Assembly: GCF_030063195.1 (NCBI RefSeq)
Contig: NZ_JASISS010000003.1
Location: 124,001-188,000 of the forward strand
Direction: 5' to 3'
DNA: 64,000 nucleotides
From: Cryobacterium sp. PH31-AA6
GTDB taxonomy: Bacteria > Actinomycetota > Actinomycetes > Actinomycetales > Microbacteriaceae
Shown: positions 1 to 64,000 of the stretch, in pieces
Layout: each line of letters opens with the position of its first letter
Position numbering within the stretch: position 1 is the first letter of the stretch
Position numbers and translations under genes: made by a program
The notes under the pieces: generated by a model
What the model saw: only the letters and a program-made list of their open reading frames with translations
Database searches by the model: none
Told to the model about the DNA's origin: nothing

Positions 1-1
1 C

Positions 2-1042
2 AGCCTGCAGCACGGCGAACTCAGCCAGCAGCTGCGCAGCGCAACCGAATCCGAGGAACGCCTGCGCAGCACGGCCGAGTCCCTGGCCTCCGCCCTCCGC
101 GCCAACAATACCCGCGGAGTCTGGGGCGAGACCCAGCTCCGCAGCGTGGTCGAAGCCGCCGGCCTGATTGAGCGGGTTGACTTCGACGTGCAGTCGAGCA
201 TCACCTCGGATGCCGGGGCCGGCCGCCCCGACATGGTCGTGCACCTTCCCGGCGGCAAGAACATCGCGGTCGACGCCAAGGTGCCCTTCACCGCGTTCCT
301 GGAAGCGAGCCAGATTCCGGCGACGGCGACCGGCGCGGAGGGCGCCCGACGCACGACGCTCCTGGCCGCCCACGTGAAGGCCGTTCGCGACCACATCACC
401 ACCCTCGGCGGCAAGGCCTATTGGCAGGGCCTTGAGGCGTCCCCCGAAATCGTGATTGCGTTCATTCCCAGCGAGTCCCTCGTCTCGAGCGCCCTCGAAG
501 CAGACCCGTCGATCATGGAGTTCGCCTTCTCCAAACGCGTCGCCCTCGCCTCGCCCGTCACGCTCTGGTCCGTGCTGAAGACGGTCGCGTTCACCTGGCA
601 GCAGGACGTGCTCACCCACGACGCGAAGCTGCTCTTCGACCTGAGCCGGGAACTCTACGCCCGGTTGTCGACCACGGCTACGCACATCGAAAAGCTGGGC
701 CGGTCGATCGAACGCACGGTGAAGGACTACAACGGGTTCGTCGGCTCGATGGAACGCCAGGTGCTGCCGACCGCTCGCAAACTCAACGCCCTGGACGAGT
801 CGAAGGTATTGGCGCCGCTGGCCGCCATCGAGGAGAGCACCCGGGAGCTGGCGGCCTGGGAGTTCGTGGCCGAGCTGGAAGCCTCGGAACTCGACGCCCG
901 GGATCTCGACCCCCGTGATCTCGACCCCTGTGATCTCGACGCCCGTGATCTCGACGCCCGTGATCTCGACCCCCGGGATCTTGACACCGGGGAACTGGAG
1001 CCTGCTGGCCTCGACGTGTCCCACGCCGATCACGACCGCTAA
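2..1042 (+). CDS. rmuC: DNA recombination protein RmuC, 5' end outside window
   Basis: The reading frame is open from base 2, so the gene begins upstream of the window; 346 residues are visible. RmuC is a coiled-coil protein with a restriction-nuclease-like core that limits inversions at short inverted repeats. The hallmark RGVWGETQLRSVVEAAGL block (about residues 40-57 of the visible part) is followed by PDMVVHLPGGKNIAVDAKVP, which carries the nuclease-like D and AK residues, and by LASPVTLWSVLKTVAFTWQQ. The visible N-terminus is Gln/Glu/Ser-rich and fits the end of the usual coiled coil. The C-terminus is unusual: about 35 residues form an Asp-Leu-Asp pentapeptide-like tail encoded by 15-bp DNA repeats. 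No clear terminator follows except a short hairpin at 1088-1114. Confidence 0.93.
   Translation, partial: SLQHGELSQQLRSATESEERLRSTAESLASALRANNTRGVWGETQLRSVVEAAGLIERVDFDVQSSITSDAGAGRPDMVVHLPGGKNIAVDAKVPFTAFLEASQIPATATGAEGARRTTLLAAHVKAVRDHITTLGGKAYWQGLEASPEIVIAFIPSESLVSSALEADPSIMEFAFSKRVALASPVTLWSVLKTVAFTWQQDVLTHDAKLLFDLSRELYARLSTTATHIEKLGRSIERTVKDYNGFVGSMERQVLPTARKLNALDESKVLAPLAAIEESTRELAAWEFVAELEASELDARDLDPRDLDPCDLDARDLDARDLDPRDLDTGELEPAGLDVSHADHDR
893..990 (+). repeat. 15-bp tandem repeat coding for a DLDxR tail in RmuC
   Basis: About six consecutive copies of a 15-bp unit (GATCTCGACCCCCGT and close variants) lie in frame at the 3' end of rmuC. They encode repeated R-D-L-D-(P/A) units that resemble pentapeptide repeats. 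Copies differ by one or two bases (CCC/GCC, CGT/TGT), so this looks like recent slippage expansion rather than an old conserved domain. Confidence 0.85.
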
Positions 1043-1087
1043 CCCAACGCCAATCCAGACACGGCCCTCGCGACACAGCGGTTTCCA

Positions 1088-1152
1088 CCGAGTCACCGCG
1101 TTCTGTTGACTCGGCTGAGCGAGGGTACTACCCTCTTCCTGAGAGCGCTCTC
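1088..1152 (+). promoter_or_regulatory. Three stacked palindromes, including a LacI-type operator-like site
   Basis: Three perfect dyads sit in the 225-bp gap before the secreted protein gene: CCGAGTCA/TGACTCGG (1088-1095 and 1107-1114), GAGGGTA-C-TACCCTC (1121-1135) and GAGAGCGCTCTC (1141-1152). The last has the central AGCGCT typical of LacI-family operators such as the actinobacterial CebR box. A TTGACT hexamer at 1106-1111 could be a -35 element, placing the dyads over the promoter. The regulator is not in this window; carbohydrate-responsive repression is an inference. Confidence 0.55.
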
Positions 1153-1267
1153 GCCTTGCCCTTGTCGAGGTTGTGTCGAGGCTGCGCTCCCGCTTTATTG
1201 TCCACCGAGAGCCCTCCTCCAATCCTCTGTGCAATAACGGTTCCCCTCTGCAGAAAGCAGGCCAGCA

Positions 1268-4200
1268 ATGTCGCTGTTGAATGTCACTTCCATCGCTCGT
1301 CCGGAACGCCGCCGCCGCTTGTTCGCCCTGGTCACGACCACCGCGCTGGTCGCAGTGCTCTCCTTCACCAGCACATCGGCTGCCCTCGCAGCGTCGCCGA
1401 CTCCGCCGGACTCCGGCCAGCCGGGCTCTGTCCAGCCAGGCTCTGTCCAGCCAGGCTCTGTTCAGCCGGACTTCGGGCCCAATGTGAGGATCTTCGACCC
1501 GAGCATGCCAACCAGCCAGATCCAGGCTGAAGTCGACGCGATCAGAGATCAGCAGATCAACGACGAAATGGGGACCAACCGGTACGCGCTTTTGTTCAAG
1601 CCGGGGATTTATGGCACCACTGAGCAGCCGCTGATGATCCAGGTGGGGTACTACACAGAAGTGGCCGGGTTGGGCAAGAACCCGACCGACGTCACCATCA
1701 ACGGCCACGTGGACGTCTACAACCGGTGCCGGCCGGCGTCCGGATGCATCGCCCTGGACAACTTCTGGCGCTCGATGTCGAACCTCACCATTAACGTCAC
1801 GGGCGGCGAAGGGTGCCGAGCCTCGGCTAACTTCTGGGCCGCATCGCAGGCCTCACCGATGCGCCGGGTCAACATCACCGGCGGCAACCTGTCGTTGATG
1901 GACTACTGCAGCGATGGTCCGCAGTTTGCCAGCGGCGGCTTCATTGCCGATTCAAAGACAGGCTTCGTTATCAATGGGTCCCAGCAGCAGTACATAGTGC
2001 GCAACAGCAGCGTCGGTGGCTGGTCGAACGGCGTCTGGAACCAGGTTTTCTCCGGCGTGGCCGGCGCACCCGCGGAATGCTTCCCCGCGGTCCAGGACGT
2101 CTGCGGCCCGTACACCACTCTCGACAAGACCCCGGCGAGTCAAGAGAAGCCTTATCTCTACCTCGACACCGACGCTCAGTACAAGGTGTTCGTCCCTGAT
2201 CCCGGCACCAACTCGTCCGGGCCGACGTGGGAGAACGGTTCGACGCCGGGCCACAGCATCCCACTGTCTAAGTTCTACCTGGCCAGGCCGAGCGATTCGG
2301 TGCAGACCATCAACAAGCAACTGGGGAACGGTAAGAACCTGCTCTTTACACCGGGTGTGTACGCCATCGACAAGACGATCGAGGTCCACAAGGCCGACAG
2401 CGTCGTGCTGGGTATCGGCATCACCACGTTGACCGCGATGAAGGGCGCGGTCGTGATGTCAGTCGACGACGTCCCGGGCGTGGACATCGCCGGCATCACG
2501 ATCGATGCGGGTACGAAGAACTCGCCGGTGCTGCTTCAGATCGGCAGCAACAAGAAGAACGCAAAGGACAAGAAGGCGACGAGCAGCCCGTCCAACCCGA
2601 CCGGCCTGCAGGACGTGTTCTTCAGGATCGGCGGACCGAACGTCGGCAAGGCCGACGTCAGTCTTGAAGTCAACAGCGACAACGTCATCCTGGATGACAT
2701 CTGGGCCTGGCGAGCAGACCACGGCAATGCGGGTACGGTCGGCTGGAACATCAATACTGCCAAGAACGGCGTCGTCGTCAATGGCGATAATGTGACCGCG
2801 ACCGGGCTTTTCGTTGAGCACTACCAGCAGCACAACGTGATCTGGAACGGCAACGACGGTGAGATCGTCTTCTTCCAGAACGAGTTGGCCTATGACCCGC
2901 CGAGCCAGGCGGCCTGGATGCAGGCCCCGGGCGTCAACGGCTGGTCCGCGCTGAAGGTCGCCGACTCGGTCAAGACGTTCAAAGCTTCCGCGTTGGGCAG
3001 CTACAGCTTCTTCAACCAGGGCGTGGATATCTTCGCCGCGAACGCGTTCGAGGTGCCTGACACCCTGGCCCCCGGGAGCCTGCACAACATGACCACGATC
3101 TTCCTCGACCCCAACAAGGGCATGGGTGAGATCTCGAACGTGATCAACGGCATCGGGGGGCCATCGAACATCGGCAACGCTGACATTCCGGTCACCGTGA
3201 CGGACTACCCTGCCGTGCCGGACACGACAGCCCCGACGGTCGCCATCACCGATAACGTCGCTGCGGCGACCGCGACCGGTGACGTCACCTTCACGTTCAC
3301 CTTCAGCGAGGGGGTCGGCACGAGCTTCACCGCCGACGATGTCGTGATTGCCGGTGGCACCGCAGGTGCGTTCGTTCGGGTCGACGCGTCGCACGCCACG
3401 CTCGTTGTCGCTCCTCCGGCCAATTCAACCGGGACCATCTCCGTCAGCGTGGCCGCGGGTACGTTCAGCGATGCGGCCGGCAATACCAACACCACCTCCG
3501 CGGCGGCTCAGCAGGCCTACGACACGGTCGCGTCTCCGCCACCGCCGCCGTCGGGAAGTGTCATCACCTTCGATGAGACAACCCCACCGACGCTGACCAG
3601 CTTCGGAGGTGCGGACTCGACCATCGTGGCTGACCCGACCAATGCGGCCAACAAGGTCGCGCAGGTCGTCAAGGGTGTCGGTGCCGCACTTTGGGCGGGC
3701 ACCACGGTTTCGACCCTGCCCAATACGGCGGTCCCAACGATCGCGTTCAGTGCCACCAATACGATGTTGAAGGCTCGGGTGTGGTCACCGGATGCGGGAA
3801 TCCCGGTGCGGCTGAAGGTCGAGAACGCCGCCGATCCCACCCAGTCGGTCGAGACTGAGGCCACCACCCTGGTGGCCGGCGGCTGGGAGACACTGGCGTT
3901 CGACTTCGCGAAGCAAGCACCTGGAACCGCGGCGCTGAACCTCGCCTTCACCTACAACAAGGTCTCGATCTTCTTTAACTTCGGTACCGACGGCACCGGA
4001 AAGACCTACTATCTGGACGATTTGGATCTCGCGCCGACGGGCGACGGAACCCCGCCGCCACCCCCTGCCACCAACTGGCAGATCTCGTTCGATGATGCTG
4101 CCGTCCAGTACATGTTGACCGACTTCGGTCTGTACGGCGCGGCCGGGGCCGTCGTGCCCGATCCGGCCGGTGGCACCAATTCCGTTGCGAAGATGGTCAA

Positions 4201-4630
4201 GACCACCGGATCGGAGCAGTGGGGCGGCACGACGGTGTCCACCGGCGTCAATCAGTCAGTACCGACAATCCCGTTCACCCAAACGAGCACGAAGATGACC
4301 ATGCGGGTCTACAGCCCCGCTGCCGGCATCCGGGTGCGGATGAAGGTCGAGAACGCCGGCAACCCGGGCATCAACTGCGAGACCGACGCCTTCACGACGA
4401 CATCCGGAGCGTGGGAAACACTGACCTTCGATTTCGGCGATCCGTCCACCCACTACATTCCCAACGGCCCAACGAGCTATGACCTCACGAAGCCGACGGC
4501 GTCCCTGAACGTGGCCAACACGTACAACAAGGTGTCGGTGTTCTTCGACTTCGGTCTCGGTAACGGTGGGTACGCGCCGATGGTGGCGGACCGGACCTAC
4601 TACCTCGACGATCTAGCCTTCGTTTCCTGA
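1268..4630 (+). CDS. Secreted beta-helix (GH55-like) protein with Ig-like and twin C-terminal CBM-like domains
   Basis: 1120 residues. Residues 1-42 form a signal peptide (RPERRRR, a hydrophobic stretch, then AALA-AS). Residues 51-65 are three QPGSV repeats. From about 71 to 650 the protein matches a family I recall from Streptomyces with IFDPSMPTSQIQ, YALLFKPGIYGT and GWSNGVWNQVFSGV blocks, a right-handed beta-helix of the GH55/pectate-lyase type that is often mislabelled coagulation factor 5/8 or adenylyl cyclase. Residues about 652-751 are an Ig-like domain (APTVAITDN, FSEGVGTSFTADDV). Two homologous domains follow (about 764-922 and 936-1120), each with F-D-E/D, W-x-G-T-T-V-S and YYLDDL, resembling modules on bacterial laminarinases. 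No LPXTG motif, so probably released. The ATG follows an AAAGCAGG ribosome site. A beta-1,3-glucan substrate is an inference. Confidence 0.8.
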   Translation: MSLLNVTSIARPERRRRLFALVTTTALVAVLSFTSTSAALAASPTPPDSGQPGSVQPGSVQPGSVQPDFGPNVRIFDPSMPTSQIQAEVDAIRDQQINDEMGTNRYALLFKPGIYGTTEQPLMIQVGYYTEVAGLGKNPTDVTINGHVDVYNRCRPASGCIALDNFWRSMSNLTINVTGGEGCRASANFWAASQASPMRRVNITGGNLSLMDYCSDGPQFASGGFIADSKTGFVINGSQQQYIVRNSSVGGWSNGVWNQVFSGVAGAPAECFPAVQDVCGPYTTLDKTPASQEKPYLYLDTDAQYKVFVPDPGTNSSGPTWENGSTPGHSIPLSKFYLARPSDSVQTINKQLGNGKNLLFTPGVYAIDKTIEVHKADSVVLGIGITTLTAMKGAVVMSVDDVPGVDIAGITIDAGTKNSPVLLQIGSNKKNAKDKKATSSPSNPTGLQDVFFRIGGPNVGKADVSLEVNSDNVILDDIWAWRADHGNAGTVGWNINTAKNGVVVNGDNVTATGLFVEHYQQHNVIWNGNDGEIVFFQNELAYDPPSQAAWMQAPGVNGWSALKVADSVKTFKASALGSYSFFNQGVDIFAANAFEVPDTLAPGSLHNMTTIFLDPNKGMGEISNVINGIGGPSNIGNADIPVTVTDYPAVPDTTAPTVAITDNVAAATATGDVTFTFTFSEGVGTSFTADDVVIAGGTAGAFVRVDASHATLVVAPPANSTGTISVSVAAGTFSDAAGNTNTTSAAAQQAYDTVASPPPPPSGSVITFDETTPPTLTSFGGADSTIVADPTNAANKVAQVVKGVGAALWAGTTVSTLPNTAVPTIAFSATNTMLKARVWSPDAGIPVRLKVENAADPTQSVETEATTLVAGGWETLAFDFAKQAPGTAALNLAFTYNKVSIFFNFGTDGTGKTYYLDDLDLAPTGDGTPPPPPATNWQISFDDAAVQYMLTDFGLYGAAGAVVPDPAGGTNSVAKMVKTTGSEQWGGTTVSTGVNQSVPTIPFTQTSTKMTMRVYSPAAGIRVRMKVENAGNPGINCETDAFTTTSGAWETLTFDFGDPSTHYIPNGPTSYDLTKPTASLNVANTYNKVSVFFDFGLGNGGYAPMVADRTYYLDDLAFVS
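1418..1465 (+). repeat. 15-bp tandem repeat encoding QPGSV linker
   Basis: Three near-identical 15-bp units (CAGCCAGGCTCTGTC) code for QPGSV repeats just after the signal peptide of the secreted beta-helix protein. The repeat likely forms a flexible linker; unit number may vary between strains. Confidence 0.8.
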
Positions 4631-4676
4631 CCGACACGGCTCGGGGCGGTCTGTCGGCCCCCTGGCCACCTCACCG

Positions 4677-4724
4677 CGAATCACTCACCGCAGGCACGCG
4701 TGGTCGCCTGCGGTGAGTGATTCG
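4677..4724 (+). terminator. Strong intrinsic hairpin after the secreted protein gene
   Basis: A perfect 19-bp stem (CGAATCACTCACCGCAGGC at 4677-4695 with its complement at 4706-4724) and a 10-nt loop lie 46 bp after the stop codon. There is no T-tract, as is common for actinobacterial terminators. The rest of 4631-4956 contains no convincing gene: the frame leading into the esterase is open upstream of 4957 but its composition looks non-coding. Confidence 0.8.
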
Positions 4725-4956
4725 GTGATCGGGCAGATCATCCGCGTTGCTGGCTGGAACTTCTCCGCGGGTGATGGCCCTGAACAGCAGCGATCCGAGG
4801 ACGGACTCGGCGGCGGATGCTCGAGTCAGTGCCACGCCGTTCACAACGTCCTTGGGAGTTACATCTAGGTGGCCATGGGCGTCGTCCCCTTGTTCCGCTC
4901 ACTATTCTGTTATGGAACGCATCGTCTATTACCTCGTCCCCGACAGAAGAGCGGAA

Positions 4957-5883
4957 ATGAAGGCCTCCCTCCTCAACCCGGAGCTCCGAAGCATCTTCCG
5001 CTTCATCCCGAACCCCCCGGTGACGACGAGCGTAGGGCGCGCCGTGATCAACGGGCTGCTCAGTCGGGTGAAGACACCCGCACAGTTCGACGGGGTGTCC
5101 TTCGAGGTCCTGAGGCTGGCCAACGGCCAACCGGCTCGCGTGTTCACACCCCCCGGTGGCGGGAACGGGGCGGCTCTGCTGAATATTCATGGCGGTGGCA
5201 TGGTCATCGGAACGGCGTCCCAGGACGACTTTCACATGGCCGAAGTCGCTCGCAGTCTCGCAATCGTCGTGGTGTCGGTCGAATATCGACTTGCGCCCAG
5301 GGGCCCGTTCCCTGCAGCGCTCGACGACTGTTTCTTCGCCTGGAACTACCTGCTCGAATCCGCCGTCGGCCTCGGCGTGGACCCGGCACGGATCGCGATA
5401 GGAGGGCAGAGCGCCGGCGGCGGGCTGGCGGCGGCCCTGGTTCAGCGAATCCATGACGCGGGCGGCGTCCAGCCGGTCGCGCAATGGCTTTTCTGCCCGA
5501 TGCTCGATGACCGCACGGCCGGACGCCGCGAACTCGACGTCCTGAAGCACCGGCTCTGGAACAACACGTCGAACCGAGCCGGCTGGATGGCCTACCTCGG
5601 TCAGGAACCAGGCGCCGTCGCTCTGCCGCCGTATGCTGCCGCAGCCCGTCACACCGACCTCACCGGCCTCCCGGCGACCTGGATCGGAGTGGGCGACATC
5701 GAGCTGTTCTACGACGAAAGCCGCGCCTACGCCGAAGCGCTCCGCGCAGCCGGCGTCGACAGCACACTCGACATCGTTCCCGGCGCGCCCCACGCCTTCG
5801 AATCCGTCGCCGCCAAAACGCACCTCGCAATCAACTACAAAGCCCGCGCACACGTTTGGCTCAAGAACCAGCTCGGCGCCTGA
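4957..5883 (+). CDS. Alpha/beta hydrolase, HSL-type esterase
   Basis: 308 residues from ATG 4957, chosen because AGAAGAG precedes it at usable spacing and the family-like sequence begins nearby; ATG 4912 in frame is an alternative. The hormone-sensitive-lipase family signature is clear: oxyanion-hole LNIHGGGMVIG, nucleophile elbow GGQSAGGG with the catalytic Ser, acidic residue near IELFYDESRAYAEAL, and catalytic His in GAPHAFES. Such enzymes hydrolyse short-chain esters in the cytoplasm; the substrate cannot be told. The gene stands alone between two hairpins and is convergent with glpX. Confidence 0.9.
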   Translation: MKASLLNPELRSIFRFIPNPPVTTSVGRAVINGLLSRVKTPAQFDGVSFEVLRLANGQPARVFTPPGGGNGAALLNIHGGGMVIGTASQDDFHMAEVARSLAIVVVSVEYRLAPRGPFPAALDDCFFAWNYLLESAVGLGVDPARIAIGGQSAGGGLAAALVQRIHDAGGVQPVAQWLFCPMLDDRTAGRRELDVLKHRLWNNTSNRAGWMAYLGQEPGAVALPPYAAAARHTDLTGLPATWIGVGDIELFYDESRAYAEALRAAGVDSTLDIVPGAPHAFESVAAKTHLAINYKARAHVWLKNQLGA

Positions 5884-5929
5884 GCGCGCAAACCAGAACC
5901 GTGGCCACCGATGCCGGGTGATGCCACCG

Positions 5930-5967
5930 ACGACGAGAGCCGCCGCTCGCGCGGCGACGCTCGTCGT
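5930..5967 (+). terminator. Bidirectional hairpin between esterase and glpX
   Basis: ACGACGAG (5930-5937) pairs with CTCGTCGT (5960-5967), with GC-rich CGCCGC/GCGGCG inside. It lies between two convergent genes and can serve both. Confidence 0.6.
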
Positions 5968-6008
5968 TCAGGCTGGCAGCCGGTAGCCCGGCGGCCGCGG
6001 GGTACGCC

Positions 6009-6995
6009 TTAAAGCCACTTCGAAGCGAGGTGCTCCGCGATCACCCGGCGGGTGGTGCCGGACTTCGACCGCATCACAATACTCTCGGTGCGGATCATCG
6101 GCCCCATCCGGCGCACGCCGTCGACGAGTCCGCCATCCGTCACGCCGGTCGCGACGAAGAACGTGTTATCGCCACTGACCATGTCGTCGAGTTCGAGCAG
6201 CTTGTCGATGTCGAGGCCGGCTGCGATACCCAGAGCGCGCTCCGCATCATCCTTCGGGGCGAGGCGCCCCTGCATGTAGCCGCCGATGGCCTTGAGCGCA
6301 CAGGCGGTCGTGATGCCCTCCGGGCTGCCGCCGATACCGACGCACATGTCGATGCGCGTTTCCCAGCGAGCAGCGTTGATGCCGCCGGCGACGTCACCGT
6401 CGCTCATCAGCCGGGTGCCGGCGCCGGCGCTGCGGATTTCGTCAATCAGGCCGGCGTGGCGGGGACGGTCGAGGACGGCGAGAACCATCTCGCCGACCGG
6501 CTTGCCGGTCTTCTGGGACAGAGCCCGGATGTTGTCGCCGATCGACTGGTCGAGGCTGACGACCCCGCGGCCGGCGCCTCCGGTGACGATCTTGTCCATG
6601 TAGAACACGGAGGACGCGTCGAGCATCGTTCCGCGCGACGAGACGGCGATCACGGAGAGAGCATTCTGGCGACCGGCAGCGGTGAGGCTCGTTCCGTCGA
6701 TCGGGTCGACGGCGATGTCACAGGACGGGCCGCGGCCGTTTCCGACACGCTCGCCGTTGAAGAGCATGGGAGCTTCGTCTTTTTCGCCCTCCCCGATGAC
6801 AATGAGACCATCGAAGTTGACGGTGCCGAGGAAGACGCGCATGGCGTCGACGGCCGCTTTGTCTGCAGCGTTCTTGTCACCGCGACCGATGAACGGAACC
6901 GCGCGGATCGCGGCCGCCTCGGTCGCGCGCACCAGTTCCATGGCCAGGTTGCGGTCTGGGTGGGTGAAATTGGGGGCGATTTCGGGGCTGTTCAC
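6009..6995 (-). CDS. glpX: Class II fructose-1,6-bisphosphatase
   Basis: 328 residues, the normal GlpX length. It dephosphorylates fructose-1,6-bisphosphate to fructose-6-phosphate in gluconeogenesis, in the cytosol. Diagnostic blocks are visible: GEGEKDEAPMLFNGE and the metal-binding DIAVDPIDGTSLTA, plus GIGGSPEGITTACALK. It is divergent from fbaA, whose product makes the substrate, with 189 bp between the two starts. GlpX is the main FBPase of actinobacteria. Confidence 0.96.
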   Translation of the reverse strand: MNSPEIAPNFTHPDRNLAMELVRATEAAAIRAVPFIGRGDKNAADKAAVDAMRVFLGTVNFDGLIVIGEGEKDEAPMLFNGERVGNGRGPSCDIAVDPIDGTSLTAAGRQNALSVIAVSSRGTMLDASSVFYMDKIVTGGAGRGVVSLDQSIGDNIRALSQKTGKPVGEMVLAVLDRPRHAGLIDEIRSAGAGTRLMSDGDVAGGINAARWETRIDMCVGIGGSPEGITTACALKAIGGYMQGRLAPKDDAERALGIAAGLDIDKLLELDDMVSGDNTFFVATGVTDGGLVDGVRRMGPMIRTESIVMRSKSGTTRRVIAEHLASKWL

Positions 6996-7136
6996 AGATG
7001 GTCCTTCCCGGACGAAGAGTGCGGCAGTGGCGTGACCCGTCGTTGGGCCGGCGCCGGCGAACCGGCGCTGCCGACTTCAGCCTAGCGCCCGGGTTCTCGA
7101 TCCGGCCTCCCGGTCTCGTACGCCCGACCACCCTCC

Positions 7137-7184
7137 CTCGGTAGTATTGAAGGACCGAAACGGTTCAACCGAGGAGATATAACA
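7137..7184 (+). promoter_or_regulatory. fbaA promoter/5' leader region
   Basis: A TAGTAT -10-like hexamer at 7142-7147 precedes fbaA by about 38 bp. The leader holds an inverted repeat CCTCGGT/ACCGAGG around it and ends in a GAGGAGAT ribosome site. No convincing -35 hexamer is visible. Confidence 0.4.
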
Positions 7185-8210
<1,026 letters not shown>

Positions 8211-8218
8211 CACCAGGG

Positions 8219-8776
8219 ATGACGATGGCCGAGAATTCACAGTCGACACCGGCGGAGACCCCGCCAGAGGATTCTCGGCCCCGCCCCCAGTACGGCGAAC
8301 TGGCGCCGGAGGGCTGGAGCTGGACTCCAGCCCCCGACGCCGTCGCACCGACTCCGCCGGCACCCCCGGCCACGGCGGGATCGAACCTGTCCGCGGCCCG
8401 CGCTCCGGGCAGCGTGCCCACCTGGGACCGACCGCTCACCCTGTCCTTGCTGATCCTGGGGCTCCTCGCCACCTTCTTCTCCATCGGCGTCCTCGGAGCC
8501 CTGCCCGACGCCGTGCAGATGCTCTACACGCAGTCGAACCTCGGCGACTACACCCCCGCAGCCGGCGTGGCCGGGCTGATCACCGCGGGAAGCATTGCGG
8601 AGGCCGTGGTCTGGCTCGCGTCGGCGGCCACCGCGATCCTGCTGCTCGTACGCGGTAAGCGCGCGTTCTATCTGCCGCTGATCGGCGCCGTCGTCTCGTT
8701 CGTGGTGATCTTCGTCTTCATGTCCGTGATCCTGGCCACCGATCCGACACTGCTCACCTTCTACAGCCAGCCGTAG
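8219..8776 (+). CDS. Small membrane protein, DUF6264-like
   Basis: 185 residues. The N-terminal 65 residues are Pro/Ala-rich and include RPRPQYGELAP, which recalls the RPQYGEYATP opening of DUF6264 proteins of Microbacteriaceae. Three hydrophobic segments follow (about 73-97, 115-143, 148-172), ending with a short tail. Function is unknown. The start lies 8 bp after fbaA, suggesting read-through transcription. ATG 8219 or 8225 both fit. Family assignment is from memory and tentative. Confidence 0.75.
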   Translation: MTMAENSQSTPAETPPEDSRPRPQYGELAPEGWSWTPAPDAVAPTPPAPPATAGSNLSAARAPGSVPTWDRPLTLSLLILGLLATFFSIGVLGALPDAVQMLYTQSNLGDYTPAAGVAGLITAGSIAEAVVWLASAATAILLLVRGKRAFYLPLIGAVVSFVVIFVFMSVILATDPTLLTFYSQP

Positions 8777-8779
8777 CCG

Positions 8780-8817
8780 CAGGCAGCGGTCGGGGCGGTG
8801 CGCCCCGGACCGGCCTG
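8780..8817 (+). terminator. Hairpin between convergent genes
   Basis: CAGGC/GCCTG and inner GGTC/GACC plus GGGC/GCCC arms form an interrupted GC-rich stem between the DUF6264-like gene and ispH. Confidence 0.5.
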
Positions 8818-8830
8818 CCGCCGCCGACTT

Positions 8831-9910
8831 CTAGTCGATGCGGATGACCCGGCCGCCGAGCCCGCGGGCATCCTTGTTGCCGGCCAGGTCTTTGCGCAGT
8901 TCCTTCGGCAGCGAGAACAGAAGGTCCTCCTCGGCCGTCTTGACCTCCTGCACGCTGCCGTAACCGGCATCCTCGAGCGCCTCGAGCAGTTCGTGCACGA
9001 GTTCCTCCGGTACGGATGCCCCACTCGTCACCCCGACCGTGACCACACCGTCGAGCCACTCCTGCTTGACCTCGCTGGCGTAGTCGACCCGGTAGGCGGC
9101 GCGGGCACCGTACTCCAGGGCCACCTCGACCAGGCGCACCGAGTTGGACGAGTTCGCCGAACCGACGACTATCACGAGGTCGGAGTCCTCGGCGATCTTC
9201 TTGATCGCCACCTGGCGGTTCTGGGTGGCGTAGCAGATGTCGTCACTCGGCGGGTCCTGCAGGAGGGGAAAGCGCGCGCGCAGGCGGCGCACGGTCTCCA
9301 TGGTCTCGTCCACGCTGAGCGTGGTCTGGGACAGCCAGACGACCTTTTCCGGGTTGCGCACCTGGATGGTGTCGGCCTCATCGGGGCTGCCGACGAGGGT
9401 GGTGTGCTCCGGCGCTTCGCCGGCGGTGCCCTCGACCTCTTCATGGCCTTCGTGGCCGATCAGGAGAATCTCGAAGTCGTCCCTGGCGAAGCGCACCGCT
9501 TCCCGATGCACCTTGGTGACCAGCGGGCAGGTTGCGTCGATGGCGAGCAGGCCACGGTCCGCAGCGGCGTTGACGACCGCCGGAGAAACGCCGTGGGCGC
9601 TGAAGACGATGTGGGCGCCGGACGGCACCTCGTCGACTTCCTCGACGAAGATGGCGCCCTTCTTCTCCAACTCGGAGACGACGTGCACGTTGTGCACGAT
9701 CTGCTTGCGCACATAAACGGGCGCGCCGTACAGGTCGAGTGCCTTCTCCACGGCGATCACGGCGCGGTCCACGCCGGCACAGTAGCCGCGCGGGGCGGCC
9801 AGCAACACCCGCTTCTGCCCATTGACGGGGGTATCCTTGAGCCTGTTGCGTTTGCTCGGAATACGTGGCATGCCAAGGCCGATTACGGGCAGATCCGTAC
9901 GATTAGTCAC
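8831..9910 (-). CDS. ispH: 4-hydroxy-3-methylbut-2-enyl diphosphate reductase
   Basis: 359 residues. Last step of the MEP pathway: a [4Fe-4S] enzyme converts HMBPP to IPP and DMAPP. The three cluster cysteines lie in [21 protein letters not shown] and [11 protein letters not shown]; the proton-relay Glu region and [14 protein letters not shown] substrate-binding block are present. About 30 residues precede the family core. It is divergent from xseA with 49 bp between starts. IPP feeds the prenyltransferase UppS encoded at 17 kb. Confidence 0.97.
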
Positions 9911-9959
9911 GCTGACAGTCTAAGCGTGCGGCGCCGGACTGCTGTGGGAGGAACGATTG

Positions 9960-11213
9960 ATGCAGGATGCACCGCCCACCGTGGAGACCCCGTGGCCGGT
10001 CGCGCTGCTCGCGAATAAGATCCGCGGCTACATCGAACGGCTCGGCACCGCGTGGGTCGAGGGCGAGATCACCCAGTGGGGCGTCAGCGGCGGCAACGTC
10101 TACGGCAAGCTCAAAGACCTCGCCGAGGATGCCACCGTGGGTTTCACGGTCTGGTCCTCTGTCAAGGCCAGGCTCACCGACGACTTCAAGCAGGGTGACC
10201 GGGTGATCGCACTGGTCAAACCCAACTACTGGATCAAGGGCGGCACGCTCACCATGCAGGTGTTCGAGCTTCGCCACGTTGGCCTCGGCGACATGCTCGA
10301 ACGGCTCGAACGGTTGCGCAAACAGCTGGCCGGCGAGGGACTCTTCGACGCCTCCCGCAAATCGCCCCTCCCATTCCTCCCCCACTGCATCGGCCTGGTC
10401 ACCGGCAAGGATTCCGATGCGGAGAAGGACGTCATCCGCAACGCCCAGCTGCGCTGGCCGGCGGTGAAATTCCGGGTCAACCATGCCGCGATGCAGGGCG
10501 ACCGGATGGTGAACGAGGTGACCGCGGCCATCCAGGCACTCGACGCCGACCCGGAGGTCGACGTGATCATCGTGGCCCGCGGCGGCGGGGACTTCCAGAA
10601 CCTGCTCGGCTTCAGCGACGAGAAGGTGGTTCGCGCGGCCGCGGCCTGTGTCACCCCGCTGGTCAGCGCGATCGGCCACGAAGCCGACCGGCCGTTGCTC
10701 GACGAGGTCGCCGACCTTCGCGCGTCGACGCCGACGGATGCCGCCAAGCGCGTCGTACCCGACGTCTCCGACGAGCTCAACCGGGTGCAGCAGGCCCGAG
10801 CCCGGATCAGCACGCGACTGACCGGCATCATCGCCACCGAAATTGACCGGATCGGCCAGCTTCGCTCCCGGCCCGTGCTGAGCTCCCGTGGTTGGATCAT
10901 CGACTCCCGCGCCGAAGACCTCACCCGCTACGTCGCGCGCGGCACCGAACTCGTCGACCGGGCGGTGGAACGGGCGGACGCCACGATCGTCGACCTGCGG
11001 TCCCAACTGCGCGCCCTCTCGCCCCAGGGAACGCTCGACCGGGGCTACGCCATCGTGCAGCTCCCCGACGGCCATGTGCTCCGCCGCCCCGAACTGGCCC
11101 CGCCCACCACGAAACTCCTGATCACCCTGGCCGACGGCACCGTGTCGGCCATCGCGGACGGCGAGCCGGGCGACACCGCCGACGAGACCGCCGACCTGAT
11201 TGCGTCGAAATAG
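9960..11213 (+). CDS. xseA: Exodeoxyribonuclease VII large subunit
   Basis: 417 residues. With XseB it degrades single-stranded DNA to oligonucleotides during mismatch repair and recombination. An OB-fold domain (about 15-110, [20 protein letters not shown]) is followed by the catalytic domain with [20 protein letters not shown] and [20 protein letters not shown], and near the end [11 protein letters not shown]. The start is placed at ATG 9960, eight bases after GGGAGG; a TTG directly before it is also possible. First gene of a four-gene cluster. Confidence 0.96.
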
Positions 11214-11223
11214 AATGGATTCC

Positions 11224-11457
11224 ATGACCTCGCCAGCAGACGACCTTTCCGCTCTGAGCTACGAACAGGCCAGGGACGAACTCGTGCGCGTGGTGAACGC
11301 CCTCGAGCAGGGAGCCGCCACCCTCGAGGAGTCGCTCGCACTCTGGGAACGCGGCGAAGCACTCGCCCGCCGCTGCGAGGAGTGGTTGATCGGTGCCAAG
11401 GCGAGGCTGGACGCCGCGCGCGCCGGCCAGACCGACACCGCCGCAACCGCCGGATGA
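11224..11457 (+). CDS. xseB: Exodeoxyribonuclease VII small subunit
   Basis: 77 residues from ATG 11224 (ATG 11215 is an alternative). The family block [18 protein letters not shown] and [15 protein letters not shown] is clear; the protein is a short helical partner that activates XseA. It starts 10 bp after xseA and ends in an ATGA overlap with the next gene, so translation is probably coupled. Confidence 0.94.
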
Positions 11458-12125
11458 GCGCCGCCAAACGCCCGCCCCGCGTCGTCGCCGAACTCGGCCG
11501 CCCGGAGACACCGGAGGAGACCCGGATCAGGCTGGCCGAGAACTCCCGCGTCTATCGGGCTCGCAAGACCGTGAACAACCTGGTGCTGTCCCTGCTGGTG
11601 ACCGTGGCCGCCGTGCTCGTGCTCGTGTTGCTCGTGCCGCGCAGCGAGGCCCCGCTGGATCGCCCGGTCGATTTCGCCTCGGTGGCCGCGCAGCTGCAGA
11701 CCGGCATCGACGAACCGCTGCTGGTGCCGGAGCTCCCCGACGGCTGGCGGTCAAACGCCGCCCAATGGCGCGCCGGCGGTTCCGACAAGATCCCGTCCTG
11801 GTACATCGGCCTGCTCACCAAGGGCAACCAGTTCATCGGGCTGACCCAGGGCCTCGGCGCGAACCCGTCCTGGGTTTCCGCTCGGCTGAAGAATGCCCCG
11901 CCGGCCGATACGCGGCTCATCGACGGCGTCCGCTGGGACGTCTACCGCAACACGGCCCCGGAGAACGACCGCGGTAACTTCGATTACGCCCTGGTCACCG
12001 AGGCCGGAACGAGCGTCTACCTGCTCGTCGGCACCGCGTCCGAAACCGAGTTCGACGAGCTGGCCGGCGTGTTGGCCGCCCAGATCACCACCAACAGCAC
12101 CGGCGCCACGGGAGGCCAGGAATGA
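11454..12125 (+). CDS. DUF4245 domain membrane-anchored protein
   Basis: 223 residues from ATG 11454, overlapping xseB by 4 bp. One transmembrane helix (about 44-64, [20 protein letters not shown]) anchors a roughly 150-residue extracytoplasmic domain of the DUF4245 type ([38 protein letters not shown]). The function is unknown, but the xseAB-DUF4245 linkage is a recurrent actinobacterial neighbourhood. It overlaps the carbonic anhydrase gene by 4 bp. Confidence 0.88.
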
Positions 12126-12775
12126 CAGGGAACGACGACTCGACCTCCACGCCGGCCAAGGTATGGCGTGAGCTCCAGCGGGGCAACGAACGCTTCGTGA
12201 GCGGTGAGCCCCGGCATCCGCGGCAGGACGTGGACCGGCGGGCCGAAATCGCCGTCGAACAGACTCCCGACGCGGCCCTCTTCGGCTGCAGCGATTCACG
12301 CCTGGCTGCGGAGATCATTTTCGACAAGGGCCTCGGGGACCTGTTCGTGGTGCGCAACGCCGGCCAGGTCATCTCCGATTCCGTGCTCGGCTCACTGGAG
12401 TACGCGGTGGCGGTGCTGCGCGTGCCGCTGATCCTCGTGCTCGGTCACGACGGCTGCGGAGCAGTGCGTGCCGCCATCGATTCGCAGGCGCCGGACGCCG
12501 GCGCGCTGCCCGTGCACATCGCGCAGATCATCGAGAAGATCGTGCCGGCCGTGCGCCGGGTGAGCGGGGTGCCGGACACGAAGCCGATCGACCCGCACAC
12601 CATCGACGCCCTCGCCGTGGGCCGTGAGCACCTGCGCGACACCGTCACCGAGCTGCTCGAGCGTTCGGAGATGATCAGCGACGCGGTCGCAGAAGGTACA
12701 TTGGCTATCGTCGGGGCGAACTACCGGCTGCTCGAGGGCCGGGCCGTGCCCGACATCGTCGTCGGCTCAGTCTGA
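12122..12775 (+). CDS. Beta-class carbonic anhydrase
   Basis: 217 residues. Interconverts CO2 and bicarbonate. Zinc ligands are visible as Cys in GCSDSRLAAEI (with the Asp/Arg dyad) and His/Cys in LGHDGCGAV; FVVRNAGQ is the conserved strand between. Length fits beta carbonic anhydrases. The start overlaps DUF4245 by 4 bp (ATGA), making it the last gene of the xseA-led cluster. Supplying bicarbonate for carboxylations is inferred. Confidence 0.95.
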   Translation: MTGNDDSTSTPAKVWRELQRGNERFVSGEPRHPRQDVDRRAEIAVEQTPDAALFGCSDSRLAAEIIFDKGLGDLFVVRNAGQVISDSVLGSLEYAVAVLRVPLILVLGHDGCGAVRAAIDSQAPDAGALPVHIAQIIEKIVPAVRRVSGVPDTKPIDPHTIDALAVGREHLRDTVTELLERSEMISDAVAEGTLAIVGANYRLLEGRAVPDIVVGSV

Positions 12776-12855
12776 ACCCGCAGCCCCGCCGCGTGGTCGC
12801 CGCACCCTGACGCTTTCCCCGCTCCCCGTCTGACAATCGAAAGGTAATACACACC

Positions 12856-14271
12856 GTGGTGGACAAGACCGCTGAAGCCGGCTTCCGGATCGAACACGAC
12901 ACGATGGGCGAGGTCCGGGTTCCCGCCCACGCCCTGTACGGCGCACAGACTCAGCGTGCCGTCGAAAACTTCCCCATCTCCGGCTCCGTGCTGGAGCCGG
13001 CGCAGATCGCGGCCCTGGCCCGGATCAAGAAGTCCGCGGCCCTGGCCAACGCCCGCCTCGGAGTTCTCGACGCGGACATCGCGAACGCGATCGCCGCGGC
13101 CGCCGACGAGGTGGCCACCGGCCGGTACGACGCCGAGTTCCCGATCGACGTGTACCAGACCGGTAGCGGAACCTCCTCGAACATGAACATGAACGAGGTG
13201 CTCGCCACCCTCGCCAGCCGCACTCTCGGCCGCCCGGTGCACCCCAACGACCACGTGAACGCCTCCCAGTCCTCGAACGACGTGTTCCCCACCTCCGTGC
13301 ACATCGCGGTGACCAGCGCATTGATCGACGACCTCATCCCGTCCCTCGACCACCTCGCCGTCGCCCTCGAGGCGAAGGCCGAGCTCTGGGCCGGCGCGGT
13401 GAAGGCCGGCCGCACGCACCTGATGGATGCCACCCCGGTCACCCTCGGCCAGGAGTTCGGCGGTTACGCGCGCCAGATGCGGCTCGGCATCGAGCGCGTG
13501 CGCACCGCACTCCCCCGGGTCGCCGAGGTTCCGCTCGGCGGCACCGCGGTCGGCACCGGCATCAACACACCGGCCGGCTTCCCGCAGCTCGTGATCGAGA
13601 TGCTCGTCGAAGAGACCGAACTGCCCGTGACCGAGGCCCGCGACCACTTCGAGGCGCAGGCCAACCGCGACGGGCTCGTCGACGCATCCGGCGCCCTGCG
13701 CACCATCGCGGTCAGCCTCACCAAGGTCTGCAACGACCTCCGCTGGATGGGTTCCGGCCCGAACGCCGGGTTCGGCGAGCTGCACATCCCCGACCTGCAG
13801 CCTGGCTCGTCGATCATGCCCGGCAAGGTCAACCCGGTCATCCCCGAGGCCGTGCTCATGGTCTGCTCGCGGGTCATCGGCAACGACGCCACCATCGCCT
13901 GGTCCGGAGCGTCCGGCTCTTTCGAACTGAACGTGGCCATCCCCGTGATGGGCACCGCGCTGCTCGAGTCGATCCGGCTGCTCTCCAACGCGACCCGCGT
14001 GCTCGCCGACAAGACCATTGACGGCCTGACCGCGAACCTTGAGCGTGCCCGCGCGCTGGCCGAGTCCTCGCCCGCGATCGTCACCCCGCTCAACCGGGTG
14101 ATCGGCTACGAGGCCGCCGCGAAGGTCGCCAAGCACTCGGTGGCGCAGGGCATGACGGTACGCGAATCGGTGATCGACCTCGGCTTTGTCGACCGCGGCG
14201 AGGTCACCCTCGAGCAGCTCGACGTTGCCCTCGACGTGCTCAGCATGACGCGTCCGCCGCAGGCTCGGTAG
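12856..14271 (+). CDS. fumC: Class II fumarate hydratase
   Basis: 471 residues from GTG 12856 with a GAAAGG ribosome site 12-17 bases upstream. Hydrates fumarate to L-malate in the TCA cycle. The superfamily signature [11 protein letters not shown], the substrate-binding [15 protein letters not shown] and the [18 protein letters not shown] block are all present, as is [11 protein letters not shown] with the catalytic His region. Transcribed alone after an 80-bp gap and closed by a strong hairpin. Confidence 0.97.
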
Positions 14272-14295
14272 CCTCCTCGCCGTTCTCCGGCCCGA

Positions 14296-14336
14296 ATCGC
14301 CCGTTCCGCCTGGCTGTCCAGGCTGGAACGGGCGAT
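14296..14336 (+). terminator. Bidirectional terminator between fumC and phoH
   Basis: ATCGCCCGTTCC (14296-14307) pairs perfectly with 14325-14336; an inner CCTGG/CCAGG pair extends the stem with a 4-nt loop. It lies between convergent genes. Confidence 0.8.
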
Positions 14337-14352
14337 CACTCCGCGGTGGGCG

Positions 14353-15708
14353 TTAGCCCGGTTCGTTGCCCTCGAGCATCTCGGTGACCAGGGCGGCGAT
14401 CGCGCTCCGCTCCGAGCGGGTGAGAGTCATGTGTGCGAAGAGCGGATGCCCCTTCAGCGTCTCGATCACGGAGGCCACCCCGTCGAAGCGGCCGACCCGG
14501 AGGTTGTCCCGCTGGGCGACGTCGTGGGTCAGCACGACCCGTGAGTTCTGTCCGATCCGGCTGAGCACCGTGAGGAGCACGTTCCGCTCCAGGGACTGTG
14601 CCTCGTCCACGATGACGAACGCGTCGTGCAGCGACCGGCCCCGGATGTGGGTGAGCGGCAGCACCTCGAGGATGCCGCGTTCGAGCACCTCCTCGAGCAC
14701 GTTCTCTGACACGATCGCCCCGAGCGTGTCGAAGACCGCCTGGGCCCACGGGCTCATCTTCTCGTTCGCGTCGCCGGGAAGGTAACCGAGCTCCTGACCG
14801 CCGACGGCGTACAGCGGCCGGAAGACCATGATCTTGCGGTGTTGCTGGCGCTCGAGCACGGCCTCGAGGCCGGCGCAGAGGGCGAGCGCCGACTTCCCCG
14901 TACCGGCTCGCCCCCCGAGCGACAGGATGCCGATCTCCGGGTCGAGCAGCAGGTCGATGGCCAGGCGCTGCTCCGCCGAACGGCCCTTCAGCCCAAAGAC
15001 GTCCCGGTCGCCGCGCACGAGCTTCATCTCGCCCTTGCCGGTGACCCGGCCGAGCGCGGAGCCGCGGTCGGAGTGGATGACCAGTCCCGTGTTGATGGGC
15101 ATGTCCTGCACGAGACGGGTGTGCATGACCTCCTTCTCGTAGAGGTCGCTGATCTGGTTGGACCCGAGGGTGATCTCGTCCATTCCGGTCCAGCCGGAAT
15201 CGACCGCAAGCTCGTGTCGGTACTCGTCGGCGAGGAGGCCGATCGAGGCCGCCTTGACCCGCAGCGGAAGGTCCTTCGAGACGACGGTCACGTTGAGGCC
15301 GTCATTGGCCAGGTTCATCGCCACGGCCAGGATGCGGGAGTCGTTGTCCCCGAGTTGCAGGCCGGACGGAAGCACCGACATGTTGGAGTGGTTCAGCTCG
15401 ACCCGGAGACTACCGCCGTCACCGACCGGGATCGGAAAATCGAGCCGTTCGTGCTTGACCCGCAACTCGTCGAGGAGGCGCAGTGCCTGGCGAGCGAAGT
15501 ACCCGATCTCCGGGTCGTTCCGCTTGGCCTCGAGCTCGGCGATCACGACAACGGGGAGCACGACCGAGTGCTCGGCGAAGCGAAAAATGGCCTTGGGATC
15601 GGACAGCAGGACTGAGGTGTCGAGTACGTAGGTGCATTCGGCTTGTTCGACACCCTGATTGCTCCGGGGCGAACCTTTTTGGTCGGTCTGATGAGCGGTC
15701 ACAGTCAC
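14353..15708 (-). CDS. PIN-PhoH family protein (PhoH2-type)
   Basis: About 451 residues from GTG 15708 (GTG 15702 also fits a GGTGGGAG ribosome site; the frame is open upstream without family-like sequence). An N-terminal PIN RNase domain ([16 protein letters not shown], acidic [10 protein letters not shown]) is fused to a PhoH ATPase: Walker [37 protein letters not shown], and Walker [13 protein letters not shown]. PhoH2 proteins are sequence-specific RNA helicase/RNases. No short antitoxin-like gene is seen next to it, so this is a stand-alone copy. The 15709-15918 stretch upstream holds no gene. Confidence 0.93.
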
Positions 15709-15918
15709 TCCCACCCCGGCCTCGAAAGGCGCGGATTGTGTTGGCGAGCGGCCACGAGGTTCTCGAGCCGTACTTATGTGGCCGACTCGATCAGGCGCCA
15801 TACCTGATGGATGTGACGCTACTTTCCTAACGGTTCCATGGGAAGTACGACACGCCCATCGATATCAGACGGTAACCAATCCGTCACCCGGACGGCGACG
15901 CCGCGGTCCGTGGCGCGG

Positions 15919-17040
15919 TCAGTAGATTGCCGCGGAGGCATACGAGGTGAACGCCCCGCGGAGCATGTCGACCGTGTCGACCGAGAGCACCGCGTGGGCG
16001 CTGAGCCGCACCGTGCCGTCCCTGGTGGTGGCCGTCACACCGTGGTTGTGGAGCGCCGCGGTCAGCATCGTCAGCTGCGCCCGGGCGGGTTCGAGCACAA
16101 CGATTCCCGCACGTTCGCGCTCGTCGCGTGAGGACACCACCGGGATGGCGAACTCGTCGGCCAGATCGATGATCTCCGACACGTTCACCGCGACCGCGGC
16201 CTCGATGCTGGCGATGCCGAACCCGGCGATATCCTCGAGGGCGGTGGCGAAGCGCGCCTGAGCGATCGGGTCACCGTTGCTCACCCGGTATGCGTTGGCA
16301 CTCCGGCTCGGCGGCAACACCTCGTCCCACGGCTCGGCGGTATCCGTTCCGGCGAAGCCGGAGAACACCGGCACGAGTCGCTCAACGGCCCGGTCGCTGA
16401 GAGCGAGAAACCCGGTACTCCAGCCGGCCCTGGTCCACTTCTGACCGCCGGAGGCGACGACATCCGCCGCCTCGTAGGGCGCGTCGATGACCCCGAAACC
16501 CTGGATGGCATCGACGATGAGCAGACGGTCGCCGATGACCTGGCGGATGCCGTCCAGGTCGACCCGGTGGCCCGTGCGGGAGTCAACGAGGCAGACCGCG
16601 ACCGCGACGATGGCGGGGGTGAGCTGCTCCCTGATCTCCCCCGGTGTGACCCTGCCGTGCTCGGTGGCCAGCCAGACCGGCTCGACCACACGCAGCGCCT
16701 CGGCGGCGCGCACGGCGGCGAACGGGACGGTCGGGAAATCATTCGGGGAGAGGAGCACGCCCCCGGTCAGGCCGAACATGGCCTGCATGATGCCGGTGGT
16801 GGTGTTCGGCTCGCAGACGACCTGGTCGGCCCGGAAGCCGGTCGCGTGCGCAACCGCGGCGCGCAACCGCGCATCCTGCTCGTGCAGGTGGTCGAGGCTG
16901 CCGTAGCGGGCCCTGGAGAGCACTTCGGCCTGACCGAGCGTTTCGGCGACGACGGCCGCGGACATCGGTCCGACCCGGGCGTAGTCGAGGTAGCCGGGCT
17001 CCTCGAGGAAGCCCTCCGCGAACCGGTCGATGGCGTCCAT
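15919..17040 (-). CDS. Aminotransferase class V-fold PLP enzyme
   Basis: 373 residues from ATG 17040, chosen because it lies 7 bp after the uppS stop. Fold-type I PLP enzyme of the class V (cysteine desulfurase/isopenicillin epimerase-like) family: CEPNTTTGIMQAMFGL in the cofactor region, LLIVDAIQGFGV with the PLP-binding Asp, and the Schiff-base Lys in SGGQKWTRAGWSTG. The lack of a conserved desulfurase Cys loop cannot be judged by eye. Substrate unknown. Probably co-transcribed with uppS. Confidence 0.88.
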   Translation of the reverse strand: MDAIDRFAEGFLEEPGYLDYARVGPMSAAVVAETLGQAEVLSRARYGSLDHLHEQDARLRAAVAHATGFRADQVVCEPNTTTGIMQAMFGLTGGVLLSPNDFPTVPFAAVRAAEALRVVEPVWLATEHGRVTPGEIREQLTPAIVAVAVCLVDSRTGHRVDLDGIRQVIGDRLLIVDAIQGFGVIDAPYEAADVVASGGQKWTRAGWSTGFLALSDRAVERLVPVFSGFAGTDTAEPWDEVLPPSRSANAYRVSNGDPIAQARFATALEDIAGFGIASIEAAVAVNVSEIIDLADEFAIPVVSSRDERERAGIVVLEPARAQLTMLTAALHNHGVTATTRDGTVRLSAHAVLSVDTVDMLRGAFTSYASAAIY

Positions 17041-17047
17041 CAGGCTC

Positions 17048-17854
17048 CTAGCTGCCGAACCGGCGCTGGCGTTTGGCGAAGTCACGGAGGGCGCGGAGGA
17101 AGTCGACCTGGCGCAGGTCCGGCCCGAGGGCCTCGACGAAGTAGAACTCGCTGTGCGCGCTCTGCCAGAGCATGAAGTCGCTGATCCGTTGTTCGCCTGA
17201 GGTGCGGATGACCAGGTCGGGGTCGGGCTGGCCGCCCGTGTAGAGGTGCGCGCCGATCAGGTCGGGGGTGAGGGTCTCGGCGAGGTCGGCGAGTGTGCCG
17301 CCGCTCTCGAGGTGTGCGCCGACGATGCTGCGCATCGCGTCGGTGATCTCCGAGCGGCCGCCGTAGCCGACCGCGAGGTTGATGTGCAGCCCCTTCTTAC
17401 GCGCGGTGCGCGCCTCCGCGGCGTCCAGCGCCGCAACGAGGTCCTCGGGCAACCCGGTCTTGTTACCGACCTGCTGAACCCGCCAGTCCCGGTAACGGGA
17501 GAGCTCCTCCGCGAGTTTGGCGATGATCTTCGACAGCTCGGAGAGCTCTTCGCTCTCCCGGTTGGTCAGGTTGTCCGAGGAGAGCAGATAGAGCGTGACC
17601 ACCGAGATGCCGAGGTCGTCGCACCAGGTGAGGAACTCGAGCATCTTCGCGGCCCCGGCCCGGTGCCCGTGGGCCGCCGAATCGAAGCCGAGCTGCTTGG
17701 CCCAACGCCGGTTTCCGTCGATGATCATTGCCACATGGCCCGGCAGCACGGCCGGATTCAGCCCGCGACGAAGACGACGCTGGTACAACCCGTAGAGGAT
17801 GCCCCGCGCCCAGGGAATTTGCCGCTTTCGCACAACGTTCACGGTAGCCCACAT
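17048..17854 (-). CDS. uppS: Isoprenyl transferase (cis-prenyl diphosphate synthase)
   Basis: About 268 residues from ATG 17854 (GTG 17842 is possible). Extends allylic diphosphates with IPP in cis configuration to form undecaprenyl or decaprenyl diphosphate, the lipid carrier of wall synthesis. The catalytic region HVAMIIDGNRRWAKQLG, GHRAGAAKMLEFL, and the IPP-binding RTSGEQRISDFMLWQ are complete. Product chain length cannot be read from sequence. Divergent from the hemolysin III gene, 49 bp between starts. Confidence 0.93.
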   Translation of the reverse strand: MWATVNVVRKRQIPWARGILYGLYQRRLRRGLNPAVLPGHVAMIIDGNRRWAKQLGFDSAAHGHRAGAAKMLEFLTWCDDLGISVVTLYLLSSDNLTNRESEELSELSKIIAKLAEELSRYRDWRVQQVGNKTGLPEDLVAALDAAEARTARKKGLHINLAVGYGGRSEITDAMRSIVGAHLESGGTLADLAETLTPDLIGAHLYTGGQPDPDLVIRTSGEQRISDFMLWQSAHSEFYFVEALGPDLRQVDFLRALRDFAKRQRRFGS

Positions 17855-17891
17855 TGGCGCTCGCGTGCCGCAGCGGGCATGTGCTCTGTCG

Positions 17892-17903
17892 TATTCTGAC
17901 AAC
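17892..17903 (+). promoter_or_regulatory. -10 element of a probable leaderless transcript
   Basis: TATTCT at 17892-17897 is followed after 6 nt by ATG 17904 of the hemolysin III gene. No ribosome site is possible in this spacing, so the mRNA probably starts at or next to the ATG. Confidence 0.5.
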
Positions 17904-18605
17904 ATGGCCACCGAGGACGACATTCCCAACCTGCCGCTGATGGAGGAAGACACTCCCCACACGGATGATGTCAAGCCCACCTGGCGGGGCTGGATCCATG
18001 CGGGTACATTCCCGGTCACGATCATCGCCGGAATCGTTCTGCTCGTGCTCGCCCAGGGCGACGCGGCAAAGTGGAGCTCATTCGTCTTCGTGCTGAGTTC
18101 GATGCTCCTCTTCGGCAACTCGGCCCTGTACCACCGGTTCAACTGGAAACCGATGACCCGGATCGTGCTCAAGCGCATCGACCACGCGAACATCTTCCTG
18201 CTGATCGCCGGCTCGTACACGCCGATCGCGGTGCTCGCGCTGCCGCCGGCCAAGTCGATCCTGCTGCTCTCCCTGGTCTGGGGAGGCGCGATCCTCGGGA
18301 TCGCCTTCCGCGTCTTCTGGATCCACGCGCCGCGCTGGCTGTACGTTCCGCTCTACCTGGCGCTCGGCTGGGGCGCGCTCATGTTCATCGTCGATTTCTT
18401 CCAGGCGAACGCGGCGATGATGACCCTGATCATGATCGGCGGCCTGTGCTACTCCGTTGGCGCCGTGGTCTACGGCATGAAGAAGCCCAACCCGGTTCCC
18501 GGGGTCTTCGGCTTCCACGAGATCTTCCACAGCCTGACCGTGGTGGCGTTCCTCTGCCACTGGATCGCCATCCTGATCATCGCGACCCACCCGCTCTACC
18601 CCTGA
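17904..18605 (+). CDS. Hemolysin III family / PAQR-like membrane protein
   Basis: 233 residues from ATG 17904. About seven hydrophobic segments; conserved PAQR/HlyIII features are visible: SSMLLFGNSALYHRF (Ser and first His), RIDHANIFLLIAGSYTPI (Asp/His), and FGFHEIFHSLTVVAFLCHW with the C-terminal metal-binding histidines. Bacterial members are integral membrane proteins, possibly hydrolases acting on lipids such as ceramide-like substrates; cytolytic activity is not established for most. Divergent from uppS. Confidence 0.93.
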   Translation: MATEDDIPNLPLMEEDTPHTDDVKPTWRGWIHAGTFPVTIIAGIVLLVLAQGDAAKWSSFVFVLSSMLLFGNSALYHRFNWKPMTRIVLKRIDHANIFLLIAGSYTPIAVLALPPAKSILLLSLVWGGAILGIAFRVFWIHAPRWLYVPLYLALGWGALMFIVDFFQANAAMMTLIMIGGLCYSVGAVVYGMKKPNPVPGVFGFHEIFHSLTVVAFLCHWIAILIIATHPLYP

Positions 18606-18614
18606 CCGGGAGCG

Positions 18615-18911
18615 CTACGTGGTCGGCGTACCCTGACTGTCCGCATCACCATCGGTGGTCACGCCGGCGTCTGCCGCGGCTGCATTCGCAGCGATCTCGG
18701 CCGCGAGACGTTCCTTGATCTCTGCCCGGTAGGTGTTCCGGCGGACGCGGCGGTTCAGGTCCAGTGCCAACACCACGACCATGGCGGCGACGAAGAAGAT
18801 CGCGACGAAGCCGGCCGGCCCCGGCGTCACCGTCTCGGGATTGAACTCGGGCGGCGGGGTATTGGCGAGAACGAAGCCGGCGACCGGCCCAGCGAGCAGG
18901 AGCGCGGTCAC
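18615..18911 (-). CDS. Small conserved membrane protein of unknown function
   Basis: 98 residues from GTG 18911. Two hydrophobic stretches (about 1-16 and 31-50, GPAGFVAIFFVAAMVVVLAL) are followed by a charged helical region RRVRRNTYRAEIKERLAAEI and a low-complexity tail. It overlaps the mca stop by 4 bp (GTGA), so it is translationally coupled to mca. I do not recognise a named family; two-helix proteins beside mca seem common in this bacterial family. Confidence 0.8.
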   Translation of the reverse strand: MTALLLAGPVAGFVLANTPPPEFNPETVTPGPAGFVAIFFVAAMVVVLALDLNRRVRRNTYRAEIKERLAAEIAANAAAADAGVTTDGDADSQGTPTT

Positions 18912-19771
18912 GAATCCTCCTGCACGCCGGCGAAGAGATCGGATTCTGGCATGTCGGTGTCAACTTTCGATTCAACGAGTTGGAAGTCCTCGTACGGCCA
19001 GGCCTGGCGAATGAGGTCGTTCGGCCAGAAGAAGAAGCTGCTGCCCGGCGACACCTGGCTCGCGTGCGAACGGAGGGCCGCGTCCCGCGCTTCGAGGAAG
19101 TCGCCGACCGGAACGTGGGTCGTGGCCAGCTTCGGGTAGTTCTTCATCCACTCGCGTGCCTCGCCGAGCGGCTCCAGCAGCGGGGATTCCGGCTCGGTGA
19201 CGCTCAGTTCGAGGAACATGGCGTCGACCCGCTCGAGGTTGAAAATCCGGTCGTAGTACAGCTTGTCGACCTGCCAGGCAGGACCGGCATCCGGGTACCT
19301 GGCCGGGTCGGCCGCGGCCCGATAGGCCTCCATCGACACCCCGTGGCAGCGGATGTGGTCGGGGTGCGGGTAGCCGCCGTTCTCGTCGTAGGTGATGAGC
19401 ACGTGCGGCCGGAAGTCGCGGATCACGCGCACGACCGGCTCTGCCGAGATCTCCAACGGGATCGCGGCGAACGAGTTCGCGGGGACCGAGCCGTCGTCAT
19501 CCATGCCGGAGTCCTCGTAGCCCAACCAGCGGTGCTGCACGCCGAGGTGGTCCTGCGCGGCCCTCATCTCCAGCCGGCGGAGTCCGGATAGGTCCCGCTC
19601 GGCCATGGCGTGGCCGACCATCTCATCGTTGAGGATGCTGCCGCGCTCGCCCCCGGTGCAGCTGAGCACCATCACCTCGGCGCCGAGGCTCCGATAGTAC
19701 GCGTAGGTGGCCGCACCCTTGCTCGACTCGTCGTCGGGATGGGCGTGCACCGCCAAGAGTCGCAGTGTCAT
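18908..19771 (-). CDS. mca: Mycothiol S-conjugate amidase / MshB-like deacetylase
   Basis: 287 residues from ATG 19771, which follows a GGAGGAG ribosome site. Zinc amidase of the LmbE family that cleaves mycothiol conjugates, releasing a mercapturate for export; this is detoxification specific to mycothiol-making actinobacteria. AVHAHPDDESSKG carries two zinc ligands and the catalytic Asp; NGGYPHPDHIRCHG supplies the third ligand. Length and the internal FFWPNDLIRQAWPYEDF block favour Mca over MshB. Confidence 0.92.
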   Translation of the reverse strand: MTLRLLAVHAHPDDESSKGAATYAYYRSLGAEVMVLSCTGGERGSILNDEMVGHAMAERDLSGLRRLEMRAAQDHLGVQHRWLGYEDSGMDDDGSVPANSFAAIPLEISAEPVVRVIRDFRPHVLITYDENGGYPHPDHIRCHGVSMEAYRAAADPARYPDAGPAWQVDKLYYDRIFNLERVDAMFLELSVTEPESPLLEPLGEAREWMKNYPKLATTHVPVGDFLEARDAALRSHASQVSPGSSFFFWPNDLIRQAWPYEDFQLVESKVDTDMPESDLFAGVQEDS

Positions 19772-19816
19772 CAAACTCCTCCGAATTGCCCGATAGCCTT
19801 GAGATAAGACTAATCG

Positions 19817-20242
19817 GTGAACAGTGAGTGTGGATCCCCCGTGGCCCTGAACAGCAACCTCGACTCCCGGTACGGTCGCGCGCCCGGACGGGGGCTCCGC
19901 GACCGTCGACTGCTCTGGATCGGCGCCGGAACCCTGCTCACCGTGCTGGTGGGCGGGGTCGTCTGGATCGGGCTGGGCGGGTCGAAACCCCTGCTGGAGA
20001 CCAGGGACATCGGGCACAGCATCATCGATGAGAACAGCGTGAGCGTCACCTTCGAAGCATCGATCCCCGTCGGCCGTTCGGCGAGTTGCGCGGTGGAGGC
20101 CCTGAACGAGAGCTTCACGGTCGTAGGCTGGAAGGTGATCGACCTGCCGCCGAGCAACCTGTATTCGCGGGCTTTCACCGAGCTTGTCCGCACGAGCGAG
20201 CAGAGCAATACCGGATTGATTTACCGGTGCTGGCTGACCTAG
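19817..20242 (+). CDS. DUF4307 domain membrane protein
   Basis: 141 residues from GTG 19817, or 133 from GTG 19841. One transmembrane helix (about 32-53, LLWIGAGTLLTVLVGGVVWIG) then an extracytoplasmic domain of about 85 residues with a conserved Cys pair region (SASCAVEALNESF, IYRCWLT). Small actinobacterial membrane protein of unknown function, typically found between mca and greA as here. An AAGACT -10-like hexamer just upstream hints at a leaderless message. Confidence 0.87.
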   Translation: MNSECGSPVALNSNLDSRYGRAPGRGLRDRRLLWIGAGTLLTVLVGGVVWIGLGGSKPLLETRDIGHSIIDENSVSVTFEASIPVGRSASCAVEALNESFTVVGWKVIDLPPSNLYSRAFTELVRTSEQSNTGLIYRCWLT

Positions 20243-20253
20243 ACTGGTGACTT

Positions 20254-20278
20254 CGCCCTGACGTAATACGTCGGGGCG
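20254..20278 (+). terminator. Hairpin terminator after the DUF4307 gene
   Basis: CGCCCTGACG (20254-20263), loop TAATA, CGTCGGGGCG (20269-20278); 10-bp stem with one T-G wobble, 11 bp after the stop codon. Confidence 0.65.
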
Positions 20279-20290
20279 TCCGTTGTATAG

Positions 20291-20309
20291 CCGCAGGTAG
20301 ACCCTGCGG
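20291..20309 (+). promoter_or_regulatory. Hairpin in the greA 5' leader
   Basis: CCGCAGG-TAGAC-CCTGCGG is a perfect 7-bp stem about 35 bp before ATG 20346, after a TGTATAGC -10-like stretch. It would lie in the greA leader; GreA autoregulates through leader pausing in E. coli, but any such role here is inference. Confidence 0.4.
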
Positions 20310-20345
20310 GTCGCTCACGCACTACGCGAACGAGGAGGAGAACCC

Positions 20346-20837
20346 ATGACTATCCCCACAACGGTCACCTGGCTGACTCAGGAGGCCTACGACCGTCTGG
20401 CCGCCGAGCTGGAGGATCTGAGCACCGTCGGACGGGTCGAGATCGCCAAGAAGATCGAGTCCGCACGCGAAGAGGGCGACCTCAAGGAGAATTCCGGCTA
20501 CCACGCCGCCAAAGACGAGCAGGGCAAGCAGGAGGCGCGCATCCGCACCCTGGTCCTGTTGCTGCGCCACGCCGAGGTCGGCAGTGCGCCCGAGAGCCAC
20601 GGCATCGTCGAGCCCGGCACGGTCGTCACCGCGACGATCGCGGGAGACGAAACCCGCTTCCTGATCGGCAGCCGCGAGATCGCCGGCGGAAGCGACCTGG
20701 ACGTGTTCAGCGAGCAGAGCCCCCTCGGCTCCGCGATCATCGGCCTGAAGGAAGGCGCGAGCACGGCGTACGCCACGCCGAACGGCAAGGAAATCAAAGT
20801 GGAGATCCTTCTCGTCGAGACCTGGGCCGGCAACTAG
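20346..20837 (+). CDS. greA: Transcription elongation factor GreA
   Basis: 163 residues, standard length. Rescues backtracked RNA polymerase by stimulating transcript cleavage. The N-terminal coiled coil (about 10-78) includes AREEGDLKENSGYHAAKDEQ, whose tip acidic residues coordinate the catalytic metal, followed by the FKBP-like C-terminal domain (GTVVTATIAGDE, LGSAIIGLKEG). A GAGGAGGAG ribosome site precedes the ATG. Confidence 0.97.
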   Translation: MTIPTTVTWLTQEAYDRLAAELEDLSTVGRVEIAKKIESAREEGDLKENSGYHAAKDEQGKQEARIRTLVLLLRHAEVGSAPESHGIVEPGTVVTATIAGDETRFLIGSREIAGGSDLDVFSEQSPLGSAIIGLKEGASTAYATPNGKEIKVEILLVETWAGN

Positions 20838-21195
20838 CGGTCTCCGAAGAAAGCGGAGGCTTTCGCGCATCACCCGGGCGCGAAGCGCTCCCGCAACTCG
20901 ACAGACTCGACCCGACGAACCCTCGCGGCGCGCCTCCGGGAAGCGGGCGCACCGTAGACCGCGCGCCCCGAGCGCAAACGCGGGCCGCGAGCGCACCCTG
21001 GGGGTCGAGCACCCCGGTGGTCGAGCACCCCGGTGGTCGAGCCCGTCGAGACCCCCTCCACACGGTGGCTCCGACTCCGCGACGAAACCGGCCGATTCCC
21101 CGGCTGCCCAAGGGGACCAAGCGGGCCTAAGGGGGCCCGAGCGGGCCTGAGCGGGCCTAAGAAAGAGGCTCACTCGGTGCAGCGCGAGTCCCTGG
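20838..21195. other. Repeat-rich intergenic region between greA and ilvA
   Basis: 358 bp with no credible gene between convergent genes. It holds a weak hairpin right after greA (CTCCG/CGGAG followed by CTTTC), two partial copies and one full copy of the dispersed GGTCGAGC-type repeat (21001-21053), and a run of AGCGGGCCTAAG-like short repeats at 21117-21163. Open frames here are composition artefacts. Confidence 0.7.
21032..21053 (-). repeat. Dispersed intergenic repeat, copy 1
   Basis: Inverse-orientation copy of the 22-bp element whose core reads GGTCTCGACGGGCTCGACC. Partial tandem copies precede it from 21003. Other copies: 29086, 54676, 54840. Confidence 0.7.
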
Positions 21196-22431
21196 CTAGT
21201 CGCTCTGCGGGTCGTACCCGGCCGAGCGAAGCACGTCGACGACGTGCTGACGGTGCTCCGGTCCGCGGGTCTCGACGCTCACGTTGAGCTCGACCTCGCT
21301 AATCTGCAGCCCGACCCCGTGCCGGGTGTGCAACACCTCGATCACATTGGCGTGTGCCTCCGCGAGCAGCTCGGAGATGCGTGCGAGCTGACCCGGACGG
21401 TCGGGCAGCATGATCCGCAGGGTCAGGTACCGGCCGGATGCCGCGAGGCCGTGGCTGATCACCCGCTGCATCAGCAGCGGGTCAATGTTGCCGCCGCTGA
21501 GAATCGCGACCGTCGGCCCCGACGCGGTGATCTTCCCGGCCAGGATCGCCGCCACGGCGACCGCGCCGGCCGGCTCGACCACGAGCTTGGCGCGCTCGAG
21601 CAGCACGAGCAGCGCCCGTGCGGTGTCGTCCTCGGTGACGGTCACGATCTCGTCGACCATGTCGCGCACGATCTGGAAGTTGAGCAGCCCGGGCTTGGCC
21701 ACCGCGATGCCGTCGGCGATCGTCGGGGAGATCACGATCTCGGTGGCCATCCCGGCGGCCAGCGAGGGCGGGTACGCCGCGGCGTTCTCGGCCTGCACGC
21801 CGATCACCCGGATCGTGCGCCCCTCACGCGCGGCACGCTGCTTGAGCGCGCTCGCGACCCCGGACACCAGACCGCCGCCGCCGATGGGCACGATCACGGT
21901 GTCGAGGTCGGGGACCTGGTCGAGGATCTCCAGACCGAGCGTGCCCTGACCGGTGACGACATCCGGGTGGTCGAACGGAGGGATCAGGATCGCTCCGGTC
22001 TCGATAGCGTAGGCCGCGGCCGCCAGCAGCGGCTCGGCGACGGTGTTGCCGCGCAGGATGACGTGCGCCCCGTAGTCGCGGGTGGCCTGGAGCTTGGGCA
22101 GGGCAACCCCCACCGGCATGAAGATGGTGGCCTTGATGCCCAGCTCACGGGCCGCGAAGGCGACGCCTTGGGCGTGGTTCCCTGCCGACGCGGCAACGAC
22201 CCCGTGTGACTTCTCCTCGTCGGTCAGCTGGGAAAGCCGGTTGTAGGCCCCGCGGAGCTTGTACGACCCGGTGCGCTGCAGGTTCTCGCACTTGAGGTGA
22301 ACGGTCGAGCCGAGCACCTCGCTGAGGTAGCGGGAGCTCTCCATCGGGGTGACCTTGGCCACGGTCGCGACGACGGCGCGCGCCGCCTCGAAGTCGACCA
22401 GGGTGGGGCCGACGAGTGAAACGTTAGTCAT
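21196..22431 (-). CDS. ilvA: Threonine ammonia-lyase
   Basis: 411 residues. PLP enzyme of fold type II that converts threonine to 2-oxobutanoate, entry to isoleucine synthesis or threonine catabolism. The PLP Lys lies in LQRTGSYKLRGAYN, with SAGNHAQGVAFAA and the phosphate loop PIGGGGLVSG. A C-terminal ACT domain (about 335-411, LTLRIMLPDRPGQLARISEL) suggests amino acid control. The ATG overlaps the upstream transporter stop by 8 bp. Confidence 0.94.
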   Translation of the reverse strand: MTNVSLVGPTLVDFEAARAVVATVAKVTPMESSRYLSEVLGSTVHLKCENLQRTGSYKLRGAYNRLSQLTDEEKSHGVVAASAGNHAQGVAFAARELGIKATIFMPVGVALPKLQATRDYGAHVILRGNTVAEPLLAAAAYAIETGAILIPPFDHPDVVTGQGTLGLEILDQVPDLDTVIVPIGGGGLVSGVASALKQRAAREGRTIRVIGVQAENAAAYPPSLAAGMATEIVISPTIADGIAVAKPGLLNFQIVRDMVDEIVTVTEDDTARALLVLLERAKLVVEPAGAVAVAAILAGKITASGPTVAILSGGNIDPLLMQRVISHGLAASGRYLTLRIMLPDRPGQLARISELLAEAHANVIEVLHTRHGVGLQISEVELNVSVETRGPEHRQHVVDVLRSAGYDPQSD

Positions 22432-23656
22432 GGGCGGCGCTCTCGTTCGGGTGGAATCCAGGTCGGCTTTGCGGCACGGTCTGCCAGAGCGGTGAAGTGG
22501 TCGACGCGGCCGTGTCCGTGAACGCGGTACGCCAGGTGCCGCGGTGGATGAAGTTGATCATGACGTTGAGCACCGCCGCGATCGGCACGGCGAACAGCGC
22601 GCCGGGGATGCCGGCGAGCAGCGACCCTGCGGCGACGACCAGCACCACGCCAAGCGGGTGCACCTTGACGGCCGTGCCCATGATCAAGGGCTGCAGCACG
22701 TGGCCCTCGATCTGCTGCACGAGCAGCACGACACCGAGCATGGCCAGAGCGATCGGCCAGGAGTTGAAGAGCAGGGCGATCACGACGGCCACCGCGCCGG
22801 TCGCGACGGCGCCGACGATGGGGATGAAGGATCCGAGGAAGACAAGCACGCCGATCGGCACCGCGAGCGGCACCCCGAGCAACGCCGCCCCGACGCCGAT
22901 GCCGACGGCGTCGATCGAGGCGACCAGAATCTGCACCTTGGCGAAGTTGCCCAGCGTCTCCCAACCGGCCGCTCCCGCACCGGCGACGGCGGCGCGGGCC
23001 CGACGGGGGAAGATCCGCACGACCCAGGCCCAGATCCCGGCCCCGTCGATCAGGATGAAGAGCAGGCTGAACAGCGTCAGGAGCAACCCGGTCAGGAGGT
23101 GCCCGAGGGAGGAACCCACCGAAAGCGCCCCGCTGACGAAGATCGCGCTGTCCGCCTGGATGGCCGTCCACGCCTGCTGCAGGTAGTCGTTGATCTGTGG
23201 TTCGGTCAGGTGCAGCGGCGAGGCGAGCAGGAAGTCCTTGAGCCCGGCGTACGAGGTCGCGAGCCTCGTGCTCAGTCCCGTCGTGCCGACCGCGATCTGG
23301 GTGGCAGCCAGGGTGACGAGACCGCCGAGGACCGCCAGGGTGCCCAGTAGGGAGAGCGCGACGGCGAGGCCCTTGGGCCATTTGTGCCGCACGAGGAAGC
23401 TGACCAACGGCACGAGCAGGGAGGAGAGCAGCACGGCGACGAGCAGGGGGATGACGATGAGCCGAAGTTGCACGACAACAAAGAGGAAGACCGCGATCGC
23501 CGCGCCGATCGCGATCAGCCGCCAGGACCACGCGCCGGCGAGGCGGATGCCGGCGGGAATGTTCTCGTCGATCCCGTTCGGGATCGGTGCGTCCGCGCGC
23601 CGTTTGCGCCCGGACAACAGCGCCCCCCAGCCTGGCTTTCCCGTGGATTCAGTCAC
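22424..23656 (-). CDS. AI-2E family transporter (PerM/YdiK-type)
   Basis: 410 residues with about eight transmembrane segments. The middle and C-terminal family pattern is clear: LFSLLFILIDGAGIWAW, FLGSFIPIVGAVATGAVAVVI, and QQIEGHVLQPLIMGTAVKVHP. Members export small molecules or ions; AI-2 transport is shown for only a few. The 8-bp overlap with ilvA suggests co-transcription, so amino-acid-related efflux is conceivable but not shown. Confidence 0.92.
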   Translation of the reverse strand: MTESTGKPGWGALLSGRKRRADAPIPNGIDENIPAGIRLAGAWSWRLIAIGAAIAVFLFVVVQLRLIVIPLLVAVLLSSLLVPLVSFLVRHKWPKGLAVALSLLGTLAVLGGLVTLAATQIAVGTTGLSTRLATSYAGLKDFLLASPLHLTEPQINDYLQQAWTAIQADSAIFVSGALSVGSSLGHLLTGLLLTLFSLLFILIDGAGIWAWVVRIFPRRARAAVAGAGAAGWETLGNFAKVQILVASIDAVGIGVGAALLGVPLAVPIGVLVFLGSFIPIVGAVATGAVAVVIALLFNSWPIALAMLGVVLLVQQIEGHVLQPLIMGTAVKVHPLGVVLVVAAGSLLAGIPGALFAVPIAAVLNVMINFIHRGTWRTAFTDTAASTTSPLWQTVPQSRPGFHPNESAAHD

Positions 23657-23665
23657 CGAATCATT

Positions 23666-24826
23666 CTAGGCATTCCCGTATTCGCCGCCGTGCATGACCC
23701 GCTGGCCGGGAATCCCGACCGCGTCGACCGAGACCGGCGTGCCGCAGAAGCGTAACCGAATCCTCTCGCCGGGAACGGTGCGCACCTGCACTCCGTGTTG
23801 CACGGACACCACGACGCCGTCGCCGAGGCGCACCCGGGTGCGGCGGAGCGAGCCGTGGAAGCTCGTCGCGACCACGACACCGGTCGGCCCCACCCCGTCC
23901 GGTCCGTCTCCGGCCAGTTCGAGGTCCTCCGGGCGCACCGCGACCAGCACGGCCCCGTCGCCCTGTGACGGGTCGACGAGCGGCAGCTTTGCGCCGTACA
24001 CCTCGGCGAACCCGTGGCGCACGAGACCGGCGAGCTGGTTGCTCAGGCCGACGAAGTCCGCGATGAACGGAGAGGCCGGGCGGCAGTAGAGGTCCTCCGG
24101 CGTGCCGACCTGCTCGATCCGGCCGTCACGCATCACGGCGACCCGGTCGGCGACGGCGAGCGCCTCGTCCTGGTCGTGCGTCACGAACAGGGTCGTGATG
24201 CCCAGGTCGGTCTGGATCCTCCGGATCTCTTCGCGCAGTCCGACCCGCACCTTGGCGTCGAGTGCGGAGAGCGGCTCGTCGAGCAGGAGCACCCGCGGCT
24301 CGGTGACCAGGGCGCGGGCCAGTGCGACGCGTTGCTGCTGGCCCCCGGAGAGCTGGTGCGCGAACCGGTCGTAGTGGGCGTCGAGCCCGACCAGGGCCAG
24401 TGCGTCCGCGGCGCGACGGCGGCGATCCCGGCCGACCACCCCGCGCATCCGCAACCCGAACTCGACGTTCTCGCCCGCGGTCAGGTGCGGGAACAGGGAG
24501 TAGGACTGGAAGACCATGCCCATGTCGCGCCGGCTCGTCGGCAGGGTCGACACGTCGACACCGTCGATGAGGATGGTGCCGGCATCCGCCGATTCGAGCC
24601 CCGCGAGCGCCCGCAGGGCCGTCGTCTTGCCGCTGCCACTCGGACCGAGCAGGGCGACGAGCTCGCCGGCGTGCAGGGTGAGGTCAAATCCGGCCAGCGC
24701 CCGATGTTCGCCGAATTGCCTTGAGACGCCCGAGAATTCGACGACGGTCCCGCGCCTGGCCGCGGGCGCCATTCCCGGGTTCGCGGTCGTGGGTGCCTTC
24801 GTGGTGCTGACGGTGGTACGGGTCAT
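23666..24826 (-). CDS. ABC importer ATP-binding protein with TOBE domain
   Basis: 386 residues. Walker A LLGPSGSGKTTALRAL, signature LSGGQQQRVALARAL, Walker B VLLLDEPLSALD and H-loop LFVTHDQDEALAVADRV are intact; a TOBE domain occupies about 275-380 (LVAVRPEDLEL). This is the CysA/PotA/FbpC type that powers import of polyamines, ferric iron, sulfate, thiamine or phosphonates. It overlaps the permease gene by 4 bp and is the last gene of a lipoprotein-permease-permease-ATPase operon. Confidence 0.95.
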   Translation of the reverse strand: MTRTTVSTTKAPTTANPGMAPAARRGTVVEFSGVSRQFGEHRALAGFDLTLHAGELVALLGPSGSGKTTALRALAGLESADAGTILIDGVDVSTLPTSRRDMGMVFQSYSLFPHLTAGENVEFGLRMRGVVGRDRRRRAADALALVGLDAHYDRFAHQLSGGQQQRVALARALVTEPRVLLLDEPLSALDAKVRVGLREEIRRIQTDLGITTLFVTHDQDEALAVADRVAVMRDGRIEQVGTPEDLYCRPASPFIADFVGLSNQLAGLVRHGFAEVYGAKLPLVDPSQGDGAVLVAVRPEDLELAGDGPDGVGPTGVVVATSFHGSLRRTRVRLGDGVVVSVQHGVQVRTVPGERIRLRFCGTPVSVDAVGIPGQRVMHGGEYGNA

Positions 24827-25713
24827 GGTTGGCCTCCGATGGGGCGTCGTCGTCGCGGGCGGGTGCGTTCGGCGCCGAGGCGACCGATCAGGAGCAGCAG
24901 CAGGAACGCGAAGATCAGGGCGAGCAGGGACAGGATCACGGCCGTGTACGGGTCGGACTTGCTGACCACGACGAGGGCGGTCTGCAGGTTCACCCGGCTG
25001 AGCAGCGACGCGATCGTGAACTCGCCGAGCACGACGGCGACCGCGATGAAAGCGGCGGCCAGGATGCCGCGGCGGAGGTTGGGCACGAGCACCCGGAACA
25101 GCACGCTCCCCCAGCCGGCACCGAGGGTGCGGGCCGCCTCGCTGAGGGTGCGCACGTCGACGCCGTCGAGGTTGGCCTGGATGGCCCGGTAGGCGTAGGG
25201 CAGCACGGTGATACCGTAGGCGAAGGCGAGGGTCCAGACCCCGCTGCCGGCGAGCCGGGAGAGCAGCGAGTAGACCGGGGCCAGGCCGACCACGAGCACG
25301 ATCGCCGGAATGCTGATCGGCAGGATGCAGACGAACTCCAGCACCCGGCGGAGTCGGGGAAAACGGATGTGCACCAGCAGCAGGGTGGGCACGAGCAGCA
25401 GGAGCACGATCAGCACCGTGCCGACGGCCAGGGCGACCGAGTTGCCGAGGGCAACCAGAACCTGCCGGTACTGACCGGTCAGGCCGTCCTGGGCCAGCGC
25501 GACCCAGCGCGAGGCGTCATACCCGCCGCCGAGACCCTTACGCAGGGTGAACTCGACCATGGCGACGATGGGCAGCAGGAAGAGCAGGCCGATCGTCCCC
25601 AGGATCGCTGCCCGGGCGGCACGGGACGGTGCGTGCGCGACGCCGCCCGGCGCGACCGGGCCCGGACGGGTGCCGTGCAGCACCGGGCTCCGTGTCTCCT
25701 GGGCCGCGGTCAT
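24823..25713 (-). CDS. ABC importer permease (second)
   Basis: 296 residues from ATG 25713, in an ATGA overlap with the preceding permease gene. Six transmembrane helices; the EAA loop is visible as LSEAARTLGAGWGSVLFRVLVP, with LGEFTIASLLSRVNLQTA near the end. Belongs to the PotC/ThiP/FbpB-type permeases that pair with the CysA-like ATPase encoded next. Substrate not determined. Confidence 0.93.
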   Translation of the reverse strand: MTAAQETRSPVLHGTRPGPVAPGGVAHAPSRAARAAILGTIGLLFLLPIVAMVEFTLRKGLGGGYDASRWVALAQDGLTGQYRQVLVALGNSVALAVGTVLIVLLLLVPTLLLVHIRFPRLRRVLEFVCILPISIPAIVLVVGLAPVYSLLSRLAGSGVWTLAFAYGITVLPYAYRAIQANLDGVDVRTLSEAARTLGAGWGSVLFRVLVPNLRRGILAAAFIAVAVVLGEFTIASLLSRVNLQTALVVVSKSDPYTAVILSLLALIFAFLLLLLIGRLGAERTRPRRRRPIGGQP

Positions 25714-26663
25714 CGCTGCCACCTGGCGGCGCGGGCCTGGAGGGCCGAGTAGCCGCTCATCACGACCACCATCACCACGATCATTCCGAGCGCGAGCGCC
25801 CCGGCCAGGTTCTCCCGGCCGAGCACGGTTTCGCTGGTGAGTGCGGAGCGGATCTGCAACGGCACGATCTGGGACCCCTGGCTCGTCAGCGCAGCGGCCG
25901 TCGCGTAGGAGGAGAACGCGTTCGCGAACAGCAGCAACAGGCTGCCGAGGAAGGAGGGGGCGAGCACGGGACCCGCGATGCGCAGCCAGTAGCTGGCGCG
26001 GCTGCCACCGAGGGTCGCGTTGGCCTCGGCCCAGGTCGGCTTGAGCGCCTGGAGTGCGGGCATGAACGTGATGATCATCAGCGGAACCTGAAAGTAGAGA
26101 TAGGGCAGCACGAGCCCGGGCAGCTCGTAGAGCCAGACGCCGTCGGCGAAAATGTCCACGCCGAAGCTGTCGCGCAGGATGACCGTGACCATGCCCTGGA
26201 TGCCGATGGTGGCCACGAACGCGAAGGCGAGCATGACCCCGCCGAACTGGGCGAGCACGCCGCTGAGAGAATCGACCACGGTGCGTAAGGTCCCGTCCGG
26301 CCGCGCACCGAGCAGCCCGTAGCAGGCGGCCGCGCCGACGAGTGCTCCGATGACGGAGGTCAGGGCGGAGAGAGCGAACGAGTTGGCGAAGGCATCCAGC
26401 ACCACCGGATTGCCGAGGGCCGCGACAGTGTCGAGCGTGAACGCGCCGCTCGTGTCGAAGAAGCCGGTGCCGATGGCGATCAGGGTCGGCACGACGAGAA
26501 AAAGGAGAACATAGACCGCAAACGGCAGCAGCCCGAAGGCCGCTGCCGTTCTGCGGAGCCTACTGGACAGCAGCGGCCCACTTTTTTGCGAGCAGGGCGG
26601 CTCCCGCGGCGCTCTGTTCCTTGGTCGGGACGACGGTTTCCGCCGGCGCCGCGGGAAGGGCAC
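25710..26663 (-). CDS. ABC importer permease (first), start uncertain
   Basis: About 317 residues if ATG 26663 is used. Six hydrophobic helices starting at FGLLPFAVYVLLFLVVPTL; the EAA-type loop is ANATLGGSRASYWLRIAGPV. The start is odd: ATG 26663 lies inside the 3' end of the lipoprotein gene (104-bp overlap) and adds an Arg/Pro-rich leader, while no ATG, GTG or TTG occurs in frame between there and the first helix. CTG codons at 26573 and 26570, beside the upstream stop, would give a normal N-terminus by coupling. Pairs with the second permease. Confidence 0.85.
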   Translation of the reverse strand: MPFPRRRRKPSSRPRNRAPREPPCSQKSGPLLSSRLRRTAAAFGLLPFAVYVLLFLVVPTLIAIGTGFFDTSGAFTLDTVAALGNPVVLDAFANSFALSALTSVIGALVGAAACYGLLGARPDGTLRTVVDSLSGVLAQFGGVMLAFAFVATIGIQGMVTVILRDSFGVDIFADGVWLYELPGLVLPYLYFQVPLMIITFMPALQALKPTWAEANATLGGSRASYWLRIAGPVLAPSFLGSLLLLFANAFSSYATAAALTSQGSQIVPLQIRSALTSETVLGRENLAGALALGMIVVMVVVMSGYSALQARAARWQR

Positions 26664-27690
26664 CGAGCAGTTTCGCGTCGATGGTGCCCGCGGCTGTCAT
26701 GGCCTCGGCACGAACCGGGCGCGCCCCGCCGGCGAGCCACAGGTTCTGGCCCTCGTCGCTGTAAAGGAATTCCTGCCACAACCGGGCGGCGGCGGGGTGC
26801 GGGGCATCCTTGCTCACGGCCTGGTTGTAGTACCCGGCGTAGCCGGCGCCGCTGAAGACAACGACCTTCCAGTTGCGCTGGCCCTGGAGCTTCTTGCCGT
26901 AGCCCACGTTGAGGTAGTCCCAGTCGAGGACGACGGGGGTCTCGCCCGAGGCGATGGTTGCCGGCGTCGGGTCGATCTTGACGAAGTTGCCTGCCGCATT
27001 CAGTTTCGTGAAGAAGTCGATACCGGGCTGGAAGTCATCGACCGTGCCGTCGTTCTGCACCGTCGCCATTCCGACGGCGGCGAAGGCTGCCCCCGCCTGG
27101 GTCGGGTCGCCGTTGATGGTGACCTTGCCCTTGTACGCGGCACCGAGCAGATCGCTCAGCTTCTTCGGCGCCGGAACCGCGTCCGGGTCGTAGCCCACGG
27201 CCAGGTATCCGCCGTAATCGCCGGTGTACAGTCCGTTGGCCTCCTTGAGGGCGTCGGGGATGTCGGCCCAGGTGGCCACCTGGTACGGCGCGAACCGGTC
27301 GGTGCTGGAGAGGGCGACGGCCAGACCGAGGTCGAAGACGTCCGGTGCGGTGTCCTGGCCCTTGAGGGTGTCCGCGGCCTGGATTTCCTCGGCGCTCGAG
27401 CCGTCAGGCGAGGCCTCGTTGATCGTGATCTCGGGGTACTTCTGGGCGAAGGCGTCGAGTACGGCGCCGTAGTTGGCCCAGTCACGCGGCAGGGCGATGA
27501 CGTTGAGTCCGCCCTCCGCCCTGGCCGCGGCCTCGAGTGCAGGCAGGTCGCCGAACGCGCTCAGGCTCGTCGCCGTGGCGGCGTCGGTCGTGGCGGCGCT
27601 GCCCGCGGCGGATCCGGAGCATCCGGTCAGGCCGATGGCGAGGGCGGCCGTGGCGGCCAGCGAGGCGACCAGGGTGCGTGTGGTGATCAA
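26560..27690 (-). CDS. ABC importer substrate-binding lipoprotein
   Basis: 376 residues from TTG 27690, placed there because GGAGGACAAC stands directly before it; an ATG at 27723 lacks such a site. Lipoprotein signal with lipobox GLTGC, then a Ser/Ala/Thr-rich linker and a family-1 extracellular binding protein (ALEAAARAEGGLNVIALPRD, FSGAGYAGYYNQAVS). Closest in style to polyamine, ferric iron or 2-aminoethylphosphonate binders, but the ligand is not resolvable by eye. First gene of the import operon, divergent from the glycosylase gene. Confidence 0.92.
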   Translation of the reverse strand: MITTRTLVASLAATAALAIGLTGCSGSAAGSAATTDAATATSLSAFGDLPALEAAARAEGGLNVIALPRDWANYGAVLDAFAQKYPEITINEASPDGSSAEEIQAADTLKGQDTAPDVFDLGLAVALSSTDRFAPYQVATWADIPDALKEANGLYTGDYGGYLAVGYDPDAVPAPKKLSDLLGAAYKGKVTINGDPTQAGAAFAAVGMATVQNDGTVDDFQPGIDFFTKLNAAGNFVKIDPTPATIASGETPVVLDWDYLNVGYGKKLQGQRNWKVVVFSGAGYAGYYNQAVSKDAPHPAAARLWQEFLYSDEGQNLWLAGGARPVRAEAMTAAGTIDAKLLGALPAAPAETVVPTKEQSAAGAALLAKKWAAAVQ

Positions 27691-27856
27691 GTTGTCCTCC
27701 GTCGGACCAGCGACAGGCCGCACGCAGGTGTCGCGCTGTTGGGTGCCGGGTTACTGGTCATCGTGAGACTAGGAGCGGCAGTGGACCGGCGTGGGACTCC
27801 CGCCTGAACGGCGTGTGAATGCCTGGCGACGGATGCGAGCAGTATGGTCGATCCTG

Positions 27857-29056
27857 ATGGTCCAGTCAGTCTCCCCCACCCTCGCCCGCCGCATTGCGCT
27901 GGCCGCTCAGGGCTTCGGCCGCAGATCGGCGGCGACGCCCGGCATCCGCCAGCTGGATGCCCTGGTCAACCGGATCGAGCTGCTGCAGATCGACTCGGTG
28001 AATGTCTTCGAGCGCAGCCACTACCTGCCGGCGTTCAGCCGTCTGGGCCGATACGACAAGGCCCAGCTGGACCGCCTGACCAGCGGCCGCGAGGCCCGCT
28101 TCACCGAGTACTGGGCGCATGAGGCGTCGTTGCTCCCGCTGGATAGCTGGCCGCTGTTCGGCTGGCGGATGCAGCACTACCGTGACCAGGCCGCCGGCGC
28201 ACCGGACAGCTGGGCTGCGGGGAACCGGCCGATGCTGGACTGGCTGCTCGCCGAGCTCGCCGACAAGGGACCCTTGCCGGCCAGCGCCATCGAGCACGAC
28301 GCGAACAGGCGCAGCGGCCCCTGGTGGGGCTGGTCCGACGTGAAGACCGGGCTGGAGGTGCTCTTCCGCTGGGGTGACGTGGTGAGCGCCGGTCGCCAAC
28401 GGTTCGAGCGGGTCTACGGCCTGCCCGAACAGGTGTTGCCCGCGGAGTTGCTTGGTCGCCGCGTCGACTCGGCCACCGCTCACCGGGAGCTGATCAGCCG
28501 TGCGGCGCGTGCACACGGCATCGGCACGGCCAAGGACTTCGCCGACTACTTTCGGTTGAAGTCCGTGCCGGCGCTGGCCGGCATCCGCGAGCTGGAGGAT
28601 GCCGGGGAACTGATCCCGGTGGAGGTGGCCGGCTGGGACGGCGCGAGCAAGGCCGCGTGGCTGCACCGTGACGCCAGGCTGCCCCGCTCGATGGACGCCG
28701 CCGCCGTGCTCTCCCCGTTCGATCCGGTCGTCTGGGAGCGGGCACGAGCCCTGCGGCTGTTCGACTTTCACTACCGGATCGAGATCTACACCCCCCAGCC
28801 CAAACGGGTGTTCGGCTACTACGTGCTGCCCGTGCTGCTCGGCGACACGATCGTCGGCCGGGTCGATCTGAAAAATGACCGGCAGTCCGGCGTGCTGCGG
28901 GTGCAGGCCGCCTGGTCCGAACCGGATGCCCCCTCCGACACGGCCGCTCGCCTCGCCGCGGTGCTCCAGGAGACCGCGGCCTGGCAGGGTCTCGACGAGA
29001 TCGAGGTGGTCGAGCGCGGCAACCTCGCCGCGGGCCTGACCGCCGAGCTGCGCTAG
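27857..29056 (+). CDS. YcaQ-type winged-helix DNA glycosylase
   Basis: 399 residues from ATG 27857 (ATG 27833 is in frame upstream; a TATGGT hexamer lies between them and could give a near-leaderless message). The HTH_42/YcaQ family unhooks interstrand crosslinks or removes alkylated bases. Visible family blocks: ALAAQGFG, LQIDSVNVFERSHYLPAFSRLG, the conserved YWAHEASLLP, and DPVVWERARALRLFDFHYRIE. The catalytic QxD/QxQ-type motif corresponds to LQIDSV. Stands alone and convergent with htpX. Confidence 0.9.
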   Translation: MVQSVSPTLARRIALAAQGFGRRSAATPGIRQLDALVNRIELLQIDSVNVFERSHYLPAFSRLGRYDKAQLDRLTSGREARFTEYWAHEASLLPLDSWPLFGWRMQHYRDQAAGAPDSWAAGNRPMLDWLLAELADKGPLPASAIEHDANRRSGPWWGWSDVKTGLEVLFRWGDVVSAGRQRFERVYGLPEQVLPAELLGRRVDSATAHRELISRAARAHGIGTAKDFADYFRLKSVPALAGIRELEDAGELIPVEVAGWDGASKAAWLHRDARLPRSMDAAAVLSPFDPVVWERARALRLFDFHYRIEIYTPQPKRVFGYYVLPVLLGDTIVGRVDLKNDRQSGVLRVQAAWSEPDAPSDTAARLAAVLQETAAWQGLDEIEVVERGNLAAGLTAELR

Positions 29057-29085
29057 CGGCGAGGCTCGGGGACGGGGTGGCGCGG

Positions 29086-29107
29086 GGTCTCGACGAGCTC
29101 GACCACC
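29086..29107 (+). repeat. Dispersed intergenic repeat, copy 2
   Basis: GGTCTCGACGAGCTCGACC plus three bases, differing at one position from the copy at 54840. It lies between the convergent glycosylase and htpX genes, consistent with a terminator-like role. Confidence 0.7.
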
Positions 29108-29120
29108 GGGGGTGATCAGG

Positions 29121-30005
29121 TCAGAATTTGCGGCCCATGGTGTGCAGGCGCTCGATCCGCTCCTCGATCGGCGGGTGCGTGCTGAACAGCTTCGCCATCA
29201 TGCCCGGCTTCAGCGGGTTGCTGATCCACAGGTGCGCCATCGATGAGTTCTGTTTCTGCATCGGGCGACCGTAGGTTTCCAGCTTGGCCAGGGCGCTCGC
29301 GAGGGCGTCGGGGTGCCGGGTGGTCAGGGCGCTCGTCGCATCGGCGAGGTATTCCCGCTGCCGGGAGACCGCCAACTGAACCATGCTTGCCACCAGCGGC
29401 GCCACGACCATTGCGACCAGGCCGAACACCATCACGACCGGGTTGCCGTTGTTGTTCTTGTTGCGGCCGAAGAACGCCATCCGCAGGAACATGTCCGAGA
29501 TGAAGCCGACGGCGACGACCAGTCCGAAGACCACCATCGACAGCCGAATGTCGTAGTTGCGCACGTGGCCGAGTTCGTGCGCCATGACTCCCTCGAGTTC
29601 GGAGTCATTCATGATCTCGAGCAGGCCGGTGGTCGCGGCGACGATCGCGTGCTCGGGGTCGCGCCCGGTGGCGAACGCGTTCGGCGCCGGGTCGCTGATC
29701 ACATAGATCGCGGGCATCGGGGTACCGGTCGTGATCGACAGGTTCTCGACGATGTTCCACAGCCGCGGGTGCTCGGCCTTGCTGTTGATCCGGATGCCGC
29801 CGCTCATCGCGACCGCCTGGCGCCCCGCCATGAAGTACTGCAAGAGGGCGTAACCGCTCGCCACCACGATCGTGAGGATCAGGATGCCGTAGCCGCCATT
29901 GCCGTACACGGCGTTGGCGAGCCAGCCCAGGCCCGTGATGATGGCCAGGAACAAGATGATGATGAAGACCGTGTTGCGCTTATTGCGCGCAATCGCGCTA
30001 TACAT
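29121..30005 (-). CDS. htpX: HtpX-type M48 membrane metalloprotease
   Basis: 294 residues. Zinc protease for quality control of membrane proteins. Two N-terminal transmembrane helices (about 14-52), the HEXXH motif in MAHELGHVRNYD, two further helices (about 160-205), and the downstream zinc-ligand Glu in SRQREYLADATSA; the C-terminus has STHPPIEERIERL. Follows lemA by 12 bp, a common htpX-lemA pairing, suggesting one operon. Confidence 0.95.
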   Translation of the reverse strand: MYSAIARNKRNTVFIIILFLAIITGLGWLANAVYGNGGYGILILTIVVASGYALLQYFMAGRQAVAMSGGIRINSKAEHPRLWNIVENLSITTGTPMPAIYVISDPAPNAFATGRDPEHAIVAATTGLLEIMNDSELEGVMAHELGHVRNYDIRLSMVVFGLVVAVGFISDMFLRMAFFGRNKNNNGNPVVMVFGLVAMVVAPLVASMVQLAVSRQREYLADATSALTTRHPDALASALAKLETYGRPMQKQNSSMAHLWISNPLKPGMMAKLFSTHPPIEERIERLHTMGRKF

Positions 30006-30017
30006 CGACGCCCGCCG

Positions 30018-30584
30018 TTAGAACTGCACGCGAGGCGGCTCCGCGATGGCGGCGGAGTCGGACACCTCGAAGAAGTCACGCTGGGTGAAGCCGAGGTTGC
30101 GGGCAATGAGGTTGTTCGGGAAGACCTGGATCTTCGTGTTCAGCTCGCGCACGCCACCGTTGTAGAACCGGCGCGAGGCCTGAACCTTGTCTTCGGTGTC
30201 GACAAGCTCGGCCTGCAGCTGAAGGTAGTTCTGGCTCGCCTGCAGCTGAGGATAGGCCTCGGCCACGGCGAAGATGCTCTTCAACGCGGTCTGCATGTGG
30301 TTCTCGGCGGCGGCAGCGTCGGCCGGCCCCTGAGCGCTCAGCGTCTCGGCACGGGCCTTGGTGACGTTCTCGAAGACTGACTTTTCGTGCGCCGCGTACC
30401 CCTTCACCGTTTCGATCAGGTTGGGGATGAGGTCGGCTCGCCGCTTCAGCTGCACGGTGATGTCGCTCCACGCCTCGTCCACGCGCACCTTGAGGGTGAC
30501 GAGGGAGTTATAGGTGGCCCACAGGTAGATCCCGATGATGGCAATGAGGGCAACAACGATGAGGACCGGGATGAGCCATTCCAT
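30018..30584 (-). CDS. LemA family protein
   Basis: 188 residues from ATG 30584, preceded by AAGGAG. One N-terminal transmembrane helix (about 3-26) then a four-helix bundle: YNSLVTLKVRVDEAWSDI, QLKRRADLIPNLIETVKGY, RRFYNGGVRELNTKIQVFPN and RDFFEV are the LemA landmarks. Function is not established; membrane-stress association with HtpX is suggested by their constant linkage. Confidence 0.95.
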   Translation of the reverse strand: MEWLIPVLIVVALIAIIGIYLWATYNSLVTLKVRVDEAWSDITVQLKRRADLIPNLIETVKGYAAHEKSVFENVTKARAETLSAQGPADAAAAENHMQTALKSIFAVAEAYPQLQASQNYLQLQAELVDTEDKVQASRRFYNGGVRELNTKIQVFPNNLIARNLGFTQRDFFEVSDSAAIAEPPRVQF

Positions 30585-30749
30585 GGCAGCGTCTCCTTGC
30601 GATTGGGCGGGGCGGGCAGAGGCCCGGGGCATCGTGACTTGCAATGCACGCCCATCATAACTGCGCGCCCTGAGGCTCCCATGTACTTCCCACCACACTC
30701 CAAGAATCACCGCTTGAGGAGCGTGACATCCACTGCCGAGCGGCGAATA

Positions 30750-31517
30750 ATGACACTCATGGTGCACAGATCCGCCCCGGCCGTCGTCGTGCGCGACCTG
30801 CATGCCCGCCGGGGAAAGCAGCCGGTGCTGCACGGCCTGAGCCTGACCGTGCCTCGCGGCCTGGTCGTCGGCCTGATCGGGCCGAGCGGCTGCGGGAAGA
30901 CCACGCTGATGCGCTCGATCGTCGGGGTGCAGGTCGTGCAGTCGGGCGCGGTCACCGTGCTGGGCCGGGCCGCGGGCACGGCATCGCTGCGCGGCCGGGT
31001 CGGCTACGTCACCCAGGATGCGAGCGTGTACGACGACCTCACCGTGCGCCAGAACCTCCAGTACTTCGCCGCCGTGCTCGGGGCGTCCCGGGACGACATC
31101 GACCGGGTGATCGACGCGACAGACCTGGCCCCGAACGCCGGCCAACTGGCCGGGTCACTCTCCGGCGGGCAGCGCAGCCGAGTGTCCCTGGCCGGCGCCC
31201 TCCTCGGCTCGCCAGAGCTCCTTGTGCTCGACGAACCGACCGTCGGCCTCGACCCGGTGCTCAGGGTGGAGTTGTGGGCGTTGTTCCACCGCCTGGCCGA
31301 CTCCGGGACGAGCCTGCTCGTCTCCAGCCATGTGATGGACGAGGCCAGCCGCTGCGACCGGCTGCTCCTGATGCGGCAGGGCGAGGTCCTCGCCGACGAC
31401 ACCCCGGACGGACTGCTCTCCGCAACCGGGACCCCTGACGTGGAGGCGGCGTTCCTCGCCCTGATTTCGGCCCATCCGTCATCCGATCCGGCCGGCCGGG
31501 AAGCCGGCGACTCGTGA
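30750..31517 (+). CDS. ABC-2 exporter ATP-binding protein
   Basis: 255 residues from ATG 30750 (30759 is an alternative). Walker A GPSGCGKTTLMRS, signature LSGGQRSRVSLAGALL, Walker B LLVLDEPTVGLD, and H-loop LVSSHVMDEASRCDR are intact; the type is that of drug/antibiotic exporters or lipid flippases. The stop overlaps the permease GTG by 4 bp. Divergent from lemA over 165 bp. Confidence 0.94.
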   Translation: MTLMVHRSAPAVVVRDLHARRGKQPVLHGLSLTVPRGLVVGLIGPSGCGKTTLMRSIVGVQVVQSGAVTVLGRAAGTASLRGRVGYVTQDASVYDDLTVRQNLQYFAAVLGASRDDIDRVIDATDLAPNAGQLAGSLSGGQRSRVSLAGALLGSPELLVLDEPTVGLDPVLRVELWALFHRLADSGTSLLVSSHVMDEASRCDRLLLMRQGEVLADDTPDGLLSATGTPDVEAAFLALISAHPSSDPAGREAGDS

Positions 31518-32248
31518 ACCCGCGCCGCACGCTCGCCACCGCCGGGCGCGTACTCACCCAGATCCGTCATGATCCGCGCACCATCGTGCTGTTACTCGTC
31601 GTGCCCAGCCTGCTGATCGGCCTGGTCGCCTGGATCTTCTCGGACACCCCGGTGTTCGACACCGTCGGCCCGGCGATGATCGCCCTGTTCCCGTTCATCG
31701 TCATGTTCCTGGTCACGAGCATCACCACTCTCCGGGAACGGCGCACGGGAACGCTCGAGCGGTTGCTGTCGATGCCGCTGGGCAAGGGCGACTTCATCCT
31801 CGGCTACACGCTGGCGTTCGGCCTGCTCGCGGTGCTGCAGTCGGCGGCGGCTGTCGGCTACGCGGTCTGGGTCTGTGGCCTGACGATCACCGGCTCGATC
31901 TGGTTGCTGCTTGCGGTAGCGGTCGCGGACGCGGTGCTGGGAACGGCCCTCGGCCTGTTGGCCAGCGCGTTCGCCCGCACCGAATTCCAGGTCGTGCAGT
32001 TCATGCCGGCCCTGGTCTTCCCGCAGATTCTGCTCGGCGGCATCTTCCTGCCCAGGGACCAACTGCCGGATGCCCTCCGCGCGTTCAGCGATTGGCTTCC
32101 GCTCTCCCACGCGATCGACGCGCTCCAGGCCGTCGCCAGCGACTCGCAGGATGCCGCGTACGTCGGCGGCAAGCTGCTGATCATCGGGGCGTGGATCGTC
32201 GGGGCGGTCGTGCTCGGCTCGATCACCCTGCGGCGCCGAACCCCCTGA
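31514..32248 (+). CDS. ABC-2 type exporter permease
   Basis: 244 residues from GTG 31514, overlapping the ATPase gene by 4 bp. Six hydrophobic helices; ABC-2 features are TLRERRTGTLERLLSMPL after the second helix and FPQILLGGIFLPRDQLPD before the last. Forms an exporter with the preceding ATPase; cargo unknown, possibly a toxic compound or lipid. Confidence 0.93.
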   Translation: MNPRRTLATAGRVLTQIRHDPRTIVLLLVVPSLLIGLVAWIFSDTPVFDTVGPAMIALFPFIVMFLVTSITTLRERRTGTLERLLSMPLGKGDFILGYTLAFGLLAVLQSAAAVGYAVWVCGLTITGSIWLLLAVAVADAVLGTALGLLASAFARTEFQVVQFMPALVFPQILLGGIFLPRDQLPDALRAFSDWLPLSHAIDALQAVASDSQDAAYVGGKLLIIGAWIVGAVVLGSITLRRRTP

Positions 32249-32287
32249 CATCCCCTCCCCCCAGCCTCCGTCCCTCCTGGCCGTCAG

Positions 32288-32356
32288 CCTCGCCGAACTG
32301 TGAGTTGTGCACCGTTTCGGGGCCGAAAACTGTACCGAAGTCACAGTTCGGCGAGG
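32288..32356. repeat. 69-bp long inverted repeat between convergent genes
   Basis: CCTCGCCGAACTGTGA (32288-32303) is exactly complementary to 32341-32356. The 37-nt centre holds a second, imperfect dyad (GTTTCGG / CCGAAAAC). It lies between the exporter permease and the GH1 gene, so it can act as a two-way terminator, but the length and nested form also suit a mobile palindromic element. Confidence 0.7.
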
Positions 32357-32371
32357 AACGACGGCGGATGG

Positions 32372-33844
32372 TTAGCGAGCGGCGAGCACCTGCTGGAGCC
32401 AGCGGTAGGAGGATTTGGGCGTGCGCTTGCGGTTTGCATCGAGGAAGTCGACGTGGACCAGTCCGTGGCGCTGGGTGTAGCCCGCCGTCCACTCGAAGCC
32501 GTCGATCAGGGACCGCACCACGAAGGCGCGCAGGTCGACCCCCTCGGCCACTCCCCCCGGCGCGACGGCGTCGAGCGCTGCGATGAGGTGCTCGGCGAGG
32601 TAATCGATCCTCGCCGGATCCTCGACGACACCGTATCGGTCCGTCGCGTCGGCAAACCCGGCGCCGACGCCCGTGATCCAGACCGGCGGCAGCCGGTCGC
32701 CGTAGCGGGCGTGCAGCTCCGCGAGGGCAACGCCCAGGTACTCTGGCGCGATCGCGGCCCCGGTCCCGGTCACCGGGAACTCCCGGAACGGTGTGACGTG
32801 GAACGGGAAGGACACGGTCGTTTCCGACTTCCCCGGCTCGCGCGGCGGGCCGGCGGGGCTCTTCGGCGCGGCCGGGCCCGCCTTGATCCGCGACGGCTGC
32901 ACGTAGTTCAGTCCGTAGAAGTCGAGCGGTTGGTGAATGGTGCGCAGGTCGTCCGGGTCGGTTTCGAGGAGCATCCGGGTTTCGAGCAGGTAGGGCTCCG
33001 GCGGCTCCGGATACCGGCCGAGAAGCGTGGCATCGGCGAAGATGCGGTTGTGCAGCACGTCGAACAGCTCGGCGGCGACCTCGTCGGCCTCCCGGCCGCT
33101 GTCGGCCCGCACGGGCGTGTGCACGTTCGCGATGCCGATCCGCCCGCGCACATCGGCCGCGCGCAGGCCCTGCACGGCCAGGCCGTGGCCCAGCAACTGG
33201 TGGTGAGCGGCCGGCAGGGCCGCGAACCGGCGGGTCTCCCCCGGCGCATCCGTGCCGAGCGCATAACCGTTCAGGAAGACGGTGGCCGGGTCATTGAGGG
33301 TGATCCACGAGTCGATCCGGTCGCCGAAAACCTCGCCGAGCATGTGCGCGTAGTCGCCGAAGCGCAACGCGGTGTCCCGGCCGAGCCAGCCGCCGCGCAG
33401 CCGGATCGGTGTGTCCCAGTGGAACAGTGTCGCCATCGGGCTGATCCCGGCCGTGAGCAGACCATCGAGGAGCCGGTCGTAGAAGGCCAGGCCGGTTCGG
33501 CTGAGCGCGCCGCGGCCGTCGGGTTGTACGCGTGTCCAGGCGAAGGAGAACCGGTAGGCGTCCGCGCCGAGCTCACGGATCAGGGTCAGGTCTTCGTCGA
33601 GCTTATGGAAGTGGTCGGCGGCGACGGATGCGTTCGATCCGTCGACGATCCGGCCGGCTGTGGCGGTGAACGGGTCCCAGCTCGACTCACCGCGGCCGCC
33701 CTCTCTGGCGCCGCCCTCGACCTGAAAGGCCGATGTGCCCGTGCCGAGGACGAATCCGTCCGGAAGACGGTCGCCGAGCTCGCTGGAGCGGTGGGGCCAG
33801 GCCCTGCCCGCTGGGGTGTTGCTACCTGCCGGTTTGGTGCTCAT
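32372..33844 (-). CDS. GH1 (beta-glucosidase) fold protein, catalytic residues missing
   Basis: 490 residues, the usual GH1 length. The fold landmarks are present: FVLGTGTSAFQVEG near the N-terminus, SVAADHFHKLDEDLTLIREL, AYRFSFAWTRVQP, LFHWDTP, FYGLNYVQPS, and FEWTAGYTQRHGLVHVDF. Both catalytic glutamates are replaced: the acid/base motif TLNEP reads TLNDP (about residue 182-186) and the nucleophile motif ITENG reads ITGVG (about 384-388). Codons are clean with no frameshift, so this is a predicted pseudoenzyme, perhaps a sugar-binding or regulatory protein. It overlaps the oxidase gene by 4 bp and is last of three genes. Confidence 0.92.
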   Translation of the reverse strand: MSTKPAGSNTPAGRAWPHRSSELGDRLPDGFVLGTGTSAFQVEGGAREGGRGESSWDPFTATAGRIVDGSNASVAADHFHKLDEDLTLIRELGADAYRFSFAWTRVQPDGRGALSRTGLAFYDRLLDGLLTAGISPMATLFHWDTPIRLRGGWLGRDTALRFGDYAHMLGEVFGDRIDSWITLNDPATVFLNGYALGTDAPGETRRFAALPAAHHQLLGHGLAVQGLRAADVRGRIGIANVHTPVRADSGREADEVAAELFDVLHNRIFADATLLGRYPEPPEPYLLETRMLLETDPDDLRTIHQPLDFYGLNYVQPSRIKAGPAAPKSPAGPPREPGKSETTVSFPFHVTPFREFPVTGTGAAIAPEYLGVALAELHARYGDRLPPVWITGVGAGFADATDRYGVVEDPARIDYLAEHLIAALDAVAPGGVAEGVDLRAFVVRSLIDGFEWTAGYTQRHGLVHVDFLDANRKRTPKSSYRWLQQVLAAR

Positions 33845-35154
33845 TGACCCAGGACTCTTTCCAGATAGCTGTTGCTGAAGCGGCGCTCCGGGTCGAGCCT
33901 GTCACGCACGAGGATGAAATCCGCAAACCGGGGGTAGGCCGGGCCGAGCGATTCGGCGTCACGGTAGTGCATCTTGCCCCAGTGCGGGCGCCCGTCGTGC
34001 GCGCGCATGATCGCCTCAATGGCGTGGAAGTACTCTGCCGGGTCTTCCCGGTGGTACCGGTGCACGGCGATGTAGCCGGTCTCCCTGCCCTGCGCGGTGG
34101 AGAGCCACAGGTCGTCGGCGGCGGCGGAGCGCACCTCGATCGGGAACGAGATGCGCCAGCCCCGGCTGTCGATCAGCGTGCGCACCTCGCGGAGCGCCCC
34201 GGGAATCGCGTGCCGGGGCAGCGCGTATTCCATCTCGTGGAAGCGCACGGTGCGGTTGGCGATGAAGACCCGGTGGGAGGCATCCGTGTATTCGCGGCGG
34301 CCGGTGAGCCGCTCGGCGAGCCGGTTGAAGCCGGGGATCACCGGCGGAAGGATCGCGCCGACGGCGCAGACTCCCCGGTAGACGCCGTTGGCCAGCAGTT
34401 CGTCGTCCACCCAGCCGGAGAGCCGACCGACCGGGGCCCTGGCCGCGTCACCGGGCAGCCGGGTATTGGTTTTGGTCAGGGCGGTCCCGGTGTGCGGAAA
34501 CCAGTAGAACTCGTAGTGGTCGAGCCTGCGGGAGCGTTCGAGGTAGCCGTCGAGCACCTCCTCGAGCGGCTCGGCCGCCTCGACCGCGTGCAGCAGGAAC
34601 CGGGGTACGCACTGCACGGTGATGTCGACGAGGATGCCGAGGGCACCCAGTCCGAGCCTGGCCGCCGGCAACAGCTCGGCGTTTTCGGTTTCGCTGACGC
34701 GCAGCAGCCCGCCGTCGGCGGTGACCATGGTCAGCGCCGTGATCTGGGTGGCCAGCCCGCCGAAGCCGCCGCCGGTGCCGTGAGTGCCGGTGGAGGTTGC
34801 CCCGGCGAGGGTCTGCCGGTCGATGTCGCCGAGGTTGGCCATGGCCAGGCCGTGGGGCGCGAGCAGGGCCGGAATCCGGTGCAGGCGGGTGCCGGCGGCC
34901 AGGGTGACCCGGCCGCCGGCCTCGTCCACGGCGACGAGCCCGGCGAGGTCGTCCAGGTCAAGTTGCACGCCGGGAGCGACCGCGATGCCGGAGAAGCTGT
35001 GGCCGGAACCGACGGCCTTGATCCTGAGGCCGGCCCGCGCGGCGGCGACCACGGCGCGCTGCACGGCACCCACGCTGGAGGGTCGCTCCACCCGCACCGG
35101 CCGGACCGACTCGCTGCCCGCCCAGTTGCGCCACTTCGCGCCGCTCGCGCTCAC
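33841..35154 (-). CDS. FAD-dependent sugar-lactone/alditol oxidase-like protein
   Basis: 437 residues from GTG 35154. The start overlaps the preceding stop as GTGA. FAD-binding type 4 domain (about 15-180): IKAVGSGHSFSGI with the His that is covalently linked to FAD in AldO-type enzymes, and GATSTGTHGTGG. The C-terminal D-arabinono-1,4-lactone oxidase domain ends in RPHWGKMHYRDAE and LDPERRFSNSYLERVLG. Related enzymes oxidise gulono- or arabinono-lactone, or alditols such as xylitol. Substrate not known. It sits between a PLP protein and the GH1-like protein with 4-bp overlaps on both sides. Confidence 0.92.
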   Translation of the reverse strand: MSASGAKWRNWAGSESVRPVRVERPSSVGAVQRAVVAAARAGLRIKAVGSGHSFSGIAVAPGVQLDLDDLAGLVAVDEAGGRVTLAAGTRLHRIPALLAPHGLAMANLGDIDRQTLAGATSTGTHGTGGGFGGLATQITALTMVTADGGLLRVSETENAELLPAARLGLGALGILVDITVQCVPRFLLHAVEAAEPLEEVLDGYLERSRRLDHYEFYWFPHTGTALTKTNTRLPGDAARAPVGRLSGWVDDELLANGVYRGVCAVGAILPPVIPGFNRLAERLTGRREYTDASHRVFIANRTVRFHEMEYALPRHAIPGALREVRTLIDSRGWRISFPIEVRSAAADDLWLSTAQGRETGYIAVHRYHREDPAEYFHAIEAIMRAHDGRPHWGKMHYRDAESLGPAYPRFADFILVRDRLDPERRFSNSYLERVLGQ

Positions 35155-36386
35155 AGGAAGGCCTTTCCTTCGCCGCGATAGGTCGGCAACAGGTCGACGA
35201 CCAGACCGTCGTCGACCACCGCGAACTCGTTGACGTGCTCGCTGAGCTCGCCGGACTTCGTGTGCCGCAGCCACACCCGGTCGCCCGCCCGGAGCCGTGC
35301 TGCGGCGGCGCCGGTGATCGGCGTCTGAACCTCGCCTGCCATCTCGCGCGGCACGAAGGCCAGGCCCTCCGGCCAGACCAGCCGCGGGGTGCGGTCGGAA
35401 CCGGTCGGCCCCGAGGCAATCCAGCCTCCACCGAGCAGGGTGGCGGTCGCGGCGCTGGGCTTGCGCACGACGGAGAGCGCGAAGGCCGCGGCCGGTGCCG
35501 GCCGAAATGCGGAGAAGGTGTCGAAGAGGTGCCCGCCGAAGAACCCGCTGCCGGCGGCGATGTCGGTCACCGAGGTGTCGTCATGGGTGCTCTCCAACGA
35601 GCCGGTGCCGCCGCCGTTGACGAATTCGAGCTCCGCGATCTCCCGCACGGCCGTGACCGCGGCCGCCCGGCGCGCGGACAGCTCGGCGATCGAGCGTCCC
35701 TGCATCCAGCGGATGAACCGGGCCTCGAGCGGTTTGCCGACCGGCATATCGCCGATCCCCGCGATCTGCGCCTCGTAGCCCATCATCCCGACGAGGCGGA
35801 ACCCGGCCCGAGCGGCGATGCCCTCGGCGAGCGAGCGGGCATCCCGCACCGTGTGCAGCGGCGAGCGCCGCACCCCCAGCCGACCGATCAGTGGCGGCTT
35901 CCAGCCGGAGTCCAGCTCGAGGCAGAGCCGGATTCTCTCCCTCCGGCCGGGAGGAAGGACGGCGTCGATGACGTCGAGCTGGTCGAGGGAATCGACCATC
36001 AGGGTGACCCGCGACGCGAGTTCCGGGGACCGGCCGAGGGTGCGGATCGCCCCGGCTTCCGCCGTCGGGTAGCCCACGACGATGTCGGTCATCGTCTCGG
36101 CCAGCCAGAGCGCCTCGGCCAGCGTGTAGGCGAGCAGCCCGTCAAATCCCGGAACGGCGAGGATCGCCTCGATCACGCCGCGCACGCGGATCGACTTGGT
36201 CGCGACCCGGATCGGGCTGCCGGCCGCGCGGGAAAGCAGGTCGCCGGTGTTGTGCCGGAGGGCGCCGAGGTGCAGCGCGGCGATCGGAGTGTCCTGGGCG
36301 GCCGTGGCCTCGGTCAGGGCGGGCCAGTAACGGTCAGGGCTCAGCCAGGGCGAGGCATCCGACCGGACCGACAGATCGATGTTCAT
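35151..36386 (-). CDS. PLP-dependent amino acid deaminase/aldolase-like protein (alanine-racemase fold)
   Basis: 411 residues. Fold-type III PLP enzyme like D-threonine aldolase and D-serine dehydratase: the Schiff-base Lys is in PIRVATKSIRV, VTLMVDSLDQLDVID and LCLELDSGWKPP follow, then VNGGGTGSLESTHDD and a C-terminal beta domain (RAGDRVWLRHTKSGELSEHVNEF) with a His and likely metal site. Actual reaction unknown. First gene of an operon with the oxidase and the GH1-like gene; the promoter must lie in 36387-36490. Confidence 0.9.
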   Translation of the reverse strand: MNIDLSVRSDASPWLSPDRYWPALTEATAAQDTPIAALHLGALRHNTGDLLSRAAGSPIRVATKSIRVRGVIEAILAVPGFDGLLAYTLAEALWLAETMTDIVVGYPTAEAGAIRTLGRSPELASRVTLMVDSLDQLDVIDAVLPPGRRERIRLCLELDSGWKPPLIGRLGVRRSPLHTVRDARSLAEGIAARAGFRLVGMMGYEAQIAGIGDMPVGKPLEARFIRWMQGRSIAELSARRAAAVTAVREIAELEFVNGGGTGSLESTHDDTSVTDIAAGSGFFGGHLFDTFSAFRPAPAAAFALSVVRKPSAATATLLGGGWIASGPTGSDRTPRLVWPEGLAFVPREMAGEVQTPITGAAAARLRAGDRVWLRHTKSGELSEHVNEFAVVDDGLVVDLLPTYRGEGKAFL

Positions 36387-36491
36387 CAGCGCACCGCCTT
36401 CACCGTCGCCGTTCGGCTCATCCGTCAGTCAGTATGCACCATGCCTGATGGTAACGAATCGGTCGCGCCGGGGACACGCGGGGTCACACCG

Positions 36492-36520
36492 TTGACTTTT
36501 GCGAGTCTGGCCCCTGAAAT
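36492..36520 (+). promoter_or_regulatory. Sigma-70-like promoter of the Ig-like surface protein
   Basis: TTGACT (36492-36497), 17-bp spacer, TGAAAT (36515-36520). An AGGGGGG ribosome site follows before ATG 36539. Confidence 0.6.
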
Positions 36521-36538
36521 GGTGTCAGGGGGGAATTC

Positions 36539-38725
36539 ATGCTTCGGTCTCGGCTCGCCGCATCGCGACGGCGAAAAGTGCGACGGAACGGCTACCCGCG
36601 CGCCGCCGTCGCCGCCGGGCTCGTGTTCGTGCTGCTGCTCGGCGCGGTCGCCGCGGCACTCGCTGTGCCGGCCGGGGCGCACGCCCAGACCGCCACGGCA
36701 CCCGCACCAACCGCAACCCCCACGCCGACTCCGACTCCGACTCCGAGCCGGAAGGCGACCCCGGAGCCGCAGGCCCCGACCATCGACTCTCCCCCAGCGG
36801 GCAGCTTCATCGGCAGCGGCAGCACCACCGTCTCCGGCAGCCGGGACGCCGGCCAGGAGATCCAGCTGCTCTCCCCGACCGGCGTCGACCCGCTCTGCAT
36901 CGTGGCCGCGGATGCGAGCACCACCTGGACCTGCACCCACGTCCAGCTGCCAAGCGGCCCGACGGTTAACCTCCGCGTTGTCGTCACCGGGGACCCGACG
37001 CTCGCTGCCGAGCAGAGCGTTGCGGTGCTCGCGGCTCCGAGGATCGTTGGCGGGCCCACCGGCCAGGCCGCCTCCAACGGCGTCGTTCGCGGGACGGCGT
37101 ACCCGAACGCATCCGTGATCGCCGAGCTGGCCGGCGGCCAACGATGCACCTCCACCGCCGACGGCTCGGGAGCCTGGGCGTGCACCTTCGCCGGCGACGG
37201 CCTGGCCAGCGGCCCGGTCGAGGTCACAGCGGCGCAGCAGAGCTGGTTCAGTCTGCCGTCCTCTTCGAACTCGAGCTCCCCCGTCACGCTCAACTTCGAC
37301 GTTGACGCCCCCGACATCCCCCGCCTGTCCTCACCCGCGGATTCCGCGCGGGTGCCGCTCAGTGGGGCAACCTATCTGGGTACCGGAGAGGATGGCGCCG
37401 CGGTCACCGTCTTCGCCGGGCCGTATTCGGTGTGCACCGTGGTGGTTGCCGGCGGAGCCTGGCGCTGCACGGCAGGCGGCGTCGTCGCCGGTTCTTACCA
37501 GGTGCGCATCGTGCAGCAGGATCCGGCCGGCAACGTGAGCGCCGGCAGCCCCGCGATCACCGTGGTCTACGGCGAGACGTCGGCGTCGGCCCCGAGCGCG
37601 AGCGGCACGACCCCGCTTCCGGTGCCGACGGCCGACGGCGACGGCGGGGTCGAGTCCACGGCTCCCGCCCCGTCGCCGGAGTCGGCGCTGCCGACCCCGC
37701 CACGCACGAAACCTCGGGAGTCCGGCGGGGACGTCGCGCTGCCGACGACCGGGCTCGGCGGCGGCTGGAACGACCCGACCCCGTTCACCGCCGCGGTGCG
37801 TCCGCCGGACTCCGGCTTCTCGTGGCTGCAGGCCGCGCTGCTCGCGCTCGGCTGCCTGCTTCTCCTGGCCATCCCCGCCCGCCTGCTCAGCGGAACGATC
37901 ACCCGCGCGCGGGCGGGGCGCCCGCTGTGGAGCGGAACCCCGATCTCCGGCCGCAACCACCCCAGGGACGACTTCGAGCGGGCGCCCACCGTGCTCGTGA
38001 ACCGCTGGCTCCTCGTGGGCGCAGCCCTGCTCGCCGCCGCAACGCTTGTGATGCTGTCCGGTCCGATCGGCAGCCGACCTGCCTACCTGAGGTTACTGGC
38101 CGCGGTCATGATCGCCCTGCTGCTGGTCAATGCGGCCGGCGCCCTGGTTCCCCGGTGGTGGAGCCGTCGGGTGCTGGGGCAAGGCGCATCCGTCACCTTC
38201 CTGCCGCGCTATCTGCTGCTCGTCGGGGTGATGGCGCTGGCCTCACGGGTCTTCGAGGTCCACCCGGCGCTCCTGTTCGGACTTCTCGGCAGCGTCACGA
38301 TCGCGGCCGACGTGCGGCCGGAACGGCGTGGCCAACTCGCGGCCGTGCGCGCGGGAAGCCTGATCCTGCTCGCCGTGGTGGGCTGGTTGCTGCTCGCCGT
38401 GCTGCCGCAGGCCGCGGGTTTCGCCGGCGCGTTCGGCGCCGAGGTCGCCAACAGTGTGGTGCTCGCCGCGATCGGGTCGGCGGCCATCGTGCTGGTTCCG
38501 CTCGGCAGCACCAGCGGGCGCAGCATCCTCGTCTGGTCGCCGCCCGTCTGGGCCGGCCTGACCGCGCTCGCCTTCACGATCATGTTCGCGGTGTTGTCCC
38601 CGACGATGACGCTCGGGCGCGGCGACGGCACGTCCACGCTGCTCTGGGTTTCCGCGGGCGTCTTCGCGGCGCTCAGCACGGGCGCCTGGGCGTGGCAGCG
38701 TTTCGTCTCGCCCGCGGTCGACTGA
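36539..38725 (+). CDS. Ig-like repeat surface protein with polytopic membrane C-terminus
   Basis: 728 residues. Signal/anchor helix at about 23-44, then a TPTPTPTPTP linker (about 60-69). Three Ig-like modules follow (about 77-165, 166-255, 258-345), each with a Cys pair spaced 11-12 residues apart around a W (CIVAADASTTWTC, CTSTADGSGAWAC, CTVVVAGGAWRC). A Ser/Pro-rich stretch leads to a C-terminal half with about nine hydrophobic helices (from about 425). I do not recognise this architecture. Extracellular ligand binding coupled to a membrane domain is inferred. A good promoter precedes it. Confidence 0.85.
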   Translation: MLRSRLAASRRRKVRRNGYPRAAVAAGLVFVLLLGAVAAALAVPAGAHAQTATAPAPTATPTPTPTPTPSRKATPEPQAPTIDSPPAGSFIGSGSTTVSGSRDAGQEIQLLSPTGVDPLCIVAADASTTWTCTHVQLPSGPTVNLRVVVTGDPTLAAEQSVAVLAAPRIVGGPTGQAASNGVVRGTAYPNASVIAELAGGQRCTSTADGSGAWACTFAGDGLASGPVEVTAAQQSWFSLPSSSNSSSPVTLNFDVDAPDIPRLSSPADSARVPLSGATYLGTGEDGAAVTVFAGPYSVCTVVVAGGAWRCTAGGVVAGSYQVRIVQQDPAGNVSAGSPAITVVYGETSASAPSASGTTPLPVPTADGDGGVESTAPAPSPESALPTPPRTKPRESGGDVALPTTGLGGGWNDPTPFTAAVRPPDSGFSWLQAALLALGCLLLLAIPARLLSGTITRARAGRPLWSGTPISGRNHPRDDFERAPTVLVNRWLLVGAALLAAATLVMLSGPIGSRPAYLRLLAAVMIALLLVNAAGALVPRWWSRRVLGQGASVTFLPRYLLLVGVMALASRVFEVHPALLFGLLGSVTIAADVRPERRGQLAAVRAGSLILLAVVGWLLLAVLPQAAGFAGAFGAEVANSVVLAAIGSAAIVLVPLGSTSGRSILVWSPPVWAGLTALAFTIMFAVLSPTMTLGRGDGTSTLLWVSAGVFAALSTGAWAWQRFVSPAVD

Positions 38726-38747
38726 TCGCGACCGGCCCGCGCCCGAC

Positions 38748-39377
38748 CTAGAGGCTGCGCAGCAGCCCGCTCCGGCGCGCCGCCGCCACAGCCGCGGTGC
38801 GGGAGGAGACCCCCAGCTTGGGGTAGATGTGCGCAAGATGTGATTTCACCGTCGTCTCACTCAGGTGCAGGTGGGCGGCGACGTCGGTATTGTTCCTCCC
38901 CTCGGCGACGAGTGCCAGCACCTCCAGTTCCCGAGCGCTGAGGGTCGGGCTCGGGTTGCGCACCCGCGAGAGCAACCGAGTGGCAACTGTGGGGGCTAAC
39001 GCGGATTGGCCTGACGCCGCGGCGGTGACGGCCGCGATCAGGTCATCGGGTGGCGTGTCCTTGAGCAGGTAGCCGGCCGCTCCGCCCTCAATGGCGGTGA
39101 TGATGTCGCTGTCCGAGTCGTAGTTGGTGAAGATGAGCACGCTCGGCGGGTGTGGCAGTGCCCGGATGCGCCGGGTGGCCTCCGCACCCCGGAACTCTCC
39201 GGAGAACTGCAGGTCCATCAGTACGACGTCGGGACGGAAACGCTCAGCCGCCGCGACGGCGTCGTCCGGGGTACCGACCGCGGCGACGACGCTGATACTG
39301 GGCTCGGTGTCGAACAGCGCCTGCAGGCCAGAGCGCAGAATCGGGTGGTCGTCTGCGATCACGATGTGGATGCTCAT
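38748..39377 (-). CDS. NarL/LuxR-family response regulator
   Basis: 209 residues. Receiver domain with the acidic pocket ADDHP, phospho-acceptor Asp55 in DVVLMDLQFSG, and Lys in LLKDTPP. The LuxR-type helix-turn-helix follows (LSARELEVLALVAEGRNNTD, LSETTVKSHLAHIYPKLGV). It overlaps the kinase gene by 4 bp. The likely target is the divergent ABC pair at 40.8 kb, where an inverted repeat is seen. Confidence 0.95.
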   Translation of the reverse strand: MSIHIVIADDHPILRSGLQALFDTEPSISVVAAVGTPDDAVAAAERFRPDVVLMDLQFSGEFRGAEATRRIRALPHPPSVLIFTNYDSDSDIITAIEGGAAGYLLKDTPPDDLIAAVTAAASGQSALAPTVATRLLSRVRNPSPTLSARELEVLALVAEGRNNTDVAAHLHLSETTVKSHLAHIYPKLGVSSRTAAVAAARRSGLLRSL

Positions 39378-40639
39378 CCGTTCACCTCGAAACCGGCGAC
39401 GACGCTCGTTCCCACGCCAGGGGTGCTCTCGACCGTGAGCGACCCGCCCAGCTCCTCAACCCGTTCCCGCATCGCGCGCAGGCCAAAAGACGTGCGCCCG
39501 GCCCTTCCGGCGCCCTCGCCCGCGCCGGCGCTCGTGCGCCCGGGTGCGGCCGGGATGGCCGTGGTATCGAAGCCGACACCGTTGTCGACCACATCGAGAA
39601 TGACCTCCGTATCGAGGGTGCTCAGGGTCAAATCGATCCGCGAAGCGCCGGCATGCTGCACCGCGTTGGCCAAAGCGCCCTGGGCGATGCGCAGCAACGC
39701 GGTCTCGTAGCGGGTGGGCAGAGCTTCGAATTCACCGGCGACGGTCACGTCGATTCGGATGCCTGTGGTGCTGCCGGTCTCCGCGGCGAGGCGTTTCAAG
39801 GCCTCGAGCAGGGTCGCTTGCCGCAGCATCGGCGGTGCCAGTTCGTCGATGAACTGTCGAGTCTCTGCGAGGGCGTCTGCCGCGGCAGCCCGGGCCTGCC
39901 GCATCCGCTCGGCCGAGGCGTCGCTTCCCGGGCCGGACCGCTCGGCCGCGTGCAACAGCAGAACGATGCTCGACAGCGATTGGGACACGGTGTCATGGAT
40001 CTCTCTGGCCAGGCGTCCACGTTCGTCCTTGACCCCGGCGGCACGCTCCGCAGCGGCCAGGCGGGTCCGGGCCGTGAGGAGCTCGGCGATCAGGACCTCG
40101 CGCTCTTTCGCTTCACGGGCGAGGGAGCGATAGGCCAGCCCGATGGCGACCGCGACGGCGGCCCCGATCAGCGGACCCACCACTCCCGCCGCGCTGAAAC
40201 CACGCTGGTACCCGAAGGCGAGGATCGCGAGGATCGTCGTGGCGACTACGGCCGCCGGTCCCTGCCAGCCGGACAGGAGATGCAGGTACAGAAAGAAGAG
40301 CGGGAAGACCAGGTAGATCGCCTCCGCGCTGAGCGCCGCGAGCACCAGCCACTCTGCCGTCAGCACGGCCAGCCAGGCCGTGACAGGCCAGGCAACCGAT
40401 CCGCCGGAAAGCGCGCTGCTCCGGCCCGCGCGAGCGCGGAGGCTCCGGGCAAACAGCGCCCCGAAGCCATAGCTGCCAAGGAATACGACGGCGACCGCGG
40501 TGACCACGAGAGCCGCGGGGAAGCCGGCCGAGACGGCCGCGGCCACGACGAGACCGACCAGGCCGAGCACGAGCGCGTGCAGCCCGATCCGGAGACCGAG
40601 GAAGACGGGGTTGAGGGCGGAGCCCTGAGGCCCGGTCAC
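39374..40639 (-). CDS. NarL-family sensor histidine kinase
   Basis: 421 residues from GTG 40639. Six or so N-terminal transmembrane helices (about 10-175) form a membrane-embedded sensor with almost no extracellular loop, as in intramembrane-sensing kinases. HisKA_3 dimerisation domain with the phospho-His in LAREIHDTVSQSLSSIVLL, then HATPase with VDNGVGFDTTA and FGLRAMRERVEELGG. Forms an operon with the response regulator, divergent from an ABC exporter, a layout typical of envelope-stress or antimicrobial peptide sensing. Confidence 0.94.
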   Translation of the reverse strand: MTGPQGSALNPVFLGLRIGLHALVLGLVGLVVAAAVSAGFPAALVVTAVAVVFLGSYGFGALFARSLRARAGRSSALSGGSVAWPVTAWLAVLTAEWLVLAALSAEAIYLVFPLFFLYLHLLSGWQGPAAVVATTILAILAFGYQRGFSAAGVVGPLIGAAVAVAIGLAYRSLAREAKEREVLIAELLTARTRLAAAERAAGVKDERGRLAREIHDTVSQSLSSIVLLLHAAERSGPGSDASAERMRQARAAAADALAETRQFIDELAPPMLRQATLLEALKRLAAETGSTTGIRIDVTVAGEFEALPTRYETALLRIAQGALANAVQHAGASRIDLTLSTLDTEVILDVVDNGVGFDTTAIPAAPGRTSAGAGEGAGRAGRTSFGLRAMRERVEELGGSLTVESTPGVGTSVVAGFEVNG

Positions 40640-40692
40640 GCGCAGATCACTCCCTCAGCGTACGCGGCATCCGACAGGCCGGCATCCGTCAA

Positions 40693-40716
40693 AAGGTGGA
40701 AAGGATTCTCCACCTT
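40693..40716. promoter_or_regulatory. 8-8-8 inverted repeat, candidate response-regulator operator
   Basis: AAGGTGGA (40693-40700), 8-bp spacer, TCCACCTT (40709-40716). It lies in the 183-bp gap between the divergent kinase and ABC permease genes. Confidence 0.45.
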
Positions 40717-40822
40717 CGGGTCGCCGAAGACGGTCAATACGCACGATGACGTCGGGCGCCATCGCGGCGAGAGTAGAGAGCGTCCGGCACTCCGGGCGAG
40801 CGATCAATGAAGGAGCCTGACC

Positions 40823-41902
40823 GTGTACGTAGCGTGGCGTGACCTCAGATTTGCCAGGGGACGGTTCGTGCTCATCGGCACCGTTGTCACCCTGATCACC
40901 CTGTTGGTGGGATTTCTGTCCGGCCTGACCGCCGGCCTGGCCGACCAGAACATCTCGGCGATCACCGGCCTCAGCGCCGATCGCATCGTCTTCTCCGCTG
41001 GGCCGGGGGATGGTGCGCTCAGCTACGCAGACTCCGCGGTGACGTTGGCCGAAGCCGAGGCCTGGCGCGAGCGCGACGGGGTCGAACGAGTCAGCCCGAT
41101 CGGGATCAGCCAGCTGAAGCTGTCTTCCGGGGATCGATCGGCCGCCGTCGCCCTGTTCGGCGTCGGACCGGGAGCGGCCGCAACGGGAACAGACGTTCCG
41201 GAACGGGCCGGCCACCTGGTCCTGTCCGGGACCGCCGCGCGGGACCTCGCCGTGCGCCCCGGCGATTCCGTAGACCTGGCCGGAGCCGCGTTCGTCGTGG
41301 ATGCGCTCAGCGCCGACACCTGGTACTCGCACACCCCCGTGGTCTGGGTGCAACTCGGCGACTGGCAGAACGTCGCCGCCGCGACCGGGCAGTCGGATCC
41401 CTACGCCACCGTGCTCGCGGTGACCGGCGCGGGTACCGACTTCGCCGCCGCCGATGCCGCAACCGGCACCGCATCGGCCGGGGTGCTCCCCTCGCTCACC
41501 GCGCTTGGCGCCTTCCGTTCCGAGATCGGGTCCCTGTTGCTGATGGTGACGATGCTGTTCGGCATCTCCGCCCTTGTGGTCGGCGCGTTCTTCACCGTGT
41601 GGAGTATCCAACGGCAACCGGATGTGGCCATCCTCAAAGCACTTGGCGCCTCAGACCGGATGCTCATCCGCGACGCCCTGGGCCAGGCGGCACTCGTACT
41701 CGTCGCCGGCGTGGGGCTCGGCATCACCCTGACGGCCCTGCTCGGGACAGTCGCCGGTACCGTGCTGCCATTCGTGCTCAGCCCACTGACGACGCTGCTC
41801 CCAGGCGCGGCCCTGATCGTCCTCGGCCTCGCGGGCGCCGGCTTCGCCCTCCGTACCGTGACTACCACCGACCCACTCACCGCCCTTGGGAGCAACCGAT
41901 GA
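40823..41902 (+). CDS. FtsX-type ABC exporter permease
   Basis: 359 residues from GTG 40823. One N-terminal transmembrane helix (FVLIGTVVTLITLLVGFLSG), a large extracytoplasmic domain (about 38-235), then three C-terminal helices; FTVWSIQRQPDVAILKALGA is the FtsX/MacB coupling-helix motif. DevC-like half of an export or signalling complex. Overlaps the ATPase gene by 4 bp. Divergent from the two-component system, which probably controls it. Confidence 0.93.
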   Translation: MYVAWRDLRFARGRFVLIGTVVTLITLLVGFLSGLTAGLADQNISAITGLSADRIVFSAGPGDGALSYADSAVTLAEAEAWRERDGVERVSPIGISQLKLSSGDRSAAVALFGVGPGAAATGTDVPERAGHLVLSGTAARDLAVRPGDSVDLAGAAFVVDALSADTWYSHTPVVWVQLGDWQNVAAATGQSDPYATVLAVTGAGTDFAAADAATGTASAGVLPSLTALGAFRSEIGSLLLMVTMLFGISALVVGAFFTVWSIQRQPDVAILKALGASDRMLIRDALGQAALVLVAGVGLGITLTALLGTVAGTVLPFVLSPLTTLLPGAALIVLGLAGAGFALRTVTTTDPLTALGSNR

Positions 41903-42591
41903 TCCAGCTCGACGACGTGACCCTCACCTTCCCCGATGGCGCCTCCCGGGTCACCGCGATCGACCATGTCACGCTTTCCGTCGGGCGGGGCATCGTGGCC
42001 GGGGTCACCGGTCCCTCCGGTTCGGGCAAATCGAGCCTGTTGGCCGTGGCATCGACGTTGATCACCCCTGACCGTGGAATCGTGCGGATCGGCGGCGTTG
42101 ACGCGACCGCGTTGTCCTTTTCCGAGCGAGCGCAGCTGCGCCGGGAAAGTGTGGGCATCATCTTCCAACAGGCCAATCTGTTGCCGGCGCTCACGGCAGC
42201 GGAGCAACTCGTGGTGATGGGCGAACTCGGCGGCGGCGCCCGTGGGCGGCGCGCTGCCGGCATCCGTGCCCTTGAGCTTCTGGATGCCGTCGGTCTGGCC
42301 GATCAGGCCGGAAAGCGCCCCGCCCAGCTCTCCGGCGGACAACGACAGCGCGTGAACATCGCCAGGGCGCTGATGAACGAACCCACTGCGCTTGTCATCG
42401 ACGAGCCCACGAGTGCGCTGGATCAGGAGCGCGGGGCGAGCATCCTGGACCTGATCCTGCGGTTGACCGGCGAGCACGACACCGCCACGATTCTGGTCAC
42501 CCATGACCAGCGCCTGCTGCCGATGCTTGATTCGGTGCACAACATGGTCGACGGCATCCTGAGCGTCAGCCGCGCCACCGTCACCGCGTAG
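41899..42591 (+). CDS. ABC exporter ATP-binding protein (LolD/MacB type)
   Basis: 230 residues from ATG 41899, within an ATGA overlap. Walker A GPSGSGKSSLLAVA, Q-loop FQQANLLPALTA, signature LSGGQRQRVNIARALM, Walker B ALVIDEPTSALD, H-loop LVTHDQRLLP. It matches the short LolD/MacB/DevA ATPases that drive FtsX-type permeases by mechanotransmission. Cargo unknown. Confidence 0.94.
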   Translation: MIQLDDVTLTFPDGASRVTAIDHVTLSVGRGIVAGVTGPSGSGKSSLLAVASTLITPDRGIVRIGGVDATALSFSERAQLRRESVGIIFQQANLLPALTAAEQLVVMGELGGGARGRRAAGIRALELLDAVGLADQAGKRPAQLSGGQRQRVNIARALMNEPTALVIDEPTSALDQERGASILDLILRLTGEHDTATILVTHDQRLLPMLDSVHNMVDGILSVSRATVTA

Positions 42592-42647
42592 TCCGCGCCG
42601 GCAGGTCGTGCGCAGGCCGCCATCAGAGCCGGCGAGCACACGCCTAC

Positions 42648-42698
42648 CGACGATAGTGGCGGGGAGGCGACGTGCCCCTCCGGGAGGCGCTATCGTCG
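42648..42698. repeat. Inverted repeat over the ppx promoter region
   Basis: CGACGATAG (42648-42656) is complementary to CTATCGTCG (42690-42698), with GGGGAGG/CCCCTCC inside. The right arm contains TATCGT, a -10-like hexamer 6 nt before GTG 42703. Confidence 0.5.
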
Positions 42699-42702
42699 GA
42701 GC

Positions 42703-43629
42703 GTGCGCCTTGGAGTTCTTGACGTCGGTTCGAATACCGTCCACCTGCTGGTCGTCGACGCGCATGCGGGCGCGCAGCCCGTGCCGATGGCGTCGGACAA
42801 GGCCGTGCTCAGGCTGATGCGCTACCTCACCCCGGCGGGCGAGATCACCGAGGAGGGCTGCACGGCCGTGCTCGAGGCCGTGGCCGGCGCCGCGAAGATC
42901 GCCAAGCGCCACAACGTCGACGACCTGTTGCCGTTCGCCACCTCGGCTCTGCGCGATGCGACCAACGGGCCGGAGCTGCTGGCCAGGGTAGAGCGCGAAA
43001 CCGGCGTTGCCCTGCAGGTGCTCTCCGGCGAGGACGAAGCCCGGCTCACCTTCCTCGCGGTGCGCCGCTGGTATGGCTGGTCGGCGAGAGACATCCTGCT
43101 CTTTGACATCGGCGGCGGCTCCCTCGAGATCGCGGCCGGCGGGAACGAGGTCCCGAGCGTCGCTGTATCGCTCCCGCTCGGCGCCGGACGCAGCACGATC
43201 GGTTTTCTGCACGACGACCCCCCGCTTCCCGAGCAGGTTGCGGCCCTCAAGAAGCACGCGGCCGCCGTTCTGAAGGATGCCGTCGGCGCCTTCGCCGACC
43301 TCCCCACCCCACACCACGTGGTCGGCTCCTCGAAGACGATCCGTTCCCTGGCCAGGCTCGCGGGGTCTACCTCGGAGGGCTTCGGTTCGGGCGAACGGAT
43401 GCTGCTCGGTCGCTCCCAGCTCGCGGACTGGGTGCCTCGCCTGGCCCGCATGCCCGCCGATGCCCGCCCCGCCCTGCCCGGGATCACCGCCGACCGCACC
43501 TTCCAGATCGTCGCCGGGGGAATCGTGCTCGGCGCGGCGATGGCCGCCTTCGACGTGAACGAGCTCGAGGTCTCGCCGTGGGCGCTCCGCGAGGGCATCA
43601 TCCTGCGTTACCTCGACCGCCTGGGCTGA
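42703..43629 (+). CDS. Ppx/GppA family phosphatase
   Basis: 308 residues from GTG 42703. ASKHA-fold enzyme: [15 protein letters not shown] (phosphate 1), the Glu-containing [14 protein letters not shown], and [14 protein letters not shown] (phosphate 2). Family members hydrolyse polyphosphate or pppGpp; the short, one-domain form is the actinobacterial type. TATCGT ends 6 nt before the GTG, so the message may be leaderless. In many actinobacteria ppx follows eno-ftsB-DUF501; here it is 8 kb away. Confidence 0.93.
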
Positions 43630-43803
43630 CCAGCCCGCCTCGGCTGACCCGACCGCGCAAGCCCGCGCTTGTTTCAGCACGCCGCGCGCGCCCCCGCGGT
43701 CGCGGGCTGCCGATTCGGGCGCGGCGGCAGAGCCTGGCGCCAGATTTCAGCCGCGTGCGCCCCCGCGGCCGAGCGACCCGCACCCGCGGCCTAGACTCGG
43801 CGC

Positions 43804-44298
43804 ATGTCCCGCCTCGTCGTCGTGCTCCCGCTCGTGCCGCTCCGGGTCGGCGACAGCTTCCTGGTGCCGGACTGGCCGCCGCACATCACCGTGTTACCGC
43901 CTTTCCTCACGGGGGCGTCGGCAGCCGAGATCGCCCACGTGATCGCCGCGGCCGCCGCCGGCCGGGACACCCTGACCGTGACGGCCGGCCTCGACGAGCT
44001 GTTCGGGCGCCGCGCGGACATCCCCGTGACGGTCATGGTCGAGAACGAGGCCCTGACCGGCCTGCACCGAACGCTCGTGGCGAAAGTCCGGCCGTTCGCC
44101 ACGTCCCCGGACGAGCCGGCGTTCACCGGACCCGGCTTCCGGGCACACGTGACGATCAAGCCGTCCGGGCGGGTGCACGAGGGCGACGAGCTCGTCCTGA
44201 CCCAGATCGCGCTCGTCGACATGGCACCCCGGGCGAACCCGGGCGGCCGGATGGTGCTCGCGACGCTCCCCCTGCTCCCCCCGCAAATTAGCGGTTAG
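43804..44298 (+). CDS. 2'-5' RNA ligase family (2H phosphoesterase) protein
   Basis: 164 residues. Two HxT/S catalytic motifs define the 2H superfamily: PPHITVLPPF (about 31-40) and RAHVTIKPSG (about 116-125). Members hydrolyse or ligate 2'-5' bonds and cyclic phosphodiesters of RNA or nucleotides; the physiological substrate is usually unknown. TAGACT ends 6 nt before ATG 43804, consistent with leaderless expression. The 174-bp gap upstream is very GC-rich and has no gene. Confidence 0.88.
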   Translation: MSRLVVVLPLVPLRVGDSFLVPDWPPHITVLPPFLTGASAAEIAHVIAAAAAGRDTLTVTAGLDELFGRRADIPVTVMVENEALTGLHRTLVAKVRPFATSPDEPAFTGPGFRAHVTIKPSGRVHEGDELVLTQIALVDMAPRANPGGRMVLATLPLLPPQISG

Positions 44299-44316
44299 GC
44301 AGCGCACGGCCCGACG

Positions 44317-45048
44317 CTAGGCGTGCGATTCGGTCTTCAGCAGTTGCCTGGCCAGGTCCTCCGGCGCGAGATTGGCGTCGCGGAAGGCATCCGTCAGCGG
44401 CAGCTGCAGCCGCAGGTCCGTGCCCAGGCAGAGTGCCGCGCGACCGGAGCGCAGCTTGAAGTCGAGCACGTGCCCGCCCTCGGTGCGGTCGTCGGTGATG
44501 AAGTGCGCGTGGCAGCCGGGCACACCGATGCCCTGCTCGTAGAGCGGCGTGCGGAAGCCGACGACGACGCCGCTGACATTGTGCAGCTCGACGATCGCGT
44601 CTTCATCCGTCGCCTCCACCATCGGCCGGTACGGTTTCTGCTGTTTGACCACCGTGCGCATCTTGATCCACTCGAAGTCACCGTCGATTCGCAGGGCATA
44701 CATGTAGTTCTCGGATGCCGTCATCCGGTCGATGACCGCGGAGGCCTCGGCCCGGAGCACACCGGACGGCAGTTCGCTCTCGATGTGCGGGACGAAGTTG
44801 GTGACCACGGCGTATGGCGTGTGCGCACCGAGGTCGGCCTTCGATACCCCGCCGTCCGCCCGCAGCTGGTAACAGGTTCCGTCGACGATGAGCATCTCGC
44901 CGTCCAGTCCGTTGAAGGTGCCGACGCCGAAGCTGCCGTGCCCGAGCAGGTCGCGCACGGTCATCTCGCCCTCGTACACACCGTCGAGCAGCGCGCTCAT
45001 CAGGCTCGTCTGGAAGATTTCGTGCCGGGACACGGTCATTTCACTCAT
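44317..45048 (-). CDS. budA: Alpha-acetolactate decarboxylase
   Basis: 243 residues. Converts 2-acetolactate to acetoin. Family blocks: [35 protein letters not shown], the Arg/Glu region near [17 protein letters not shown], and the zinc ligands in CHAHFITDD and GGHVLDFKL. It overlaps alsS by 4 bp, so the acetolactate made is channelled to acetoin. Acetoin formation avoids acidification when pyruvate is in excess. Confidence 0.96.
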
Positions 45049-46817
45049 TGCAGCACGTCGCTTTCCAGGTCGGCCATCAGTTCGTCTCTATTGTTGCGGT
45101 AGTCGACCCGCACGTCGATGATGCTCGGCCCCGGCTCGGCCATCGCCGTGGCCAGCACGCCCGCGAAGTCGGCGAGGCGGGTCACCCGGTGGCCGTGCGC
45201 ACCGAACGACTCGGCGTAGCCGACCACGTCATAGTCGCCCAGCTGCACGCCGGAGGTGCGACCATATTTGCCCTGCTGCTGGAACGCCACCATGTCGTAG
45301 CTTCCGTCGTTGAAGATCACGTGGGTGAAGGTGGAGCCGAGCCGCACGGCCGTCTCCAGCTCCATCGCGGAGTAGAGGAAACCGCCGTCGCCCGATACCG
45401 ACACCACCGGGGTTCCCGGCCGCACCAGCGTCGCCGCGATCGCCCACGGCAGGGCAACACCGAGGGTCTGCTGCCCGTTCGAGAAGAGCAGGGTGCGCGG
45501 GTGGTAGGTGCGGAAATGCCTGGCCATGTAGATGTAGTGCGAGCCGACATCGCAGAGCACTGTGGTGTCGTCGGGCAGCAGGGCGCGCATCATCAGGGTG
45601 AGCTCGGCCGGGTGCACGCCCTCGGTTTCGTCGTGCCCGGTCGGCTGGTCGGCCTGCGCAAGACGGGCCCGCTGCTCGGAGACCACCTCGGCCGCGGCGG
45701 GCCGCAGGGCGAGCCCGTCGATCTGCCTGGCGAGAGCGTCGAGAGTCTCGGCAACATCGCCGCGCAGCTCGACGGTGGGGCGGTAGAAATCGTCGAGGTC
45801 GGCGGTGAGCTCGTCGAGGTGAATGATCACACGCTGGTGGTCTTTGTTCCATTTCGACGGCTCGTATTCGACGAAGTCGTATCCGACGGCCAGGATCACG
45901 TCGGCCTGGTGCAGCAGGATGTCGCCCGGCTGATTCCGGAACAGGCCCACCCGGCCCAGGTAGTGCTCTTCGAGCTCGTGCGAGATGACCCCGGCAGCCT
46001 GGAAGGTCTCAACCACGGGGAGACCGGCGACGCCGAGCAGGCTGCGCAGGGCCTCGGCCGCGCGATCCGAGCCCGAGCGGGCGCCGGCGAGGATGACGGG
46101 AAGGGTCGCGTTCTTCAACAGTGCCGCGGCCCGCTGCACGCTGTCCGCCGGGGCGGAACCCAACCGCGGAACCCAGTGCGGGTTCTTCATCGTGACCGTG
46201 GTCTCGTCGACGAGCACGTCGTACGGCAGCACGACGGCGGCGGCGCCCATCGGCTCCTGGGTCGCCTGACGGAATGCGTTCGCGATCGCCTCCGGCACGT
46301 TGTCGGCGACGCTGACCTCGCCCGCCGACTTCGTCACGGCCGAGAGCATGCCGACGGCATCCATGGTCTGGTGGGTGCGCTTGAGGCGGTCGGCGCGGGG
46401 GACGGCGCCGCACAGGGCCACCATCGGGTCTCCCTCGGTCGTAGCGGTGAGCAGGCCGGTCGCCAGGTTGGAGGTGCCGGGGCCGCTCGTGACCAGCACA
46501 ACACCGGGCCGGCCGCTCAGGCGCCCGACGGCCGCAGCCATGAACGCGGCGTTCTGCTCGTGCCGGCAGACAATCAGCTCCGGGCCGTCGTCGATGAGGG
46601 CGTCGTAGACCGGGTCGATCTTGGCGCCGGGAACCCCGAACACCCACTTGACCCCGTAGGCCGTGAGACACTCGACGACCCGGTCGGCGGAGCGGCGGGA
46701 CAGGGCTGCGGTGCTCGCACCGAACGGCATGGCCGGGTCGACCGGCCTAACCGGGTCGACCGACGTGGGTGCGGCATCCGTCGCCTTGTCGTTCTGGACT
46801 GGTGAGTACTTCGTCAT
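45045..46817 (-). CDS. alsS: Catabolic acetolactate synthase
   Basis: 590 residues from ATG 46817, preceded by GGAGG. ThDP enzyme joining two pyruvates to acetolactate. The catalytic Glu is in [19 protein letters not shown]; the ThDP-binding block begins [16 protein letters not shown] and ends with FNDGSYDM. Clustering with budA and a divergent LysR regulator shows this is the AlsS catabolic type, not the IlvB biosynthetic one. Confidence 0.95.
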
Positions 46818-46903
46818 TCTGGCCTCCGGCTCGCCGAGAGTCCGGCGTCTCCATCCATCGTCTCTCTCCAACCGATAGGAAACAACGCCAATAACGGATG
46901 CCA

Positions 46904-46919
46904 CTCATCTGCAGATGAG
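46904..46919. promoter_or_regulatory. Perfect palindrome between alsS and the LysR regulator
   Basis: CTCATCTGCAGATGAG is a 16-bp perfect palindrome 12 bp before the regulator start. Its last base touches GATACT (46919-46924), a -10-like hexamer six bases from ATG 46931, so binding would block regulator transcription. Confidence 0.55.
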
Positions 46920-46930
46920 ATACTGACGAG

Positions 46931-47821
46931 ATGGACCTCCGCCAGCTCGAATTCTTCAGCGCCGTCGCCGCCGAACTGAGCTTCACCCGCGCCGCCGACC
47001 GGCTCACCATCGCCCAGTCCGCCGTGTCGGCCGGGGTGAGGTCGCTCGAGAGCGAACTCGGTGTGGAGCTTTTCGATCGCAGCCGCCGGCAGATCCGGCT
47101 CACCGGAGCGGGCGACCTTCTCCTGCCGAAGGTGCGCGAGGCGCTCGACGCGGTGAACGAGGTGCGCGACGCAGCCCAGGAGACCGCGCACGCCATCACC
47201 GGATCCATCGTGATCGGGCTGATGACCTCCGTCACCCTCGTCGACGTGCCCGGCCTGCTCGGCCTGTTCCGCACCGGACACCCCGGTGTCGGCGTGCGCC
47301 TGCGTGCCGCCCGCCGGGGGTCCGCCGGCCTGCTCGACGATCTGGCCTCCGGCGAGCTCGACCTGGCGTTCCTGGCCCTGAGCGGTCCCGTTCCGGCGTC
47401 ACTGACCGCCCAACCGATCGCCTCCTCACCGATGGTGCTGGTGGTGCCGGAGGCCCACCGGCTGGCCGGCGCCCGCACGGTCTCGCTCGGCGACCTCGAG
47501 CGGGAGGAGTTCATCGATCTGCCGCCCGGCTATGCCAGCCGCCGGATCGTGGACGACGCGTTCACCGTCGCCGGCGTCGAACGCCGGGTGATGATCGAGG
47601 TCTCCGACATCGGGACGGCCGCCGAGTACGTCACCAACGGCCTCGGCGTGGCACTGCTGCCTGCGTTCGCGGCCCGCGACGCCCGCGAGGTGCGGAGGAT
47701 CCCGGTCGACGCGGTGCCGAACTTCACCGTCTACCTGGCGGCGTCCCGCACGAGACGGGTGTCGGCGGCGGTGCGCGCCTTCATCGACCTGGCGCTGCCG
47801 GGCGAGAACCCGGCGCGCTGA
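46931..47821 (+). CDS. alsR: LysR-family regulator (AlsR-like)
   Basis: 296 residues. N-terminal winged helix (about 1-60, MDLRQLEFFSAVAAELSFTR, AADRLTIAQSAVSAGVRSLE) and a LysR effector-binding domain (about 90-295). Divergent position next to alsS-budA, as AlsR is in Bacillus, suggests it activates acetoin synthesis in response to acetate or similar. The gene name rests on context. A palindrome in the 113-bp gap is a likely operator. Confidence 0.9.
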   Translation: MDLRQLEFFSAVAAELSFTRAADRLTIAQSAVSAGVRSLESELGVELFDRSRRQIRLTGAGDLLLPKVREALDAVNEVRDAAQETAHAITGSIVIGLMTSVTLVDVPGLLGLFRTGHPGVGVRLRAARRGSAGLLDDLASGELDLAFLALSGPVPASLTAQPIASSPMVLVVPEAHRLAGARTVSLGDLEREEFIDLPPGYASRRIVDDAFTVAGVERRVMIEVSDIGTAAEYVTNGLGVALLPAFAARDAREVRRIPVDAVPNFTVYLAASRTRRVSAAVRAFIDLALPGENPAR

Positions 47822-47830
47822 CGCCGATCG

Positions 47831-47906
47831 TGGTGCCCCCACTGGGACTCGAACCCAGACTGTGACGATTTTAAGTCGTCTGCCTCTGCCATTGGGCTAC
47901 GGGGGC
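47831..47906 (-). tRNA. tRNA with UAA anticodon (Leu by anticodon), short variable loop
   Basis: A full cloverleaf is seen on the minus strand: acceptor GCCCCCG paired with TGGGGGC (one G-T wobble), D arm with GG, anticodon stem GACGA/TCGTC with loop CTTAAAA (anticodon TAA), T arm CTGGG-TTCGAGT-CCCAG, discriminator A and encoded CCA. The variable loop is only five bases (ACAGT), whereas bacterial tRNA-Leu normally has a long variable arm. By anticodon it reads UUA, a rare codon at this GC content. Confidence 0.88.
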
Positions 47907-47960
47907 GCGCCCGGCCGAGACCGGACGCTTCAAGCGTAGGTGCTGCGAACGCCGCCCGTG

Positions 47961-49517
47961 TTACGTGGCCGAAGAAACGGAGCTCTCGGCGTCGACGGTC
48001 TCGGCAGCCGCATCGGGCATGGCAGCCGGCTTCGCAGCCGTCTTGCGCGGCGCACGCGGTGCCCGGGTCGCCGGTGTTGTCTTCGCTGCCGGTGTTGCCT
48101 TCGCTGCCGGCGCTGCCTTCTTGGCGGCCGGCGCTGACTCCTTCTCCGGAGCGGCCTTGGCCGGAGCGGCCTTGGCCGGAGCCGAGGCATCCGTTGACGG
48201 CTTCGGACGCGACGCGAACTCCTCGAACACGGCGCGCGGGTTTTCGACGGCGGCGAGCGAGACGATGTCGCGGCCCAGGAAGAAGTTGTTCACCCAGCCC
48301 CAGACGACGCGAAGCTTGCGCTCCCAGCTCGGCATGGCGAGGCCGTGGTAGCCGCGGTGCGCGATCCAGGCAGGGAGGCCGGTGATCGCGATCTTGCCCG
48401 ACTGGAAGACACCGTGGCCGACGCCCAGGCCGGCAACGGCGCCGAGGTTCTTGTGCAGGTAGTCCTTGGGGCCTTCGCCGCGGAGCACAGCGACGATGTT
48501 CTTCGCGAGGAGCTTGCCCTGACGCACCGCGTGCTGAGCGTTGGGAACGCAGAAGCCGCCCACTCCCCCGCCACTGAGGTCGGGCACGGCACTGACGTCA
48601 CCGGCGCCCCAGGCGTCGGCAATGATCTCATCTTCGGTGCCGACGCGCAGGTCGGTGCGCACCTGAAGGCGCCCACGTTCCTCGATCGGAAGGTCGGTGT
48701 GGCGCACGATCGCCGGGTTCGCCATGACACCGGCGGTCCAGACGATGAGGTCGGTCTCGAAGCTTTCGCCGGTGGACAGCTCGATCTTGCCGTCGACCGC
48801 GCTGGTCAGCTGGGTGTTGAGGTGGATCTGCGCGCCGCGCTGGTCGAGGTTCTCGATCACCTTCAGGCTGGTCGGAACGGACACCTCCGGCATAATCCGC
48901 CCCATCGCCTCGATGAGGTGGAAGTGCGTGTCGTCGAAGCCGATCTCCGGGTAGGACTTCAGCAGGGAGGTGGCGAACGAGCGCAGCTCGGCGAAGACCT
49001 CGATGCCGGCGAAGCCGCCGCCGATGACCACGAAGGTCAGCAGGCGGTCGCGCTCGGGGCCGGCGGGCAGCTGGGCTGCCTTGTCAAAGTTGGTGAGAAC
49101 GCGGTCGCGGATGGCGACGGCCTCTTCGATGGTCTTCAGGCCGAAGGCCTGGTCGGCGACGCCCGGGATCGGGAACGTGCGCGAGACGGCACCGGCCGTG
49201 ACCACGACGATGTCGTAGACGAATTCCCACGGCTCGCCGACCGGAGGGGTGATGGTCGCGGTCTTCGTGGCGTGGTCGATGTGCGTGACCTTGGCCGTGA
49301 GCACGTTCGTCTTGGCGAGGTGGCGCCGGTGCGCGACGACCGCGTGGCGGGCCTCGATGGACCCTGCCGCGACCTCGGGCAGGAACGGCTGGTAGGTCAT
49401 GTACGGCAGCGGGTCCACCATGGTGACCTCTGCTTCGCCGGCTCGCAGCCATTTCTCCAGCTTCCAAGCGGTGTAGAAACCCGCGTAGCCGCCGCCGACA
49501 ATGAGAATTTTGGGCAC
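47961..49517 (-). CDS. ndh: Type II NADH dehydrogenase with Lys/Ala/Pro-rich tail
   Basis: 518 residues. Membrane-peripheral flavoenzyme passing electrons from NADH to quinone without proton pumping. FAD site ILIVGGGYAGFYTAWKLEKW, NAD site FVVIGGGFAGIEVFAEL, and ADAWGAGDVSAVPD near the second FAD block; HRGYHGLAMPSWERK begins the membrane-anchoring C-terminal helices typical of NDH-2. The last 75 or so residues are a histone-H1-like KAAPAK/APAAKK tail not needed for the fold. No ribosome-binding oddity. Confidence 0.93.
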   Translation of the reverse strand: MPKILIVGGGYAGFYTAWKLEKWLRAGEAEVTMVDPLPYMTYQPFLPEVAAGSIEARHAVVAHRRHLAKTNVLTAKVTHIDHATKTATITPPVGEPWEFVYDIVVVTAGAVSRTFPIPGVADQAFGLKTIEEAVAIRDRVLTNFDKAAQLPAGPERDRLLTFVVIGGGFAGIEVFAELRSFATSLLKSYPEIGFDDTHFHLIEAMGRIMPEVSVPTSLKVIENLDQRGAQIHLNTQLTSAVDGKIELSTGESFETDLIVWTAGVMANPAIVRHTDLPIEERGRLQVRTDLRVGTEDEIIADAWGAGDVSAVPDLSGGGVGGFCVPNAQHAVRQGKLLAKNIVAVLRGEGPKDYLHKNLGAVAGLGVGHGVFQSGKIAITGLPAWIAHRGYHGLAMPSWERKLRVVWGWVNNFFLGRDIVSLAAVENPRAVFEEFASRPKPSTDASAPAKAAPAKAAPEKESAPAAKKAAPAAKATPAAKTTPATRAPRAPRKTAAKPAAMPDAAAETVDAESSVSSAT

Positions 49518-49555
49518 GATTAGAGGTCCTCCTACAAGATTGGGTGCGCGATAAC

Positions 49556-50833
49556 TCAGCGTTTTGTTCGTAATCGCTTGAAGTGCCGAGTGGCCCCTAC
49601 GCCGAACAGCGTTACTAGGATAGCAAACCCGACAAGTACCATGAGCGGCACCGTCACATACGTCAGGCTGAGCGGGCCGGGCAACCAGGCGCCCGCCAGG
49701 TTGTGGTCGGGGACGGCCGGGTCATCCTTCGGCGGGATCGGCGCCACCGCGGTGGTCTCCGGCGCGGGCGTCGGCACCGTGTCCGCACGGCGGTGCAGCC
49801 GGATCCATTCCTCGAGCAGCTGCGTCGGCGTCGGCGAGGTGGAGGCCGGCACGGGAGCCGTCACCGCCGCCGCGGCGTCGATCAGTCCGTTGCCGTAGAT
49901 CGGGCTGGGCACGGAGTGGCCGTTCGGGTTCGCCGTGGCGATCACCCGGTTGATCACCTCGGCCGCGTCGAGTTCCGGGTAAGCGGCGCGCACGAGCGCG
50001 ACCAGTCCGGAGACGATCGGCGCGGCAGCGCTGGTGCCGTCCCACTGCACATAGCCGCCGCCGGGCACAACACCGACAAGCTGCTCGCTCGGGGCAGCGA
50101 CCGAAATGGTGATGCCCTGTGAGGAGGCGTCGAAGCTGGCGGCCTTGTTCCGGTCGACGCCGCCGACCGTGAGCACGCCGGGGATGGTGGCCGGAGCACC
50201 GACCTCCGTGGTGCCGCTGCCGCGATTACCCGCGGCAGCGACGACGACGACGTCGTTCTCGAAGGCGTAGAGGAACGCGTCGTCCCAGCTCGTCGGCCAG
50301 TCCAGTGTGTTGCGGGTCAGGGACATGTTGATCACATCGGCGCCGTTGTCCACGGCCCACCGGATGCCTTCGGCAATTTGGTCGTCGTTGCTCAGGGAGG
50401 CAGTGGTGTCGCCGAACGCCACCGACACGGCCAGGATCGACGCGGCGGGGGCCACCCCGATGATCCCCGTGCCGTCGCCGGAGCCACGTCCGGCCATCAG
50501 CGTGGACACGAGGGTGCCGTGTTCGCTGCGGTCGCCGACGGGGGTCCGGCCGTTGACGGTGCCGAGGCCAGAGACATCCGTGCCACCGACGACCGCGCCG
50601 GTCAGTTCGGGGATATTGACGGCCACACCGGTGTCTATCACGGCCACTTTCACGCCGGCGCCGCGGGTGGTGGCCCAGGCCTGGGTGAAACCGTAGTCAT
50701 TGAGCCAGTACTCGAGGTCTCGCACCTGGTCGGCGTGTGCCGGCGGTGCGTCGACGATCAGGGATGCGCCGCCCAGCGCCAGCGCCAGGCTCAGACCGAT
50801 GCCCGTGCCGATGCGTCGCCAGGTCAGGGTCAC
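49556..50833 (-). CDS. S8 subtilisin-like serine protease with C-terminal membrane anchor
   Basis: 425 residues from GTG 50833 (GTGA overlap with DUF501). Signal peptide (about 1-34), then a peptidase S8 domain with the triad Asp in VAVIDTGV, His in RSEHGTLVSTLMAG and Ser in DGTSAAAPIVSGLVA. A Pro/Thr-rich linker and a transmembrane helix (LTYVTVPLMVLVGFAILVTL) end in a basic tail, like mycosins. No ESX/type VII genes are nearby, so its substrate is likely other envelope proteins. Confidence 0.92.
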   Translation of the reverse strand: MTLTWRRIGTGIGLSLALALGGASLIVDAPPAHADQVRDLEYWLNDYGFTQAWATTRGAGVKVAVIDTGVAVNIPELTGAVVGGTDVSGLGTVNGRTPVGDRSEHGTLVSTLMAGRGSGDGTGIIGVAPAASILAVSVAFGDTTASLSNDDQIAEGIRWAVDNGADVINMSLTRNTLDWPTSWDDAFLYAFENDVVVVAAAGNRGSGTTEVGAPATIPGVLTVGGVDRNKAASFDASSQGITISVAAPSEQLVGVVPGGGYVQWDGTSAAAPIVSGLVALVRAAYPELDAAEVINRVIATANPNGHSVPSPIYGNGLIDAAAAVTAPVPASTSPTPTQLLEEWIRLHRRADTVPTPAPETTAVAPIPPKDDPAVPDHNLAGAWLPGPLSLTYVTVPLMVLVGFAILVTLFGVGATRHFKRLRTKR

Positions 50834-51351
50834 GCGTCCGCCGCGGTGTAGTCGAGGCACTCACAGACGGCGGGAGTCCAGGCGGCCCTGGCCAGGGCCA
50901 GGTCCCCGATCGGGTTGACTCCCGGACCGGCCGCGAGGGAGTGCGCGGCCAGGGCGTGCAGGCACTTCACCCGTTCCGGCATGCCGCCGGAAGAGATCCC
51001 GGCGACCTCGGGGACGACCCCGATCGACTCCCGGTCGGAGAGGAACCCCTCGTGGGCGCGGCGGTATGCGGCCCGGATGTCCTCGTCGTCCTGCAGCAGC
51101 TGGTTGTACTCGTTCATCACCTGGGTGGCTTCGAGGAACGACAGCGCGGCCGTCGCGGCCGGGTGGGTGAGGTAGTAGAAGGTGGGGAACGGCGTGCCGT
51201 CACTGAGCCGGGGCGCGGTGGCGACCACGGTCGGGGCGCCGCAGACGCAGCGCGCGGCGATGCCGACGACGTCGCGGGCGGGGCGGCCGAGCTGGGCCGA
51301 AACCGTGATGATGTCGGTCTGGCTGACCGGTGCGAACGGCGGCCGGGTCAT
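50830..51351 (-). CDS. DUF501 domain protein
   Basis: 173 residues from ATG 51351, overlapping both neighbours by 4 bp. Conserved DUF501 blocks: RPARDVVGIAARCVCGAPTV, PFPTFYYLTHP, GGMPERVKCLHAL. Soluble, with Cys pair near the N-terminus and late Cys; function unknown. The eno-ftsB-DUF501 order is a conserved actinobacterial synteny. Confidence 0.93.
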   Translation of the reverse strand: MTRPPFAPVSQTDIITVSAQLGRPARDVVGIAARCVCGAPTVVATAPRLSDGTPFPTFYYLTHPAATAALSFLEATQVMNEYNQLLQDDEDIRAAYRRAHEGFLSDRESIGVVPEVAGISSGGMPERVKCLHALAAHSLAAGPGVNPIGDLALARAAWTPAVCECLDYTAADA

Positions 51352-51824
51352 TTCGCGGCCTCCGGGGCGAGTCCGGCGGTCATGACGGAGGCGAACATGG
51401 AGGAGAGCCAATCGACGTTGGTGTTTTGGATGACGGAGCTCGCCGGCGGCGGCTCCGTACCGCCCGCGACGGGGAGGGCAAGATCGTTGATCACGAGGAA
51501 GCTGACGTCGCCCGGGAGCACGTAGGAGAGCCGGTCGCGGGCCTGGGTCGTGACAAAGGTGCGGTCATTCCAGCGTTCCCGCTCTGTCTTGAGATCGTTG
51601 ACGCTGCCCTGCTGGGCCGTGACGGCCTTCGTCAAGCGGTCGATCTGCTGTTGCTGCTCCGCATAGGTGCGGATGCCGGGGGCCAGCACGATCACGGCGA
51701 GAATCAGAATGCCCATCATCATGAAGGAGAACCCGGAGAGGCGGAGCCCGCGCAGCCAGGTGCTGGTGGCCGTCTCTTTCGTCGCGAGGGCGACGGGGTG
51801 TCGTTCGGCTCGTTTCCTGGCCAT
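51348..51824 (-). CDS. ftsB: FtsB/DivIC-family septum formation initiator
   Basis: 158 residues from ATG 51824. One transmembrane helix (about 34-56, SGFSFMMMGILILAVIVLAP) followed by a periplasmic-side coiled coil (EQQQQIDRLTKAVTAQQGSV) and the family motif RTFVTTQARDRLSYVLPGD. Part of the FtsQLB-like divisome complex. Follows eno, with the eno terminator in between. Confidence 0.92.
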   Translation of the reverse strand: MARKRAERHPVALATKETATSTWLRGLRLSGFSFMMMGILILAVIVLAPGIRTYAEQQQQIDRLTKAVTAQQGSVNDLKTERERWNDRTFVTTQARDRLSYVLPGDVSFLVINDLALPVAGGTEPPPASSVIQNTNVDWLSSMFASVMTAGLAPEAAK

Positions 51825-51886
51825 GGCACACCCCTTTCGCACTCATCGGATTTGGGAGGCTACTCGAACCCTAACCGCATTCGGAC

Positions 51887-51935
51887 AAAAAAATGGAGCA
51901 CTCGAGGCCCGGTAGACCCGGGCCTCGAGTGCTCC
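51887..51935 (-). terminator. Rho-independent terminator of eno
   Basis: A perfect 18-bp stem (51895-51912 with 51918-51935), 5-nt loop, and seven T on the minus strand (A run at 51887-51893). It begins 8 bp after the eno stop codon. The clearest canonical terminator of the window. Confidence 0.95.
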
Positions 51936-51942
51936 GGTTCTG

Positions 51943-53250
<1,308 letters not shown>

Positions 53251-53314
53251 TTAATTGGGGGTGAAAATCTGGGGAATCGAGGAAGACCGCACTGTGTTCC
53301 AATCCCATAACAGT

Positions 53315-54577
53315 CTAGTGACGGTCGGCTGAATCGCCCAGCGGACGGAATTCGAGCGAGCTCGGGGCGCGCGTTTCGGACGTGACGAATGCGTAGCGTC
53401 CGTACCCGGCGGCGGCGGCCCGGTCGAGCAGTGCCTTGACGTTCTTGGTACGGCGTTCGAGCCGCACGCGAAGACCCGTTGCCACGAGGGCCGTCTTGAG
53501 CGCCACCAGGGCGGCCGGGTCGGCATCCTTCTCGTGGATCAGCACGACGGCGTCAGGGTCGGCCGCCCCGGTCACGCCGAGCAGGTCGACGATGCGTTCG
53601 AATCCGATCGAGAAGCCGCAGGCGGGCACGTCGGTGCCGAGGAATCGTCCGATCATCCCGTCGTAGCGGCCGCCGCCGCCGAGCGAGTAGCCCAGCTCGG
53701 GGTGGGCGATCTCGAAGATCGTGCCGGTGTAGTAGCCCATCCCGCGCACGAGGGTGGGGTCGAAGACCAACCGGGTGGCCGGCAACGCGTCGCGCAGGGC
53801 ACGCAGGTCAGAGTAGGCGGCGAGGTCGAGCCAGGCCGGCGCGGCGGCGTCCCAGCCGAGGCCGGGCATTCCCGCGAGGGTCTCCGCGATGCCCTCGGTA
53901 TCGATGCCGAGGCCGCCCAGCTCCGTGACGACACCGGCAACGCCGATCTTGTCGAGCTTGTCGATGGTGATCAGGGCGCGCTCGGCAAGTTCGGGTGCCA
54001 CGTTCCAGTGGCCGAGCAGCGAGGCGAGGATGCGCCGGTCGTTGATTCGCACGGAGCAGCCGGTGAGGCCCAGTGCATCGAGGGCAGCGGTCGTCGCGGA
54101 GATCAGCTCGATCTCGGCGAGCGGACCGGCCTCGCCGATGATGTCGATGTCGCACTGGATGAACTGGCGGTAGCGGCCCTTCTGCGGGCGCTCCGCTCGC
54201 CAGACGGGAGCGATCTGGATCGACCGGAAGACAGCGGGCAACTCGGCACGATGGCTGGCATAGAACCGGGCCAACGGCACGGTGAGGTCGAACCGGAGAC
54301 CCAGATCGGCCAGGGAAAGGAGATCGCCGGATTCGGCCGCGGCCGCGATTTCCACCGGGGACAGCCCGCGTTTGAGCACCGCGAAGCCGAGCTTTTCGTT
54401 GTCGCCGCCGAGACCGGAGTGCAGCCGGGCCGAATCCTCCATCACGGGAGTTTCGATTTCATCGAAGCCGTGGGCTGCGAAACTGCGCCTGATTGTGCCC
54501 AGCGCGTGCTCCCGGACCGCTTTCTCGTTGGGGAGGAAATCGCGCATGCCACGCGGCGGGGTCACAGGTGCTGCCAT
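53315..54577 (-). CDS. hisS: Histidyl-tRNA synthetase
   Basis: 420 residues from ATG 54577. Class II aminoacyl-tRNA synthetase. Motif 1 near RRSFAAHGFDEIETPVMED, motif 2 RAERPQKGRYRQFIQCDIDI, histidine-specific LVFDPTLVRGMGYYTGTIFE, and motif 3 CGFSIGFERIVDLL, followed by the anticodon-binding domain (about 325-420). The 91-bp gap to eno holds no terminator that I can see. Confidence 0.97.
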   Translation of the reverse strand: MAAPVTPPRGMRDFLPNEKAVREHALGTIRRSFAAHGFDEIETPVMEDSARLHSGLGGDNEKLGFAVLKRGLSPVEIAAAAESGDLLSLADLGLRFDLTVPLARFYASHRAELPAVFRSIQIAPVWRAERPQKGRYRQFIQCDIDIIGEAGPLAEIELISATTAALDALGLTGCSVRINDRRILASLLGHWNVAPELAERALITIDKLDKIGVAGVVTELGGLGIDTEGIAETLAGMPGLGWDAAAPAWLDLAAYSDLRALRDALPATRLVFDPTLVRGMGYYTGTIFEIAHPELGYSLGGGGRYDGMIGRFLGTDVPACGFSIGFERIVDLLGVTGAADPDAVVLIHEKDADPAALVALKTALVATGLRVRLERRTKNVKALLDRAAAAGYGRYAFVTSETRAPSSLEFRPLGDSADRH

Positions 54578-54675
54578 GGTTCCAATTGTGTCAGGTCCCG
54601 CCCGACCCCCGGACGCCACCGGCCGCGCGACCGGGCGCCCCGCGGTCCGGGCGCCCCGCGGTCCGGGCGCCCCGC

Positions 54676-54694
54676 GGTCGAGCCCGTCGAGACC
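54676..54694 (-). repeat. Dispersed intergenic repeat, copy 3
   Basis: GGTCGAGCCCGTCGAGACC, reverse complement of the core found at 54840; it joins the end of the 16-bp tandem array. Confidence 0.7.
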
Positions 54695-54839
54695 CGGACC
54701 GGCATCAGCCCGCGCCCCTTTCCGCAGCCCGCGCCCGCCGTCGCGGGCGCGCCCTGCCATTCACGTAGCGGCGCCGACGGAGCCCCGGCGCGGCCGGGCA
54801 TCCGTCGCCGCCCGGTGGTTGCGCTTGTCGAAATCACCC

Positions 54840-54861
54840 GGTCTCGACGGGCTCGACCACC
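54840..54861 (+). repeat. Dispersed intergenic repeat, copy 4
   Basis: GGTCTCGACGGGCTCGACC plus three bases; the cleanest copy. It lies 34 bp downstream of the ferritin stop codon. Confidence 0.7.
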
Positions 54862-54894
54862 GTGGGCCCGACGCCCGGGGACGGCGCAAGCGGG

Positions 54895-55428
54895 TTAGAG
54901 GGCGCCGCCTGCGGCGCCCGGGGCGTCGGCGTCGACCGGGCCACCGGCGACGGTCTCCCTGGCGATGTAGTTCTCGATGTCGAACAGGTTGTCGCCCGCT
55001 CGCTGCGCGATCGTCAACAGGGTCGACATCGACGCGACCTCTTCGACCTGTTCCTTGAGGAACCAGAGCATGGCCTGCTCGCCGAGGGCGTCACCGTCGG
55101 CGCGGGCGGCGCGGAAGAGTGCCTCGATCTGGGAGGTGACCTGCTTCTCCTGGGCCAGGGCGAGCGCAATCGGCTCGACGGCGAGGGTGAAGTTGTTCTG
55201 CACGGCCGGGATGCCCGGGATCTCGACTCCGAGGTCGCGGTCGAGCCGGTACTGCACCAGCATCATGGCGTGGTTGCGCTCTTCAATCGACTGGGCATAG
55301 AAGTGTGCGGCAAGCCGGGGCAGGGCCTGATTGTCGAACCAGACGGCGATGGCGATGTATTGCTGCGAGGCGGCAAACTCGTTGCCGATCTGGGTGGACA
55401 GAAGTTCATTGAAGGAAGTGTCGCTCAT
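54895..55428 (-). CDS. Ferritin (ferritin-like iron storage protein)
   Basis: 177 residues. Non-haem ferritin that oxidises and stores iron. Four-helix bundle with ferroxidase ligands in QIGNEFAASQQYIAIA (Glu), QSIEERNHAMMLVQY (Glu, His) and FLKEQVEEVASMSTLL (Glu). Resembles actinobacterial BfrB-type ferritins. Monocistronic, divergent from the ABC exporter over 85 bp. An iron-box operator was not seen. Confidence 0.93.
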   Translation of the reverse strand: MSDTSFNELLSTQIGNEFAASQQYIAIAVWFDNQALPRLAAHFYAQSIEERNHAMMLVQYRLDRDLGVEIPGIPAVQNNFTLAVEPIALALAQEKQVTSQIEALFRAARADGDALGEQAMLWFLKEQVEEVASMSTLLTIAQRAGDNLFDIENYIARETVAGGPVDADAPGAAGGAL

Positions 55429-55513
55429 GGTTCGACGCTACCGGCCACCGGCATCCCGCGCTACCGGGCGACGCACCCCTAGACTTTCGGTCATCACGCC
55501 GGAGGGGGCAACG

Positions 55514-56458
55514 ATGGATTCACGAGCAGCGCAGGGAATCACGGTCACGGGGGTCAGTCGTTCGTTCGGCAGCGTGCAGGCCGTGCGAGATGCCACACTG
55601 GCGGTGCCGCCGGGCTCGGTGACGGCCCTGGTCGGGCCGAACGGCGCAGGCAAGACGACCCTGCTGCTCATGCTCGCCAGTCTGCTCGCCCCCGATTCCG
55701 GCAGCATCACAATCGGCGGCCACGACCCGGTGGCCGACCCGCAGAAGGTTCGAGCCGCGATGGGCTGGATGCCCGACGTGCTCGGCTCCTGGCCGAGCCT
55801 GAGCGTTCGCGCCTCGCTCGAGATCACCGGGCAGATGTACAAGATGTCCCGCCTCGCCGCCACCACCCGCGCGAATGAGTTGATCGGGCTGACCGGCCTG
55901 GAGACCCTCGCCGACCGGCCGTCCCGGGTGCTCAGCCGCGGGCAGAAGCAGCGGCTGAGCCTGGCCAGAGCCCTGGTGCATTCACCCTCGGTGCTGCTGC
56001 TCGACGAACCGGCATCCGGCCTCGACCCGGCCGCTCGCGTGGCCCTCCGCGAACTCATTCGTCGCCTCGCGGGCGAGGGAACGGCGATCCTCGTCTCCAG
56101 CCACGTGCTCTCCGAACTCGACGAGATGGCGGATGCCGCCGTCTACCTCGCCGATGGAACCACGGCGAGCGCCGAGCGCGTCGCCCTGGCCGGCGCCAGC
56201 GCCAGATCGTGGCGGATCCGCTCGCTGGACCCTGACACCCTGGCCGGCGCCCTTCTCGCATCCGGCATCGTCGGCAGCGAGACGGACCACCTCGGCACCC
56301 TCGTGCACGTCGACAGCGAGGCCGCGGCCGCCGACCTGCTGGCCCGGCTGATCGGCTCCGGTGTTCGGGTGAGCGCCTTCGGGCCGGCGGTGGGCGACCT
56401 CGAACACACCTTCCTGGATCTGTCCCGGCCCGAATCAACCCGAGGGGCAGCATCATGA
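55514..56458 (+). CDS. ABC-2 exporter ATP-binding protein
   Basis: 314 residues from ATG 55514. Walker A GPNGAGKTTLLLML, signature LSRGQKQRLSLARALV (R in place of the usual G), Walker B VLLLDEPASGLD, H-loop ILVSSHVLSELD; the last 80 residues are the extra domain of the NatA/CcmA type. The stop overlaps the permease ATG by 4 bp. Likely exports a lipid, drug or sodium-like substrate; unknown. Confidence 0.93.
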   Translation: MDSRAAQGITVTGVSRSFGSVQAVRDATLAVPPGSVTALVGPNGAGKTTLLLMLASLLAPDSGSITIGGHDPVADPQKVRAAMGWMPDVLGSWPSLSVRASLEITGQMYKMSRLAATTRANELIGLTGLETLADRPSRVLSRGQKQRLSLARALVHSPSVLLLDEPASGLDPAARVALRELIRRLAGEGTAILVSSHVLSELDEMADAAVYLADGTTASAERVALAGASARSWRIRSLDPDTLAGALLASGIVGSETDHLGTLVHVDSEAAAADLLARLIGSGVRVSAFGPAVGDLEHTFLDLSRPESTRGAAS

Positions 56459-57552
56459 GCGACACCCGCGAAACAACGGCCGGCTCCGAGCCGGCCCCCA
56501 ATGCGGCTCCCAATGCGGCTCCCAATGCGGCTCCCGTCAGGGACTACGTCGCAGGGCTCTGGCTGGTTGTCACCCTCGAGCTGCGCCAGCGGGTGCGCGG
56601 GGTCGCCTGGTACGTTCTGCTGGGCATCTTCGTGCTGCTCGTCGCGGCGGTCACTTTGCTGCTGTGGCTGTCGACCACGGCCTGGGAGACCGGCGGCGGC
56701 GCGGTCTTCTCAGCCGTCATATTCTTCGTACTCCTGCTCGGCACCCTCGTGTCCCCCGCGCTCAGCGGCAACGCCATCAACGGCGACAGAGACATCGGCA
56801 CCCTCGCCACGACTCAGGTCACCCTGATCAGCACGGGCCAGCTCGTGCTGGGCAAATTCGTCGCCGCGTGGATCACGGCCCTCGCCTTCCTCGCCGCGGC
56901 CGTGCCATTTCTGCTCTTTGCGGTCGTGCTCGGCCAGGTCTCCGCTGCCACGATCGGCATCTCGGTGCTCGTGCTCGCCGCCGAACTCGGGGTCATCTCC
57001 GCGATCGGCGTCGGGTTGTCCGGTGTGGTCACCCGTCCCCTGTTCTCGATTGTGGTCACCTATCTCATCGTCGCGACACTGAGCGTCGGCACGCCGATAG
57101 CGTTCGCTCTGCTCGGCACCGCCACGAAGTCGGAACAGACCCTGACCGCGCCGGCCGGCTGCCAGGACCCGGCGACCACAGCGGAGATTCCTCGTTTCGA
57201 TCACTATTGGTGGGTGCTCGCGGCGAATCCGTATGTCGTCGTCGCGGATGCCTCCCCCGGGGTCTTCGATGAATACGGCAACCCGCAGGACCTGTTCGGC
57301 TGGATCGCGGTGGGGGTGCGGCAGGCACAGGTGGCGCCTGACCTGCAGGGCCATTCCCCCTATTGCAACTCGACCGGGCAATACTTCGGCGAGGACCAGT
57401 TGACGGCGCGAGAGGTCTACGACAGCACGGTGCCGTCCTGGTTCGTCGGTCTCGGCATCCACCTGGTCCTCGCGGCCGGTGCGCTGTTCTGGGCCTGGCG
57501 CCGCACGGTCACCCCGGCCCGCCGTCTCCCCACGGGCCGCCGCGTCGCCTGA
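56455..57552 (+). CDS. ABC-2 exporter permease
   Basis: 365 residues. The N-terminus (about 13-24) has three APNA repeats encoded by 12-bp tandem DNA repeats. Six hydrophobic helices follow; AVVFSAVIFFVLLLGTLVSP-like and SPALSGNAINGDRDIGTLAT regions match ABC-2 permeases of the NatB/GldF style. A large extracytoplasmic loop (about 235-325) separates the last helices. Partner of the preceding ATPase. Confidence 0.9.
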   Translation: MSDTRETTAGSEPAPNAAPNAAPNAAPVRDYVAGLWLVVTLELRQRVRGVAWYVLLGIFVLLVAAVTLLLWLSTTAWETGGGAVFSAVIFFVLLLGTLVSPALSGNAINGDRDIGTLATTQVTLISTGQLVLGKFVAAWITALAFLAAAVPFLLFAVVLGQVSAATIGISVLVLAAELGVISAIGVGLSGVVTRPLFSIVVTYLIVATLSVGTPIAFALLGTATKSEQTLTAPAGCQDPATTAEIPRFDHYWWVLAANPYVVVADASPGVFDEYGNPQDLFGWIAVGVRQAQVAPDLQGHSPYCNSTGQYFGEDQLTAREVYDSTVPSWFVGLGIHLVLAAGALFWAWRRTVTPARRLPTGRRVA

Positions 57553-57606
57553 CCGCGCGCCCCGCACGCCCGCCGGGTCAGCGCACGCCAGCCGGATCAG
57601 TGCACG

Positions 57607-58317
57607 TCAGCCGGGCAGACCGACGATGCCGGCGTCGAAGACGTCCGTGCCGTCCCCGGTGCCGATCGCGCCGTCGCCCTCGGCGGCGCGGATTTCGTCC
57701 TGAAGCCCTCGCAGGGCGGTGCGCAGCGCCCGCTCCGAGTCGAGTCCCTGCGCCTTGGCGGTGGCGACGATCGCCAGCAGCAGCGGACCGAGTTCGTCTT
57801 CGGTTTCGATCGGCAGCGGGAAGGCGGACTCCGCGCCGACCAGGCCGATCTTCTGCGCCCGACCGAGTACCTTGTCGGCGAGAGCGAGGGCGGGCATGCC
57901 CTGCGGAATGCCGTCGAGCACACTCGTGCGGTGCGGCTTCTCCACGGCCTTGAAGTCGTCCCAGGCGGCGACCACGTCGTCGGCCGTCTCGAGCGACAGG
58001 TCGCCGAACACATGCGGATGCCGCCCGACCATCTTCGCGGTCATCTGTGCGGCGACGTCCTGAATGTCGAAGTCCTCGCCGCTGGTGTGCGCGGCCAGGT
58101 CCGCGTGGAAGAGCACCTGGTAGAGCACGTCGCCGAGTTCCTCGATCAGCTCCTCGCGGCCACCGGCCTCGATCGCCTCGATGAGTTCATGGCTTTCCTC
58201 GGTCAGGTACTGCACCAGGGACTCGTGCGTCTGATCCGCGTCCCACGGGCAGCCTCCGGGCGCACGGAGCCGGGCGACGGTATCGATCAGGATGTCGAGC
58301 TGGCTGGGCGTGGTCAT
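57607..58317 (-). CDS. mazG: Nucleoside triphosphate pyrophosphohydrolase
   Basis: 236 residues from ATG 58317. Hydrolyses NTPs/dNTPs to monophosphates; house-cleaning of damaged nucleotides. First MazG domain: RLRAPGGCPWDADQTHESL, EESHELIEAIEAG, EELGDVLYQVLFHADLA (metal-binding E-x-x-E/D). A second, weaker half follows (LADKVLGRAQKIG, EDELGPLLLAIV). Lies 77 bp after mfd on the same strand; likely in the mfd operon. Confidence 0.94.
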   Translation of the reverse strand: MTTPSQLDILIDTVARLRAPGGCPWDADQTHESLVQYLTEESHELIEAIEAGGREELIEELGDVLYQVLFHADLAAHTSGEDFDIQDVAAQMTAKMVGRHPHVFGDLSLETADDVVAAWDDFKAVEKPHRTSVLDGIPQGMPALALADKVLGRAQKIGLVGAESAFPLPIETEDELGPLLLAIVATAKAQGLDSERALRTALRGLQDEIRAAEGDGAIGTGDGTDVFDAGIVGLPG

Positions 58318-58353
58318 GCGTGCCTCCTGGGGTTCGTTCTCATCGTAAGCGGC

Positions 58354-58415
58354 GGGCACGGGGTCACGCGGAGTCGGTCGCGGTGGGCACGGGGTCACGC
58401 GGAGTCGGTCGCGGT
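58354..58415. repeat. 31-bp tandem duplication across the mfd stop codon
   Basis: A 31-bp unit (starting GGGCACGGGGTCACGC) occurs twice without change at 58354-58384 and 58385-58415. The second copy holds the mfd stop and last codons; the first lies in the gap to mazG. Confidence 0.9.
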
Positions 58416-61400
58416 GGCCTCGACCGGCCGCGGGAAGATCGCGTCGAGCAGGGTGCCGGCCCAGGCGATCAGGGCCGCGTCGCCGAGTGGCTCGCCGTTG
58501 ATCCGCGGCATCGGCACGGTCATCGAGCCGTTCTGGGTGAAGTAGCGCGAGCCGGGGTACATCCGTTGCAGGCGCACCTGCATCGAATCGGCCAGGTTCG
58601 CCGGGGAGACGCGCAGGTTGGAACCCATCGCGACGACCTCGCCGAGCCCGGCCTGCTGGGCCAGCCAGCGCAGCCGGGAGACCAGGATGAGGTTCTGCAC
58701 CGGCTGAGGCGGTTCACCGTACCGGTCGGTGAGTTCGTCGAGTACGAGGTCGATCTGGTCCTTCGCCGCCGTCGGCGAGCTCGCCGCGGACAGCTTCTGG
58801 TAGGCCTCGAGACGCAGACGCTCGCTGTCGACGTAGTCCTCTGGGATGTGGGCATCGACGGGCAATTCGAGCCGCAGCTCGGTCTGGCCCTCCGCCACAT
58901 CACCGCGGAAGGCGCTCACGGCCTCGCCGATCATGCGCAGGTAGAGGTCGAAGCCGACACCGGCGATGTGCCCGGCCTGCTCGCCGCCGAGCAGGTTTCC
59001 GGCCCCACGGATTTCCAGGTCCTTCAGCGCCACCTGCATTCCGGCACCGAGTTCGTTGTTCGCGGCGATCGTGGACAACCGGTCGTGGGCGATTTCGGTC
59101 AGCGGCTTGTTCTCGTCATAGAGGAAGTAGGCGTAGGCGCGCTCCCGGCCGCGACCGACCCTCCCCCGCAACTGGTGCAGCTGGCTGAGCCCGAACTTGT
59201 CCGCCCGGTCGATGATGATGGTGTTCGCGTTGGCGATGTCCAGGCCGGTCTCGATGATCGTCGTCGAGACGAGCACGTCGAACTTGCGCTCCCAGAAGTC
59301 GACGACGACCTGTTCAAGCTGGGCTTCCGGCAGCTGCCCGTGCGCCACCGCGATCCGCGCCTCCGGCACCAGCTCGGCCAGCTGCGCGGCGACCCGGTTG
59401 ATGCTGGACACCCGGTTGTGCACGACGAAGATCTGGCCCTCCCGCAGCAGCTCGCGTCGGATCGCCGCCGCCACCTGCCGGTCAGAGTACGGGCCGACGA
59501 AGGTGAGGATCGGGTGCCGGTCCTCCGGCGGCGTGGCCAGGGTGGACATCTCCCGGATGCCGGTGACCGCCATCTCCAGGGTGCGCGGGATCGGGGTGGC
59601 ACTCATCGCGAGGATGTCCACGTTTGTCTTGAGCTTCTTGAGCGCGTCCTTGTGCTCGACCCCGAATCTTTGTTCCTCGTCGATGATGACGAGGCCGAGG
59701 TCCTTGATCACGATCGACTCGGAGAGCAGCCGGTGGGTGCCGATCACGAGGTCCACGGTTCCGTCGAGCATCCCGGCGATGGTCTCCCGGGACTCCTTCT
59801 CGGTCTGGAACCGGCTGAGGGCGCGCAGGTGCACCGGGAACCCGGCGAAGCGCTCCTGGAACGTCTCCATGTGCTGGCGCACGAGCAGGGTCGTCGGCAC
59901 GAGCATGACGACCTGCTTGCCGTCCTGGATCGCCTTGAACGCGGCGCGCACGGCGACCTCGGTCTTGCCGAAACCGACGTCGCCGGAGAGCAGCCGGTCC
60001 ATGGGAATGGGCCGTTCCATGTCGGCCTTGACCTCGTCGATGGTGGTGAGCTGGTCGGGGGTCTCCGCGAACGGGAACGCCTCCTCCAGTTCGCGCTGCC
60101 ACGGGGTGTCCGGCCCGAACGCGTGGCCCTTGCTGGCCATCCGCGCCGAGTAGAGCTTGACCAGTTCGACGGCGATATCGCGCACGGCCTTGCGGGCCTT
60201 GCTCTTCGCGGCCGACCAGTCGCTGCCGCCCATCTTGCTCAGGGCGGGCGCCTCCCCGCCGACGTAACGACTGACCAGGTCGAGCTGGTCGGTCGGCACA
60301 TAGAGCTTGTCACCCGGGTGCCCCCGCTTCGACGGCGCGTACTCGAGCACGAGGTACTCGCGCTTGGTCTTGACCGGGTTGCGCCCGCCGCTGGACACCT
60401 CGCGCTGGGTCAGTTCCACGAACCGGCCGATGCCGTGGGTCTGGTGCACCACGTGGTCCCCGGCCTTGAGCTGCAGCGGGTCAACGACGTTCTTGCGGCG
60501 GCTGGCCAGCTTCTTGACCTGGCGGGCGTCGTAGCCGACGACCCGACCGTAGAATTCTGACTCGCTGACCAGGGTGAGTTTCGTCTCGGGAATCTCGAAG
60601 CCGTGGTCGACGGATGCCTTGAGCAGGTAGGCGATGCCGGGTTCGGGTTCGCCGGGCCATTCGGTGACGATCCGGGCGGGGAGTTCGCGCTCGGCGAGCA
60701 CGTCAGCGGCCCGTTCGACCAGCCCGGCGCCCTGGGCGACGATCCCGACGGTCCAGCCGTCCTTCAGCCGGGCGGCCAGGTGCCCGACGGCGCCCTCCAC
60801 GCTGCCCTGGAAACTCGGTACGGCCTCGCCGTCGACGCGCACGGTGAGTAGTTCGTCGAGTTCACGGTGTTCGGGGAGCACCGGGGCATCCGTGGGCGCC
60901 GCCTGGAACGAGCTGAAGGTCCACCAGACGTGGGCGGAAGCCGGGGCGCCGGGGGCGCTGAACTTGACTGAGTCCCGCAACCGCCCCAGGGTGAGGAAGT
61001 CCCCGGATTCGAGATCGATCGGGGCCTCGGCGCCGGCGGTCGCCGCGCTCCACGCCGCGCCGAGGAACTCGCGGTTCGTCTCGGCGAGGCTGATCGCCCG
61101 GGAGGCGACCCGTTCGGGCGAAATCACGGCCACGGCCGCCTCGCCGGGCAGGTAGTGGGTGATCGGCACCAGCCGGTCGACGAGAGCGGGCGCGAGGCTC
61201 TCCATCCCCTCGACGGGGATGCCCTCGGCAATCTTGGCGAGCAGGCCGGCCAGGCTCGGAAACTCGTGCTGCATCTCCCGTGCCCGCTGGCGCACGGCGG
61301 GGCTGAGCAGCAGTTCCCGGCTCGGCGGCAGGGACACCCGCTCGATCGGGTCGGGCAGGGAGCGCTGGTCGGCGACGGAGAACGCGCGGAGCTGCTCGAC

Positions 61401-62033
61401 CTCGTCGCCGAAGAACTCGACGCGGTACGGATGCGGCGCGACCGGCGGGAACACATCAAGGATGCCGCCGCGCACGGCGAACTCCCCGCGGCGGGTGACC
61501 ATGTCGACTCGAGCGTAGGCGAGTCCGACCAGTTCCCTGCTGATGGCGCCCAGGTCGTGGCCGCGGGCGCCGGCCACCAGCTCGATCGGCTGGTAATCAG
61601 TGAGGTTGTCGGCCACCGGCTGCAGCGCGGCCCGCACCGACGCGATCACAATGAGCGGACGGCGGACGGCGGGGTCGGACTCCTCCCAGTCGCGCATCCG
61701 GCGGAGCGCATAGAGGCGTTTGCCGACGATCTCTGCGCCGGGGCTCAACCGTTCGTGCGGCAGCGTCTCCCAGGCCGGAAAGTCGACGATCTCTGCTTCG
61801 GCGGCGAAACAGGCGAGGTTCTCGTGCAGCGACTCCGATTCACGGCCGGTCGCGGTGATGACGAGCAGGGCCTGGGCCTTGTCCAGCCGGCCGCGCTGTT
61901 CGAGCATCGCGGCGATCAGCGGCGCACGCAGTCCCTCGGTGAGCGAGAAATCGCCGTCTCGGTTGGCGAAACCGAGGGCGTTATCGAATGTGGAGGCGCG
62001 CGAAAGTGTGGCAATTAAGCCCTGAAGAGTCAC
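58395..62033 (-). CDS. mfd: Transcription-repair coupling factor
   Basis: 1212 residues from GTG 62033. Removes RNA polymerase stalled at DNA lesions and recruits UvrA. UvrB-like N-terminal half (about 20-480), RNA-polymerase-interacting CarD-like domain (about 495-570, GDHVVHQTHGIGRFVELTQR), SF2 helicase with Walker A LSGDVGFGKTEVAVRA, DEEQ box IIDEEQRFGVEHK, SATPIPRTLEMA, and QLHQLRGRVGRG motif VI, then the TRCF C-terminal domain (about 1010-1130). Complete, 50 bp after pth. Confidence 0.97.
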   Translation of the reverse strand: MTLQGLIATLSRASTFDNALGFANRDGDFSLTEGLRAPLIAAMLEQRGRLDKAQALLVITATGRESESLHENLACFAAEAEIVDFPAWETLPHERLSPGAEIVGKRLYALRRMRDWEESDPAVRRPLIVIASVRAALQPVADNLTDYQPIELVAGARGHDLGAISRELVGLAYARVDMVTRRGEFAVRGGILDVFPPVAPHPYRVEFFGDEVEQLRAFSVADQRSLPDPIERVSLPPSRELLLSPAVRQRAREMQHEFPSLAGLLAKIAEGIPVEGMESLAPALVDRLVPITHYLPGEAAVAVISPERVASRAISLAETNREFLGAAWSAATAGAEAPIDLESGDFLTLGRLRDSVKFSAPGAPASAHVWWTFSSFQAAPTDAPVLPEHRELDELLTVRVDGEAVPSFQGSVEGAVGHLAARLKDGWTVGIVAQGAGLVERAADVLAERELPARIVTEWPGEPEPGIAYLLKASVDHGFEIPETKLTLVSESEFYGRVVGYDARQVKKLASRRKNVVDPLQLKAGDHVVHQTHGIGRFVELTQREVSSGGRNPVKTKREYLVLEYAPSKRGHPGDKLYVPTDQLDLVSRYVGGEAPALSKMGGSDWSAAKSKARKAVRDIAVELVKLYSARMASKGHAFGPDTPWQRELEEAFPFAETPDQLTTIDEVKADMERPIPMDRLLSGDVGFGKTEVAVRAAFKAIQDGKQVVMLVPTTLLVRQHMETFQERFAGFPVHLRALSRFQTEKESRETIAGMLDGTVDLVIGTHRLLSESIVIKDLGLVIIDEEQRFGVEHKDALKKLKTNVDILAMSATPIPRTLEMAVTGIREMSTLATPPEDRHPILTFVGPYSDRQVAAAIRRELLREGQIFVVHNRVSSINRVAAQLAELVPEARIAVAHGQLPEAQLEQVVVDFWERKFDVLVSTTIIETGLDIANANTIIIDRADKFGLSQLHQLRGRVGRGRERAYAYFLYDENKPLTEIAHDRLSTIAANNELGAGMQVALKDLEIRGAGNLLGGEQAGHIAGVGFDLYLRMIGEAVSAFRGDVAEGQTELRLELPVDAHIPEDYVDSERLRLEAYQKLSAASSPTAAKDQIDLVLDELTDRYGEPPQPVQNLILVSRLRWLAQQAGLGEVVAMGSNLRVSPANLADSMQVRLQRMYPGSRYFTQNGSMTVPMPRINGEPLGDAALIAWAGTLLDAIFPRPVEATATDSA

Positions 62034-62083
62034 CCGACGAGTCTACGCAGCCCCGGGCGCTGAACGGGAGCCCGGTCCAGGCG

Positions 62084-62665
62084 TTACGGGGAGTGGAACT
62101 TCTGCTGGGCGGCGGTGACGCCCTCGGCGGCGATGAGCTCGATCGCGTCGGCGGCATCCTCCAGCAGAGTGGGCAGGACCTCGCGCTCGTCCTTGGCAAA
62201 ATCGTGCAGCACGAAGTCGGCCGCGTCCTGGCGCCCCGGCGGGCGCCCGATGCCCATCCGGATCCGCACGAATTCCTTCGTGCCGGTCGCGGCGATGATG
62301 TCGCGCAGGCCGTTGTGGCCGCCGTGCCCGCCGCCGACCTTGATCTTGAGCGTGTCGAAGGGCAGGTCGAGGTCGTCGTGGACGACGACCAACCGGTCGG
62401 GCTCGAGCGAGTAGAACCGCAGGAGCGCGGCGACCGGGCCGCCGGACACGTTCATGTAGGTGCTCGGTTTGGCGAGCACCAGCTTGGGACCGCCGGGGAA
62501 GCTGCGCCCTTCGGCGACCGCCGAGGTGGTTTTGTGGTTCTTGAAATTCGCCGACAGCCGGTCGGCGAGCACGGCGGCGACCATGTGGCCGACGTTGTGG
62601 CGATTGCCGGCGTAGCCGGGCCCGGGGTTACCGAGCCCGACTACGAGCCAGAGATTCTCGTCCAG
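62084..62665 (-). CDS. pth: Peptidyl-tRNA hydrolase, CTG start
   Basis: 193 residues if translation begins at CTG 62665. The essential N-terminus WLVVGLGNPGPGYAGNRHNV, with the catalytic His, lies upstream of the first in-frame ATG/GTG (62584), which would remove it. The CTG is the only sensible start: it lies 6 nt after GGAGG and gives the family-typical length. Other blocks: GRSFPGGPKLVLAKPSTYMN, VVHDDLDLPFDTLKIKVGGG, GGHNGLRDI, RIRMGIGRP. Rescues peptidyl-tRNA in the cytosol. Next to rplY (38-bp gap) and mfd (50 bp). Confidence 0.9.
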   Translation of the reverse strand: MDENLWLVVGLGNPGPGYAGNRHNVGHMVAAVLADRLSANFKNHKTTSAVAEGRSFPGGPKLVLAKPSTYMNVSGGPVAALLRFYSLEPDRLVVVHDDLDLPFDTLKIKVGGGHGGHNGLRDIIAATGTKEFVRIRMGIGRPPGRQDAADFVLHDFAKDEREVLPTLLEDAADAIELIAAEGVTAAQQKFHSP

Positions 62666-62703
62666 GGAATTCCTCCGCGGTCGACGAAGCCAGATGGGGA
62701 AGA

Positions 62704-63324
62704 CTACTCGGCGGCAGGAGCCTCGGCGGCCTCTTCGGCGGCTTCGGGCTCTTCCTCTTCCTCGGCGGCAGGCAGGTGCACGTAGGCAACAACCGCGTCG
62801 GGGTCGGAGATCAGAACAGCGCCATCGGGAAGGGCGACGTCCTTCGCGTGGATCTGGGCGCCGTCTTCGAGGCCCTCGATGCTGACCATGACGTACTGGG
62901 GGATGTTGGTGGCCTCGACCTCGAGCATGAGGTACTTCGTGTCCAGGTCGGCGATGGTGCCCGACGCGGGCTCGCCTTCGAGGTGCACGGAAACCTCGAC
63001 CTGGACCTTCTCACCCTTGCGGATGACGATGAGGTCGAGGTGCTCGATGATCTGCAGGAACGGGTCCTTCTGTACGTCCTTCACCAGGGTGAGGTGCGTG
63101 GTGCCCTCGACGTCCAGCTCCAGGACGGCGTTGGCGCGACGAAGCAGCAGGCCGATCTGGTGGGCGGGCAGTGCGACGTGCAGCGGGGTCGTGCCGTGGC
63201 CGTAGACGACGGCGGGGATCTTGCCCAGCACGCGCAGCTTGCGGGCCGCACCCTTGCCGAACTTGACGCGAACGTCGGCGGCGATCTTGTTGTCAGCGAC
63301 AACCTTCTTCTTGGCCTCAGCCAT
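62704..63324 (-). CDS. rplY: 50S ribosomal protein L25/general stress protein Ctc
   Basis: 206 residues from ATG 63324, with an AAGGAG ribosome site. N-terminal L25 domain binding 5S rRNA (FGKGAARKLRVLGKIPAVVY), a longer C-terminal TL5-type domain (IVIRKGEKVQVEVSVHLEG, YLMLEVEATNIPQYVMVSIE), and an acidic Ala/Glu tail. Likely first gene of rplY-pth-mfd-mazG. A LexA-box-like site lies about 82 bp upstream. Confidence 0.96.
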   Translation of the reverse strand: MAEAKKKVVADNKIAADVRVKFGKGAARKLRVLGKIPAVVYGHGTTPLHVALPAHQIGLLLRRANAVLELDVEGTTHLTLVKDVQKDPFLQIIEHLDLIVIRKGEKVQVEVSVHLEGEPASGTIADLDTKYLMLEVEATNIPQYVMVSIEGLEDGAQIHAKDVALPDGAVLISDPDAVVAYVHLPAAEEEEEPEAAEEAAEAPAAE

Positions 63325-63657
63325 GATGTTTCTCCTTGCGGGCCTGGACGGCCCAGTCTGGTTTCGCGAACCGGAGGTCCGTGAAATCGTGAGTACTGGT
63401 TCAACTCGAACGCGTGTTCGCGTGAGGAAAGGCCGTGAAGCATCCCGCCGCGTCGATAACGGATACCGGCAACGATTATCCGCCGCCGACAGCCCTCGCC
63501 GAAGTTCAACTAGTGAGTCTAGCGGAGCGGAAGGGCCGGGGCGAACCGGATGCCGGTATCCGTCTCCTGGGGGCGCCGTCAGACACGAAACGTCACCGTT
63601 CCGCCCGACCGAGTAGCCTTGACGGAGGTTTGAGATCAATCACCTGAAGGAGTAAAC
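63325..63657. other. Intergenic region between rplY and gnd
   Basis: 333 bp between divergent starts, no gene. It contains a LexA-like box (63406-63421), a distant perfect 11-bp inverted repeat CGGATACCGGC (63460-63470) / GCCGGTATCCG (63552-63562), and a TAGCCT -10-like hexamer at 63613 before gnd. It must hold promoters for both directions. Confidence 0.6.
63406..63421. promoter_or_regulatory. LexA (SOS) box-like site
   Basis: TCGAACGCGTGTTCGC fits the actinobacterial SOS consensus TCGAAC-N4-GTTCGA at 15 of the 16 places counted with the N spacer (final base C for A). It lies 82-97 bp upstream of the rplY start and about 240 bp upstream of gnd. Confidence 0.5.
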
Positions 63658-64000
63658 GTGGCCGAAAACGGCGCAGCACAGGCAAACATAGGCGTAGTAG
63701 GACTGGCGGTGATGGGGTCGAATCTGGCCCGCAACCTCGCCAGCCGCGAGGGCAACACGGTGGCGGTGTACAACCGCTCGCCCGAGCGCACCCGCCTGCT
63801 CGTCGGTGAACACCCCGAGGCGAACTTCGTCGACTCCGAGACGATCGAGGAATTCGCCGCGTCGCTCCAGAAGCCGCGCACCGCGATCATCATGGTCCAG
63901 GCCGGCACGGGCACGGATGCCGTGATCAGCCAGCTGACCGCCCTGTTCGAGCCGGGCGACATCATCGTTGACGGCGGCAACGCCGATTTCCAGGACACCA
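63658..64000 (+). CDS. gnd: 6-phosphogluconate dehydrogenase, 3' end outside window
   Basis: 114 residues visible from GTG 63658, with AAGGAG five bases upstream. NADP-binding Rossmann start IGVVGLAVMGSNLARNLA, then VYNRSPERT and IIVDGGNADFQDT identify Gnd of the pentose phosphate pathway, oxidising 6-phosphogluconate to ribulose-5-phosphate, NADPH and CO2. The frame is open to the window end. Cofactor preference cannot be fixed from this part. Confidence 0.93.
   Translation, partial: MAENGAAQANIGVVGLAVMGSNLARNLASREGNTVAVYNRSPERTRLLVGEHPEANFVDSETIEEFAASLQKPRTAIIMVQAGTGTDAVISQLTALFEPGDIIVDGGNADFQDT

Follow-up and report, generated by a model that had tools for sequence, protein, structure and literature searches.

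Repeated loss of the catalytic nucleophile in a GH1-family protein of Cryobacterium under purifying selection

Retaining hydrolysis by glycosidases of family GH1 requires a pair of glutamates, a nucleophile and an acid/base. Departures from this scheme are known: plant myrosinases are active GH1 enzymes with an altered acid/base and a conserved nucleophile, and Klotho and the lactase-like GH1 proteins of animals, in which one or both catalytic glutamates are missing, serve binding. Most known pseudoenzymes come from duplicated genes, frequently those of animals. In the sea hare Aplysia kurodai, domain GH1D1 of akuBGL has an Asp replacing the acid/base Glu; according to the available extracts of the article, the recombinant domain is inactive on O-PNG, and a chaperone role was suggested by the authors (PMC10619976). 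Extracts of a study on beetle polygalacturonases describe members of a glycoside hydrolase family which have lost catalysis and still matter, and tie pseudoenzymes to multigene families (PMC6549527). A search of the open-licence literature returned, among the matches listed, no report of bacterial pseudoenzymes of GH1 or other glycosidases and no such proteins in work on Cryobacterium beta-glucosidases; no open-licence papers were found on the nearest solved structure or on the operon described below. Dead GH1 domains are already known, from the sea hare protein and from Klotho, and a stand-alone family of bacterial GH1 pseudoenzymes seems to be unreported.

The window analysed here, a stretch of 64,000 nucleotides from Cryobacterium sp. 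PH31-AA6, contains a GH1 gene whose features are reported in Table 1, together with those of its operon neighbours. The reading frame starts with ATG and has no internal stops. The match to PF00232 (curated score 22.6) covers residues 25-488 of the protein and positions 3-449 of the 453 of the profile, and is essentially full-length; the equivalog model TIGR03356 (BGL) scores 416 bits, below its curated value of 478.5. Translation of the DNA confirmed what a preliminary, sequence-only reading had described, i.e. a full-length GH1 protein lacking both catalytic glutamates: all the landmarks named there are present, and the motifs of the acid/base and of the nucleophile read TLNDP and ITGVG, with Asp185 in place of the Glu of NEP and Gly392 in place of the nucleophile. 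The motif changes are real, but ITENG, taken in that reading as the expected motif, was not the right reference, as the local ancestral form is mostly ITEGG or ITESG. No signal peptide was seen on inspection of the protein by eye, and a second, canonical GH1 is encoded in the same genome.

Table 1. Coordinates of the GH1 gene, its two key codons and its operon neighbours in the window
Feature	Position	Strand	Description	Evidence
Putative GH1-fold pseudoenzyme	32372..33844	-	490 aa, last gene of the operon	ORF; PF00232, 400.2 bits
Codon of residue 185, acid/base position	33290..33292	-	Asp, Glu expected
Codon of residue 392, nucleophile position	32669..32671	-	Gly (coding-strand GGC), Glu expected
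FAD-linked oxidase, sugar-lactone oxidase kind	33841..35154	-	probable 437 aa	TIGR01679, PF04030, PF01565
PLP protein, alanine-racemase N-terminal domain	35151..36386	-	first gene of the operon	PF01168, 36.9 bits (cut-off 24.1)

The four nearest relatives read, 89-90% identical to the window protein, have intact reading frames, also lack both glutamates, and show N-D-P at the first site and Ala at the second (ITASG or ITANG). A sequencing error as the source of the changes is therefore excluded, and the earlier view that they are substitutions stands. On the basis of established GH1 chemistry, the window protein, which has neither glutamate of a retaining GH1 beta-glucosidase, would be unable to carry out retaining hydrolysis.

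The AlphaFold model of the window protein, built with 32 sequences, has a mean pLDDT of 85.4 and a pTM of 0.89; an intact relative (L040), modelled with the same 32 sequences, reached 84.6 and 0.89. The model has the (beta/alpha)8 fold of GH1: all 50 listed PDB matches are described as beta-glucosidases or beta-glycosidases, the best being 8znv, the beta-glucosidase Cba3 of Cellulomonas biazotea (TM 0.82/0.93). Cba3 (8znv/8znw) is the nearest solved structure both by sequence (423.9 bits) and by fold (47% identity), but it has NEP and ITENG, whereas the window protein has neither glutamate. Blocks of lower confidence fall on loops near the pocket (residues 41-50, 191-200 and 451-460); since similar dips are found in the model of the intact relative, they are no evidence of disorder. 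Another low-confidence loop, at residues ~324-345 (window ~32810-32875), carries lineage-specific inserts rich in Pro, Ala and Gly, amounting in one genome (G005) to ~60 extra residues. Two incomplete copies of the gene (G033 and G044) end with their contigs inside this loop, and a third (G050) is frame-slipped just before it.

Relatives were drawn from 199 genomes, from a collection scan (best 80 of 379) and from 60 fetched regions. Within the genus group (Cryobacterium), an orthologue was found in 55 of 57 genomes; the search gave no match in G001 and a single weaker one in G027. Open reading frames of 450-560 aa are present in 52 of the 55, the others being the two copies which reach contig ends and the frame-slipped one, from a genome rated 83% complete whose PLP gene is likewise split between frames. 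At both catalytic sites 52 genus copies could be scored. The nucleophile Glu is missing in 47 of them, called dead in the following; both glutamates are missing in 22 and the nucleophile alone in 25. Five copies (G002, G006, G020, G021, G051) retain both. The myrosinase arrangement was not encountered: the window protein has no nucleophile, and loss of the acid/base alone occurs in none of the 52.

The residue found at the nucleophile site of the 47 dead copies is Ala in 21, Leu in 17, Val and Ser in three each, Thr in two and Gly in one; the site drifts after the loss, so that no single replacement is selected. Conservation of TLNDP together with ITGVG, for which the sequence-only reading had proposed a check, was not found, as ITGVG occurs only in the window genome among the rows read. 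Close relatives carrying the glutamate, which the same reading would have counted against itself, exist among the more distant members of the genus (the five intact copies), but not among the four nearest relatives. An Arg is found at residue 444 of the window protein, where most rows have Trp (WSLLDNFEW); among the genus loci (L113-L166) this change is seen in 14 of the 47 dead rows, the window included, and in three of the five intact ones, and may thus arise independently of the nucleophile loss.

Farther away, both glutamates are present in 52 of 52 loci (L059-L112 without the genus loci L069 and L075). This set includes one of the five intact copies (L059, i.e. G021) and three loci named Cryobacterium (L079, L102, L111), 55-56% identical to the window protein; the remaining 48 bear other names. 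In a sample of the phylum (70 genomes, 29 GH1 loci read, one per genome) the nucleophile Glu is present in all 27 scorable loci, the other two being one that ends before the site (L250) and a fragment that starts past it (L252). Against this background, chance is a very poor explanation for the changes in the window protein.

The history of these losses was evaluated on two trees. On a maximum likelihood tree of 70 GH1 proteins, from which the motif columns had been removed, at least four changes are needed at the nucleophile and at least eight at the acid/base, and a topology with all 47 dead rows in one clade is worse by 88.9 log units (p-AU 5.1e-5). An rpoB tree of 51 pieces, 50 of them scored and with the scored copies G029 and G039 absent, requires a minimum of three and 11 changes, respectively, and again rejects a single dead clade (p-AU 3.7e-5). 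Both trees thus reject the view that the dead state arose only once, and the dead proteins do not form a clade of their own, a point which the sequence-only reading had put up for checking. The main groups are common to the two trees; G002, G005 and G020 are placed differently or with weak support, and the deep forks within the genus are partly weak. The three or four nucleophile changes are parsimony minima, and a regain by recombination may have occurred in G002, an intact copy which the rpoB tree nests among dead ones. The counts themselves give no direction; loss is the natural one, since every outgroup has the Glu. The nucleophile Glu has been lost several times independently within one genus.

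In the window, the PLP protein, the FAD oxidase and the GH1 protein are encoded in this order on the minus strand, each stop overlapping the next start by 4 bases (ATGA at the junction of oxidase and GH1). The first overlap assumes a GTG start at 35154, chosen for the oxidase because it overlaps the preceding stop; the longest reading frame extends to 35274. The oxidase scores 403.1 bits with TIGR01679, against a cut-off of 292.25. All 41 oxidase rows have the His of the GSGHSF motif, and all 35 rows of the PLP protein the Lys of RVATKSIR; we take both to be functional residues. The locus occupies one chromosomal place: in automatic clusters of reading frames, 57 of the 61 regions contain an M48 peptidase gene and 55 a gene which we presume to be LemA-like. 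Just past the stop of the GH1 gene, at 32288-32356, lies an imperfect palindrome of 69 nt, with arms of 30 nt which are 83% complementary; 11 other near-full-length matches, 73-85% identical and mostly found on both strands, occur in the genome, and the element, placed between convergent genes, is a repeat of the REP or MITE type. On the other side of the operon, a divergent gene (36539-38725) encodes a protein of 728 aa, with low-scoring matches to bacterial Ig-like domains just over the cut-offs and a partial match, below the cut-off, to an FGLLP-type membrane domain.

Among the more distant loci (L059-L112 besides L059, L069 and L075), the genes for the PLP protein and the oxidase adjoin GH1 in 24, along with an MFS transporter in 21, a TetR regulator in 21 and both in 19. 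The other 27, from Arthrobacter, Pseudarthrobacter, Paenarthrobacter, Sinomonas and one Micrococcaceae record, gave no match to either protein in the GH1 flanks available. Neither the transporter nor the regulator is found beside the operon in the window; within the genus, the MFS gene still lies next to three intact (G002, G020, G021) and five dead copies (G025, G032, G039, G052, G054). At an E-value of 1e-20, no PLP protein was matched in G003, G016, G017, G029, G037 and G040, nor in a clade of 17 genomes with dead GH1. The same clade has no orthologue of the oxidase: two genomes are without any match, and the remaining 15 have matches whose identity, where given, is at most 44%, or whose E-values are no better than 1e-4. 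In these 17 genomes the dead GH1 gene is the last one left of the operon, and it is strongly constrained. A fixed link between GH1 and the FAD oxidase is thereby excluded, and no single partner explains all cases.

Selection on the dead copies was evaluated with a codon model written for this analysis, applied to 43 of the 47 dead rows (G005, G011, G022 and G053 were omitted), and with pairwise counts by NG86. The omega of six dead clades is 0.050 (that of the window, five rows), 0.056, 0.047, 0.043, 0.037 and 0.053, and that of the 17-genome clade, fitted with fixed relative branch lengths, is 0.059. The corresponding values for intact proteins are 0.053 in the G006/G051 pair of the genus and 0.041 in four intact outgroups. 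A value of 1 was rejected in every fit, twice the log-likelihood difference being at least 176 for GH1. Pairwise omega lies between 0.06 and 0.23 in all 25 chosen dead pairs and is 0.19 in the intact G006/G051 pair. Purifying selection acts as strongly on the dead copies as on the intact ones: neutral decay is rejected by both approaches, and the early impression of an uninterrupted gene under selection proved correct. The omega of the oxidase exceeds that of the dead GH1 in five of the six clades; the exception is G004/G023/G030 (0.033 for the oxidase, 0.043 for GH1). The comparison with the neighbour is not uniform, since in the intact outgroups the oxidase has the lower value (0.014 versus 0.041).

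The view that the gene is a pseudogene in the making, relaxed after the operon lost its use, would be in keeping with the loss of MFS, TetR, PLP protein and oxidase genes across the genus and with the three of 55 GH1 copies which are incomplete in the assemblies. It is nevertheless very improbable, as the protein is not decaying: omega is as low in the seven dead clades as in intact proteins, and mostly below that of the neighbouring enzymes, and the incomplete copies come from contig ends or from the 83%-complete genome.

The 4-base overlap of oxidase and GH1, found, with starts chosen by us, in 32 of the 44 regions with both genes, suggests that the two may be translationally coupled. It also favours a structural or chaperone role without sugar ligand, the barrel stabilising a partner, i.e. 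the FAD oxidase, or another protein where the oxidase is gone. Such a role, for which the non-catalytic GH1 domain of akuBGL offers a precedent in the available extracts (PMC10619976), is rather unlikely here, although it ranks first among the alternatives to sugar binding. The dead GH1 is equally constrained in the 17 genomes without an oxidase orthologue, and residues of the pocket are conserved, as follows.

The 23 intact rows share 109 invariant positions between residues 26 and 489, and 12 of these vary clearly (entropy >0.5 bit) in the 47 dead ones, including Arg98, Asn184, residue 185, Asn313 and residue 392, all presumably part of the GH1 catalytic network. Gln41, Glu451, Trp452 and Tyr314 are instead retained in 47 of 47 dead rows, and His142 in 46. 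We take Gln41, His142, Glu451 and Trp452 to be the residues by which GH1 enzymes grip the glucose ring. Their retention is unremarkable alone, as 80 of the 109 positions are invariant in the dead rows as well, and it may serve folding. In addition Asn184, which presumably contacts the 2-OH of the sugar, is lost in 31 of the 47, so that the mode of binding must have changed. The proposal of a role in sugar binding or sensing, put forward in the sequence-only reading, would fit the conservation of the presumed glycone contacts.

Two explanations preserve a chemical activity. Nucleophile mutants can regain activity when anions are supplied, or can serve as glycosynthases, and the dead proteins might by analogy catalyse a reaction on glycosides in which the nucleophile comes from outside, for instance as phosphate, as formate or as what the neighbouring oxidase produces. 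In favour of this chemistry, 30 of the 47 dead rows have a small amino acid (A, S, G, T or V) at the nucleophile site, 25 keep the acid/base Glu, and the neighbour belongs to a FAD oxidase family related to sugar-lactone oxidases; such a reaction is possible in lineages combining a small residue with Glu185. It is less so in the window protein, with its Asp185, and as a general account it is improbable: 17 rows have Leu at the site, and Asn184 and Arg98, which a reaction would be expected to fix, drift. Alternatively, another carboxylate of the pocket might sustain a working glycosidase. The fold and many landmarks are kept, and acidic positions 164, 231, 294, 402, 414 and 418, one of which (402) lies ten residues past the nucleophile site, do not vary among the dead rows but do so among the intact ones. 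The same residue is, however, already present at all six positions in seven to 17 of the 23 intact rows, and therefore is not new to the dead proteins, which all come from one genus; we consider this explanation highly unlikely.

Our preferred reading, to which we assign a probability of about 0.5, is that the window protein is a cytosolic, sugar-binding GH1 pseudoenzyme acting as a sensor, partner or chaperone. The ancestor would have been an active beta-glycosidase, encoded in Microbacteriaceae by the last gene of a TetR-MFS-PLP-oxidase-GH1 operon. Within Cryobacterium, several losses of the nucleophile Glu would have come first, followed in some lineages by that of the acid/base Glu, with the fold and the ring-holding residues kept. 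Given this retention, a glycoside or sugar is most likely still bound without being cleaved, and binding may be the way in which the protein works, whether as a partner that depends on sugar, a sensor, a store or a chaperone. In most species, translational coupling would tie its production to that of the FAD oxidase; in the 17-genome clade it would act alone. More tentatively, a single beta-glycosidase may have become, repeatedly within Cryobacterium, a pseudoenzyme that stands alone and responds to sugar, the bacterial equivalent of Klotho-type GH1 proteins; the loss of the nucleophile would have been favoured since holding a ligand without cutting it became the function, and the protein would have outlived its operon in the 17-genome clade.

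The window protein shares with Klotho a GH1 fold under selection and without the catalytic pair, but Klotho proteins are animal and have receptor partners, whereas this one is bacterial, apparently cytosolic and encoded in a metabolic operon. Like the window protein, GH1D1 of akuBGL has Asp at the acid/base; according to the available extracts, however, it keeps the nucleophile (E404), has lost the glycone site and is a domain of a tandem protein (PMC10619976), whereas the window protein stands alone, has lost both glutamates and keeps the presumed glycone contacts. The beetle polygalacturonases, as far as the extracts describe them, belong to another glycoside hydrolase family, are animal and arose after duplication, whereas here orthologues at one locus are involved.

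Whole-cell phenotypes are uninformative on the dead GH1. In the available extracts of PMC10067761, many species of Cryobacterium are described as using cellobiose, salicin and esculin, and beta-glucosidase is given as positive for C. lactosi, C. frigoriphilum and C. adonitolivorans. The orthologues of these three species (L045, L053 and L043) lack the nucleophile, but the genomes taken as theirs (G046, G040 and G055) contain seven, five and five GH1-type matches, and another enzyme could account for the activity.

The family models match all these proteins as glycosidases, and annotations based on them should be considered with caution. With recurrent losses, no loss of the acid/base alone and undiminished constraint, the locus offers a ready natural experiment on how and why an enzyme becomes a binding protein: about fifty related genomes, many from named strains, carry orthologues at one locus at every stage, with both glutamates, with the nucleophile lost, with both lost and with the partners lost. 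In the cold-living Cryobacterium, equal constraint despite the lost catalytic residues points to a new job for this protein, one which does not involve cutting.
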